From NCBI GenBank assembly GCA_036873755.1, contig JAVTVY010016051.1, positions 1 through 64,000 of the forward strand: 64,000 nt of DNA, given 5' to 3'. Made by a program: the position numbers and the translations under genes. Position 1 is the first letter of the stretch; every line of letters starts with the position of its first letter. Source of the stretch: Hanleya hanleyi. Its lineage: Eukaryota > Mollusca > Polyplacophora > Lepidopleurida > Hanleyidae. The notes beneath the pieces are model-generated. The model ran no database searches. It was not told the origin of the DNA and worked only from the letters and a program-made list of their open reading frames with translations. Below, one piece after another: positions 1-64,000 of this stretch.

Positions 1-2039
1 AGTACATGTGTTCGTCCAGTACATGTGTGTATGACGGGTAGAAATAATAATTATTTTTAACTTTCCATTCGGGCAAGTTATATTTTAAAACTTGCTTGCC
101 CTTGGCAGTTTCAACTTCTAACTTTCAACTTCTAACTTTCAGTTTCAACTTTTAACTTCATATACTAGTGTGTGTTGGCTGATGGGTAGCTAGGTTGCCC
201 ATGGAGAGGTGAAGGGTCAATAAAAACTTCCCCATCCTGATTTCAGGTTGTCGCGGGCACTGCAAGCAGGCGATCTGGTATTATTTCACCACCTGTATGT
301 GTGCCAATAATTACAGAATAGTTGAACATTTGAATTGAATTATTAGAAACTACATAAATTACACATTTACCACATTCTAACTTTATTTTTGCTACAAACA
401 AAATCTGTTGACTGAATAACTGTTTATGGCAACATTTATTTTATAAATATGAACAGCACTGCATATTCCATGTACTTATGTCAAGATTGTTCAAATAGGA
501 AGTATTTTTCATCGGTAAATATCTTTCTGGATTTATAGTGTTGACGGTCAGCATGGACCCTAATAACCACAGTGTTAATGTGATCCAGATCTTTCAACCC
601 AGATTCAGTCTATGAAGAATCTGTTATGGTACATTTATGTTAGTGGCAAACTTGGGTATTTAATTATGGTAAAGATTTGGTATCTTTCCCTGTGATACTC
701 CCACTCTGAGTAAAGTTTGTTTGTTTAAAGTCCTAAAACTCAGAGTCAATTGCCAACACCGGCCATCACAGCCTCCAAGTTGAACTTGGTCAGCCTATGG
801 AGCTTATCATGTTCTTGTATAAAGCCAGTGTCACCATACAGGCCAAACTGTACTGCCATCCTACATGTAAGTGGCTAAAGGACTGAGTCAATGGCCAGCC
901 CAGGCCCCTCATAAAATCTCTGGGGAAGCTATATAGCCGGTCCTCAGACTTGAAAAATAGATAGCAAACTTCACAAACTTTAAAACTGGAGAATAGTGAG
1001 TGAGTGAATAGGATTAACCTCACTTTCAACATTATTTTAGTCATATCGTGACGATGTAGAATAGGAATGTATGGGGAGGAATCTGCAACATTACGGCACA
1101 CAACATTTTTGCACAAAGTGAAGAGAATGACATTTTGGCATGCGACATTTCGGTAAGATTTTAGTCCACATCTGCTGTTAACCTACATGTTAACAGACAT
1201 GTTATAGGTACATGTACATATTAAAGGTACTTAAGTGAAAGTGAAAATACAAAAATAGAAAGATTATCATACAAATATTGACATAGGTGATTAATTTCTG
1301 ACCATACACTTAACAATAAATTTTGAACAATTTCCCCAATTTATCTTTATGTACCAATTAACAAAGATAAATTTAGGAAATTCAAAATTCATTGGCAACT
1401 GTGTGGTTGAAAATGAATTGCCTATTTGATTGGTAAACTTTCTATTTCTCTACTTGCAGGAGCTTAAATATTCCATATTTTGTATAATTCACACTGATCA
1501 AAAGTGACACAGCCAGGTATTGGCAAGGTTTTCACTTTATTATCCCATTTTATGCTGACGCTCTCAGTATTTATCGTTTACAAACATACAGGAGTTGCAC
1601 TGCAGATACAATGACATTTTATGTTTTTCACAACATTTTACCAAAATACACTGTAAGAGCAACAATACTCGATTCTCTAAGCCCTTAATCATTCCACAAT
1701 AATGTCACAAGTTCTTACATGCTTGTGGCGCTGTGCACTACAACATTAATAACAGTGACATTTTTTTAAATTGAAGTTGTAAAACAAGAATCCTATAACT
1801 TAGAAGATTATTTTGAATATGATGTGAACTTGCAAAAGTATCACCGTTACAATTAAGGTGTACTGCAAACCTCTCCAATGTTCTGTTAAAATGTCAGAAT
1901 TCAAGGCCTTTGTGGTAATAGTTTTGTGAATTATTTTCATCTTCCGAGTATACGATAATTTGAAACTTATACCAACAGAAAACGAGAGCCACAACTTTCA
2001 AAAACATCATCGATTGCCTCCCATTGTTTGGAACAGATA
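1..2039. other. no gene recognised; AT-rich
   Basis: AT-rich sequence with stops in all frames. Apart from a SINE end near 985-1060 and short acattttggca-type phrases near 1125-1165, no structure is supported. It could be intron of TYW1 if that gene starts outside the window. Confidence 0.5.
985..1060 (-). mobile_element. truncated SINE end (GTGAGTGAGTGA type)
   Basis: GTGAGTGAGTGAATAGGAT followed by a segment ending near tcatatcgtgacgatg closely matches 29400-29455, the end of a 5S-derived SINE. Only this end remains here. Confidence 0.6.
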
Positions 2040-2310
2040 ATGACGTTATAGTGGTCCGTCATTCATAACTCAGCTGTCGTCCATTAAAGAATATCCGCAT
2101 CCATAATCCAAAGACCTATAAGTATTCCATATTCCACATACATTTAACAGTATTAGCACCAAATTCAAAAAAACATAGCATACATAAAGAAAGACTAGTT
2201 TCCTGCAAGAGAGAAGCTGTCAACAGTTTTCAATGATGCCAGCAAGACATCATGATGTTCCAAAAATATCAAACCCATATCACTTATCAGTATTCTTAAT
2301 CCATAATCAT
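2040..2310 (-). repeat. ~255-bp dispersed repeat, copy 1
   Basis: The reverse strand runs from ATTATGGATTAAGAATACTG through GGAACATCATGATGTCTTGC to AATGGACGACAGCTGAGTTA, closely matching copies at 9225 and 51203. No terminal inverted repeats or ORF are seen; family unknown. Confidence 0.75.
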
Positions 2311-3364
2311 TGTAAAGTCGTCATCTAAAGGGTGATCTGGGACTTCAGCCAACATGCAAAATGTACATTGACATTGTTTTAACATATTTCAGGATTTGTC
2401 CTGGAGAAATTTAGATTATCTACATGGTATCACTTCCCAAGGAATAGTGTGACAGTGTATTGGCCTGGTTCTGCTTAGCTACACTCTGTGTTAGTAAAGC
2501 TGAGCCTGTAGACACAGACAAGATTCTTCTTATCTGGACAATTTATTACCCAGCTGACCCTAATATGGGAGACTCTTGAATGGAGTGGTGAAATTTGGCT
2601 TGGAGAACTAAACACAGCTACCCCTGGCTGATATCTGTGCATGCTGGCTGCACACAAGTGCTGGCTTCATTTCTGATAAACTCCTATCTAACTTCAGCTG
2701 TTATATTTATGGGACAACCACATGTTGAACTGAGTGTGATCCTGGTTGGAATCCATACAACATTTTGGCACACCCCATTTTGGTACATGTAAGGGACCTT
2801 TCGACACCTGACATTTCAGCACCTGATATTTTGGCATAATATAAAAGGTGCAACATTTTGGCATGCAACAATTTTTATATTCATTACATTTTTTTAGATT
2901 TTAATAGTCTTTTTCTTAGGGACAAAGTCAAGGCTACAAACATTTTCATGTGACATTTTGGCAAGCTTTTAAAAAATATGTTCATTCTATGTTCTCATTG
3001 TCTTTTTTTCTTAGGCATAAATTGAAGTGTGTGACATATCTGCAACTGTTTTTCACATCTGCGATTAATTTAAAAAAGGTGAAAATCATAAGTATTGAAT
3101 TACACACTGTAGGAGAGACCGGGCTGATTGGAGCGTTATTTTTTTTTTTATAAAAATAAAAGACAAGGTGGAAAGTTTTAAGTGAACTTATAATTGTTAT
3201 ATGTGAATATGATATAGTACATGTACATCGATAGGGCTATCTACCACCCACCAGTATTAAGTCCAAAGTATTAAGTAAACAGAATGGTTCTCTGTGCCAG
3301 ATTATATATTGTAATCATGATGAACAGCTAAAGCCAACAATGTTTTGTTTCAAAAACATAAATA
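2311..3364. other. no gene; short phrase repeats
   Basis: Contains scattered variants of acattttggca and cacctgacatttcagcac between 2760 and 2990. Nothing else can be supported. Confidence 0.4.
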
Positions 3365-3439
3365 TGCTAATTGTCCCCCGATGCCCGAAGGGCTGAAGGG
3401 GGACTATAGTATTGGGGTCCGTCCATCTGGATTCGTTTC

Positions 3440-4110
3440 CGGACAATTATTCTTGAAACTGAAAGGATTCTTTTCAAATTTGTTATGTGGGTACCTCGCC
3501 TCAAGATCTTGTAGCTGGCGCACGTGCCACGTGGGGGCCAAGTTAAATTTCGTTTCTGGCCATTGATTTTGCAAAAACTGTTCAAATGGATTCTTTTCAA
3601 ATTTCATACACGGGTATCTCTCCCCAAGATCTCGCCTTAGATTGTTTTTCAGGCCGATTCGTCTATAGGTGGCACCACCTGGGAGCCAAGTTAAAATTTT
3701 GCTTCCGAAAATAACTTCTGGAAAATTGAACGGATTATTTTCAAATTTGGTATGTGGGTACCTCTCCTTAAGATCTCACTCGGGATTGTATTTCACGCCG
3801 ATCCGCTTATCGGTACCACTTAAGTGCAAAATTGAAATTTTGTTTCTGTAGTGTAGAATAGCTTTTGAAAACCTGAATGCATTCTTTCCCAATTTGGTAC
3901 ATGTATGTGGGTACCTTGCCACAAGATCGGGCTTGAGATTGTTTCTCTTGCCCATCCACTGATAGGTGACACCACCTGTGGGCCAAGTTAAAATTTAATT
4001 TCCCGGAAAATAACTTCTGAAAACCTGATTGGATTATGGCAAATTAGTCGATAATTGTTAGTACCTTGTTACTGGATCTCACGTGCGATTGCTATCCATG
4101 ATGGTTACTA
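3440..4110. repeat. degenerate tandem array, ~145-bp unit, about 5 copies
   Basis: The phrase TTCAAATTTGGTATGTGGGT followed by ACCTCTCC..AAGATCTC recurs near 3470, 3592, 3735, 3883 and 4040 with growing divergence. Reading frames here are by-products. The preceding cccgaagggctgaaggggga (3382-3405) may be the element's border. Confidence 0.7.
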
Positions 4111-4244
4111 AGCGTTACGGTTCTAAGCCAAACCAATTGCATCAACGTCGGGGGACGTTCACCTCTCAGGTTTTCATTTTAATTTGCATAACCCCTATCT
4201 AAACAAGGGTTATGTGTAACCCGGCAGCTCGCCTTTTGGGTATT

Positions 4245-5640
4245 CAATAACATGCAGCTTCACATAAAGATCGAGCCCTTCAGGTTGCACATCACTGGCA
4301 ATGACAATACATATTGCAATAAAAATTTGACTTCTTCGTCAGTGATGCTGAAGTTGGATTGAAACATGAACTATATTATAAAACTTGAAATAAAGATTAC
4401 CTTTTTTTCCAAAAGTAAGCTTATACATGTCATTATGAATACATGATCATGATAAGGAATGGGATTCGATACCAAAATTGAAGGAAATGGTGTTCTTCAT
4501 TAAAGGCGACACAAAATTCCAAACCACCAGGGGTTAATATTTAATATTGTACTTCTGAAATGAAATAATGTCATTAAACTATTAGTAATTACTATAAAGG
4601 AATATATTGTAGTTGATTTGAAGTGTTTGTGTATATGTAACAGGTCGGTGTAAGAACGCATTGTTGAGGCTTTTGTTGAGGCTTTTGTGCAGCTGAAAAG
4701 GGTCACGTCTAGACGCATTGTTGAGCTCAGACAGGCTATTGCAGGCTCTGTCTTGTGCGTAATTCTTACACTAAGTATAAACCTACAATGTACACTGCAT
4801 CTCCTACCTAATAGGTTAGTATCACATATAAGAGATATATGCAGCTTCGCAAAAAGATCGAGCCCTTAAGGATGGCACATCATTTGAGGTTGCACATCAT
4901 TGGCAATGCACATCATTTAAAATAATAAATTTATTAAGAAATATGATTTCTATTTCTATTGGATTGAAGGAGGAACTATATTATATAACTACCAATAAAG
5001 ATTACATTTTTTCCAAAAGTAAGCCTACACATCCCATTGCATAGATCTGATGAATACATGTTCATGTATACATGTAGTTAGGAACAATAGGTGTGCAATT
5101 TTGAGCACGTTCTTGGTGTAACTTTGTGTGATGATATGTGAACAAACAAAGCTAATAACAGTGCAATAGTAGGACTAAATCTATCATTTCCAACAGGCAA
5201 TGGGACACTTGCACTGTGGTAAACCTTCACATTTGTATGCAAATAAAAGAACGCAATGACAACTGTGTCCAATCATACTGTAATGCTCCATAATAATGTG
5301 CACGGGTAAAGACTGAGCTCACAAACTGATTCAAACTCACTTTTAATTAATATAGTAAGTTAAATGTGTGGACACAGATATGGTTGTACAAAAGCTTCAG
5401 GGTCAATGAGAATTTGATAAAATTTTAGGAAATGGCGTCCTTCATTTAAGGCGACACAAAATTAAAAACTAACAGGGGTTTGGTACTGCGGGATTCCCCC
5501 GCCAGTTATTTTGATATTGTACTTCTGAAATAAAATAATGTCAAAAACTATTAGTACATACTATAAAGGAATATACTGTATGTGATTTGGTATGTATGAC
5601 TGTGTATACAATGTACACTGCATCTCATGCCTAATAAGAA
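4245..5640. repeat. tandem segmental duplication (4245-4815 and 4835-5640)
   Basis: Shared landmarks in the same order: ATGCAGCTTC.CA.AAAGATCGAGCCCTT (4252/4840), TTTTCCAAAAGTAAGC (4405/5008), AAGGCGACACAAAATT (4503/5449), TTGTACTTCTGAAAT.AAATAATGTCA (4548/5516) and AATGTACACTGCATCTC (4788/5605). The second copy carries about 230 bp of extra sequence. Confidence 0.75.
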
Positions 5641-5654
5641 GTCAAAATTATTCT

Positions 5655-5765
5655 AAGTCCAGCCTAAACAAGAAAGATTAACCCAGAAAACTTTCTAAGT
5701 CCAGCCTAAACATAAAAGTCTAACCGGACACCGACACCGACACCAACACCAACACCGCCACTTTC
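5655..5765. repeat. short duplication and (CACCGA/CACCAA)n microsatellite
   Basis: CTAAGTCCAGCCTAAACA occurs twice 43 bp apart, followed by an ACCGACACCAAC-type run at 5725-5760. Confidence 0.7.
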
Positions 5766-6117
5766 CCCCTCTCTCTCCCAATACCTCGCCTACTTCATAT
5801 ACGGCGAGCTAAAAACCTCATTGCTTGACCAATCGATGTCATCTCTGAGAATCTGAGAGAAATATTACTATGCCTTTCAACCAGTGAACCAGTCAGGCTC
5901 TGCCATTTCAGAGTCTCCTCGTGATTCCGGAATGGTTTTGCTAATCTTTCTTGCAAATATAGCCATTTATATATAAATTGCTGTTGTTGTTGGAACACGG
6001 TCCAACCAGTTGCTATAGCAATTGGAATTGGTTGGACCATATTCCAACTTGCCCCAGCTTACGAGTTCCAACCAGCCCCAAAAGCAGCTTCAGTATTGGT
6101 CAAGGTCAAATTTTCAA

Positions 6118-7625
6118 AACAAGAGCTGATCAGTCTAAACAAAAGCACCTGTTTAACAAGCTGAGTAGCTAGCAGATCCTCCGCCAAGTAGCCTGTTTGA
6201 GAGCATGCAGCATATACGCTTCCAATATCTCCTTAAATATAACTTGGAAAGTGGATATGTGTATGTGGAAAGAGCCGTTTATCTGGAATTGTTGAGACAA
6301 TTTGAGGAGGTTTGGGAAGCAGTAATGGGTAGTGTAACACTGGAATGTAAGTCTGTAGTTGTATATGGATTTGTGGATGGTGAGGTTTATAAATCGATGG
6401 GTGGAATAGATCAAGATATCGCGTGCACAACACAGATGGGTACAATATCGGTGAGTAAAATCCAAGATGGCTATGGCAGCCATCTTGGATTACATACTAC
6501 CTCAATGAAAATCAATACCAATGGCTGTCTAACTGATGTGAAGCACCCTCTCGAGTTTGAAGTCGATTGGTCAAATATTTCTCGAGATATCACGTTCACA
6601 AGATCCGAGATGGATGGAATCCAATATGGTCAATGGCAGCCATCTTGGATTACGTACCTCAGTGAAAATCAATACCAATGGCCATCTAATAGATGTGAAG
6701 CACATTCTCAAGTTTGAAGTCGATTGGTCGAACTGTTCTCGAGATATCGCGTTCACAAGATGTGTGATGGATAGAAGCCAATATGGTCAATGGCAGCCAT
6801 CTTGGATTACGTACCTCGGTGAAAACCAATACCAATGGCCATCTAACTGAAGTGAAAAACCTACACAAGTTTGAGTCGATTGGTTAATTTGTTCTTGAGA
6901 TATCGCGTTCACAAGATGTGGAACGGAGTAAATCCAATATGGTCCATGGAAGCATCTTGGATTACGTACCTCAGTAAAAATCAATACCAATGGCCGTCTA
7001 ACTGATGCGAAGCACATTCTCAAGTTTGAAGTCGATTGGTCGAACTGTTCTCGAGATATCGCGTTCACAAGATGTGGGATGGAAAAAAAAAACATATATG
7101 GCCAATGGCAGCCATCTTGGATTACGTACCTCAGTGAAAATCAATACCAATGGCCATCTGACTGATGTGAAGAACCTTCCCAAGCTTGAAGTTGATTGGT
7201 GGAATTGTTCTTGAGATATCGCATTCACAAGATGTGGGACGAACAGAATCCAATATGGTCGATGGTGGCCATCTTGGATTAGGTACCTCAGTGAAAATCA
7301 ATACCAATGGCCGTCTTACTGATGCGAAGCACCTTCTCAAGTTTGAAGTCGATTGGTCGAATTGTTCTTGAGATATCGCGTTCACAAGATGTGGGACGGA
7401 CAGAATCCAATATGGTCGATGGTGGCCATCTTGGATTACGTACGTCAGTGAAAATCAATACCAATGGCCGTCTAACTGATGTGAAGCATCTTCTCAAGTT
7501 TGAAGTCGATCGGTCGAATTGTTCTCAAGATATCGCGTTCACAAGATGTGGGACGGAAGGACGGACGGCTAGCATTTCCAAGTCCTCCCACCACTTCGTG
7601 GCGGAGGACAACAAGGGGTACCGAT
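6118..7625 (+). mobile_element. pearl/Helitron-like element with ~157-bp tandem core
   Basis: About seven copies of a ~157-bp unit; catcttgga recurs at 6481, 6641, 6798, 6953, 7113, 7270 and 7427. Each unit includes ATCAATACCAATGGCC, GAAGTCGATTGGTCGAA and GATATCGCGTTCACAAGATG. The array ends in ggacggaaggacggacgg and then a hairpin at 7582-7609 (GTCCTCC..CCAC-TTC-GTGG..GGAGGAC). Tandem core, GACGG microsatellite and 3' hairpin are the known plan of bivalve pearl elements, regarded as non-autonomous Helitrons. The repeated peptide frames are by-products of a 157-bp period. The left edge is estimated from acaagagctgatc. Confidence 0.7.
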
Positions 7626-9024
7626 AGTATCCTCAGACAACAGTTTCCCCACCAACATTTTTTCCCCGTGACATTATCCCCACAAATGGGCGTTTTCCTC
7701 AGGCGACATTTTTTGTTATTTTTTGTTTTATTTTAAACTAGTGCTGTAATATCTTGTTAACTCTAAAATATTGCATCTTGATAGTGGTATGATAATGGTG
7801 ATTGAATGAAACATAAAGCTACCTACAGGCGTAGTGGAGCCGGGGGCTCGCCAGCAAGGGGGGGGGGGGCAAGGACCACTTTGGCTCCCCAATAATTGTA
7901 ACTGACGTGCCTTGAAATGCCCCCCCCCCCTTGATCACAGCTTCGGAAGCCTGGGTATTGACTTTTCACTTGGGTGGGTGGGTATAGTTGACAAATTATC
8001 ATCAGCGAATTATTTTCAAAGCAACGTGGGGGGAAATTTCATTGAAAAAGGCCAATTGGATTTTTTTTTAGCTCTTATGAGTCGGTTTGATTGCGAGATA
8101 TGTTATCCCTTTCAAAGTTCTCAGAAGCACCAAAGTGCGTTAAAACAAGTCTAAATTTACAAAAAAAATCGAAACCAGCTATCTGAGGCAGGGAGCCACC
8201 CCTCCCTGTCCCACCCCAGTCTGGCCGCCCCAATATTCAAGTCACTCCATGCCTGACCTAATATCTATTTTATTTGGGTGTTTTGTCCTCTGGGTGTTTT
8301 ATCCACTGGGTGTTTTGTCCGTGAGTGTTTGTCTAAGGATCTCGTCCTCATGTGTTTTGCCCCCGGGTGTTTTGTCCCACATCTGCATATTTTGTAGATC
8401 AATTTATCCTGATATCTCGGCTAATAAACCATATATAGTTCTAAGCAGATTTTTAAGTAACCCTACTTGTATCTACATGTATATGTAATTTACTAGTATT
8501 CTGGTTTACATGTGGTTTGATCATGGCACTCTTTTAACAGGTTTATGGCAGTATCTTTAATGCCTCCCATGATTTTATTTTGGCCTGTCCTAAATATATT
8601 ACACTTAGAAAAAAATGTTTTGGAATCAATTTCTAAACTGTGTACAAACTTGCATTCTCTAAGTAGCACAGTGAAATAAATTTATTGAATTTATTGAGTA
8701 TATTTATGAAATATCCTATCAGGATCATGTCAAGCTAATCGTATATACATACGTGCCATAATGATGTGGTCATATTGAATTATGTCAGCTTTGCGTCATG
8801 ACTCGTGTGAATTTTGCTTTATTTGCCTTTTGTTAATCTGCCATGTTTGGCATCTTGTTGGTGTTCTTAAATTGAATGCCTATATACTACCCGTACTGAC
8901 TGTGCTGATGTGTCAATAAAAAAATAAAAGGTATGTAAGTACACTCAGTGGACTGTAACCAAGCTTTTCAATTAATGGAGAGAGAACCTCAGTCATATTT
9001 TATAAATCAAATTCTTGGGATTTA
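7626..9024. other. no gene; homopolymer tracts and gggtgttttgtcc repeats
   Basis: Has G12-13 at 7858-7871, C11 at 7920-7930, and six to seven variants of TGGGTGTTTTGTCC between 8275 and 8385. No coding exon is supported. Confidence 0.5.
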
Positions 9025-9025
9025 T

Positions 9026-9122
9026 ATTATGAATTTCCTGACCAGGAAATCTGGGTCTGTTTCCTAAACAGGGAACTCGCAGCCTGTTTCCTAATCAGGG
9101 AACTAGGAGACTGTTTCCAAAG
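9026..9122. repeat. CCTGTTTCCTAATCAGGGAACT short repeats
   Basis: Three to four variants of GTTTCCTRAWCAGGGAACT; each is itself near-palindromic. A related set of inverted phrases is at 12808-12975. Confidence 0.55.
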
Positions 9123-9224
9123 ATAAATTCACCATGAAAGACACACATGGAGCCTAGCTACTATAGTAGGCTCCATGGACACACTAATCCAGTTCAGCCG
9201 GCCTCATGCTGACCTAATCTCAGT

Positions 9225-9486
9225 CTTAAGAATACTGATCAGCGATACGGATTTGATATTTTTGGAACATCATGAGGTCTTGTCGGCATCATTGAAAACT
9301 GTTGACCGCTTCTCTTTTGCAGGAAACAAGCTTATGTTTATGTACATGTATGTATACTATGACTGTCTTTTTGAATTTGGTGCTAATACTGTTATATTGA
9401 ATATGGAATAGGTCTTTGCATTATGGACGCGGATATTCTCTAATGGACGATGGCTGAATTATGAATGATGGACCAGACGCTTGTAA
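9225..9486 (+). repeat. ~255-bp dispersed repeat, copy 2
   Basis: Matches copy 3 at 51203 across its whole length from TTAAGAATACTGATCAGCG to CAGACGCTTGTAAT, with small indels (an extra ACATGTATGT). Confidence 0.8.
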
Positions 9487-9504
9487 TTTACCATTACTCA
9501 ATTT

Positions 9505-9752
9505 GTCTTTACCGTTGTAAATGCCATAACGGTAAAGACAGGAATGTAACGGTAAAGACCAAAAATATCTTGGTCAACTGTCACAGTTACTGAGAAAAGT
9601 GAAGTGACATTCTGCTTATAAATTTTCTTGGAACTTAAAAAACATCAAAAGAATGTTTAGAAAAAGGCAGATTGACTTTCATTAAGAAACCAAAACCAAC
9701 TGGTTAGTTAAAAGGAAATGGTCTTGAATTCAATGTCTTTACCGTTACCAAT
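9505..9752. repeat. GTCTTTACCGTTAC inverted repeats, possible MITE remnant
   Basis: GTCTTTACCGTT (9505) faces AACGGTAAAGAC (9529, 9549), and GTCTTTACCGTTACC recurs at 9738. The spacing suggests a short terminal-inverted-repeat remnant of ~200 bp; no target duplication was identified. Confidence 0.4.
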
Positions 9753-10489
9753 ATGCCTTTTCCGATACCACCTGAAAATAACATATATGGGCTAGAATGG
9801 GTTGGCTGATATGAAAACAGTCTTTGTGGCCTACATGGTCTTGACTAATTCCATTTTGGTAGCCAAGCTGCTCAAATTTAATTTCAGATTTGTCTTTAAT
9901 GTACATTTTCATGAAAATGGCCCTTTTGCATTGACATGGAATCCATGCAGCATATCATCCAATTACATGTAGCTAGATAATTACTATGCAGGGAGTGCAA
10001 CGATTCTTATAAACATCATAATCATGACATGGTGGACACTTGTGTAGGCCAAGTTTATAGGATCAATCTGTGAAGTCTTTCTCGAAAAACCACCCATTAC
10101 ATTTGCTTTGACATGGAATCAGCTAATTAAGGTAATTAAGCTTGTTAACATATATTTTATATATTTTCAAAAATGAATGACTTATTTTACATGTACCGGT
10201 ACTGTATGGTGCATTGGCAATGTAGAATGATGATACATTAGCCAACTCTTAAAATGCTGGACAATTCCATGTACATGTACCAGTAACTGGACACAGACAT
10301 CTGGAAGACATCAGGCACAGCTTTATCACACAAAAGTGTGCTGTTACTGACCTCCAGGTTAAATTGTGATCATTTGTGTCAACTCATGTGAAGTTATTGC
10401 ACTCCATTATCAGGGGCTGTTTTCTGACTAAAGAGCACTTATATGAAAGACTAATAGAGGATTCTGGATTTGTTACATGTATATGGCAC

Positions 10490-12045
10490 ACTCCACAACT
10501 TGACTGGTGACAGATACATGTACATATAGTGCCTTTTAGTTTTAGGATAAAGTAGATAAGGCACCATATACTCACTTTAATTTCACATTTACACTAGTCA
10601 AACACTTGAGGGACATAAATTTAATAGCACACTGGGTGATAATGACCAGTGATAAGACTAGCTGGTCAAACTTGAGAGGCTACATCTATTTCAACATCCA
10701 TGACTGGAAGATCTAGAACTGATGGAAAGCATTCATTCCGCAGTAAACACTAGTGGCGGCGGAAGCTGTCCGAAAGTGTTGGGGGGAGGGGGGAGCTTGA
10801 CTATCCATACTGGATGGTTGTCGATCTTTACGTTTACAAAATAATTAATAAAATAATAGGCGTCTGAAAAAGTTGGGGCCCCTACCATATTAATCTGTTT
10901 AAAATTAAACAATTTTATTAATATTCCACAAATGGATATCATAACTTGATGTTTAGAATTTAAGGGTGGAATTGGGACAATCAATTCAAATTTGAATATT
11001 GTATTTAATTCTAAACCTCTTCAGAACTGAACCCGAGATAAAAATTAGAGTTTGAACCTGGGTTTTAAAACTGGAATTGAAATTGAATTTCGGAGGATAT
11101 TTTGACATTTGTTATTCAAAATTGGAATTATAAAATGCGAATTGTAACTCGGAATATTGAGATGCACATTAACTTGGACGTGCATATGGAAGTGGGTGCA
11201 TTCCAAATAGTACACCGGTACCATGATTCGAGCTACTTGAATATGAGGTTATGGGGTAGGGTACCATGGTGTAACTAAGTATAGAACTACGGGATCAGGG
11301 AGTAAGGAGAATGCCCCAGAATAGATTCATTTGTAGTCTGGTCACGTGGTGTAATAATATTATTGGATGATGCTTCACTGGGCTTTATAGTGGAACAGAA
11401 GGCAGGGCTAAGAGGTGCATTCTGTTACGTGCACTAACATGTATAAGCATATTCGATGAAAAACAGGGATTCAATGTAAAATTGATTCAAATTGGAACTT
11501 AGTCATGGGAATTAGTTCATACATACACTAACGAAGCCCATTCTATACAAGAGTGTGTGAATTTGCAAACATAGGATCCTGAGTAAATGTTCATGCTTAT
11601 GATGTAGTATCCTGAACAGACCATGTCTTTGAGCAGCAGCAACTTCAGTGAAAAATATGGAGCCATCCACATACAATACATGTATCATTGGAAGTGACGG
11701 CGAACTTGGCTTTTCAATCAAGGGAGATCATTTTCTGCATTATTTGAAATAAATGTGCTCAGACAATCATTTCTAAAAACAGTTTGATCCTACCAATGTA
11801 AACGAATGCCAATTTCTTCAGCCTGATGTCCAAAACAATTTCAACACACCTTCTCCTAAAGCTTTGTGGGCTCTTGAACTTGAACACACTCCACAACTTC
11901 ATTGATGACATAGAATCAAGTAGATAAGGCTCCATATAACCACTTTAATATCATGCTTACACTAATTGAAACACAAGGGGGACATAAATTTAATAGCACC
12001 CTGATAATGGCCAGCAGACTGGTAAAACTCCAGAGACTCTATTGC
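10490..12045. repeat. paired blocks 10490-10685 and 11885-12045
   Basis: Both contain AAGTAGATAAGGC.CCATATA, CACTTTAAT.TCA, TTACACTA and GGGACATAAATTTAATAGCA in the same order. A local direct duplication separated by about 1.4 kb. Confidence 0.7.
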
Positions 12046-12807
12046 TATATGGCATAACCCAGCATGCCCAGGGATCTACACATACAAGTTCTGATTTTTT
12101 TTCAAATTCTGTATGCAAGTCGCACTTTCAGCATTAAACATACATGTATGTATATGTATACTTTGTCAAAAATAAGACCTATTTCTATAAATATGGAGTG
12201 AATATTTTATAAACTTTGACAAATTCTTCATACAACTCTTGAATTGAATATTAGTGGCACTGCCATTTTCCACAATTTGAAGTTTAGATTACTGAAGGGT
12301 ACATGAACCTTGACGCGTGATCCCACAGTGAAATTGTGGTTACGTATACATGTACTTTCTTTCACCTTTGACAACAGCATTGGGAATATTTGAAACTATC
12401 GATACTTGGATGTGATTTAAGGCCGGGCTGATTATTTTAAAGATATTTGATGGAAAGCTTAAGAAAAAATGTTCATGCTGATGTTTACTTTGGTCATAAA
12501 ATTCATTTTGAGCAACCTCAACAATTAGAAAATCACCAGAACTGTCAATAACTAGATCCAGATCACATCATTCCATGACATATTTATAACCTCCCCTCCC
12601 CCCCCCCCTCAAAACTGTTCATGAAAAGTACAAAAGTTATACTGGGACTTAATTGGTCAAGATTTATTAACTTGATAAAATTACATATAAATAGTACGCA
12701 GTCACTGATAATGGAAGCTCATGCAATACCGGTACTATTTCTTGCTTCAATAAATTCTCAACAGTGAACAAATATCTTCACTTAAAGACATGTATATAAT
12801 AGGGAGC

Positions 12808-12975
12808 AGAGTGATTGTCTCCTGAACTGGAAACACTGCAACTGTTCCCTGATCAGGAGACAAATTTGAAACATTCATTTGTTTCCAGATTTGGAGACAC
12901 TCCAGAAGAAATTCAAATGTCTCCAGATATGGAAGCATGTCCCCTAAAATGAACCATTGTCTCCTTTTCTGGAGT
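12808..12975. repeat. TCTCC/GGAGACA phrase cluster
   Basis: Six or so variants of CTGATCAGGAGACA, GTTTCCAGATTTGGAGACA and TGTCTCCAGATATGGA follow one another, alternating orientation. Similar in style to 9026-9122. Confidence 0.5.
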
Positions 12976-13199
12976 TGTACCGGACTGAAATAGAACAGAA
13001 CGAAAAGTTCACGGGATTCCCCACGAGACGTTGCCAAGGTCACCGGCGAAAGTAGTTCCGGTAAGCGAGTGGGGCGATACAACATACCGACTGTGGTGAT
13101 ACAGAAATGGAAAACGCGAGTGTGTATGACTATCCTAGCACGCATAGGTATATGATAATCCTATGTATGTTCAGATGTCATTTTCATAGAGTGCTCGGG

Positions 13200-14090
13200 C
13201 AGAGGTATTGTCGTCAGCGTCGTCTGTCTGTCCGTCTGTGAACACGATATCTAAAGAAGGATTACAGCCAGGCATTTTAAATTCATACCACATATGCATC
13301 TGGTGAAGGGTCAGAAGCCTATTGAAAATGACTGACCTTGACCTAATTTATCAAAGTCAAATTCTAATATTTGCTATATTTTTCGAAGGATTAAAGCTAG
13401 GGTTTCCAAATTCATATTACATATGCAACTGGTGATTGACTAGAAGCCTGTCCCAGTTGACTGACCTTGACCTATTTTTTCAAGGTCTTGTACTGTTTAT
13501 TATGATATAACATGAAGAAATATAGCTAGGCTTTCCAAATTAATACTGTGTATACGTCTGGTGACGCTTCAAATGTGTGCGGAAGATGACTGACCTTGAC
13601 CTATTTTTCAAGGTCATATACTGGTTATTATGATACAACATGAAGAAATATAGTTCGGCTTTCCAAATTAATACTATGTATACATCTGGTGATGGTTCAG
13701 AGGTTTGCTGAAGATGACTGACCTTGACCTATTTTTCAAGGTCATATACTATTTTCTATGATAATAACACAAAAAATATAGCTAGGCTTTCCAAATTAAT
13801 ACTCTGTGTACATCTTGCGATGGTTCAGAGGTGTGCTGAAGATGACTGACTTTGACCTATTTTATCCAGGTCAGATTCTAGTACAATTATATCTACATTG
13901 TTCAAATTTATACTAATTGTGCATGGACCTTAAGTCTATTGAATATCACTAAACTTCACCTATTTTCTAAAGGTCAAATTGTATATGTTAAGTCTTAAGA
14001 TCTCTGAATTCATGTTCCATATGCAATTAAGTTAGAGTAGATCAGAAAATTGTTGAACATGACTGACCTTGATCTATATTTCCAAGATCA
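13200..14090 (-). mobile_element. tandem array with TGACTGACCTTGACCT, ~125-bp unit
   Basis: ACTGACCTTGACCTATTTTTCAAGGTCA-type blocks recur near 13330, 13460, 13590, 13715, 13845 and 14063 with GCTTTCCAAATTAATACT between. The left border has gtctgtctgtccgtctgtga, a microsatellite that lies at the 3' side of such elements, so this copy is read on the minus strand. Probably a pearl/Helitron-like element. Confidence 0.6.
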
Positions 14091-15514
14091 AATTTCTTAA
14101 TTTGATTATGAGCTAAGCTTATACAGAAGAGTATATTTAGAGCTACAAATTTGGTCATACTCTACCAGAAGCTAAGCATAAAAATTTCTCATCAATTAGG
14201 GCCTTGGTAAAAGCTGACCTGGTTTAACTTCCTAAATATTTCGAAAATGAAAGAACTACAGTCAACCTTACTAGATCAGATTTAAGTTAATAACCTAGAT
14301 GATATTGTCAAAGTTCTAAAAATAGAACTTATGCGATACATGATCGCTGAGTGTAGACAATAACTGATAGCCGAGGGGTATTGGAGGCCATTGGGCTATT
14401 TTTCTGTTTTAGAGCATGAATACAATATGGATACCATTCTGGGGTTGCCTTAGAGAGTTTTCCTGGAAGGATGTCATAAATTGCTGGCTGATAAAAACTT
14501 TATCCAGTACACTTTATATCATCTTAGCTTTCTAAGGGCATTTCACGTTTCACTTAACACTACCCTTAGATTTTCGCTGTGATTCGGCATGTATTTCACA
14601 CGGCGCCATCTATCTAGAGGGAGATAATCCAGTTCGAAAGTTGTTCCCAAAGCATGAGGTCAAATGTTGGCCCCATTTAAACGAGCCAATGAAATTATCT
14701 GTATTCAAATATTTCTCACACATGCAAACATGTCTGTTTCACGAGGCGCAAGACTGGGGGAGTCTACGCGAGACCAAAACGAAGTTGTGCAAATTAGCTA
14801 TTTTATTTCTCACTCTAGTGGAGCATGCTTCTTTGTTTATCTTAAGAAACAAACAGCCTAACATATTTGAAAACAAAATAAAATCGGCGGCAGACCACAG
14901 GAAAATGATATGCTTTTTATTTTGTGATGGGGGCACTTCGAGGCCCACCATGGGATCATTTCAATCGATCGCTTTCTGGAGGTGTGTCTTCGTTGTATGA
15001 ATGTGATTGCACCGATGTCGGATGTAACGGGACCAGTCGGATGTGACCATTTGGGAAACGCCCTATTACACTCAGATAGCACCCGTTACCGCATGGCTAC
15101 GAGCAGAAGTTTCTACGTATGATCGTGCCATGCGTTCGGATGATGACTTTATATATGAAGAAGAAAATAATTTAAGGTATACTTAATATATTGCCATGTT
15201 GAAAAAGAAATTCTTATTTTCTAGGCTCCCATGCATTCTTGCAGAAATTGTATTCACAGTATGTAACTTGGGGACTTAAACACACATCCCCTCCACCAGA
15301 CCCTCAATACCAGGTGGTATTATTGTAGCCCATGGAGACATTTAGGCTATTGTAGCCCATGGAGACATTTAGGCTCAGTTTGAGATACATCCAAGACAAG
15401 GCTGTAGACTGACAGACACCATATGCTTGCTCATTTGAACCATATCGTGATTAACTAAACTAAAGTTGGCTACATCCCTGATGTATTGATTTGTGTTGAT
15501 GATGATGATTTCAG
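14091..15514. other. upstream of first visible TYW1 exon; no exon supported
   Basis: Open frames at 14641-15000 show no family resemblance. A short acidic ORF at 15130-15183 (MRSDDDFIYEEENN) is in the wrong phase to join the exon at 15515. Confidence 0.4.
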
Positions 15515-15637
15515 GAAGAAGCTTTTGATACGAGTGATGAGGATGACAATGCTGAGGGAGTAGATGACAGCACGAACAATGATCTCGTTGACTTAGAAGA
15601 CTTGGGTGGTGTCATGAAGAAAATGAAAAACGAAAAG
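15515..15637 (+). CDS. TYW1: TYW1 exon, acidic linker
   Basis: 41 codons, phase 0 at both ends, acceptor ttcag and donor gtgata. It encodes an Asp/Glu-rich stretch ending in LVDLEDLGG, which matches the linker between flavodoxin and radical-SAM domains in animal TYW1. The first exon of this gene recognisable in the window. Confidence 0.85.
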
Positions 15638-18600
15638 GTGATAATGAAATGAAATATTCTGAGCCAGGTCTTGCATCATGATCAGTAATCATGATAACGG
15701 CTTGATTTCTCTATAAATTTATTAGAGACTAGAGGTTATATGAACAGCGCAGATACGAGAGGTGGAAATTATGATGAAATGTAGATGAATCAGAGGCTCA
15801 TTCGATCCAAATTCCATATAGTTACAGTTAACCCCCGAATTCAGGCCAAACTCAGTATATTTTAACAAAAATATGATGCTAAATGCCATGAAATCTCAGA
15901 TTGTGTCTTCAGCATTTCTAAGCTCTTAAGGTTCAAGTGCAGGTACATCTACAGCCTGTAGTCGATATTTCTTAAAATTTCCTCACATTACGGAGATTTA
16001 TGGGTATCCAAGTTAGAGAGCTATATGAGGCTGTCATGAAAGAACTGTCTACTCTGTCATGAACACAATAAAATGACTTCGAATGAGTAGTCGATCATGT
16101 TGGTCACATTCTGATGTGGCTGGGAGCACTGATTTATAATCGGAAAGCCAATTTATCACATTCTCACAAAAACACAGAACAATTTTTTAATGTGTTGATG
16201 GCAGAGCCGTACTTTAATATAGTCATTAAGGGATTCATTAAAGGAAAGGTTCGGGTATGGTAAAGCTATATTTCAACTGAAAGAGCTAGTCAAATGGTAT
16301 TCAACTATATATTTTTTTTAATTTTTGGAATTTATTTTAACACAGAAATAGTTAACCAAATGCTGTGATACCGTCAAATTTACCAAACTCCAGGAAAGCG
16401 CCATTGTATTGTCACGTGACCTATTTTAACCAATAGGAGTAAAACTATGTAAAACCGTGTGACGTAAGCGGAAGGCAGACATATGGAGGTAGCATTGGGC
16501 TGCGTGTGTTAAGATGCAAGTTTGACGGTGTAAAAATTGGCAAGAATTACTTCAAATATTTAATAGCTCATACCATTTTCATTTCTAGTTGCCAGAGCGC
16601 GGCTTTCTTCGCTCTCCCAACAGCGAAGACACTCGATCTCGCCCGTAAGCCGTCGATGAGAGTGGCCTGTCTCGCTTTAGAGCTGCTATCATCTCCGCAG
16701 CTCTGATCTCCGTATCTGAGCGTTTCGGCTCGAATTGGTAGCCCTGATAAGACCAAACACAGCTTCCTCGTCGCTTTCACCGCTGGACTCGGAACTGCCG
16801 CTCGTCGACATGATTTCACTCAATTTCGACTGAAGACTCCGTGCTTCACGTATATTACCCGAACAGACAGAAGAGTTCCAAAGCCTTTTCCCTACGTCAT
16901 ATCCGCCTTCTGGATACGATACAATGGCGGCACTCTTGTCTCTGCGAGTTCGCGGTTTTAAAATGATTAGTACTCCTTCAAAAAAAAATTTGAAAATGAG
17001 AAAATATATCTTTTGGGTTTAATTTGGTGAGTTGTATTACTATGTATTAAAGGCAACCAAACCCGAACTTTTCCTTTAAAGAGACAGTCACACTTGTCCA
17101 GCTAATCATATCGTAGTTAGTTATATCATTGCTATATGACCGAAATATTGCTGAATGCAACATTAAACCCTAAGTCACTGCTATTTGAACACATATCTGA
17201 TACAGAAGAGGAGGGAAGAGTCCAAAGAGCCGAGGGAAATGATCACTCCCATCCTAAGACAGTCACTGGAGAAACAAGGCTACAGACTCATCGGATCACA
17301 TTCTGGAGTCAAGCTCTGCAGATGGACAAAAGTATATGCTCATTTGAGATATCAAGAATTATTACTACTGAACAAGTTGTAATCCATTAAAATAACTTGA
17401 TAAACTCATTAAAATGTCATTAATTTTTGCATATTTAATACCCATTCAATTATTAGAAAGGCCTATTTTGGGGTCGTTTGAGATATCAAGAATTAATATT
17501 ACTACTGAACAAGTTGTAATCAATTAAAATAACATGAAAAACTCATTAAAATCCCATTATTAAGTGTGTATTTGATACTCATTATATTTTAAGAAAGGCC
17601 TATTTTTTCTCTCATCATGTTAACATACATATGTAGTTAATGGTCTCCAGTGATAGATTGGAAGGCATGGGATAGATCAGCTTTAGCCATGTGAGCTAAC
17701 CAATGGCATGTATCTTATTCACAGAATATGAATTAAATCATCTTCATTCAGGCCTGACTGCTATTCAACAGTGACACCTGTTCCCATGCCAAAAGTTGAT
17801 ATTGTTATTCGTTCATGAAATGAAATGTGGTAATCTAGACATTTCGCTGCACCAATACTTAGGTTTTAGCATCGATGATTGTTCTGCACCAGAGTTGGAG
17901 TAACATATTTTCATGTGGTTTGATTTGAACTTTTCAGTCTATGTTGAGAGGTAGAGGGGGCTGTTACAAACACACTTTTTATGGTATAGAGAGTCATCGT
18001 TGTATGGAGACCACACCCAGCTTGGCCTGTGCTAATAAATGTGTTTTCTGCTGGAGGTAATCAAAATACACACCACTACAAGTGGTCATTTACTCATATG
18101 AAACAAGCTTTAGCGAGTTTCAGATGGGTTTTATCAAACGAGTGTGATAAAAATCAGATAAATGACCACGAGTATGATAAATTTATTTCTCACATCACAA
18201 TAATTTGGCAAATAAATGTCGAAAAATAATCAAGAGATCAAAGACTCCTACTGTAAGGGTGTGATACAGGTTTTGTATCACAGGCCCCAGTGTCTGGACA
18301 GTAGAATTTAAATTCAGTATAATTTAAATAATTTAATTTTTTTTAAGTCATCCTATAATACTCTCTGTATTATAGGATGACTTAAAAAAAATTAAATTAT
18401 TTAAATTATACTGAATTTAAATTCTACTGTCCAGACACTGGGGCCTGTGTTTTGTATCACCTAGGTGTATCACATTACTTTTGGCCACTGTGATGTGAGA
18501 AATGTATATACCCATCACCATTAACATGATTAACGCTTAGGATAATACTTTGGTCAGTAATGTGCCTTGTTGAACTGATCTCCAGAAAATGTAATCTTTT

Positions 18601-21600
18601 AAAAAAATTCCCGATAGCACAAGAAGATTAACTGAGACTGAGAACACGCCTAAAACATTGGGAACATCATACGAGCTCGAGAGATTAAAGCATACATGTA
18701 TGCTACATACCAATCATGGATAGTACTTACATTTCTCTTTACTGATTTTGAGAGCTTGAAAGATCATGTAGTTTTGACAAAAGATTCTTACTTCCTTGTG
18801 CAAAGGTAAAGTTAATGCAAAATGTTAGATAGCATACAAATGGTCTACATGCCATCAGTGCATCTCGCACCAAAGTTGTTGAAAAGTTCTTATAATTTTG
18901 TAAAGTTGAAAGGTTATAACCCTGTTACAGAATGGGGAATACATGACCTTGTTCATATAATGATATTGTGCTTTATTATGTTGTTGCAGACATCACACGA
19001 ACCCTGTGGGAACTGAGTGGAAATGGAAGATGGATGAACCAGAGGTGATATTCCAGGGAGCTCTCGCCAACCATACAAACCTCATCAAACAGTTCAAAGG
19101 TTATCATACTACCTCTATAGCTTCGGTTTAAATTAAAAATTTACCTTCCTATCGAACTGAATTTGCTCATCTCAAATTTTGGGGATTGATTAATCACATA
19201 CAGTGAAACCTGTGAATACGGACACCTTGGTAAACCGACCAACTTCTAAGTACTGGCATTATCCTTTGGCCCCAATACTTAAATTTAAATGATTTTGAAC
19301 CTTGATAAACCAGAACCCTGTGTGGAGCCGATTCCTCCAGCAAGCCCAAAATAAACAAATTATGGCTTTTTTCAGTTATTCCCGTCTATAATTTTGAGAA
19401 AACAGACATGATTAGTGTGACTGTCACAGGACCTACAAAGTAGGGTAAGGAAGATGACTTGGGGTCCAAGCATAATGTTATAGGTCACCTAAGTAGGTCA
19501 AATTTTCATCAAAAGAAAGTCAGCTCCAAACTTGCTGGTAACAGTCCCCTACTGCACCTTCATGCCAAAAATCAAGGTTCTAATGTCAACGGTGGTTCTT
19601 ATTTTGCCGACGAAAGGATTCGGATGGACTGACTCACTCATTACCGAACAATTTGCAAATGAGAGCCTACTGGGAACAAAGAGGTTGAGTATAGTCAAAC
19701 TATTGTGACTATTAGACAATCTACCATAAATGATCTCTTCACATAATAGATGGATAAAACTGTGAACATAACAAAGCCCATTTTCAGGAACGGTTTATCT
19801 AACACTTTTTATGCGACAAAATTATTGTACGTTCAAACTGAGATAGGATAATTTAAATGGTCATGTCTGTTTGTTCTTCCTTCTTTGTACAGGTGTCCCA
19901 GGTGTGAAACCAGAACGTTTTTTGGAGGGTCTAGAACCTAAGCATTGTGCCCTCTCACTGGTCGGTGAACCAATCATGTATCCCGAGATTAATCGCTTTG
20001 TGGAAATGCTACACAATAAAGGCATCTCTACCTTCCTTGTGACAAACGCTCAATTCCCAGATGCCATCAGGTAACCACTGTTCTGAGTGTATGAACTAGA
20101 CGTATGCATCCTTACATCAGACTAGCTAGAATGTATCGGCCACCACCTTCCTGTTCATAACACATGTGACATAGTTGCGCAGAAAGATTGGTAACATGTG
20201 TCCTGTCCTGACTTCAGATTCAAAACAGAAATTGAGTGTTGCATCATGGGAGATAATTCTACCCATGTGGCTGTTCTGAAATATTCCTCAAAATGGTTGC
20301 TCCAAAGGCAGCATTTCTGAAAGCAAACATCTTTTGAGCTGAGGCGAGATATTTCTGTTAATATCCAAATTATTTTTAGCTATTACTGTAAAACATGTTT
20401 CTTTCGCGTGCATGAAACTTTCGCGATTTTCGCGATTGGAATAAATCGCGAAAGTTTCATGCACGCGAAAGAAACATGTTCATATGACAATGGCGGAGAC
20501 AAGAACGCAACAACACCATCGACAGAGAAAGGATATGAGAGCAATTGTTCTCGACATTAGCACAGTTTTAATGATCTCACCACCTAAGCTCTAATCAGAA
20601 GCGACTGTTTAAAGCACCGGATACAATTTAATATACGAGTATACTATTTCTGCTGAATTAGTCCCAAGACTTGCATACATGTATGTGAAGCAAGTGTAAT
20701 ACTAGAAATGACGTCAATGACCTCGTATGCCGCCTTGATGCCGGCCGTTTTGAACCCCTGTAGGATAGCAGGCGTGTTGTTTCTGAGTTGTTCGTGGGAC
20801 TTCACCATCCACATCGCGTGTTTAGGTTTCAATGTGGAAAGTTTCAAGTCAACTTTGATATCCTGTACAGATTTTCCACTTTTCAGCCTTTCCGAAACAA
20901 TGTCTCCATACCACGCGGTGAACTGGTCTTTCGGGGCGGCTTTGAAAGCTCCAATCCCGCTGAGATCTAACAGCTGGAGCTCTCCTGTGTGGTATTTATT
21001 TTCTTTAGCGGAGTTCAAATGACAACTACCTGCATGATATCTCGCGATATAGGGTTTGTTTACCTAAGGGAATTCCTTTTAAGGTTGAAACAGCGGGATT
21101 GAAATAATCTGCCCCCAACAGTCAGGAAAACTCTGTTTGAATACCAGTAACTGTATCTTCATACAGTTAACGCCGCCTTTTGTTAGACTCGTGTTGGTAC
21201 TGTGAAACGACCACACAGAGCGCACCGGCTTGTGAATACACGTGACTTTGCCGATTTTACCGCCTCCGGTATGTATTTCACATGACTATTAGTTTGAAAT
21301 ATTTGTCAATTATTTTTTTTTTCTGGCACAGAGAGAATCACGAAAGTTTCATGTCGCGAATTTTTTTAAATTGAAAAATCGCGAAAGTTTCATGTCGCAA
21401 AAGTATCATGTTTTACAGTATGCAATCTTGATAACTAGGATGATATGATCACAGAAGGTGTCAACATCAAAAATGCCTCAATAGACACAACTGCAGATGT
21501 TGCAATTAATATTTGCCTATGTCTGGTTCGATTTTGTCGTGATACTGAAAGCTGAGGTGGCCGAGTGGTAAAGTGATTATATTTAGTTCTGGGAAATTGG

Positions 21601-24600
21601 TGTCAAATGATGACAGGACTCCCCACCCAGCACTATTATCTGTTGATTCCATCGATTCATGGTCACTCTGGCAGCAATAGTCTCTTGTTATCTAGCACAA
21701 TAAATCCAGGCACCTGACAAGTAATTAGTTGATTCACATCAAATGGAATAGTTTTGAGAACTCTTTGGGAACAATTCTAAACGCTTGCTTTCTTGTAAAT
21801 TTGCAGAAATGTTAGATAACTAAAAGTGGGAGCCAGAGAAGAAAATAACATTTTCTTAAATATTCTTACATTTTCTTAATTTCTTAAGAAATAATTTTGT
21901 GTGTGGCTCCCACTTTTCTTGATTAAGAAAAATAAACATTTCTGCAAATTTACAGAAAAAAAAGTTTAAATTGGCATGATTGATAAGAGCAGCCCAGAAG
22001 TTCTTGAAATTGTTCCATTTGATGTGAGAACATGTGCTTGGATTCATTGTGCTACAGACACATGATAGAGGAGAAAAATATGATTTCTTGTCTTGAAGAT
22101 AAACTCACTCAGGTTAAAAAAGAATTTTACTGTGATATAAGTATCTCGGTACTGTAGACAAGATGTGCTTTACAAAGAAAGTCATCCCAGAAATAATGGA
22201 TGTAACAATTAATGTCTTTCACCAGAAATCTCACACCAGTCACACAGCTGTATGTGAGTGTGGATGCCAGTACCAAAGAGAGTCTAAAGAAGATTGATCG
22301 CCCACTGTTCAGAGATTTCTGGGACAGGTTCGTCAACAGCCTGACAGCACTGTCAGACAAGGGGCAGAGAACTGTTTATCGGCTAACTCTGGTAAAAGCG
22401 TGGAACACAGAGGAATTGGATGGTTATGCAGAACTGGTCTCTAAAGGAAACCCAGACTTCATTGAGGTTAAGGTGAGACTTCTAGTCATGTAACTGTTTG
22501 TGACCTTGAACAGATACTTATCTTTAATCATAATCCTCTATTCCTCCATTTATGAATTAACCTTAATGAGTAGATTAACAGATTGATGATATATTTATGC
22601 AAGTGTAAAACTGATATGCACGATATCTCAAGTTAGCAAATCACAACTTTCTTGAATCGAAACATAGTTTGTATGAAAAGTCACTGATACCGTAAATAGA
22701 TTATTAATTGACATTGTCAGTCTCCAGGGTTGTATTTCACTAGATATTGTCTATAGGTGTTTACATGTACATGACGTAATGATTGACTTATTGTATTATA
22801 TGTCTATTTCACTGTTAGGGTGTGACATACTGTGGTGAGTCTAAAGCCTCCACGCTGACCATGCAGAATGTTCCCTGGCACGAGGAGGTTGTCCGGTTTG
22901 TACAGGAACTGGCTGATCGATTACCAGACTATGAGATAGCCTCAGAGCATGAACACTCCAACTGTATACTACTGGCTGATAAAAAGGTACAATTACCTGG
23001 CAAATCTTTGTGATGTCATCTTCATTTTATCAAGCCAATTTCTACATTCCCAATTCGAACCTGCCTTGATTTATCTGGCCACCTTCAGTGTTCAAAATCT
23101 GTGGTGTAAATTTCACCTACGAACGATCGACGAACCAATCAGAACCTACACACCGAAGTGGCGGCGTCATTCCTCCTGATATGGTGATTGCGTTGACCAG
23201 TATATAGATCAGCCAATCAATAACGTTCTTCAATGGCACATTTTGAAATTCAAATGGTTTTGAGGTCAGTGACGTCTCGTGTCTATTTATAAGTTCTTTG
23301 AACATTGAAGGGGACCAGATATATCAAGGGAAATTCGAAGTGGGGACGTAAAGTTAGCTTGATAAAATGAAGATGCTGTGATGTATGATGGGTAAATTAT
23401 CTCAAATCTCCCAGCATGAAATCAAGTAGTGATCAAATGTATGTTGACAGAAGTGGTCCATGAATCATTCAGATAAATGTATTATGTCTTTGTCATGGTC
23501 ATTATTTCCTTGATTTCATGGAATCAACAGATTATTTAGAAAGACTACATGCATTGAATTTTGTCCAAGGAGTTGGGGTGATTGAATCATTAAATGGTTT
23601 ACTATACATTTATGCTGGGGAGTTGAAGATTGAAGATTTGGTCAAAGGTAAATTAATGGTATTTTGAAGCAGATTAAAAACACTTGTTCTCGTTACATGT
23701 ACTATTTCATTTTCTTATGAAAAGAAAAAACAAGAATCTCCAGGTTTGCTGGGTTGAAATTTAATTTCTGGCTATTTACTATATTGATCTGTAAGTCTGG
23801 TATTTCCCCTATGTACTCCAGGCTTGAAAAACATGAACTTTTCCACAAACAATAGTGAAACCTGTGAATACGGACACCTGGATAAACTAACCAACCTCTG
23901 AATACCGACATTATCCATGGTCCCAATACTTAAATTTCAAGTATTTTGAACCTTGATAAACCAGAGCCCTGTAAAAACAGACACTATAATCTGGTCCTAA
24001 GCATGGTCGGTATACACAGGTTTCACTGTATAGTACACCCAAGAATTAAACTGGTCAAATTCGCGAAGGATAGCCAAAAAATGTCGCGAACCGTTCGCGA
24101 ACGTTTCGCGAACGATTCGCCAGTACCTTTCGCCATACCTTTGTGAGAAAATGTCAGAATTGAACCTTTCGCGAAAGGAATATGCGAACGATGTTTGAGG
24201 AAATACATGTCGTAAAATGTTTATATTTTTGTCTGTCAACTATTTATTTTTCATTTGCTGGTGTGATTTGTTTTTAATGGCATTAATTAGGTCCATATAC
24301 CTAATTTTGCAAATGAATTGCAACTATAAAATCACGACGACGGAGTAACGTTCACACCCACGTGTCGAGTCTCCAGCGCGTCAAAAAGAACATAAATCGG
24401 CATGGTACATGTTTGGATATAGTGATCAAACATATTTTTATTTGTATTTCATTTTTTGTCACCTATCGACACAGTTTGGTTATATTTCGTTCAAACTTTT
24501 GCGTTCATTCCGGTTCGTTCTCATAAATGTAAACGATCGTCGGTTACCTTCACAGAGAACAGTAGTTGAAAATGGCAACTTGCCACGGATTTCCAACTTC

Positions 24601-26824
24601 AAGAAAATAACGAAGATCGATCTTCATTATCCCCAGATTCACAGAGATATATGTTTCTTCTTTCTATTACAATCAACTTTATATTAGATCTAAAAACATA
24701 ATTTTATATGCTCTGGAATGAAATCTTTCGCGACGTCTGCACGAAAGAGTGCTTTCTTCGAGGTCCGCGCTCTGATAAACAACAAGGTCAACAGCAGGGA
24801 ACACGGTCTTCAATTTCACATTCCGGTTTTCTCGTGCAAAAAGTGAATGCTTTATGCAAGAATTTCTTCCATTCACTCTAGATCTGTATTCTATTTGCGT
24901 TCCACAATATGATCTGGTTATCAACTGTTTATAACATTCGGCAATATGAGAAAAGAAAAAGTTATTCAAAATTGTTTAATAATATATTTGATCAGAATAT
25001 TTATCTTATATATTCTTCTGTGCTATCGGTAAATTATCTTGCATTCTTCTCGTTTGTTATCACATTAGTCTAGACAAATTTTTAGTATTATGTAAATATT
25101 TAGGAAGAATGGGCTAATAAGTTTTTTCATTACCGTGATCTCTTCCGTACATAAGCGACAGGTTTCCGCAACACAATTGTATTGAGGACGAAAAACATCT
25201 TCGGAATGTACCTTGTACGCCTCGATGAAAACGAATCTTTATAATACCATCCAGGATAATATTAATTAAGTATTTTCTCAACTGTTTTTCCTTTTGTTAG
25301 ACCCACCCGATTACATTTCGATTTTTGATTGATTGAAATTGTAGTCCGCTTCTCATTCGGATTTCGCTGTCCATCAACTCAATGTTTCATTTAAATTTCA
25401 CGGTACATTTCTTCGTTCATTAAGATCTTTTGCAGCGCTAGATATTAAAATAGATATTTAAATAATAAATAACGAGAGAGCAGAAATGGAAGTACTAAAG
25501 ATTCCATTTCAAGGTATGTGGTATTTTAAATTTTCTCATGTCTCGCAAAACGGGATTCATTTTTTGTTAATTTGAGCTCTAGGCTTAATTTTAAGTGTTA
25601 CTATTATTGTATTGGTTAATATACTCTAACTTCGTAATGGGAATTAGATCTGCATGTACCCCATGTGAAATGTTGTTATTTTATTCCGTTGTTATGTGTT
25701 GCGGGGGACTCTTAATTCTGAGTACAAAAAAAATTATTCATTCGTCTCACAAGCAAACAAAAGCCGCCGACTATACAGAATCTTGGGACAACAAGCCATG
25801 TAGTTGTTATTATAGTATTTTGAAAATCAATTCATCTGTAATCACAAATTCGGTAGACTATGGAAGTGAACAGTAGGTGATCACACTTTAAATGCGTCGC
25901 ACGGGTATGAGTACGTGGTGCGGCTGTTTTCAGGGGCATAGCTCTGCAGGGTCAAAGTTCGCACATCTGGACCACGTGGGGCTTTTCGCCGTGGGAGTGG
26001 AGAAAAAGACCTGCTTCATATTTTCTTTATCTATCGAAACAAATTACAATCAGTACATTTTGTAAACATTTAACTATACGGGTTTCTGAGCCATTCTGTC
26101 GGTCATCCAACTTTATTCACAAGCAAACATGTACGGCCGATTAAAGTTTAACGGCAGCAGCGGGCAGTCCATGCACTGCGGAGGAAGTCCAAACTTTGCT
26201 CACTCCGTTCGGTTCATTTCGTTTCGGTTATTTCGTTTCGGTCAAACTCCGTTCATATTCTGGTCATAATTCGTTCAAACTTCGTTCCGATAAGAAGATC
26301 CAACACTCCCGCATTTGTTGCCATCTTGTCTTGTCAAATGCGGATCGCTTTACGTCAGTTATGATCGTGACGCATCTTTCGCGAAAGGTATTTACCTTTC
26401 GCGAAAGCTATGAAATAAATATGAAATCATCGTAAGTTATTATCAACCTTTCGCACATGCTTTCGCGAACGTTTCGCGAATGTTTCGCGAAAGATGAACC
26501 CAATGTTTCGCGAGCAGTGACCAGTTTAATTCTTGGGCGTACTGTACTTGAATGCCTGCTCTCAGGAATATCAGGTACATGTATCATTATTTCTTCATAT
26601 TCCAGTTCAAAGTTGACGGGGAATGGTGGACCTGGATAGATTACCCCAAATTCCACGAACTAATACAGGCATACAGAACCAGTGATGAAGCAAAGACGTT
26701 CTCTGCACAGGACTACATGGCTAAAACACCCTCCTGGGCAGTGTACGGGGCAACTGAGCAAGGATTTGACCCTGTAGAAACAAGGTTTTATAGGAAGAAA
26801 CAGAAAGGAACTAATGGCTCATAG
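15515..26824 (+). CDS. TYW1: TYW1, S-adenosyl-L-methionine-dependent tRNA 4-demethylwyosine synthase (5' part missing from window)
   Basis: Eight exons join in phase to give 430 codons including the TAG stop. The family converts N1-methylguanosine-37 of tRNA-Phe to 4-demethylwyosine with pyruvate, the second step of wybutosine synthesis. Seen directly: an acidic linker, then LCRWTK, the GRGGCYKHTFYGIESHRC stretch and the radical-SAM signature CANKCVFC (CxxxCxxC); the three cysteines before it fit the ligands of the second Fe-S cluster. GEPIMYP, VSVDAS, YCGES and the C-terminal GEWWTWIDY block follow in family order. Animal TYW1 has an N-terminal flavodoxin domain of roughly 250-300 residues before this linker; no exon for it was recognised in 1-15514, so the start lies upstream or the domain is lost. 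Introns hold many transposon remnants, yet no reading-frame damage is visible. No canonical polyadenylation signal lies just after the stop; an AATAAA occurs near 28028. Confidence 0.93.
16239..17078. mobile_element. TA-flanked MITE, ~836 bp
   Basis: Terminal inverted repeats AAGGAAAGGTTCGGGTATGGT (left) and the reverse of ACCAAACCCGAACTTTTCCTT (right), each bordered by TA (16239-16240, 17077-17078). The interior 16580-16960 is clearly more GC-rich than its surroundings, as if captured from another locus. It sits in a TYW1 intron, 128 bp before an exon. Confidence 0.65.
17206..17331 (+). CDS. TYW1: TYW1 exon, start of radical-SAM domain
   Basis: 42 codons, phase 0-0, acceptor tacag, donor gtatat. 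Encodes EMITPILRQSLEKQGYRLIG and SGVKLCRWTK; the cysteine of LCRW is the first expected ligand of the auxiliary Fe-S cluster. Confidence 0.95.
17343..17607. repeat. two-copy tandem duplication, ~134-bp unit
   Basis: TTGAGATATCAAGAATT, ACTACTGAACAAGTTGTAAT and AGAAAGGCCTATTTT occur in the same order in both copies (starts 17344 and 17478). It begins 12 bp after a TYW1 donor site and does not repeat coding sequence. Confidence 0.8.
17938..18056 (+). CDS. TYW1: TYW1 exon, radical-SAM CxxxCxxC motif
   Basis: 119 nt, acceptor ttttcag, donor gtaatc. Encodes SMLRGRGGCYKHTFYG through ACANKCVFCWR, so it carries the SAM-binding Fe-S cluster cysteines. It leaves two bases that the next exon completes to an Arg codon. 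Confidence 0.96.
18270..18458. mobile_element. MULE-like foldback MITE with 10-bp target duplication
   Basis: Two 82-bp arms (18280-18361 and 18367-18448) are exact reverse complements around a 5-bp loop tctct. The 169-bp palindrome starts ACAGGCCCCAGTGTCTGG and is flanked by a perfect 10-bp direct repeat GTTTTGTATC (18270-18279 and 18449-18458). A 9-11 bp target duplication is the mark of Mutator-like transposition. Perfect arms suggest recent insertion or gene conversion. Confidence 0.85.
18990..19099 (+). CDS. TYW1: TYW1 exon, HHTNPVGTEW segment
   Basis: 110 nt after acceptor ttgcag, donor gttatc. Completes Arg, then HHTNPVGTEWKWKMDEPEVI, a highly conserved block directly following the radical-SAM cysteines. 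Confidence 0.95.
19200..19330. mobile_element. half of a CAGTGAAACCTGTG MITE
   Basis: CAGTGAAACCTGTGAATACGG followed by CCCAATACTTAAATTT and GAACCTTGATAAACCAGA matches 23855-23970, but the right inverted end is absent. Confidence 0.7.
19893..20070 (+). CDS. TYW1: TYW1 exon, GEPIMYP segment
   Basis: 178 nt, acceptor gtacag, donor gtaacc. Encodes GVPGVKPERF, HCALSLVGEPIMYPEINRF and FLVTNAQFP. The GEP motif is the usual radical-SAM SAM-contact motif. Confidence 0.96.
20392..20480. repeat. perfect 38-bp-arm hairpin at the left transposon end
   Basis: 20392-20429 is the exact reverse complement of 20443-20480 around a 13-base loop. It includes TTTCGCGTGCATGAAACTTT, which recurs in part at the right end of the element. 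Confidence 0.9.
20644..21018 (-). pseudogene. C-terminal fragment of a DDE_1 (pogo/Tigger/jerky type) transposase
   Basis: About 124 open codons without a proper ATG at the edge. The stretch GELQLLDLSGIGAFKAA and DLKLSTLKPKHAMWMVK with ILQGFKTAGI resembles the end of DDE_1-family transposases, where CTGELQPLDLS and KPLHAKWL..GF..AGI recur (from memory). The N-terminal DNA-binding and first catalytic residues are not present, so this is a remnant in its own TIR element. Confidence 0.65.
21551..21700 (+). mobile_element. tRNA-derived SINE head (Ser/Leu-like box A)
   Basis: GCTGAGGTGGCCGAGTGGTA closely matches the first 20 bases of class II tRNAs (Ser), with A box TGGCCGAGTGG. After it the cloverleaf is not maintained and the B box is degenerate, so this is a SINE head, not a tRNA gene. 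Right end uncertain. Confidence 0.5.
21792..21955. repeat. inverted repeat, ~45-bp arms
   Basis: TGTAAATTTGCAGAAATGTT..AAAAGTGGGAGCCA (21793-21834) is mirrored by TGGCTCCCACTTTT..AACATTTCTGCAAATTTACA (21904-21954). A small foldback in a TYW1 intron. Confidence 0.75.
22226..22472 (+). CDS. TYW1: TYW1 exon, VSVDAS segment
   Basis: 247 nt, acceptor accag, donor gtgaga. Encodes TPVTQLYVSVDASTKESLKK, then RTVYRLTLVKAWN and NPDFIEVK of the TIM-barrel core. Confidence 0.96.
22819..22986 (+). CDS. TYW1: TYW1 exon, YCGES segment
   Basis: 56 codons, phase 0-0, acceptor gttag, donor gtacaa. Encodes GVTYCGESKAS, VPWHEEVVRFV and SEHEHSNC. Confidence 0.95.
23853..24030. mobile_element. CAGTGAAACCTGTG MITE, ~176 bp
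   Basis: AGTGAAACCTGTGAATACGG at left and the reverse of GTCGGTATACACAGGTTTCACTG at right form inverted ends; the right end is bordered by TA (24029-24030), shared with the next element. Partial sibling at 19200. Confidence 0.75.
24029..26546. mobile_element. 2.5-kb TA-flanked non-autonomous transposon
   Basis: Left TAGTACACCCAAGAATTAAA and right (reverse) CAGTACGCCCAAGAATTAAA, continuing CTGGTCA, are inverted ends with TA at both borders (24029-24030, 26545-26546). Inside both ends the octamer TTCGCGAA/TTTCGCGAAA is repeated many times. No transposase is seen in the interior; ORFs of up to 96 codons show no resemblance. It shares its left TA with the MITE before it. Confidence 0.75.
26606..26824 (+). 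CDS. TYW1: TYW1 terminal exon
   Basis: 73 codons with TAG stop, acceptor ttccag. Encodes GEWWTWIDYPKF and the conserved TFSAQDYMAKTPSWAVYGA tail. It begins only 60 bp after the right end of a 2.5-kb transposon remnant in the preceding intron, so that insertion nearly reached the exon. Confidence 0.95.
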   Translation, partial: FKVDGEWWTWIDYPKFHELIQAYRTSDEAKTFSAQDYMAKTPSWAVYGATEQGFDPVETRFYRKKQKGTNGS

Positions 26825-28087
26825 TAATGGTTTAATATCTGTGCACTGTTGGGATAGGATCATTTTAGTATGGAAGTTGTCATTATTTTAAGAAGAACTG
26901 GGATGAGTTTTCAATGTGAAATTACCACTTAATTCCCTGTCTGGTTTAATTGCTTGTCAGTTAAACAATTGTAAAAGCTTTTCAATGGAGCTATTCTGGA
27001 CTGAATTTGGTGTACATTGGGTAGATGCATATGTGATCTTTCGCCAGAATGAGTTAGAATGTATACATGTATCTTATCTCTGCCATGTTGGTGAATTTGC
27101 ATGTTTTTACTCTTTAGACCATCGGCTTTTATCAAATCCTTGTTCTTAAAAAGTACTGTACATCTCACAAGGACTAGTTATTTGATGAAAACTGAATGCC
27201 AGAAGTGGATAGCTAGAGAGATGCTGGACTGTCATTTGTCGTGGCACTCTGGATTCAATTTACCATTTACTACCCTACTCGCGGCGATTACTACTCTTCC
27301 CCCATCTATATAGTGGGCCATTACTTCTCTTCCCCCATCCAAAAAGTCAGCCATTTCAACTAATTTGATTGATCAATACTACATGTAGTATCTGGCATGT
27401 CCGACTAGAGACGATGTTCAGATAAAATCAGTCCTTATCAAGTAGGCATGGTAGATGGGGCACATACAAAATGTAGAACTGGTGAACTGGTCAGAATCAA
27501 TGTTTTGGCAAGTCTGATAATACTGTCCTGATTTGTAAGCTTTCATTCATGTATGTTTATAATATATGGTTACTGTACTTCATACAACTTCTGGAAAATT
27601 ATTTTCTTAGGGATAAAATGAATATTTCCAAACATGTGAAGAAGGCCAATCTATATGCTCATATAGCATACTCAACAATAAGATGTGTAATGGGGTGTGC
27701 TTGTTCTGAATAGATAAATGTTATAAATTAATGGATTTATTTAAGTTTGGAGATTCGTTGTAATGAACTACTAGTGTGTAGTTACATATAAAAATAGAAT
27801 TTGACATGAAACCCAACCACTGTCGGCTTTTCTTTTTGTTGCAATTTACGGGTATCCAAACCGATTCTTGCAATCCGAATCCATGAGAATCCAATGCTAT
27901 ATACAGATTACTGAAATCTGCTGGATTCACATGAAGTAGTTTGCAAGAGTGCTGTCTGACGGAAATCGTATTCCACGTATCATGTATAGTAAAGCTGTTG
28001 ATGTGTATACATGTACATACTATAGGGAATAAAAATAACTCCAGAAACGGTTCAAGTAGAAACCACATCAAAATCTTTTGTCTTCTT
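26825..28087. other. TYW1 3' flank; no gene
   Basis: Contains the TYW1 3' UTR of unknown length. Two phrases, ttactactcttcccccatct and ttacttctcttcccccatcc, repeat at 27290-27340. No coding exon seen. Confidence 0.4.
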
Positions 28088-28359
28088 TTAGGGCTGTTCC
28101 AAAAAAAAAGTACATGGAGGGATAGAAGGCACTTTTTTTTTTGCCCCCACCACTCGTGTAATTAAATATAATTTTACCCCAATCACCCATATTATTGAGT
28201 ATACATGTAATATGTAACCAACCACCACATATAAGTCAGTTTATCCCTTCGACAACCACCCATGTAATTATGTAACTCTTTACCCCACGATCCATATATA
28301 AATATAGCCTATAAAGTGCCTTCTGTCCCCCCATGTACTTTTTTCTGCAACAGCCCTTA
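28088..28359. mobile_element. Harbinger-type MITE, 266 bp
   Basis: Inverted ends of about 44 bp begin GGGCTGTT and include AAAAAAGTACATGG and AGAAGGCACTTT on both sides. They are bordered by TTA (28088-28090 and 28357-28359), fitting the 3-bp TNA target duplication of PIF/Harbinger elements. It lies between the converging TYW1 and POP5 genes. Confidence 0.8.
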
Positions 28360-29399
28360 ATCAGGAAGTTAGTTTAGCTACAATTGTAACTTTGGCCATA
28401 AACAGATTTCATCCATTTTCCTCGAACTCGATCAGAGCATCACACCTGAACGTTTTTCCAAGCTCAACAAATGAGAGCCATGAATATCCCTGCACGTAGT
28501 CTCGCTGAATTTTGTGTTTATACACTCAATAGGCGAGGAATTGTCCATGTCTACAAGACGGCATCCCCAGCAGAACGATGCGATGCTGATAATAATTGTG
28601 GCATCCTCATACCGCTGTCATGTCATCCCCTATAGTTATGTTTCAAGTTGAATACTACACTAACATTCCGTCATTTCCCTTGACCTAGTGAATTGGATTA
28701 AATTCTTCACGCTGTGATCGCATATGTGTGAGGTCGTATAGCCAATCAAGAAAAGAGCTTGCCAACACTGCAGCGAGGATTTACTTTGATCTCCAGTTAT
28801 GGCAAGTGGTGGTTGTATTGCTTTTGTGTTTGGAAAATGTTGATATCCTTCCAGTATCCAATCAAATTTGAATTTTGAAGACATACAAACTACATGGGTA
28901 CTTCTCTTGATATGCACCACGGAATAGTTATAGAGCTATAACGTCACCAAACCATATCCTGATGAGAAAATGTGTGATATTCGGCCAAGGTAACCTGCGT
29001 TGTGTTGGACGCCAGACACTGGTATGTGAAGATGGAAGTTCTCATGATCCTGCCTTTAGTTAAATCATCAGGACGTCTGACATATTATCTTTGACCAGTT
29101 TAGAAACCGTGGTATCTCCTTTTGAGAAATATTGACGTATCATTATAATAAATGTCTGCGCAGCTTTCGCTACGAACACATGCTCTGTTTTATATTTAAG
29201 GCATGATACAAACTAAAATGTCCACAAAAATGATGACTGAGATCGAGTTCCTTTCACATTTATACTTGCATAAGCATCTGTTCTGGTCATGGAGTGAAAT
29301 ATGTTTGATTCTGAAGAACAGAAATTCCCTGAAAATCCTTGCCGTGTTCAATGACCATCGATCATATCGGTTCTCTCAGCATAACATGGTGAATACACT
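28360..29399. other. intergenic, nothing supported
   Basis: No exon, RNA gene or clear repeat was recognised between the MITE and the SINE. Confidence 0.4.
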
Positions 29400-29605
29400 G
29401 ATGTGGGTGAGTGAGTGAATAGGATTTTTCAACATTTTTTCAGTCATATCACGACGATGCCTACATGTGCCAGAACACGAGAGTGTCCACAGTTCCTATT
29501 ATCCTGGACACTGATCAGCCCAGCCAGTACAGCACCCGGTCACCCATCCAAGTATTGACCGAGCTCAACGTTGCCTAACTTCCACTGATGTGGGCATAGT
29601 GTATA
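29400..29605 (-). mobile_element. SINE3-type element with 5S rRNA-derived head
   Basis: On the minus strand, 29600-29529 reads GAAGTTAGGCAACGTTGAGC and GGTCAATACTTGGATGGGTG then ACCGGGTGCTGTA, which is the 3' half of 5S rRNA lacking a few bases near its last stem. The element ends in sequence whose plus-strand form is GTGAGTGAGTGAATAGGAT. A 5S head defines SINE3. The region lies in the TYW1-POP5 gap. Confidence 0.75.
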
Positions 29606-29912
29606 CTAAATTGTACAATCTCACCACATTCACAACTGCACGATTGGAGAATGCAGGTCTATGTCCATGATGTCAGGCCTGGTACACATGACCCAGTTTT
29701 TCTTGACAAGTGAGCTCAAATTTGTGGAAGAATGTTTGTTACGGCTATTCGTTATATCCTGCCCTGGCACGGTCATCATCTATAATACTAGCTTGTTAGA
29801 AAGCTAATGGCCACTACAGACTTCCATAAATTTCATCTCGCTTGGCAAGGAAAACTTGGTCGTGAGTACCAATGTCCATTTCCTTGAATTTGTCCATCAG
29901 TATTTCACACCA

Positions 29913-30019
29913 TCATGTCTCTTCTCTACCGTAGGGAAGGGTGCCTTGTCTGGGAACCAGTCCAAATGTCTGCCGGTCATCTGTTTTCCTGATGATTTCT
30001 TGAATTTTCGTTCTCTCTT
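29913..30019 (-). CDS. POP5: POP5 exon 5 (stop codon)
   Basis: 107 nt after acceptor tttacag. Encodes EERTKIQEIIRKTDD and a divergent tail ending GREET before TGA. The total then matches the family length. The tail is less acidic than the human one. Confidence 0.85.
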
Positions 30020-33000
30020 CTGTAAAAAATGTAATTGTATTGTAATTATATTGCAAAACATTTTGTCTATCGAATCTTGAAAATTTGTATTCTACCACAT
30101 GTTTAACCAAATAATGCAGATAGCATGATCTATCCCACTTGTTTTACCACGATGAACAAGGAATTATCTCTTAAATTTAAATCATTTTAAAGACGTGAAA
30201 CATATTAAGATGGTTATGAAACAGAATATATATTCCACTATGTGTAGGAGACATTAGCTATAAGCTAGTGATAAACATGAAGCTGCCAATGATTATCACA
30301 AAGAATTTTCGTCAGGACTGAGGTATTGTCGAAAATGGTCATACATGTAGATACGGGTACCAAGATTTCATCAGTTATTTCCTATTGAATAAACTTTAGT
30401 TTGACCTGTGTTTCTGCACTATCCTGTCCAATGACATATCATTCTGTATGTGCAGTGATATCTTGAATTAGTGGCCCAATATCTGGCTTTAAAATTTTTA
30501 CGTGAATTCTATTTAATATGTATTCCCGCCCTCATATCTTTATATATATTATGAGGAACAAGAGCCCAAGGGGCTTCAATATATGCCCGTATATCTGGAA
30601 TTACATTGGTCCAAATTTCAAGGTTGTTTAATAGTCTTTATTCAAATTGGTAGCTAGCAATCAAGAGAAAGGTCTACAATTTTGTGCTTCTGAGAATATA
30701 ACATATCTCGCATCTTATATTGAATGATAAACTAAAATGAGCTTAACTCTTTGTAACTGGTAGACCTTGAAGCAAGAGCAGAGAGCTCGCATATCCCACA
30801 CTGAAATCGACAACAGTCAAAGACAAGAAAATAGTAGTTTTCCTGCAAATGGATTCCTTTCAGACGAGAGAATTTTTGATGAAGAAAGTGATGAAGTAAA
30901 CCTTTATTCTAGAGTTAATAAACAGGTATGAAGTAAATTAGTAAACGTATGGTTTTTATTTCATAACAGTTTAACTAAATGTAGCTGCTTCAAAAATGGG
31001 AAACAACTTCACAGGACAAATGCCATATACATGTAGGGGAGGGAACTCTGAATATTCCAACCTAACACATAGTCAGCTAAACTTGATTCAGTTTTGGGGG
31101 ACTGTGACATTGACCTTTGATAAATTGATCTCAAAATGTATGGCTCCTCTTTGTCATGCGAGTAAGGTATACTCAAATTTGATACCATTCCATACCTTGA
31201 AACTGGAGATATCGCATGGGCAACAAATGTTAGTGGATGAATGGACTGAATGCAACATTGCATTACATGACCTCGTCTTCGACAGGCATATGAAAATGTG
31301 ACTTAATGATTTCTTCATTTTGGGGTCACAGTGACCTTGACCGTTGACCCACATTTTGGTATGTATAACACATGTTCCTCTAATGTATCTACTGGGAGAA
31401 AAAAAGTTATTTTTAATGATTTCCTAATTTTGGGGTCACAGTGACCATGACCTTTGACCTTGACTTAAATTTTGGTACAAGACACATCGTCTTCCCTCAA
31501 TGTATCAATGGACACAAGAAATCATGATTTTTATGAATTTCATGATTTTGGGGGTTAGAGTGACCTTGACGTTCGACCTTGACCTACATTTTGGTACGTG
31601 ACACATGTCCCCCTAATGTATCTACTGACACAAAAAAAAGTAATTTTCAAAAATTTCTTGATTCTGGAGTCACTATTGACCTTGACCTAAATTTTGCTAC
31701 ATGACAAACCGTCTCCCCATAATTCCTCAAAGCACACAAAAAGTCATGATTTTTAACAATTTCACGATTTTGGGGTCAGAGTGACCTTGACCCTTGACCT
31801 ACATTTTGGTATGTGACACATCGTATCCCCCTAATGTATCTACTGAGAAGATGTTATTTTTAACAGTTTTCTGATTTTGGTGTCACAGTGACCTTTGACC
31901 TTGACCTAATTTTTAGTATGCGACACTTCATTTTCCCTATCGAATCCCCTAACAATTTTTTTTTAATTTTTAATGATTTCCTGATTTTCAGGTCACACTG
32001 ACCTTTGACCTTAATTCTGGGGTCACAGTAACCTTGACTATTGACCTTGACCTAAATGTTGGTACATGACAAAACGGCCCCTCGTAATTTCTCAATGGAC
32101 TAAAAAATCATGATTTCTAACAATTTCACAATTTTGGGGTCACAGTGACCTTGACCTTTGACCTTGACCTACATTTTGGTAGGTGACACACCATGTCCCC
32201 CTAATGTATCTACTGACACCAAAAAAAAATATTTTTTAAAAATTTCCTGATTTTGGGGTCCCAGTGACCTTTGACCTTGACCTATTTTTGGTATTCGACA
32301 ATTCATTTCCCCCTATTGAATCCACTCACAAAAAATTTGAAATTTTTAACGATTTCCTGATTTTTTGGTCCCACTGAACTTTGACCTCTGACCTTGATCT
32401 ACATTTGGTATGCAACACATCGATCCCCCTAGGGCATCCACTCACCAAAAATTAGAACTGTAGATGGAAAACTGTCAAGGATCAATGATTTCCTGATTTT
32501 AGGCAACAGTGACCTTTAACCCCTGACCTCGACCTCAATTTTGGTATGCGACACATCGTCTCCATCTAGCATATTCACTCACAAAAAATTGCAACTCTGA
32601 ATAGAAAACGTTCATATACCGGACACAAACACTTCAGTGATTTCATGTTTTTTAGGCCAGTGACCTTTGATCTCTGACCTCGACCTTCATTTTGGTACGT
32701 GACACATCATCTCCCCGTAGGGTATCCACTCACCAAATATTAGAACTGTAGATAGAAAACTGTCCCAGATATAGACCGGACACGAGGGACGGACAGACAG
32801 ACAGACGGAAACCGCCATCACATAATACGTCCGCCTTTGGCGGGCGTATAAAAAGGAGTGAAGTTGTGGCTTGAATATTGTACATACCTTCAGTCTGACA
32901 CTGAGCCAAGAGACATGGCAGCTGTTGTCTATGGTACTTCACCAAAAACTTGTGACAAGATCGAATGGTACCTGAAACCACAGAAAAGTGTCATCTTGAC

Positions 33001-36000
33001 AGCATAAGTACATGTAACTGTATCATCATGATCACGAATGGACGGCGAGACATTAAACATGGAGAGGAATTTCAGCAGCCAGATGATGGATCTGGAAGCT
33101 TGACAATAACTCTCGCTAAAACAGGCTAAAGAAATACATGAATTCCAATCACAATAGGAGGCCTTTGCTACGTAATTTTTATGATGGGAGTTAATTAGCG
33201 ATTTGTTAAAGTGATCATAAACCTGAGGTAAAGTTTCCATCAAATGAAAGACCTTTGGAAATTGTGTGAAAATATATTTATTGTAATTTTTTATGATTTT
33301 ATTACACAGAGTAAACTGCAAATAAAGCATGGTATTCTATGGTAGTCTGTTGCAATCATATTTAGGTCCAGTGACGTCACACTGCCTTAATACATATATC
33401 AAACTGTGTATGCACTTTCCAATGCTTGATTCAAGCTTAAGGTGTGTATACTTTGAGTTTCAACACACTCACTGTTCCAATGTGCGTGTTTCTCCAAAAT
33501 CTGGGAAATTAAATGCAATATTCAAATTGACTTGACACTTATGAGTTACCATCTCCCAGATTTTGGTGAAACATGCACATTGGAGAGAGAGAGAGAATTA
33601 AGGTTTAACGTCGCATTCAGCATGCACATTGGAACAGTGAGTCTGTGTTGAAACTCATATACACACCTTAAGCTTGAATCAAGCATTGAAATATATGTAT
33701 TAAGGCAGTGTGACGTCACTGGACCTAAATATGATTGCAACAGACCACCATAGAAATTAGAATACAATGCTTTATTTGCAGTTTACTCTGTGTAATAAAA
33801 TCGTAAAAAATTACAATACATGTAAATATTTTTCCACACAGTTTCCAGTCGTCTTCCATTTGATGGAAACTTTACTTGAGGGTTTATGATCACTTTAACT
33901 TTTCTTTGCCATGTTTAATGTGCAATAATAAACTTGTTTTTCTGTGAGATGCAGAAAGCGACGATTTTCAAACATCGAGTATGTATACCATTGATGCAGG
34001 ACGGAAAGGGATTGTTTGATATTAAGGTTAGAGGGCAAGGTCACTGGGGCCCCAAATCATAGAAGGGCTAAACATAATTGATCTGTCAGGGCTAATATTG
34101 TGCTATTTTCAATTTCGAGGATACAGATTACACTCAATTTTTAGGTATAAGCTTACCTTCAATAACCAAAATTTAATGAGTTTCATGACCATGATGACAG
34201 CCATGATCTATGGTTTGAAAAGTTGCGTAAGCTGCATATCCAATGTTACTCCACTCGCGTATCCATTTGGTCAATTCCAATTCAATTCCATTAAACTTTT
34301 ACTTTTTGTTCCGTCATACATGTATAATTGATACTCATTCCCCAAGTCATCATTTCTTCATTGATGTATACTGTGCAAGTAGGCAGCCTTGGCCACAAGC
34401 TGTCTCTACAAATGCGAGTTATTTCAATTTGTTTGAAAATCTTCAACTGATTCAATTTTAACTGCATGTCTCTCATGTTACATGAAAAGGGACACAGAAA
34501 ACTGGATCACAACTTGATCCTTAAAAATATCTATGGGATCAGTTTTCAACAAACTGGCAACTGGTTCTATAAATTAGGCAAAACCATACTAAACAGTAGT
34601 CATGACAACAGCAATATAAAGCCACATTATGAGTATACATGTATATGCACATAATTAGAAACAGTACAAAACAACACCAAACACTCGTGTTACATCAATC
34701 GTGTTACAATTTGTCCACCAATTTTGATCCTTCTAGTCACAAAGTCCTATCCTCTTCGTCACAAAGTCATAATACAGTAATGAGTATCTGTGTGCTATTG
34801 AGACTCCTTAACCACATTTTCGTTGGATTACAGTTACTGGTACCATACATGCCATACATGGAATTGACCAGCTCTGACATGTTTGAAGAAGTTTTATTGT
34901 TTTACTTCCATCTGTAACTTTTATAAAATCAGGTCTCAAAATGTTAGCATAACCTGTCATTTCTGGAAATATGTTGTAATGTAAGTGGTTCACAAATCTT
35001 TGAAACAAATTTAAATTACATGTAGTTTTACCTGAGAGATGGAGAGTTCTGAAACATGCCTCATACTTCCCAATTCTCCTAACAAAGGCTAGGGCAGACA
35101 TAAGGAGCTGATGAAAACCTCTCTTTGCTCGAATGATGACAGTGTTTGTGAGTACATTAAAGTGTTTAACTGAAAACAGAAGACAGAATAAAATAGCTAG
35201 AACTTTGAATTGGCACCTGACAGATTCCAGTATAATGGGGACCAAAACGTGGCCCTCAACACTGAAAAATAAACACTGACTATTTTATGTTTTGCATGTG
35301 TTACCTTGACAATGATGGTTTAAGTCTGATTTTGTGAAAGTTTTGAGATAATTGGTCGGTTGTGAGAAAATCTAGAATAGATTTTGTTGCCCCCCCTTCC
35401 ATCTGATAGTTTCTCTGCAGATCACTGCAGGAGGGCTGTGTTCTGCTGCTCTGACTCGAAGCAGGAGCAAAATGTTTCTCTTAATGCAATGTAGTATAAT
35501 TGAATGAACACTCCAGCAGTCCATGTTCATCCGGAATAGCAGAAAAGCTAGTTTTCAATGCAAAAAGTACCCAGTAAATGCAAAGAACGGGTATAGGACG
35601 GACACAAGGTTTGCCAAAGGTTTTCTGTGTAAGTGACGTTTTGACCACACACAACTGAAAATTAATTCTTAGCTTCCACAATGCTTTTTGAAACTATTCA
35701 AAGCATTTCATGCAGATGGCGCATAGTTTTTCTGAGTAAAAGTTTGATTTAACGTGGTTGCTAACGTGATGCTATGGACGGACAAACAGTAACGTTAGCA
35801 ACATTACATCGTCAGAAACGTTTCTTTTTTTGCTATGGAAAGGATGCTTGATGCAAACTATATGATTTCAGAAAGAAATCAGGAGGAAATTTCTTTTGAG
35901 CATGTGGAATGCCTGTTAACCAACCTGCAGGTTAACAAAAATCGAATATTACTGTTGCTAACATTACATTTGGACGGACTTTGTGGACAGACGGACATGC

Positions 36001-39000
36001 CTATTTCGGGGAATTGTCACAAAATCCCAGAATTTACCATGATGAAGATCATATATATGGTTTCTAAGCTCTTATCTACATGTACATGAACTATCAGGCA
36101 AATTGATAACGCCAATGCAATATTTTTACCATGTGTCAGTCATTGCTAACGTGACACATGTGGACGGACATGTATCACGTTAGCAATAAACATGGCACTG
36201 CTAATGTTACATTCAGACAGACACCTTATAAACTGATGATTTAGCTGCAAAAATAAATACTGCAGACTGCTATTATCAACCAACTCTGCTCATTTTGTCA
36301 GTTCTGCCAAGCAAACATAAGAAAGACCTGTATTTGAAACAAAATTTACGTAAATCCTACTTAGTTGTATTGCTAACGTTACTCTGTTGCTAACATTACA
36401 TAAGTGGACGGACACAAAACAAACTGAATTTTCACATTCAATTGCACTTAACATGACTCATCAATTACATTGTTAGTGGAAGTGCTGTGTAGGAAATACA
36501 GAATTACAATGAAATGTTGACTAACTGTGATAGAATAGAGTATAGCTTGAACAATGTTGTTGCTAACGTGACTTTAATTGTGGACGGACATTCTATTAGC
36601 AGTCACGTTAGCAGTTTTTGAAAACCTTATTTTTTATTTACTTTTTAAATATTTTGGTTGATTTTATGTGCCGAATCAGCCACACATAAGAGTTTTCCAT
36701 ACCAAATTCATTAAAAGTATGAGATGATAGTATTGTATGATACAGATGACCAAATTCCAGATGTGGACGGACAATCTTGGAAATTGATCAAGATATTGTA
36801 TTTTCACCATTTGGCTTTGTTGTACACTACAATGATTGCAGTTCAACTTTAAATCACAATTCCACCCCATATCAATATTTTGGAACATTTCAATGCTGAA
36901 AACAATACAGATATAATATATTCTATGTCATTGCAATTTGGTCTCCAAGAAAAGTGGGAATTTTGTCTGTCCTACAACACAGCAATTCGATATTTTCTTT
37001 TCAAATTATTTTGAAAAGTTGTTTGTATATTGCGAACATTTTATGTATTCTTTGTCTACAATCCATATACTTTCATTTAGAATGAAACTCAGAACAATTC
37101 TGCAAGTGTTTCACTAAATTTAGGGCTTGAGAAAAAAATAATGTCTTTGGCCCCCTTTATAATGAAATCTGTCACCTGTAACATTGCATCAGCTCTTTAA
37201 GGTTATTCACCCATATAATAATCATTCATTTTTAACAGTGCCCACTCCCTGTTGCCATGGTATCCCATTCACAATTACAGAGTAACTGTTCCCATATTTT
37301 TCAGCAGCTGGTGGAGTTGTTATTAACTTGCCAACTGTAAGCTTATCCATCATCACAAAATAAACATAATGAGAGCATCTAAAAAAATATATATATATTT
37401 TTTCAGAAATTATAATCACTAACTTTATTAGTACATGAACTGTGAAGAAACTTGTATACTCCTCCACTCCTCCTAAGGGGTCACGTCCAATTAATGGAAG
37501 CACTTTCTCGATGCCTTCGAGATGGATCGAGAAATTTCTTGGTTGAAACCGGGACTCCTGACGATGTCTCCCGGTTTGTTCCCGGGTCTATCTCGATTGA
37601 AACGTCCCAGTTTTCGAGATGGATACGAAACGGATCGGTAATCTCGAAGGGGGTCCCGGTTTGTTTATAAATGTCAGTGTTTTGTTGCACTTAAATTGGT
37701 CGTTTCTTAGTTTTCATGCGATCAGAGTGTTGTGCGGGCACCATATTTTGGGGAGCGATCGTCGTATAAGCATGTCGCAGCCTAAACTAGAACTTCGTGT
37801 TATTATATGTTTAAGCGATATATCCATGATCTGAATCCAATTGAGAGAATACGTTTCATTTATCTATATAAATTAAAAATATAAAATTGAATGATTTTCT
37901 CACACACTGATTGTATACCGGACTAATATCTGACACGGAATAAATGACACATCAACTGGATATAATCTGAATAATATGATATGAAAGCGTGCTATAATTA
38001 TTATTCCATAAAATTGTTTTAAACCAAACATGGATCGTTTCAACCGAAAAATGAAGTGTTTCACCGGTGTTATAACCTCGGTGTGTAATTTGTTTCATAA
38101 TTTTGTATTATTCATTGCCGATTCCATTTTACTAAGAATTACTGTCTTGAAATATAATTCAAGTACGGAGGTTGTTGATTCTGGTATAAGCTTACCTGGT
38201 AGAGGTTAGCGGAAATAATGACAATCGGAAGAAGAGGTGTTGATAATTCACACCGCAGTCGGTCTGTGAGAACCGCCGGCTTGAAACAACAGCGAAGAGA
38301 GAGAAGGAAATGAAAGTAATTAGCGCCCGCTTCAGAGTGCAATCAGGCTTTAAATCAACGTTCATGTACATTTCACTACCACAAGAACACGTGAAGTCAG
38401 TGTGAAAGCTTATATGGAATGCTCAAACACTTTGATTGCGCGTTTATGTTTATATTATCCGGTTTCCAATGCATTACCAGCCGCCCATGGTCTTAAAAGC
38501 TGCTGTATTTCTGAAAACCAGGGAAATCTTTGAAAAGACGTGGTACAATAATTTTTCAAGTCCGGATCCTATCAAATAAGTAATATCAAGCAAAACCTCC
38601 CATTTCGATATACTTTCAGAAGAACATATGGACTTTTTTTCCAGACTTGTAGAATTTATTACAATAAAGTGTTTCAAATTCTGAAACAGGTTCGAAATAA
38701 TTTACACAGAATAATAATGAGCCAACTTATGTAATTCAATATTTGGTGATGTTTTTTTTTACCTTTCCATACATAAACGTTGCGATGTCAGAGCATGTAT
38801 GCGACAGATCTCTGGATGGAATAACAAAATAATGTTAAAAGAATTATGTTTAATGTACTTCATTATCCATGGCTTTTAAATGCATATGTACTCACCGAGA
38901 TTAGTCTCGCTGCCACAGAGAAGTACATATAGAGCAACCATACGTCTTCCGAGAAATCGAGAAACCGTCTCGATCGATTGGACGTGACCCCTAACATGCC

Positions 39001-39861
39001 TAATGGAGGAGTTACACTGTGTGAATTCAGATCATAAAGGATACAGGCTTACTAGTTAGGGACAGCTGTAATACACCAGTACCATAGTCCCCATGAGCCT
39101 GTTGTACAGCAGCTTTCACACAGTTATACACCTCCTTACTGGTCAAACTTCTCTCACATTGTCTCTCATCTTCATAAACGATTTCACACAGCAAATATCT
39201 GTTAGATAAAGAATTAGGAATCAATTGTAATGTCAGACCAAGCAGCACTTCAACATGAGTGATATATAAGGTGAGATGGGGACAATTTATCAGTTATCAC
39301 ACCTGGAGATAAGGTACTGCCCTATTGAGGATACAGCAGGCATGAAGGATGGCGTGTGGGGGGGGGGGAGGAGGGGGGCTATTATGAAAATATACAGTTT
39401 TAAGAGTAGAAATCATTGATATACATGTAGTAGGTTTATCACACGTTTACTAAGCTTGTTTATTTTCAGTAATTCAGTGTCTAATCATTGCCAAACGTGA
39501 TGCAACTACCCCAGCTGACTCATGGCAAAGTTTAATACGCGGCATGTGTTATCACTTTGATGGTCTGTGGCAAGGTTAGCAGGCTACGGTAAAGAGACAC
39601 TTAAGGACAACATTGACGTATTACAAACTTGTCCCCTTCTTCATATTTATAAGCAACAAGTGGATAGGACTCTGGTTATCAAACTACACTGAGAATGCAG
39701 TCTGGCGTTTCCCGATATCAATTTTGAACAAATGTCAAATAGGCTGCTGACGCATGAACAGCTATATTTTCTGGCATAGATTTCTGGGTAAATAGTAGGA
39801 ATGGTTCAGCTTATTGAACTGACTATAAGAATACTTATTACCTTTTCTTAAATCGTACCAT
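29913..39861 (-). CDS. POP5: POP5, protein subunit of RNase P and RNase MRP (complete, five exons)
   Basis: Five exons on the minus strand (39861-39842, 39198-39053, 35169-35032, 32971-32888, 30019-29913) join with matching phases into 495 nt, 164 residues plus stop; human POP5 has 163. The protein begins MVRFKKRYLLCEIV and contains VIIRAKRGFHQLLMSALAFV, FRTLHLSGGTIRSCHKFLVK and YHRQQLPCLLAQC, which follow the POP5 family in order. POP5 is a small core subunit of the nuclear ribonucleoproteins that cut tRNA 5' leaders (RNase P) and process rRNA (MRP). Every junction is GT-AG. Introns are about 0.64, 3.9, 2.1 and 2.9 kb and hold a Harbinger-like element, a foldback and a TGACCTTTGACC array. 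The gene converges on TYW1. Confidence 0.93.
30020..31079. other. POP5 intron 4, left part
   Basis: Non-coding for POP5. Contains ACAAGAGCCCAAGGGGCTTC near 30560, a phrase typical of one border of mollusc tandem-core elements, and a 54-codon plus-strand open stretch (30764-30925) discussed as a possible exon. Confidence 0.4.
31080..32850 (+). mobile_element. tandem array with TGACCTTTGACCTTGACC, ~115-bp unit, ~12 copies
   Basis: GGGGTCACAGTGACCTT, TGACCTTTGACCTTGACCTA and TTTTGGTATGTGACACATCG alternate with TAATGATTTCCTGATTTTG. The array closes with ggacggacagacagacagac and a hairpin at 32826-32848 (TACGTCCGCC-TTT-GGCGGGCGTA). Same plan as the element at 6118-7625, so probably pearl/Helitron-like. 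It occupies most of POP5 intron 4. Each unit carries direct repeats of AGGTCA (reverse). Confidence 0.7.
32888..32971 (-). CDS. POP5: POP5 exon 4
   Basis: 84 nt, acceptor tttcag, donor gtatgt. Encodes GTIRSCHKFLVKYHRQQL and CLLAQCQTE, corresponding to the human GTIRTCQKFL segment. Confidence 0.92.
33205..33900. mobile_element. large foldback, ~300-bp arms
   Basis: 33207-33508 is repeated in reverse at about 33553-33900, for example AAAGTGATCATAAACCT versus AGGGTTTATGATCACTTT, TTGCAATCATATTTAGGTCC versus GGACCTAAATATGATTGCAA, and CAGTGACGTCACACTGCC versus its reverse. Spacer about 45 bp. The right arm has small deletions and one insertion (33584-33620). It lies in POP5 intron 3. Confidence 0.85.
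33572..33633. mobile_element. 37-bp SINE-tail insertion with 13-bp target duplication
   Basis: CATGCACATTGGA occurs at 33572-33584 and 33621-33633 around gagagagagaattaaggtttaacgtcgc-type sequence. The left foldback arm has the target once only, which marks this as an insertion after the arms formed. Confidence 0.7.
33901..35031. other. POP5 intron 3 remainder
   Basis: No coding or repeat structure supported apart from the adjacent foldback. AT-rich. Confidence 0.4.
35032..35169 (-). CDS. POP5: POP5 exon 3
   Basis: 138 nt, acceptor tttcag, donor gtaaaa. Encodes KHFNVLTNTVIIRAKRGF and FVRRIGKYEACFRTLHLS, the core alpha/beta fold of the family. Confidence 0.93.
35755..36615. repeat. TTGCTAACGTGAC...GTGGACGGACA phrase cluster
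   Basis: TTGCTAACGT or its reverse and GGACGGACA recur paired at about 35760-35815, 35950-35995, 36145-36185, 36370-36415 and 36560-36615, often in opposite orientations. The intervening sequence is unrelated. Located in POP5 intron 2. Confidence 0.65.
36616..37473. other. POP5 intron 2, no structure seen
   Basis: AT-rich sequence without a supported feature. Confidence 0.4.
37474..38994. mobile_element. Harbinger-like TIR element, 1515 bp
   Basis: GGGGTCACGTCCAAT at 37477 is matched by ATTGGACGTGACCCC ending at 38991, and both are bordered by TAA (37474-37476, 38992-38994). A 3-bp TWA duplication fits PIF/Harbinger. Near the left end there is a cluster of TCGAGATGGATCGAGAAA-type phrases partly mirrored at the right end (CGAGAAATCGAGAAACCG). 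No transposase or Myb-like ORF is visible. It lies in POP5 intron 2, just beyond exon 2. Confidence 0.8.
39053..39198 (-). CDS. POP5: POP5 exon 2
   Basis: 146 nt, acceptor taacag, strong donor gtaagc. Encodes RYLLCEIVYEDERQ, YNCVKAAVQQAHGDYGTG and LQLSLT; one base at each end completes split codons. Confidence 0.92.
39842..39861 (-). CDS. POP5: POP5 exon 1 (start codon)
   Basis: Only 20 coding bases: ATG and five more codons (MVRFKK) plus two bases of Arg, then donor gtaata. Too short for ORF scans; identified because MVRFK is the family N-terminus and the phase fits exon 2 exactly. Confidence 0.88.
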
Positions 39862-40127
39862 GTCTTGGGTTTTTTCGAAATGAATAAAAATTGTTCTTTT
39901 TACTTCCACGCACGGTGATACTCGCCACTAACAAAACCACGTGAAGATGTAGCTCGTTGAAAATTACCCTAGGGTATTGCGTTGTAAGACTTCCCCTAAT
40001 AAAATGCCCCGGGTATTCTGGAGTTAGAAGGTGGCAGAGCCAATAGTGCACCATGTCCAGTCTATATTGGCTGTCGTTCTGGAAACTTATTATGGTTCGA
40101 CGACGACGACGAAACGGGGAATCAATC
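39862..40127. promoter_or_regulatory. POP5 5' flank, likely promoter region
   Basis: The ~270 bp between the POP5 start codon and the 3' end of LINE A must hold the POP5 5' UTR and proximal promoter. No clear TATA box is seen; gacgacgacgacg near 40100 is a short trinucleotide run. Assignment rests on position only. Confidence 0.35.
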
Positions 40128-40332
40128 AATAAAACAATACAATACAATACGTTTATTGCACGACTCGTAAAATGGTACAAGTATGGCAAACAATATAATT
40201 ACTATGGTACTATAGCAACGTAGTAATTATTAGTTAGTATGGTTTTAACCAACAATGTGAGTTAGTAATAATTCTTGGAAAATCCTAGAAAATAACGTAG
40301 GAGTTGCCGGTGTGTTGATGTGGAAACTCTAA

Positions 40333-40893
40333 TTAAGAAGTGTCCAGCCGGTTTTTTGATGGAGGGTTAAGGCGGAGCCTTGACTGGTACATTTGGTGTA
40401 CCAATCTTGCTATTTTTGAAGCATTGTCTCTGTGGGGATTTAATATAGATTTAACTTTTATAATTTCCGGATGATGTGAGAGTCGGTTACCGTGGATAAT
40501 TTGGTTTATATAATGTCTATGTTTGTTATGTCGAGGACAGTATAGCAAGAAGTGTACTTCATCTTCTACTACATTTTGGGTACAGTAGCGACAGATCCGG
40601 TCACATCTTGGGGTGTTTTTATACCTACCGGTCTCTATTTCGAGTTTGTGACAGCTGATTCGTAGTTTTGTTATTGTTCGTCTATGATCCGGGTTTTGTA
40701 TATTTTCTAGGTAATCCTGCAATTTATATTCTTCATATATGGTTGAGAGGAGAGTCAGTTTACCAGATTGGGTGTGCTCTTGAACTTTTTTGAGGAAATA
40801 GTTTTTGTAGTCTTGCTTCAGCTGCAATTTCATTTGGTGGTAGTATCTATTCTTCTGAAACTTAGTCATGTTTTTTATATCACCAGTTGCCAA
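40333..40893 (-). pseudogene. LINE A C-terminal domain with Cys/His knuckle
   Basis: In the same frame as the preceding segment, so the TAA is the only break between them. Contains CDRICRYCTQN and DEVHFLLYCP, a CxxxCxxC...HxxxxC arrangement typical of the C-terminus of several LINE groups. Confidence 0.8.
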
Positions 40894-40974
40894 GTTCGCG
40901 GCATTCTTGAACTTGGCAACTGTTGTTTTCCAGTTCTGGTTACCAGAGGCATAAGCATCTTTAAGAAGCGTATT

Positions 40975-41820
40975 TTATGTGTTTTGGAGTCGTTCGTCGT
41001 ATTTCAGAGCAGCCATGAGGATGTCGAAGTGAAGGGGAAAAAGTCCAAGTTCTGCTCGGCATGCAAGGGAATGTGTCCGACGAGAAGATCCGAGGGCCAT
41101 TTTACAAAATTTTAGTTGAATTTGTTCTGAATGTGTTTTATTTAGTTTTTCAATGCTAATCCAGAAGTTTTTTGTGTTCTTGAGCAGTTTTTCCTCTAAT
41201 CCCCATATCTCACAGTTATACAATAGAATAGGTTTAATTAAGGACTGGAAGAGTTTAACTTGGATGTTTATTGGGAATTCACTATCATTTGATACTTTCC
41301 GTATTTTATACAATGCCTTCTGAGCTCTTTGCTTTAAATCAAGTGCAGTGTCTGTGAACTGGCCTTTGTCGTTCAAAGTAGTCCCAAGGTATCGGTAGGA
41401 TTGAACTATTTGAAGTGTTGTATCACCTATCTGGAAAATAGGAGATAAGTTTTTCTTCCGTTTCCGCTGTTGTAGAATCATTACTTTAATTTTATCAGTA
41501 TTCATGTTGAGATGCCAGGTGCTACAGTATAGTTTTAGTTGATTAAGGATATTTTGCAAACCACCCTCAGATTTCGACATTATTACCAAATCATCTGCAT
41601 ACATTAGGTGTGATATAGCCTCTTTATGTAATAAGGGCGAGTCATTTTCCGTGTGGTTGAACTGGAGGTCATGAACGAATACGTTAAAGAGGGTAGGACT
41701 GAGGTTGTCTCCCTGGCGGACTCCCACCAAGCTTTCTAATTTAGGCGAGCGAGTTGTTTTGCTTAACTTGAAGTACTGTTTTTGTATGCATGTCTTTAAT
41801 GAGTTTGTAGAATTTTCCAC
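40975..41820 (-). pseudogene. LINE A reverse-transcriptase catalytic part
   Basis: Encodes VGVRQGDNLSPTLFNVFVHD and HLMYADDLVIMSKS with the YADD catalytic motif, then the thumb (RYLGTTL, LLYNCEIWG). It stops at a single in-frame TAA at 40975-40977; reading continues in the same frame beyond it. The fingers are separated from it by a deletion near 41850. Confidence 0.88.
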
Positions 41821-41904
41821 GAACTCCTATTCGAAGGAGCTTCAAGAACAGACCGTTGTGCCAAACCGAGTCGAATAATTGTTTCTTTTTCTTAACATAT
41901 TTAT

Positions 41905-43164
41905 CTATAAGAGTAGAAATAATGTAAAGATTGTCTGTTGTTCTTCTGGAAGGATGTTACTTTCTTCCAGAAAGTTTGAAAGTCTGTTATTTAGGAGTTT
42001 AGTGAAAAGTTTGCTGAGACTGTTCAGGATAGTGATTCCCCTATAATTTGATACTTCTCCTTTGGCGCCTTTTTTATGAACTGGAACTATGTAGCCCTGG
42101 GCCCACATCGATGGAAAAATTCCAGCCTGCAGGATACAATTAAACAAGTTGGTGATAGGAGAAAGAAGAGACAGTTGCCCGTATTTTAACATTTCATTTG
42201 TTAGCCTATCAGGACCGGCTGATTTGTTATTTTTTAGAGTTTTAATAGCCGCTTTTATTTCACTTAAGGATATTGGCTCAGAAAGATTGTTATTTCCATG
42301 ATCAGACTGTTCTAGGGTATTTATTTCCTCTTTCACTTCACCATCGGTACAGTTTGACTGATTTTGGTGGTTAATGGTGTCAAAATGTTTGTATAATTCA
42401 GAAAGAGGTGGGCCAGATGCGGGATTCAATGTATCGATATTCTCGAGTGATTGTACGAGGGTCCAAAATTCTTTACTGTTGGTGCTGCTCAGATTTCTTA
42501 AATTATCAATGATAGTTTGTTTGTAGATCCTCTGTTTTCTTTTTACGAGTTTCTGGTAGTCTTTTTTAGTTTTATTGTACGACTGTCGGAGTTGTGAATT
42601 CCAGGGATTACTGGAGAGTTGTTTGCCTAAACTGATCACTAGTTTACGAGTATCTCTGCAGTCTTGGTCAAAATACGGTTTAGACTTTCGTCGTTTTTTA
42701 TGGCGTTTGGGGTTAGAGTTCAGTAGTGCGAAGGAGCATGGGTTGAGTGACGAGATTGATTTGAGGAATATATCAGTGAGTTGGCTATTAGCTTCGTCAA
42801 TATTCAGTTGAGTGGCTGGGATATCCTTTGTCATAAAGTCGGAAATAGAGGTTATTGCATCTTGTGATAGTAGTGAAAGTTGATAGTGATATTGGTTTTC
42901 AGAAGTGAGCTTAGGTAAGCGCGTGGGCACTGGAAAGATTTCTATAGGATTAGCATTTTGTTGTCTGTCAACACAGTAGTCAAGGTTACATGTAATTTGA
43001 CAATGCCTTGATAAATAAATTAGGGGTTTGATTTGCATGCACCAAATAGAGGGGAGTAGTGCTTCGCTACAGATGAACAAGTCGATAGCACTACTTCCTC
43101 TGCAGTCATGGTATGTATAATTTCCAAGGGTGTCACCAGGAGTTCTGCCATTGAGGATACGCAT
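41905..43164 (-). pseudogene. LINE A endonuclease end and reverse-transcriptase start
   Basis: About 419 codons open. Contains the endonuclease end (DCRGSSAIDLFICSE), a basic linker, then reverse-transcriptase blocks KNNKSAGPDRLTNEM and PVHKKGAKGEVSNYRGITIL. It ends early after ILPEEQQ because a small deletion shifts the frame. Confidence 0.85.
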
Positions 43165-43204
43165 CTGCGAAGAAACGCATAAGGAAAGAAGTTGAATATT
43201 GTCA

Positions 43205-43810
43205 ATGTCTCAGGACCGGACCATGCAAATCTAAATTATTTCTGAACAACTGGGAATCAGAGACGTAGTCCTCAGGAAGAACTATATATTCACTTGAATC
43301 ATTTGCTATGAAATCTTGCATCCCTTTTAATCGGGAGTTGAAGTCTCCCATGAGAAGGACATCTCCTTCGGAACTGAATTTGGTTAAATTATCTTCTAAC
43401 TGAGCAAACTGATCATCAAAATAGGACGAGTCACCCGGGGGAATATAACAGGTAGAGATAAATAGATCTCTCCTACAACCCAGAAACTTGGAGTCTAACT
43501 TAATCCAGATGGAGTCCGGTGTTTTCAGTGATATGTAGAGAGCTTCGTGAAGACACTTTCTATACAGGAGGATTATCCCACCAGCTTTCCTACCGGCTGC
43601 ACACTTCCTACCCCTCGCTGGTACAAAAATATATCTAAAGTCCTGGAGATAAATTTCTTACACTCCTCTTCATCTATAATCCATGTCTCTACGAAGCCAA
43701 TTATATCATATAGTCCTTTAGATGAGCAGAAAATAAGTCATCTGCCATCTTGTTTTTCAGTCCGTCAATATTCCAACAGCTTAGATTCAACATTGGTATT
43801 TGTATGCTAA
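43205..43810 (-). pseudogene. LINE A endonuclease domain, frameshifted
   Basis: Starts LNLSCWNIDGLKNKM and later reads DVLLMGDFNSRLKG (about 43333-43362), the GDFN motif of APE-type endonucleases, but in different frames. Several indels separate the pieces, so no functional nuclease is encoded. Confidence 0.75.
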
Positions 43811-45275
43811 ATAACATTTAAGGCTTAAGTATCAGTATGCTGTCTACTAGTGAGTTAAATGACAGAATATATGGTACAATTTGCGGATCATAAAACATTT
43901 AGAACATTTCATCTTTAACAATCAATAATATCATAGGGGATCACTCAGATATGCTTGCGCCATTAACTTAGAAATACAGTGTAATGGAATCTACCCCCCC
44001 CCCCCCCCCGAACAAATCGAATGCTCAGATTTGGGCTCCATGCCTGAGTGGTCTCCTATGGATAGGCAGTAACACTATTTTCATGACCGGAGAGTGAACA
44101 TACAGTATTAAAGTGCATTACTTTCAGTTTGTGATACTCTATACATTTGTTCTTTCAATTATTATGTATTCTATGGGAATATTAATTTATCCAATATTCT
44201 GGCACATTGATTTTGTATACTGGCACATACTAATTAATACTCACACAGAATGTATCAATTTCATACTGGCACATGTTAATAATCATATAAAATAATTCAG
44301 TTTACACACCAGTGACACAGGATATTTCTCATACAGAATTAATTTTATGCAGGTATATGTGTCTATATTTAACTACTGTTAATATCGATCATGAGCATGA
44401 TGATGAGGGAACATTCAGACTTTATCACTGTTAAGTCACCAGCATCCCCCCCCCCCCCCCCCCCCCCCCTTCCTGGTTGACTGTTTAGGTCTGAATGGTT
44501 CCTGTAGGCAAATTATATTTGTTAACAATACTTCATATTTATATCCTGTTTACATCTGGTTGAATATATCACATATATACTTAATTAATGTGTGCCGTTA
44601 TCAAACTGATGAATATCTTACTATTAGTAGTTATGGTACAGGCATCATTTATCATAGAGGATAAGACCATTTTATCAAGGTGAAAGAGACTAAACATACC
44701 TTAAGGAGCTATTCAGACTTTGCAGGAATAACAACTTTCATTAGATTTACCCCCCCCCCCCAAATACTATCCTCATTTCGGATTTATGTGCTTTTTGTCT
44801 GAATGGCTTCTTTGGACATACAATTGTAATTATTATGGGCTGAATAAAGTACTACTACATTGCCTGTATATTTCTTGTAGCTTGTTATTTTTCACACACC
44901 TGTCGAAGACGATTTTGTATAGCTTCTATATTTTTCCCATCATTGACTATACGGATGGGCTACTTGATCGGAATGCATGGAATAACTGTTATTCTATTAG
45001 TTTGATTTCACATCGATGAATTAATTCCTGAATCAATGAATTACCAATGAATGAATCAATCAATATACATTCATGAATTATTTATCTTATATGGGTATAC
45101 AATCAGGACCCTTGTGTTCTTCTGATTATATCACTCTGGTATCATACATTTAATGTAGCAATTATTACTGAACTTTCAATTACGTTTAACTTTTTAATCA
45201 ATGTGATTCATAGCGGTGCTATAAATTGGTAGAGAGAGCCATTTACCGACCTGTATAAGAGCCTTAAACTAACCC
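43811..45275. other. intergenic with poly-C tracts
   Basis: C runs lie at 43997-44009, 44446-44469 (about 24 C) and 44751-44760. CATACTGGCACAT-type phrases recur at 44200-44275. No gene supported. Confidence 0.45.
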
Positions 45276-45968
45276 TCAAACAGGGGTTGTAGGAATAACT
45301 CCATTTGAAAACATTTTATACAAGTTTGAATATTCGTTCGGTATATAGGGGTAGTTTCTCATCCCTGGGTAAAGTTGAGACATGGGATACTGGAGGAATG
45401 GAAAGTATGTAGGAAAACCAGGTGGGGAAACTGGACCAGATGTGTGAACACCGTCAGGAGTACACGTAGAGCTAGAATGTTGCGTGATTGCATTTGAGGT
45501 GTATCCTCCAGGTGTTGTAGAACCAGTTATGACATTGCCTCCAGCTGGAAGAGAACCAAATGGAATGGAACGAACTGTGGTGTGGCCTCCAGGCTGTGTA
45601 GAATCAGCTGTGGTATAGCCTCCGTGTGGTGTAGGACCAGTTGTGATGTAACTCCCAGTTGGCATGGAACCAATTGTAGAGTAGCCTCCAGGTGGTATGG
45701 AACCAGTTGTGTTGTAAGTTCCAGGTGGTGTAGGACCAGTTGTGAAGCTCCCAGGTGGCAAAGAACCAGTTGTGACATAGCTTACTGGTGGTGTGGGACG
45801 AACAGTAGTGTTGTCCCTATGTGGTGTGAGACCAGTTGTGGTGTTGTCCCCAGGTGGCATGGAACCAGTTGTGGTGTGGCCCCCAGGTGGTGTGGAACCA
45901 TACGAGGTTTCCTTCGAGCAAGTGAAATTGAGCATAACTAGAGCCATGTATACATGTATCATCATCAT
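45276..45968 (-). CDS. Thr/Pro/Gly-rich 11-residue-repeat protein, possibly secreted
   Basis: A 230-residue ORF from ATG (first of three consecutive ATGs) to TGA. Residues 1-19 are hydrophobic (MIHVYMALVMLNFTCS) and could be a short signal peptide. Residues ~22-155 hold about twelve copies of an 11-residue unit such as STPPGGHTTTG, rich in potential O-glycosylation sites; the C-terminal 70 residues are unique and rich in Pro/Tyr/Phe. Mucin-like or shell/byssus matrix proteins look like this, but no family is recognised. The 33-bp DNA repeat could also be chance-open; the clean frame through twelve diverged copies argues for coding. No introns or TATA box identified. Confidence 0.5.
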   Translation of the reverse strand: MMMIHVYMALVMLNFTCSKETSYGSTPPGGHTTTGSMPPGDNTTTGLTPHRDNTTVRPTPPVSYVTTGSLPPGSFTTGPTPPGTYNTTGSIPPGGYSTIGSMPTGSYITTGPTPHGGYTTADSTQPGGHTTVRSIPFGSLPAGGNVITGSTTPGGYTSNAITQHSSSTCTPDGVHTSGPVSPPGFPTYFPFLQYPMSQLYPGMRNYPYIPNEYSNLYKMFSNGVIPTTPV

Positions 45969-46129
45969 TTATTTGCTCAAAGGTTTTACAAAAGCATGAA
46001 GCACAACCATCATAATTGTACATGAATTTACATGGCGGGGTAACTATCAAAATAACTGCATACAATGTCTTGATTAATGTCTGATGCAATGAAATGATTA
46101 ATGTCTTGATGTCTTGTATAATATGCCGG

Positions 46130-46969
46130 TATAAGTTCCTTCCGTTTTTTCTAGTAGATTTGTGCATTCTATTAAAAAATGAAATTCATCTCCCACTTGA
46201 CCGGTGTTACACAATTTACATACTCTCATATCCCTAGCAATATTTGTATATCATACTGTCTCAATTGGCAAACAGTGGTTTACAGTACGAAATTTACAAA
46301 GAGTTATGTAATCTCGTGCAGATAAATAGTTAAAATAACCCTCAAAACAAAAATCAGATTTAAATAATCGGTATAAGTAACATTTTGGACTTTTAAATAA
46401 TGTACTTTTCCAGTCTTGTCTATACTGATCTTGTAGTTTCAACTTTACCGCACTTTGTATCCATTTCGGATCGAAATTATTATATGTATACCATATGTTT
46501 GACATGCCACAACTGTCTAAAATATTGTTAACATGAAGTATCCATGGTGACGAGTACCCACTCCATTTAAACTGTACATAACTGCTCAATTTAGATTCTT
46601 TATCACTCCAAAGTTTACACCAGTAATTAACCATTCTGTATTTGACTGTTATATTAAGGGGGTATTTACCAAGCTCTCCGTAAACCATACAAGAGTTACG
46701 GGGTGGAGGTGTTTAGACCTAAAATATGCTTACAATAACATAAATAAACCTTCTCAATTAGATCAATCTTACTATAACCCCAGATTTCACAATTATACAA
46801 CAATATTGGCGTAACCAGTAAATCAAATAATTCTAACTGTATATTGATAGGTAGCTTATGAGTCCTACATTTACTAATTAGACTAAACATTGCCTTCCGA
46901 CCTTGTTCACATACTGTTTTAATACTGAGTGTGAAGTTGCCATTGTACGTAAAGGTATTTCCCAGATAC
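46130..46969 (-). pseudogene. LINE B reverse-transcriptase 3' part and C-terminus
   Basis: Begins KYLGNTFTYNGNFTLS, directly continuing the sequence that ends the inverted piece, then LLVTPILLYNCEIWGYSK and, after a frame change, the long C-terminal domain with the Cys/His knuckle. Confidence 0.8.
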
Positions 46970-47556
46970 TTAAGTGCTTGATAGAACTATTTCTCAATCG
47001 CAAGAAAAAACTGTATTGTGTCTTTGTAGATTGCCAAAAAGCATTCGATTCTGTATGGAGAGTCGGACTATGGAAGAAACTATTAGATTTAGGCATAGAT
47101 GGTAAAATACTACGCTTGTTTAAAAATATGTATAATGATATCAAATCGTGTGTTAGAGCAAATGGACGGATGCCTGAATTTATTGGTAGTAGACAGGGAG
47201 TGCGCCAAGGAGAGAATTTGTCTCCTTTGTTATTTGCCCTTTTTGTCAATGATTTAGAAGAATTTTTAACTGACGAAGGTAATCAATTTATTGAAATAGA
47301 AAACGATGATATGGAGGTACTGTTATGTTGCTTATGTATGCCGATGACACGGTGATTTTCTCTGAAAGTATAGAGGGGCTACAAAAGGCTCTCGATGATT
47401 TTGCGATGTATTGTGATTATTGGAAGCTAGTAGTAAATGTGCAGAAAACTAGTGTTATTATATTTCAGAAGAGAAGGGTAAAACTCAATAGGGTCGAGTT
47501 TAAATTTAATGGGGAAACACTGAACTTAGTTGATTATTTTAAGGAGGAATGTATGA
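46970..47556 (+). pseudogene. LINE B reverse-transcriptase core, inverted segment
   Basis: Plus strand reads KKKLYCVFVDCQKAFDSVW, GVRQGENLSPLLFALFVND, then after a one-base shift MYADDTVIFSESIEGL with the YADD motif, to ETLNLVDYF. Flanked on both sides by minus-strand parts of the same element. Confidence 0.85.
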
Positions 47557-48185
47557 TCTAAAACACTGTACCCTTTTCGAAATCCCGCTTGATTTTCCGA
47601 TAAAATTCCGTTCTCTTCTACATAAGCTGTCAAACGGTTATTTAAAATGCCAGTAAATACCTTTCCAAGGCAACTAAGTAGAGTTATACCTCTATAATTT
47701 CCCGGATGTTCTGGATTTCCTTTCTTTTTCTATATTGGTACAATGATACCCGTAGACCAGCAAGTAGGAACTTTACCAGTTTCCAGAATTTTATTGAATA
47801 TTGATACATACAAACGTTTACATTTGTCAAAAGTGCACTAAATATATTCGTTTGCTATTTCATCTATGCTTGCGGATTTACCAAGTTTAAGATTGTCTAT
47901 TACGAATTTGACTTCAACCTTAGTTATAGGCATACTCAAATAATCATCACTAAATGCTGTAAAATTGCTATCATCTCCATCATCATCATCATCATCTTCA
48001 ATTTCATTCAAACACTTGAAGTGCTCTAACAAATTTTCTATGGTCGCCTTACAACTGTTATTTCGAGACTTCTCATTTAACAATTTCCAGAATTTTTTAG
48101 AATCGTCTTTTTTTACATCTCTTAATTTCTTCCTTCAACAAAATTTTATACTGAGACTCAGCCCTGGTTATAGTAGTCCAGTAAA
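47544..48185 (-). pseudogene. LINE B reverse-transcriptase 5' part
   Basis: Encodes LLNEKSRNN, an Asp-rich stretch from an (ATC) run, KLGKSASIDEIANEYI, then in other frames GNPEHPGNYRGITLLSCLGK and NQAGFRKGYSVLDHTFLL at the inversion border. Confidence 0.75.
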
Positions 48186-48503
48186 TCTAGCGCATTTTTG
48201 TGGTCAACCCACCACAAATTGCAACAGAATTTATTTCACTGCTATGCATATTTCAGAAAGGTCCCCAGAATAACATACTAAAAGTCTACAATCCCATATG
48301 CATGGGAAATATCTTAAATTTCAAGTTGAAATTTGAGGTATTTTTCGCGAAATTTCAGTGTTTACCTGTCTCTTGTTCCTATAAGAAAACCTTGTACTTG
48401 GTACTAAGCGTGGAAGAAATGGGTCATTACTTACACTCATTCTATTCTGTATCATATCAAGGTTATACTCAGCCTAAAATAATAGCCTTGCACGAAAATA
48501 TTT
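48186..48503. repeat. partial duplicate of the Penelope-like 5' region
   Basis: CCCAGAATAACATACTAAAAGTCTAC (48265-48290) resembles CCCAGAACAAAATACTAAATGTCTAC (48627-48652), with similar flanks, so a fragment of the following element seems to be repeated here. Confidence 0.5.
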
Positions 48504-49187
48504 ATGGAAAAATTCAAAATGGCGGATGTATGGGGTCATTCTAAATCTGTTGACAGTCCAGGCAATCATCTGTTTTTTTTAGCTCCCAAAACAAAATCAT
48601 ACTGTTATGCATTTCTAATAGGTACCCAGAACAAAATACTAAATGTCTACCAAAATCTATTTGGTGGAGATACTTTTTCTAAAACAAAGATACACCATCA
48701 TGCTTCATATAAGAAGGTAGGAAATATTGGTTTGTTTACAGTTCTGTATGCGTTACCTCTGAGAGCTTTAGATCAAATAGCCAGAGATATACAACAATCT
48801 GCGTCTTCAGGAAATATAATACCATCAAAAATCATTAAAGTATGTCAAGATATAGCGTATTTTCGGTTGTATCGTCCAGTGAACATAATCGAAACCTCTC
48901 AAGATCGGCTTTTCTTGAAACTCAACTACTTAGATATAGGACTGGACATCATTAATTTACCTCGAATCCTGAATGATCCAGAGGTACGCAACGCTGTACC
49001 AAACTATTTTAAGTTCACAGAACCTCCTTGCATTTCATATAAGTACACTAAATCTATAGCCACCAAAATATTCAATTACTCCAATGCTGTCCAGGAGTTT
49101 GACCAATCTCCAATGTACGAGTTGTCACAGCGAAACAGCTCACCAATATATACGAGTTGTCATTTCCATCATAGGATTTGTATCTAA
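48504..49187 (+). pseudogene. Penelope-like element, N-terminal part
   Basis: About 227 codons from ATG, ending FKFTEPPCISYKYTKSIATK and IFNYSNAV, which precedes the reverse-transcriptase domain in this PLE group (from memory of animal homologues, where CISYKYTK-like text and a cysteine cluster lead to VTGDL and KGPKYREP). The frame then runs into a stop in a ~260-bp insertion. Confidence 0.65.
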
Positions 49188-49374
49188 TACCGCTTATGCC
49201 GGTGCTAGGGGCCGTGTGGTCATATCATCCAAGTTGCCACATGAACAGGTACCTTTACAACAATACCAGGGATCCACCAGACCTATTCTGTGAGTCATGT
49301 GACGCAGTCAGTATGTCGGCACCTCTTGGTTCCCTTATATGTGTTGAGTTATACACGTCAGGAGGCTATAGTTG
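49188..49374. repeat. insertion splitting the Penelope-like ORF
   Basis: The coding text jumps from IFNYSNAV before this block to DCESSNFIYTPYKHIVTGDL after it, about 15 residues apart in homologues. The block contains CCGGTGCTAGGGGCCGT, whose relative CCGGGGCTAGGGGCCGT occurs at 51083 just after the reverse-transcriptase stop. Confidence 0.5.
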
Positions 49375-51063
49375 TTGATTGTGAATCGTCGAACTTTATC
49401 TATACACCATACAAACATATTGTGACTGGTGACCTTGATTGTGGTGAGTGATAAGGATCCAAAAGCTCTGATGAAGGGACCTAAATATAGAGAGCCAAGA
49501 AGAATAAATCTGAAGGCCGACCAGAAGATAGTCCTGTCTGCATTGGAACAGTACGTTATTGATTGGTCTAAGCGAGAAAAAGTTGAACCTACAGTACTCG
49601 CTGATTGGCTGGACCTCACCAAGAGCAAGGTCGTTGAAACAATCCGCCATATTGACAGAAGTACTCTTCCCCAAGCAAAACAAGTACTGAGAAACCTCAA
49701 TTCGCAAGAAGTTCTAGCAAATCTCAAGAGTAAATTCGTCATAGTCCCAGCAGACAAAGCTCCGAATAATATAATATTCATATGTAAATATTACTATTAC
49801 CAGGTGCTGGTTAAAGAATTGAGTGTAGACATATTTTCATCAAATACGTCTACTTACTCCCAAACTGCATTTACTCTGGAAGATTTATTTAACAATCACA
49901 AAAAGTTTCTCAGGGAAAGAGATATTTGTCTTCCAACCAATCATAACGACATACCAAAAATATACTGGACTCCCAAAATGCATAAATCACCATACACAGC
50001 TAGATTCATAGCTGGTTCTAGAAGCTGCACCACCAAGCTTCTTTCAACCCTATTGACGAGGGCCCTTCAGGAGGTAAAAGCATTTTGGGAAAGGTATTGC
50101 GCCACTATTTCTAAGAACTCTGGCGTTGAATGTATGTGGATATTGAAAAACTCGAAATGTCTTACGGAAGAGCTTGATGCTAAAGGTCACATACCGTACA
50201 GACATGTATCCACATGGGATTTCTCGACTCTCTATACCACAATCTCTCATCAGGACCTTATTGACCGTCTAAGTTCATTAATAGTATCTGTGTTCAAGAA
50301 AACTGATCGTAGATATATTAATGTCGGAAGCCATAAAGCATTCTTTAGCTCGACTACATACAAGAGATATCATTCATGGGATGTTTCTTTGTTTATAGAG
50401 TTGCTTGAATTTCTCATTAAAAATATCTATGTGAAATTTGGCAACACAATATATCAGCAGCATATAGGTATTCCAATGGGTACTAATTGTGCACCCCTGT
50501 TGGCTGACCTGTATCTGTTCTCTTATGAATATGACTATATGCAGGCGCTTTCAAAAACCGATCCATTCAAAGCCCGTTCCTTCTCATTCACCAAACGCTA
50601 TATAGACGATCTTCTCGCTGTGGATAATCGCTATATAAATGACGCAGTGAAGGATATATATCCACCTTCACTGGATTTGAAGGAAACTACAGATAGCCCT
50701 ACAGGCACATCATATTTAGATCTCTATCTCTATAAAAATGAAGCGGGCATTCTCTCTCGTCGACTTTATGACAAAAGAGATGATTACAATTTCGACATCG
50801 TAAACTATCCCTTTCTGGATAGTAATATTCCAGTGGGACCTGCATATGGCGTATACATATCTCGCTTAGTAGCATTTGCTAGATCCTGTGTTAAATGTGA
50901 TGATTTTAATCAACGTCACAAAACATTGTTGCAGAAACTTATAAAACAGGGCTATTCCACCAAGCGCCTCCACTCAAAGTTTCTCAAATTTGGCGATACA
51001 TATCGCATGCTGATAGCAAAATACGAACGTAGCGTGCAAGATCTATGGCGCTACGTTTCGTAA
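49375..51063 (+). pseudogene. Penelope-like reverse transcriptase
   Basis: Reads DCESSNFIYTPYKHIVTGDL, then a one-base frameshift near 49440, then about 540 codons open to TAA. Motifs in order: KGPKYREP, FVIVPADKAPNNI, IYWTPKMHKSPYTARFI (typical PLE PKMHK), STWDFSTLYTT, IGIPMGTNCAPLLADLYL and RYIDDLLAV with the catalytic YxDD. No GIY-YIG nuclease follows in any frame before the next repeat, so the copy either belongs to a group without C-terminal nuclease or is cut. Apart from the frameshift the catalytic domain is whole, so insertion was fairly recent. Confidence 0.8.
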
Positions 51064-51202
51064 CTTGTGTCTAATTCCGCTTAACCCGGGGCTAGGGGCC
51101 GTATGAACCCATGTACTTCAAGATCCTCATGGTACTCATATGAACAGTCACAATCAAAGCGTGACTGAGATACATCATTTTTTAGAGACGACTATAACGA
51201 AT

Positions 51203-51460
51203 ATTATGGATTAAGAATACTGATCAGCGATACGGTTTTGATATTTTGGAACATCATGATGTCTTGCCGGCATCATTGAAAACTGTTGACCGCTTCTCTC
51301 TTGCAGGAAACAAGCCTATGTTTATGTATACTTTTTGTCTTTTTGAATTTGGTGCTAATACTGTTATATGGAAATGGAATAGGTCTTTGGATTATGGACG
51401 CGGATATTCTCTAATGGACGACGGCTGGATTATGAATGACGGACTAGACGCTTGTAATCC
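51203..51460 (+). repeat. ~255-bp dispersed repeat, copy 3
   Basis: Lies 140 bp after the Penelope-like ORF and ends inside the 3' end of zinc-finger gene A, supplying that ORF's last ~10 codons and its stop. It may be the 3' end of the Penelope-like element or an independent short element. Confidence 0.8.
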
Positions 51461-51927
51461 ACTGCATCTTCCGAAAAATGTTCGATGTCGTCAGGCGTAT
51501 CACTCGAAACCGTAACGCTGGTGTCCGGCTGGATATCCAGGCCCTCCTGGACTGTGGGTATAGGCGGGCTCTTCGTCATCGCATCACCAGTGGCGTTCGT
51601 CTCCCCGGGTTCATCTTCTCTGGCTCTGACCTTCCGCGGCTCCTCTTTAGTAGAATGTTGTCGCCCGAATCGTGGAGAAGGGGCATGAATCAAACGTTGG
51701 TGTTGTCTTAACCGACTGGGTCGTTTGAAGAGTCGACCACAATCGTTACATTGTACCGTCACACCCTCGTGGAGTGCCTTCTCATGGCGCAGTAAATTAT
51801 CCTCCCGATTGAATGATCGTGCACAGATTATACAAGTATACCGTGCATCGTTGTGGGCGGAGGCCTCGTGACGTCGTAAACTTTCTATTCGAGCAAACTG
51901 CTTCTGGCAAGTTGTGCAAGTGAACAT
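51430..51927 (-). CDS. zinc-finger gene A: three C2H2 fingers, 3' truncated by a repeat
   Basis: 165 codons, ATG at 51927. Three fingers with C-X2-C-X12-H-X4-H spacing (FTCTTCQKQF, YTCIICARSF, VQCNDCGRLF), then an acidic/Ser/Thr linker. The last ~10 residues and the stop come from the dispersed repeat that ends at 51460, so the original 3' half, present in gene B, is lost. Intronless. The promoter block is nearly the same as for gene B. Fingers predict DNA binding; the partner is unknown. Probably a truncated paralogue. Confidence 0.7.
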   Translation of the reverse strand: MFTCTTCQKQFARIESLRRHEASAHNDARYTCIICARSFNREDNLLRHEKALHEGVTVQCNDCGRLFKRPSRLRQHQRLIHAPSPRFGRQHSTKEEPRKVRAREDEPGETNATGDAMTKSPPIPTVQEGLDIQPDTSVTVSSDTPDDIEHFSEDAVDYKRLVRHS

Positions 51928-52017
51928 CTTGGTAGTTGACAGAGTATCGGATGAAACGACCAGGCCGCTTCCCTTTTATAGTGCGCTAGCTGATGATCTA
52001 TTTTTAGCACACTCAGT
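51928..52017 (-). promoter_or_regulatory. gene A promoter: TATA box and MEF2-like site
   Basis: On the minus strand TATAAAA (51980-51974) lies 47 bp before the ATG, and CTAAAAATAG (52007-51998), a perfect MEF2-type palindrome, 18 bp further up. The ~90-bp block differs from the gene B block at only a handful of positions. Confidence 0.7.
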
Positions 52018-52077
52018 TCAACTACCCCAAGTCGAGGACCAGACATATAGAGTATGTATTGCATGCTATGGTATTCA

Positions 52078-52998
52078 TCAGTGCAAGGGTGGCACATTCA
52101 GCCGATGGGGGTGGTCGGTCAGCTTGGTAACGAAAAACGTGACATTGGTCACCCTCTCTACGACCCATTGTGTGTTGGGGAGTTGTTGTTGGGCCCATTC
52201 CAAGGGATCCACGGTGTCCAGTTTCTCCAGCATTGCCTGTAGCGACGCTCGGTTAATGATGGTAAACGGTTGGTCAAATACCCGGATGTTACTGCTCGGG
52301 TAAAAATATCGGGCTGCTTGGTCTGTGTCCTTATGCTGCAGCACATAACCAAACGCCAGATTCAACTTGAAGGCCGTAGTTTGATCGTTGAAGATGGCTT
52401 TCACGTAGCTGCGTAGGCGGGTGAGGTTGGTCAGTCGGAAATTGTAGATATCTTGAATGGGGCGATGACGGTAGAAACAGTGCCGGATCATGTGCCAATG
52501 GCGCCGATAGATGTCACTCACTGGATGGTGTTCGTGTAACAGATCGCTAGGAACATGTATGGGTTCGTCCACGAAGTGTACTTTGCTCGCCTCGTCGTGC
52601 AAAATCTGGCCCAATGTCTTGTCGTCGGAATTTGACTGTTGAATTAGGGCGACATCATCATCTTCAACCCTCGTGCGATGGGTGGGAGTTCCCGCTTTCT
52701 CGATATTGGTGCCTACGGACTCTTCTACCTGCAGACGTGACTGCAGAACAGGGTGTCGTGTGCGTTGGTGTCGCAGCAACTGACTGGTCAGTTTGAAAAT
52801 CCGACCACATTCTTCGCATGGACGCTTGGGTACTTCATGGCGTGCACGTGTGTGGCGCTGTAAATGATCTGGGCGCTGAAACGACAGTGTACATATCGTA
52901 CAGCTATGACGGGCGGTTCCTTCGTGCTTGTTAGCCTCATGGCGGCGCAAGTCGTGCAGACGAGTGAATGCTTTCGAGCACGTAGTACAAGTGAACAT
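52078..52998 (-). CDS. zinc-finger gene B: three C2H2 fingers plus ~165-residue domain
   Basis: 306 codons, ATG to TGA, no intron. Residues 1-80 hold three C2H2 fingers (FTCTTCSKAF, HSCTICTLSF, RPCEECGRIF), each C-X2-C-X12-H-X4-H. Residues ~80-140 are an acidic linker. Residues ~140-306 form a domain with HWHMIRHCFYRHRPIQDIYN, KLNLAFGYVL, RYFYPSSNIRVFDQPFTIIN and WVVERVTNVTFFVTKL. From memory, similar text precedes type-B DNA polymerase in long cnidarian and molluscan proteins of Maverick-like elements; here it stops before any polymerase. A TATA box sits 47 bp before the ATG. Neighbours: gene A in tandem, a copy of the C-terminal domain inverted at 53.97 kb. May be a domesticated or degraded mobile-element gene. 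Confidence 0.75.
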   Translation of the reverse strand: MFTCTTCSKAFTRLHDLRRHEANKHEGTARHSCTICTLSFQRPDHLQRHTRARHEVPKRPCEECGRIFKLTSQLLRHQRTRHPVLQSRLQVEESVGTNIEKAGTPTHRTRVEDDDVALIQQSNSDDKTLGQILHDEASKVHFVDEPIHVPSDLLHEHHPVSDIYRRHWHMIRHCFYRHRPIQDIYNFRLTNLTRLRSYVKAIFNDQTTAFKLNLAFGYVLQHKDTDQAARYFYPSSNIRVFDQPFTIINRASLQAMLEKLDTVDPLEWAQQQLPNTQWVVERVTNVTFFVTKLTDHPHRLNVPPLH

Positions 52999-53151
52999 CT
53001 TGGTGGTTGACAGAGTGTCTGATGAAACGACCAGGCCGCTTCCCTTTTATAGCACGCTAGCTGGTGATCTATTTTTAGCACACTCAAACGAACCCCAACA
53101 AACAGGTCAGTACCGTCTCCTTTCTTTCAATTCACATCGAAAGTGACGTCA
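52999..53151 (-). promoter_or_regulatory. gene B promoter: TATA box, MEF2-like site, CRE
   Basis: TATAAAA (53051-53045) is 47 bp before the ATG, CTAAAAATAG at 53078-53069, and a perfect cAMP-response-element palindrome TGACGTCA at 53144-53151. The same CRE word fills the array at 54.9-56.1 kb. Confidence 0.7.
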
Positions 53152-53254
53152 TACCCCAACATGTCTAAACATGATCCGACAACATGAAAAGGATGCAGGT
53201 CAAGTGCACTCAATGACCTGGTGTACGAACGACCTTATATGACCACTCACTCAC

Positions 53255-53550
53255 TCATGTGTGTGTGTGTCTGTTTACCTGTGTGTCTGCGTCTGTGTGT
53301 ATGCGTCTGTGTGTGTGTATGCGTCTGTTTGCCTGTGTGCATGTGTGCTTGCGTGTACGTGTATGTGTGTGTGTATGTTCGTGTGTGTCTGTGTGCATGT
53401 GTGCGTACGTGTGTGTGTGTGTGTGTGTACGCGTGTGTGTGTGTATACGTCTGTATGCGTGTGTTTATGCGTGTGTGTGTGTGTGTGTATGCGTCTGATG
53501 CGTGTGCGTGTGTGTGTGCGTCTGTGTGTCTGTGTGCGTGTGTGCATGAG
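53255..53550. repeat. (GT)n-rich compound microsatellite
   Basis: About 300 bp of TGTGTGTG mixed with TGCGTCTG and TGCATGTG units. All long open frames on both strands here are low-complexity artefacts. Confidence 0.95.
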
Positions 53551-53566
53551 CCGAGTTCTAAGAGCC

Positions 53567-54763
53567 CCGGAGAGAGAACAACAACAACAACAAGGATGAC
53601 ACATGAGAGAGGACCAATACATATGGACACATGTTCATTCCTATATTTAAAGACTCTACCACCACCACCACCAACTCCATCAATACCACCACCGCACACC
53701 ACCAACACCACCAACACCACCACCAACGCCACCACCAACGCCACCAACGCCACCACTAACGCCACCAACGTCACCACCGGGCGTCAACGCCCGGTGGTGG
53801 TGGTGGTGGTGGTGGTAGCCCCCGTGTGGCAGAGCTCCGAGAGCTCCACACCCGGTGGTGGTGGTGGGAACTCCCGTGTGGCAGAGCTCTTGGATCGGAG
53901 CTCTTGGAGCTCAACGCCTGTGGAGCTCAGATCTCGGAAGTGACATTTGCATACGACCTCTGTGAGGTCCCAATCGGCGCCATTGGACCATGATACGGCA
54001 CTGTTTCCACCGTCATCGCCCTATTCAAGATATCTACAATTTTCGACTGACCGACCTCGCCCGTCTACGCAGCTACGTGGAAGCCATCTTCAATGACCAA
54101 GCAACGTCCTTCAAATTAAATCTGGCGTTTGGTTGTGTGCTGCAGCATAAGGAGACAGATCAAGTCCGATACTTTTACCCGAGCAGTAACATCCGGGTAT
54201 TTGATCAACCGTTTACCATCATTAACCGGGCGTCGCTAGAGACGATGCTGGAGAACCTGGCCACCGTGGATCCCTTGCAATGGGCCCAACGACAACGCCC
54301 CAACACCAAATGGATAGTGGAGAGGGTCACCAATGTTACGTTCTTCGTGGTTAAACTGACCACCACCGCCATCGGATGAAAGTATTCACCCATGCACTGA
54401 TAGATTCTCAGAATGCGCAAACAACTATCTGAGGATATGTTGCCTCAACGGTATCCTGGCCTGCCCGACGGTGATTAGAATAAACGGTTCAGAGCGAACA
54501 TGGCCGAAGATGGAACTTTCTGAAATGGAGACTTCTGATTGAACAAGAATACATCTAACGGACAGGAACGAATATGAAACATGCAAATGGTGGCCTCTGA
54601 TTGGGAAGAATCTTCTTGAATTGTAAATATACCCAACGCGGCTCCCCCAGCGTGGGTATGATGTAACATTGGGGAGAATAAACTATATGAAAAAAACTTC
54701 TTCTTCTTCTTGTTCTCTCATGTGTCATCCTTGTTGTTGTTGCTGTTGTTGTTCTCTCTCCGG
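53567..54763. repeat. ~45-bp inverted repeat enclosing domain copy C
   Basis: CCGGAGAGAGAACAACAACA...GATGACACATGAGAGA (53567-53610) is the reverse of 54714-54763. The enclosed 1.2 kb has (CCACCAACA)n, a CACCGGGCG/CGCCCGGTG palindrome near 53775-53800, GAGCTC-rich sequence and domain copy C. Could be the ends of a mobile unit or a folded duplication. Confidence 0.65.
53972..54379 (+). pseudogene. domain copy C: 5'-truncated, inverted copy of gene B 3' half
   Basis: Begins RRHWTMIRHCFHRHRPIQDI and continues closely similar to gene B residues ~165-300 through VERVTNVTFFVVKL. The fingers are absent, and a small indel changes the last ~10 codons to TTTAIG before TGA. An AATAAA follows at 54480. 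On the opposite strand to A and B, so the family has been copied in both orientations. Confidence 0.75.
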
Positions 54764-54884
54764 TCTATATCATAGTGTTATGTTAGAGTGTTAAAGCGTA
54801 ACGACGGGCGTCGAGGGCGTCACTGCATTTCGAAGAATTAGTGACAATTCCATGGAATATCAGAGCTTCTGAGCTATTTCACCA
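54380..54884. other. flank of copy C
   Basis: No further homology to gene B is visible. Contains AATAAA (54480) and a (TTC)n/(GTT)n run at 54695-54760. Confidence 0.4.
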
Positions 54885-56410
54885 GGGCGTTGAAGCATTA
54901 AGAATGGCTTTGGTGGGCGTTGCTACAAGATGACACCTCACACGACGCATTCGCACCGCGGATGGTCCATCTCTACACCAAATAACATCCTTCACTGCTA
55001 AAAAATGCCCACTTTCGCTACTACTCGTACTGATGACGTCACCAATGACGTCACAGATGCTGTGGATATCCCTCAACTCGGAATGTACACCCCGAGAGCT
55101 ACAACATGACACCTCCCAGGACCCATTCGGACCAAGGATGGTTCCTCTCTACTCCGAATACCTTCCTTCACTGCCCCAAAATGTCCACTTTCGCTACTAC
55201 TCCTACTGATGACGTCAACAATGACGTCACAGATGCTTCGGACATGCCTCAACTCGGAATGTACACCCGAGAACTACAAGATGACACCTTCCAGGACGCA
55301 TTCGGACTAAGGATAGTCCCTCTCTACACCAAACTCACCCCCACGCACCCACAAAATGTCCCCTTTCGCTACTACTCGTACTGATGACGTCACCGATGAC
55401 GTCACAGATGACGCGGACATCCCTTAAATCGGAATGTACACCCCGAGAACTAAAAGATGACACCTTCCAGGACGCATTCGAACCGTGAATAGCCCATCTC
55501 GACCCCACGTACCCCCAAAATGTCCACTTTCGCTACTACTCGTACCGATGACGTCATCAATGACGTCACAGATGACGCGAACATCCCTCAAATCGGAATG
55601 TACACCCCGAGAGCAACAAAATGACACCTCACACGACACATTCGGACCAAGGATGGTCCCTCTCTACCCCAAACACCTTCCTTTCACTGCCCCAAAATGG
55701 CCACTTTACTTACTACAACCAACTGCGCATGCGCAGATTAACGCGACTTGCATTCAAAAACACACCATTCTGACTCTACCCCACACAAGCTTCACTTTGA
55801 CACCTCACACGACCCATTCGAACCGTGAATAGCCCATCTCTACCCCAAACACACCCCTACATAGCACCCAAAATGCCCCCTTTCGCTACTACTCGTACTG
55901 ATGACGTCACTGATGACGTCACAGATGACGCGGACATCCCTTAAATCGGAATGTACACCCCGAGAACTACAAGATGACACCTTCCAGGACGCATTCGAAC
56001 CGTGAATAGCCCATCTCGACCCCAAATACCTTCATGTACTGCCCGAAAATGGCCACTTTCGCTACTACTCGTACCGATGACGTCACCGATGACGTCACAG
56101 ATGACGCGGACATCCCTCAAATCGGAATGTACACCCCGAGAACTACAAGATGACACCTCACACGACGCATTCGGACCAAGGATGGTCCCTCTCTACCCCA
56201 AATATCTTCATGTACTGCCCCAAAATGGCCACTTTACTTACTACAACCAACTGCGCATGCGCAGATTGACGCGACTTGCATTCAAAAACACACCATTCTG
56301 ACTCTACCCCACACAAGCTTCACTTTGACACCTCACACGACCCATTCGAACCGTGAATAGCCCATCTCTATCCCAAACACACCCCTACATAGCACCCAAA
56401 ATGCCTGTTT
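54885..56410. repeat. tandem array, ~175-bp unit, with paired TGACGTCA palindromes
   Basis: Units read ACAAGATGACACCTCACACG, TCGGACCAAGGATGGTCCCT, CACTTTCGCTACTACTCGTA, then two TGACGTCA words 12 bp apart. Pairs lie at 55034/55046, 55210/55222, 55385/55397, 55549/55561, 55902/55914 and 56078/56090: twelve perfect CREs. Two units replace them with CTGCGCATGCGCAG (55733-55746, 56251-56264), and the ~150-bp blocks after these are near-identical. Frames on both strands stay open through several units but are period artefacts unless shown otherwise. Confidence 0.85.
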
Positions 56411-57720
56411 TCTATACTACGGGCCAGGCTGCGCATGTGCAGACTATTGAACACGGACGAACCATTAGTGTAGTCAAGTGCTCCTCCACGAGAGCTTCAA
56501 AATAAGACCTCACTCGACCCCATTGGACCATTAGGGACTCACCTAGACTCCAACATGTCCACCCCGTATGGGCCTATACACCCATAGCCATGCAGTATAG
56601 GCCTATGGGCCTACCCAGGCCTCGGTGACTTTTTTCAAAAATTTCACCGATTCGCTCCGCAACACTTCCTATCGTGTTCTACATGACGAGACGAGTAAAA
56701 CGAGACCCCACAACCCTACCGCAAATGTATAGAAGTGGGTTTCCCAGCAGGATAAACATTGAACCTATACCCCAGTATGGGACTATATGGGGCTATATCG
56801 TACTTTTTCAAAAATTTCACCGATTCGAGCCGGGACACTTCCTATCATGTTCTAAATGACGAGACTAAGAAAACGAGACCCCACAACCTATACCGCAAAT
56901 GTCGAGAAGTAGGTTTCCCAGGATGGTCCTATACCCCCATACCCCATATAGGCATTTTCCCGTAATTTAGGATAAAGTCCGTGTTCCGTATTTTTTCAGG
57001 AAAATTTTTACATACACCCACCCTGGAACTAGGGGGAGATAACTCTATTGATAGACAAGCCCCGTTAAGCCCGGCGACCTATATACCCCTCATACCCCAT
57101 ATAGGCATTTTCCCAGGTTTTTCGATAAAGTCCGTGTTCCGTATTTTTTTTTTTCAGGAAAAATTTTACATGCACCCACCCAGCCATCAAATACCCCTTC
57201 ACCTAGGCTTCACTTTGATACCTCATATGACCCCATCGGACCATTATTGGCTCCCCTAGCTCCAAAACGTCTATTTCCATACCCTTTTCCCACAATTCCC
57301 TGTCTGCGCAGGCGCAGAATGGTGACAACGCCCGAGCCGCTAGTCCAGTCAAATGCCCCTTCACAAATGCTTAACTTTGATACCTCATATGACCCCATTG
57401 GACCATTAGGGGCTCCCCTACATCCCAACACGTCTATTTCCATACCCTTCGGCCACCGCGCATGCGCAGAATGCCGATACTTCAACCCCACATCCAGCCC
57501 ATCAGATGCCCCTTCACGAATGCTTCACTTTGATACCTCACTCGATCCCATTGGACCATTAGTAGCTCCCCTACATCCCAAAACGGCTATTTCCATACCC
57601 TTGGGCCACCGCGCATGCGCAGAATGCCGCTCTGTCAACCCCACACCCAGCCCATTAGATGCCCCTTCACCTAAGCTTCACTTTGATACCTCACTCGACC
57701 CAATCGGACCATTTTATCTA
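56411..57720. repeat. related tandem array with GCGCATGCGC palindromes
   Basis: Units carry CTTCACTTTGATACCTCA, GACCCCATTGGACCATTAGG, CGTCTATTTCCATACCC and CGCGCATGCGCAGAATGCCG (about 57457 and 57610; variants at 56429 and 57304). TTTGACACCTCACACGACCC links it to the previous array. The first part (56560-57170) has CCCATATAGGCATTTTCCC duplicated. Confidence 0.8.
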
Positions 57721-57954
57721 GGGACTACTTTTTCTCCGCGGAAGGTTTTTCCCGCGACCGAATCACCGCCAGACATGACCGCATCACCGCGGATGAATAC
57801 ATCTTTGACCTGGGTCACGTGATATGCAAATTTGGAACTCTCCTGTGCTGGAAGTAGCTTTTGGTCCTTCTGCCGGAACTATACTCCACTTGACCTCTGT
57901 GACCTTGAAATGAGGTCGAAATGAGGTCAAGTTGCGCTCTGCCGTCCTTTCCCT
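57721..57954. other. right border of the array region
   Basis: Contains a CACGTG E-box (57816-57821) and ATGAGGTC direct repeats at 57912-57930. No gene. Confidence 0.4.
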
Positions 57955-58690
57955 ACTACTCTCCCATATCGATTATATTTGTAAGAAAGTTTCCAGGAGT
58001 ATAGGACTACTCAGTCATATTAAGAAATCCGTTAACAAAAAAATACTATACATTTGATATTATTCTCTTATATTTCCATATCTATCGTATTGTAATACTC
58101 TTTGGGGAAACACATACACTAGTGCAGTACAAAACGTGCAATACGACTTATAACATTTTCAAATAAAGTAGACCACACTGAACCCCTATTCCGGAAAACC
58201 CAGATTTTACAGCTGAATAAACTAAATACTTACCTTTTACTGTTGATAGTCCACAAATTTTTCTACTGCTCAACTCAACTGCGCAGAGATGCCTTTAGAC
58301 ATTATTTAAAAACAAAACAATCAACAGTACATTACTTTAATTTAATATAGCTAGGCCGTTTTATCGGACAAACCTATCCTTCTACACCACTAAAATAGCT
58401 GGACCCCGTGAGTGGAATAAATTACCCTCCTCAATTAAATCCACATCATCTACTTCACTATTCAAATCAAGCCTTAAATCATATCTGCTTGAAGACTGAC
58501 CTGTCTCCACACACAAAAATGCGCCTGGTATAATAATTCTATGTTGTATATCAAGACTACAAATTTTCGTATATTACATCTATTAGGGATAGAACAAGCC
58601 CCATAGGGCTTTATTCCGGCCTCTTACAGTTTGTGAGCATTACTAGAAATGAACATTTATGTGGTGAATAAAAATCAAATAAAATCAAAT
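57955..58690 (+). mobile_element. LINE C: 3' fragment of a non-LTR retrotransposon
   Basis: Broken frames read SHIDYICKKVSRSIGLLSHI, YLSYCNTLWGNTY and IGQTYPSTPLK, the last part of a jockey/CR1-like reverse transcriptase. Ends with an AAATC-type tail (58664-58690). The 5' part is missing, as usual for truncated LINE insertions. Confidence 0.75.
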
Positions 58691-59270
58691 AGGATTGAAC
58701 GTCGCTTTCAACATTCAACGACGTATGTCAAAATTTGGACCATAGAACGCGGTCAGTTTTTCACGCATGCTCGGTCCGACTGGAACGTGCTACAGCCAGA
58801 TTTTGTTATCGGTGCGTTCGAAAGTTCACGCTGGCCCGGTCCATTTGGCCCGGTCTTTATGGACCGTTCCAAACTTTCATTCGGTCGCGGTTCAAATAAA
58901 GTTGTTCGCCGATCAATTCAGACCGGTTCAGTTCAGCTGCAGTTCCCCATCCACAGTGCGCTTCCAATGTCCATGCGTTTTCGCTATTCGCGTGTCAGTT
59001 GTCTGAGCTATTACAGCGTCATTTATATCGTCGTTGAGATGGGATTTCGGATCTGTATATTACAACTTTATAAGTCTATCAGCTGAATAGATGTGATGTG
59101 AATTTGTTATTCCTGTGTTTTTGTTCTGAACGCGACGTTTTCGGATGGGAGTCGCGTCTTTCCCCCGTCGCGTGACTCACCGTCACTATATTCATAGAAG
59201 TTAATCCACTTCAGTGCGAGAATTCCGATCCCGGTATCATTTCAATAAAACATATCAATGATAAGTAGTA
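58691..59270. other. spacer before satellite; no gene
   Basis: A 145-codon open stretch (58649-59086) shows no family resemblance and starts inside the LINE tail. Nothing else supported. Confidence 0.4.
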
Positions 59271-62200
59271 TGGGTGCACTCCGGAGATTCTTTTATTCGG
59301 CATGGAATAGACTATGGGTCCGTTTTTCGGCCACCAGTTGTCGCAAAACCTTCAACCCAAATCACTTATATGTATATATTTTCTGAAAGAGCATGATGAA
59401 ACTATTATTTTAAGATATAACACTGCTATGTTATAGAAAAATTTAACTCGAACATTCTCCTCCATGCTTGCTTAATTTTTCCTAGAAAACCCCTTAAAAA
59501 TGTCGAAAAATGGTCAAATTCGGCTCAATTTCCAGAAAAATCTGTAAGAGCGATTTCAATTAAACTTCTTACTCACGTTCCCTGGTCCGGTCTCAACTTA
59601 AAAAGGCAAAAAGGGGGTGTTAACCTAACCGTTTTTTGTCAGATTTTCTTCCCGTAAATGAGTCCCGATTTTTAGGCACACCCAAGGGGCATAACTGAGG
59701 CAGGACAAACTTTACTCCATGATCCCGATCAGCGTGTAGACAAAGCCAGCACTCGATTTGTACGTACTCGTTTGCAGCGTTGATAATGCTGAATAGGATG
59801 GCATTATAGATATAAGCTATTAAGAAGACAAGAAGAATTATGATGTAGCAGAACAAGGGCAGTCTATCGTATTATGAAATTAGAGAGGGGCCATTACTAC
59901 GAAACTGCGGAGGGCCACCTTAAATTAAGGGGCAGGATGTTTTTTACGAAATTAATTATTCACATGTATCGTAATCTCAGAGTGTTTGCGAGTATGGCGG
60001 TATGCAACACTTGCCAGTTATACATACTATTTTTGGAAATCCGACCGATAACTTTCCCCCTACCCCATCTTTGTTTTGATCAATTTTGCCAATTCTAGCA
60101 GGATTTTCGAGAACAAAACTCAAAATTAACCTATTTCTTCTTAATAATGGTCATCCATTCGGCAATATGAAGGCCGTGGTTACTTTTCCGCTTTCCAATG
60201 ATAGCAGAAACGCGGGAAAATGCAAATAAGCGATGTAACCAAGTCAAATTATTGGTAATTTTGCACTCAATTTTCTCTTAGAAACATGGGAAATACTTCA
60301 AAAACTTGAGAAATAATTTGTAAAACCATAATAATATACATCCATTCCATCCTTTATGGACTGTAAATGGGTTCTTTGTAAAGAAAATTTACACTGGCAA
60401 ATTATTATCATTCTGATAGGACCTCGTTCTGCCATAATATCCACCGAAATCTCAGTCCAGGGGAGATAACTCCTGTATGGAATACAGTATGCAGTAACCT
60501 CAATTGTATACTAATGGACACACTGTGGATTATTTTAATCGAACTCCTGGTCTTCTTTCCACCTGCTTCCGAAAATAGAGCTTCAGGTATGTTCATAGGC
60601 AGTCAAAATTAAACAATCTGGCGTAATGACAAGGCTCATGCTCCGTAACGGAGTCTACATTAAGATAATGCATAGACTCCACTATTATGCCTTAAGGGTG
60701 CACTCCGGAGATTCTTTTTTATTCGGCATGGAATAGACTATGGGTCCGTTTTTCGGCCGCCAGTTGTCGCAAAACCTTCAACCCAAATCACTTATATGTA
60801 TATATTTTCTGAAAGAGCATGATGAAACTATTATTTTAAGATATAACACTGCTATGTTATAGAAAATTTAACTCGAACATTCTCCTCCATGCTTGCTTCA
60901 TTTTTCCTAGAAAACCCCTTAAAAATGTCGAAAAATGGTCAAATTCGGCTCAATTTCCAGAAAAATCTGTAAGAGCGATTTAAATTAAACTTCTTACTCA
61001 CGTTCCTGGTCCGGTCTCAAGTTAAAAAGGCAAACAAAAGTGGGTGTCAACCTGCCCGTTTTTTGTCAGATTTTCTTCCCGTAAATGAGTCCCGATTTTT
61101 AGGCACACCCAAGGGGCATAACTGAGGCAGGACAAACTTTACTCCATGATCCCGATCAGCGTGTAGACGAAGTCAGCACTCGATTTGTACGTACTCGTTT
61201 GCAGCGTAGATAATGCTGAACAGGATGGCATTATAGATATAAGCTATTAAGAAGACAAGAAGAATTATGATGTAGCAGAACAAGGGCAGTCTATCGTATT
61301 ATGAAATTAGAGAGGGGCCATTACTACGAAATCCGTGGAGGGCCACCTAAGGGGCAGGATGTTTTTTACGAAATTAATTATTCACATGTATCGTAATCTC
61401 AGAGTGTTTGCGAGTATGGCGGTATACAACACTTGCCAGTTATACATATTATTTTTAAAATCCGACCGATAACTTTCCCCTACCCCATCTTTGTTTTGAT
61501 CAATTTTGCCAATTCTAGCAGGATTTTCGAGAACAAAACTCAAAATTAACCTATTTCTTCTTAATAATGGTCATCCATTCGGCAATATGAAGGCCGTGGT
61601 TACTTTTCCGCTTTCCAATGGTAGCAGAAACGCGGGAAAATGCAAATAAGCGATGTAACCAAGTCAAATTATTGGTAATTTTGCACTCAATTTCTCTTAG
61701 AAACATGGGAAATACTTCAGAAACTTGAGAAATAATTTGTAAAACCATAATAATATACGTCCATTCCATCCTTTATGGACTGTAAATGGGTTCTCTTGTA
61801 AAGAAAATTTACACTGGCAAATTTATATCATTCTGATAGGACCTCGTTCTGCCATAATATCCACCGAAATCTCAGTCCAGGGGGAGATAACTCCTGTATG
61901 GAATACAGTATGCAGTAACCTCAATTGTATACTAATGGACACACTGTGGATTATTTTAATCGAACTCCTGGTCTTCTTTCCACCTGCTTCCGAAAATAGA
62001 GCTTCAGGTATAACTAGGCAGTCAAAATTAAACAATCTGGCGTAATGATACATCTCCGCTCCGTAACGGAGTCTACATTAAGATAATGCATAGACTCCAC
62101 TATTATGCCTTAAGGGTGCACTCCGGAGATTCTTTTATTCGGCATGGAATAGACTATGGGTCCGTTTTTCGGCCACCAGTTGTCGCAAAACCTTCAACCC

Positions 62201-64000
62201 CAAATCACTTATATGTATATATTTTCTGAAAGAGCATGATGAAACTATTATTTTAAGATATAACACTGCTATGTTATAGAAAAATTTAACTCGAACATTC
62301 TTCTCCATGCTTGCTTCATTTTTCCTAGAAAACCCCTTAAAAATGTCGAAAAATGGTCAAATTCGGCTCAATTTCCAGAAAAATCTGTAAGAGCGATTTC
62401 AATTAAACTTCTTACTCACGTTCCCTGGTCCGGTCTCAACTTAAAAAGGCAAAAAAGGGGGTGTTAACCTAACCGTTTTTTGTCAGATTTTCTTCCCGTA
62501 AATGAGTCCCGATTTTTAGGCACACCCAAGGGGCATAACTGAGGCAGGACAAACTTTACTCCATGATCCCGATCAGCGTGTAGACGAAGCCAGCACTCGA
62601 TTTGTACGTACTCGTTTGCAGCGTTGATAATGCTGAATAGGATGGCATTATAGATATAAGCTATTAAGAAGACAAGAAGAATTATGATGTAGCAGAACAA
62701 GGGCAGTCTATCGTATTATGAAATTAGAGAGGGGCCATTACTACGAAACTGCGGAGGGCCACCTTAAGGGGCAGGATGTTTTTTACGAAATTAATTATTC
62801 ACATGTATCGTAATCTCAGAGTGTTTGCGAGTATGGCGGTATACAACACTTGCCAGTTATACATATTATTTTGGGAAATCCGACCGATAACTTTCCCCCT
62901 ACCCCATCTTTGTTTTGATCACTTTTGCCAATTCTAGCAGGATTTTCGAGAACAAAACTCAAAATTAACCTATTTCTTCTTAATAATGGTCATCCATTCG
63001 GCAATATGAAGGCCGTGGTTACTTTTCCGCTTTCCAATGATAGCAGAAACGCGGAAAATGCAAATAAGCGATGTAACCAAGTCAAATTATTGGTAATTTT
63101 GCACTCAATTTTCTCTTAGAAACATGGGAAATACTTCAGAAACTTGAGAAATAATTTGTAAAACCATAATAATATACATCCATTCCATCCTTTATGGACT
63201 GTAAATGGGTTCTCTTGTAAAGAAAATTTACACTGGCAAATTTATATCATTCTGATAGGACCTCGTTCTGCCATAATATCCACCGAAATCTCAGTCCAGG
63301 GGGAGATAACTCCTGTATGGAATACAGTATGCAGTAACCTCAATTGTATACTAATGGACACACTGTGGATTATTTTAATCGAACTCCTGGTCTTCTTTCC
63401 ACCTGCTTCCGAAAATAGAGCTTCAGGTATAACTAGGCAGTCAAAATTAAACAATCTGGCGTAATGATGCATAGACTCCACTATTATGCCTTAAGGGTGC
63501 ACTCCAGAGATTCTTTTATTCGGCATGGAATAGACTATGGGTCCGTTTTTCGGCCACCAGTTGTCGCAAAACCTTCAACCCAAATCACTTATATGTATAT
63601 ATTTTCTGAAAGAGCACGATGAAACTATTATTCTAAGATATACCACTGCTACGTTAGAAAATTTAACTCGAACATTCTTCTCCATGCTTGCTTCATTTTT
63701 CCTAGAAAACCCCTTAAAAATGTCGAAAAATGGTCAAATTCGGCTCAATTTCCAGAAAAATCTGTAAGAGCGATTTCAATTAAACTTCTTACTCACGTTC
63801 CCTGGTCCGGTCTCAACTTAAAAAGGCAAAAAAAAGGGGGTGAAAACCTAACCGTTTTTTGTCAGATTTTCTTCCCGTAAATGAGTCCCGATTTTTAGGC
63901 ACACCCAAGGGGCATAACTGAGGCAGGACAAACTTTACTCCATGATCCCGATCAGCGTGTAGACGAAGCCAGCACTCGATTTGTACGTACTCGTTTGCAG
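59271..64000. repeat. ~1.4-kb satellite: three full units and a partial fourth, running off the window
   Basis: GGGTGCACTCCGGAGATTCT recurs at 59272, 60696, 62114 and 63495, giving units of 1424, 1418 and 1381 bp that are nearly identical. Unit 3 is short because ~40 bp including CTCCGTAACGGAGTCTACA is deleted. Each unit ends with a GGAGTCTA..TAGACTCC hairpin. Weak 60-80-codon frames recur on the minus strand but lack ATG starts or are frameshifted between units, so coding is unlikely. Confidence 0.95.

What the first reader, a model, noticed from the sequence alone, without database searches (positions are those of the whole stretch)
51430..54480. Small family of zinc-finger plus unknown-domain genes with copied viral-style promoters
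Genes A and B are intronless, tandem and minus-strand, with ~90-bp promoters that are almost the same and have TATAAAA exactly 47 bp before the ATG in both. B joins three C2H2 fingers to a ~165-residue domain that is repeated inverted at C. From memory the domain resembles the region in front of type-B DNA polymerase in Maverick-like elements of cnidarians and molluscs, but B has its own stop there. A finger-domain protein freed from its polymerase, with a strong compact promoter and in three copies, could be a captured element gene or a miniature element derived from it.
Basis: partly seen in the sequence, partly recalled or inferred. Interest (0 to 1): 0.75.

Follow-up and report, generated by a model that had tools for sequence, protein, structure and literature searches.

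The report
Polymerase-less Maverick element carrying primer genes
This stretch is a damaged copy of an abundant mobile element that has the ends of a Maverick virus-like transposon but no polymerase gene that we could find, and instead carries paired genes for zinc-finger proteins that look like the protein primer used to start Maverick DNA replication.

Summary
The domain is the N-terminal domain of protein-primed type-B DNA polymerases. Its predicted fold and conserved P-N-[S/T] site match the published terminal-protein (TP) domain, the protein primer. B stops before the OTU-like segment into which its polymerase relatives continue. The locus is not three genes: B has at least 129 places in this 2.48-Gb genome, and in 7 of 8 copies read the fingers of "A" and the domain "C" form one gene of 290-307 residues. 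Copies are palindromes of about 11-15 kb; each arm has ~3 kb of mostly tandem repeats plus genes A and B. Ends are AGTAGT...ACTACT, with perfect 6-bp target duplications in 4 of 7 copies, as published for Mavericks. No polymerase was found in 8 copies. Of 12 polymerase loci held from this genome, the 7 of one family share the TP domain (65-66%) and the repeat DNA; the other 5 lack the repeats. Best reading: a non-autonomous Maverick with its own finger-tagged primer, borrowing polymerase and integrase. That function is inferred; constraint among copies is weak.

The parts
51457..51927 (-). Finger-and-linker half (residues 1-157) of element gene A; the open frame runs on to 51430 through DNA not shared with the other copies, because this element copy is broken at about 51457
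   Evidence: in 7 of 8 copies read gene A is a frame of 290-307 aa whose residues 1-157 match this at 94-99%
51928..52015 (-). Promoter cassette of gene A (TATAAAA box at 51974-51980)
   Evidence: 82 of 88 bases identical with the cassette of B
52078..52998 (-). Gene B, complete: three C2H2 fingers, linker, terminal-protein (TP) domain, own stop
   Evidence: 129 scored places, 120 without stops; ranked by protein similarity
52753..52998 (-). Three C2H2 fingers of B (residues 1-82)
   Evidence: PF00096, 3 stretches
52108..52524 (-). TP domain of B (residues 159-297); candidate DNA-linking residue Thr276 in the Q-L-P-N-T-Q-W loop between helix 2 and the last strand
52999..53086 (-). Promoter cassette of gene B (TATAAAA box at 53045-53051)
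   Evidence: 40 perfect 88-base copies scored among 932 candidates
53087..53969 (.). Centre of the palindromic element: GT-rich and CCA/GGT repeats, no recognised gene
53973..54379 (+). 'C': TP-domain half of the other arm's gene A (residues 179-307 of gene A in better-preserved copies), joined to the centre by loss of that arm's B and A fingers
54923..56235 (+). Subterminal tandem array, ~176-bp unit, 12 perfect TGACGTCA palindromes in pairs; homologous DNA lies upstream of one polymerase family of this genome
56631..57822 (+). Outer repeats of the arm (~153- to 173-bp units)
57954..57960 (+). Right terminus of the element, ...TACTACT; next six host bases CTCCCA. The left terminus and left outer arm are missing from this copy
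   Evidence: same end sequence in C13435

Best explanation
The locus is a broken copy of a multi-copy, recently spread, non-autonomous Maverick/Polinton. Better-preserved copies are palindromes of about 11-15 kb with long inverted arms, Maverick end motifs and 6-bp target duplications. Each arm encodes two zinc-finger terminal-protein genes (A and B) and no other recognised gene. Shown by computation: the anatomy, the copy number, the Maverick ends, the TP identity of the domain, no detectable polymerase in the copies read, and polymerase loci in the same genome of which one family shares the TP domain and the terminal repeat DNA. Inferred: the fingers bring the TP domain to the element's own terminal repeats; a Ser/Thr of the TP (Thr276 in B) is linked to the first nucleotide by a polymerase supplied in trans by the autonomous relatives; the resulting protein-capped linear DNA is inserted by their integrase. 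B ends where the parent protein is thought to be cut by its vOTU protease, so the gene encodes directly what is otherwise a cleavage product.
Confidence: 0.7

Rival explanations
1. Passive deletion derivative: the element is only a Maverick remnant with intact ends moved by autonomous copies; genes A and B are relics without a role.
For: Many copies are broken (8 of 10 promoter-picked copies outside the protein-ranked list); constraint among copies is weak; non-autonomous elements commonly spread this way (established knowledge).
Against: The retained genes are two paralogues per arm, each with a nearly identical compact promoter cassette (82 of 88); they have fingers, whereas the frame of the nearest polymerase family starts without them (an upstream exon is not excluded); both paralogues stop at a domain border; Ka/Ks is 0.25 between their TP domains; 120 of 129 scored B places have no stop (protein-ranked and therefore biased).
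Confidence: 0.3
2. Interference or regulation: the finger-TP proteins act as competitors of, or transcription regulators for, autonomous Mavericks rather than as primers for the element itself.
For: Zinc-finger regulator genes ('Ziftr') are reported in some adintoviruses (PMC11071296, passage); the closest viral structure match to B is a C2H2-named protein of Drosophila-associated adintovirus 2.
Against: The candidate linking residue is kept as Thr in the A-type and B-type genes of the window, which a pure DNA-binding regulator would not need.
Confidence: 0.2
3. Domesticated host gene family captured from a Maverick.
For: Stand-alone open frames with their own promoters.
Against: At least 129 dispersed places, 6-bp target duplications, palindromic element structure; 28 of the 129 copies compared are 96-100% alike at the DNA level.
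Confidence: 0.04
4. The palindromes are head-to-head pairs of a shorter element or replication intermediates frozen in the genome, and the autonomous element simply has the polymerase between such arms.
For: Closely paired arms; polymerase loci of one family have the arm's repeat DNA upstream in terminal-repeat orientation.
Against: Target duplications flank the whole palindrome in 4 of 7 copies, so it moved as one unit; B-to-B distances are 0.5-5.6 kb (places) and no polymerase was found in the 8 copies read.
Confidence: 0.15

Closest known systems
Maverick/Polinton elements (vertebrate Mavericks, PMC8097293, passages; Polintons, PMC11071308, sections)
   Same: End motif (AGT)2...(ACT)2, 6-bp target duplications, inverted termini, TP domain of the polymerase
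   Different: No polymerase found in 8 copies and no other recognised gene among frames of 150 aa or more; very long arms with tandem arrays; up to four finger-TP genes
Split-TP Polinton/adintovirus of Stylophora pistillata (PMC11071308, passage)
   Same: TP encoded by a gene of its own
   Different: There the polymerase with active vOTU is in the same element; here none was found, and the TP is fused to C2H2 fingers and duplicated
Adenovirus and PRD1-type terminal proteins (as described in PMC11071308)
   Same: Predicted fold; Ser/Thr/Tyr in the loop before the last strand with a nearby Pro or Gly
   Different: No C-terminal helical extension of that kind; fingers in front instead; linkage untested
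Finger-TP-OTU-polymerase proteins (P0069, P0127 and relatives; polymerase loci L053-L064 of the same genome)
   Same: Same order of fingers (some), TP domain and, in most, the HPIG end of the domain
   Different: They continue into the OTU-like segment, exonuclease and polymerase; B and A stop there
Long internally repetitive foldback-type elements such as Galileo (PMC3573991, search listing only)
   Same: Very long inverted repeats with internal repeats
   Different: Classed with P-element transposases in that listing; end motif not compared

Membership tests
Maverick/Polinton (as an integrating unit) | 6-bp target site duplication | tested here: met
   Perfect in 4 of 7 copies examined (AAGCAT, CAGTAT, GATGTT, GGCCCT); absent in C16214; ends unresolved in C10497 and C39811; the eighth copy, C8894, was not examined
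Maverick/Polinton (as an integrating unit) | Conserved end motif 5'-(AGT)2 // (ACT)2-3' (PMC8097293, passages) | tested here: met
   both ends in C7517, C13435, C32158, C16214, C47739; left end only in C10497; unresolved in C39811; window right end
Maverick/Polinton (as an integrating unit) | Terminal inverted repeats | tested here: met
   Multi-kilobase inverted arms in the 7 copies compared
[quoted passage not shown]
   No tblastn match (E<=1e-3) to the post-TP part of 7 polymerases in the stretches read of 8 copies, and no polymerase match outside A/B/C in the window
Maverick/Polinton (autonomous element) | rve integrase, capsid, ATPase and protease genes | tested here: inconclusive
   Inside the elements only A, B, their pieces and frames of the repeats or centre reach 150 aa; three centre frames have no Pfam match at E<=0.01; smaller frames and remote homology were not tested
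PRD1-like terminal-protein domain | N-terminal position in a protein-primed polymerase, followed by a vOTU domain | tested here: met
   In relatives: domain, then NLCxFRC in 119 of 125 with H[FY]SYI in 112 of 125, then exonuclease and polymerase motifs in most; the OTU reading is by motif (recalled) and by the published architecture, not by a fold test
PRD1-like terminal-protein domain | Four-stranded sheet with two helices, resembling the Y-family little finger | tested here: met
PRD1-like terminal-protein domain | Ser/Thr/Tyr linking residue between helix 2 and strand 4 with Pro/Gly nearby | tested here: met
   Ser/Thr in 124 of 125 (one protein lacked the motif); Thr in B and in C
PRD1-like terminal-protein domain | Covalent link to the 5' end of DNA | not testable with these tools
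   Needs biochemistry
Domesticated host gene | Fixed single-locus gene outside mobile DNA | tested here: not met

The most novel reading that the evidence does not exclude
A protein-primed satellite transposon of an animal genome: an element that has discarded polymerase, integrase and capsid genes but keeps and has duplicated its own primer, with the primer tagged by zinc fingers that recognise the satellite's own ends, so that it out-competes the autonomous Mavericks for their polymerase.
Probability: 0.4. Interest if true: 0.85.

Novelty: new variant of a known kind. Interest (0 to 1): 0.72.

Why it matters
It would show how a non-autonomous element can exploit protein-primed replication: by carrying the primer rather than only the ends. 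It offers a natural, multi-copy case of the terminal protein separated from its polymerase, which bears on how adenoviruses came to have a separate primer gene, and it makes the role of the fingers in front of some of these polymerases (end recognition) testable. It also explains a locus that could otherwise be annotated as a family of host zinc-finger genes.

Tried and rejected
Pfam and PHROGs gave no name for the domain (weak sub-threshold rows for C, such as WW_TCERG1 at E 0.011, were not taken up). The sequence search of solved structures with B matched only the fingers and the residues next to them in the 60 rows shown of 179. IMG/VR scans found no relative (promoter pattern). I first read the inverted repeats at 53567-53610 and 54714-54763 as the ends of a separate 1.2-kb element around C; comparison with other copies shows both lie inside the centre and arm of the larger palindrome, so this was dropped. 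I first took B and C as gene and truncated copy; one search shows C is the second half of gene A. No Rfam match at gathering scores and no tRNA. The neutral simulation for C alone (5-15% chance to stay open) is weak evidence and was made while I still read C as a gene. The 'all' class includes one frameshifted copy and is not used. Rows dropped: two B copies were dropped for orientation and put back, which uses 28 of the 129 scored places. P0004-P0006 (zinc-finger or unrelated proteins) were left out of the domain counts. In the structure list one of 50 rows (3htn_B, rank 1, rmsd 7.2) is not a Y-family polymerase.

A search for papers holding polinton, terminal protein and zinc finger together found none. 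The listings showed no paper that I recognised by title or abstract start as describing a non-autonomous Maverick with primer genes. Most subscription papers are not in that library.
Full report
What was claimed and what is there. A is 165 and B 306 residues. The 88 bases before the ATGs agree at 82 positions, with TATAAAA starting 53 bases before each ATG. The match stops abruptly: 11 of 40 further upstream. Inside the finger codons synonymous sites are saturated. C shares 84% of 125 residues and 87% of 433 bases with B.

What the domain is. No Pfam or PHROGs family covers it. A search with B found three unnamed relatives and three zinc-finger or unrelated proteins. With a query cut from one relative and length-padded, 1050 proteins matched at E<=1e-3; 120 were listed, many of about 1200 residues with the Pfam domain DNA_pol_B_2 and some with C2H2 fingers in front. 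In P0127 and P0128 (47% identity over the domain; P0001, at 44%, is about as close) the fingers, the domain and an OTU-like segment follow in one chain.

What the locus is. Once the genome search answered, B proved to have 129 scored places in a 2.48-Gb genome, 120 of them without stops, and A 150, 145 without stops in the matched part; both are lower bounds ranked by protein similarity. Many copies come in inverted pairs, 0.5 to 5.6 kb apart (places). Comparing the window with eight copies shows the plan of the element: outer end, repeats, gene A, gene B, centre, then the same in reverse; C8894 carries extra fragments. In 7 of the 8 copies gene A is one frame of 290-307 residues whose residues 1-157 are the window's A and whose remainder is the window's C (94-97% in five copies, 78-83% in C10497 and C47739). 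The window copy has lost its left outer arm at about 51457, and the other arm's B and A fingers between 53969 and 53973. That is why A looks like a finger-only gene and C like a domain-only gene.

How it moves. The ends read AGTAGT...ACTACT, with perfect 6-bp duplications in C7517, C13435, C32158 and C47739; C16214 has both ends but no duplication, two copies were not resolvable, and C8894 was not examined. Vertebrate Mavericks have (AGT)2 and (ACT)2 ends as their commonest motif and 6-bp duplications (PMC8097293, passages). The 28 B copies compared are 96.4 to 100% alike, so spread was recent. In the eight copies no polymerase sequence downstream of the domain was found. Apart from A, B and their pieces, the frames of 150 residues or more inside the elements lie in the repeats or the centre. 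The centre frames are mostly repeat translation, with one recurring stretch of some 50 residues in several copies that I did not identify; three of them have no Pfam match.

Who could help it. The same genome has 67 places encoding the polymerase N-terminal half, 63 without stops in the matched part. Of these 12 loci were held, and all 12 continue into the polymerase part. One family of seven loci, 95.5-97.9% alike, has a fused TP domain 65-66% identical to B's and 66-69% to C's. Upstream of its polymerase frame lies DNA of the element's arm, up to 84% identical over 259 bases, in the orientation of a terminal repeat. It is present in 7 of 7 loci of this family and in none of the 5 other polymerase loci. 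In the one locus translated (L057) the polymerase frame starts near the TP domain without fingers; an upstream exon is not excluded.

Is the protein kept by selection? Between the A-type and B-type TP domains Ka/Ks is 0.25 (bootstrap 0.13-0.46, 131 codons), so both paralogues were constrained after they split. Among 28 of the 129 scored B copies, unique changes are 41 nonsynonymous to 31 synonymous (neutral expectation 2.1-3.4 to 1; p about 0.02 at kappa 4) and shared ones 20 to 12 (p 0.34). That sample favours intact proteins. Of 40 perfect promoter copies, 17 coincide with scored B places, 15 of them without stops. Of the other 23 I read 10: eight have a premature stop or frameshift, two of these only near the end, and two are open; two of the ten are A-type by their first residues. 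So constraint in the lineage is supported, and constraint among present copies only weakly.

Mechanism. Most likely this is a non-autonomous Maverick that supplies its own primer. Fingers place the TP domain at the element's ends or repeats; a polymerase from an autonomous relative links a nucleotide to the TP and copies the element; the relative's integrase inserts it. Only the anatomy is shown. The alternative that A and B are relics is the strongest rival (0.3).

Novelty. Split primers are known: the preprint names a coral Polinton with a separate TP gene, and zinc-finger genes are reported in some adintoviruses (PMC11071296, passage). What I did not find in the listings of ten paper searches is a polymerase-less Maverick made of arms that carry finger-tagged primer genes. 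I rate it a new variant of a known kind.

Noticed in passing
window 49426-51063 (+): 545-codon open frame with weak reverse-transcriptase match (RVT_1, E 1e-4, below cut-off), by recall like Penelope-type elements; a 41-base direct repeat (49178 and 51065) brackets it
   Followed up: partly
window 40333-43657 (-) and 46882-47355 (+): Reverse-transcriptase frames (RVT_1), the first with a weak endonuclease-like frame next to it: by recall a LINE-like element in pieces
   Followed up: partly
window 55034-56097: Twelve perfect TGACGTCA palindromes, in pairs 12 bases apart, within the 176-bp array; another at 53144 upstream of B
   Followed up: partly
window 51928-51975 and 52999-53046: Between TATAAAA and ATG both genes are open in the frame of the gene, and all three differences fall on third positions without changing the residue; only three changes, so possibly chance
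   Followed up: no
L053 3754-4164 (-), L055 123-548 (+): In two other polymerase loci of this genome a separate ~140-codon frame with finger-like motifs lies upstream of the polymerase frame, perhaps an exon or a separate finger gene
   Followed up: no
L029/L030 (C47739) and L023 (C10497): Copies with a shortened or diverged TP half of gene A (290 aa with 83%, or 78% identity to C), suggesting subfamilies
   Followed up: no
L024 (C10497:36435-40965): A second, more diverged set of arrays and an A/B-like frame (63-68% identity) next to an element copy: perhaps an older relative of the element
   Followed up: no
L017 9093-9758 (+), L025 8537-9088 (-), L027 7326-8159 (-): Centre frames that share a non-repetitive stretch of about 50 residues between copies; no Pfam match
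   Followed up: partly
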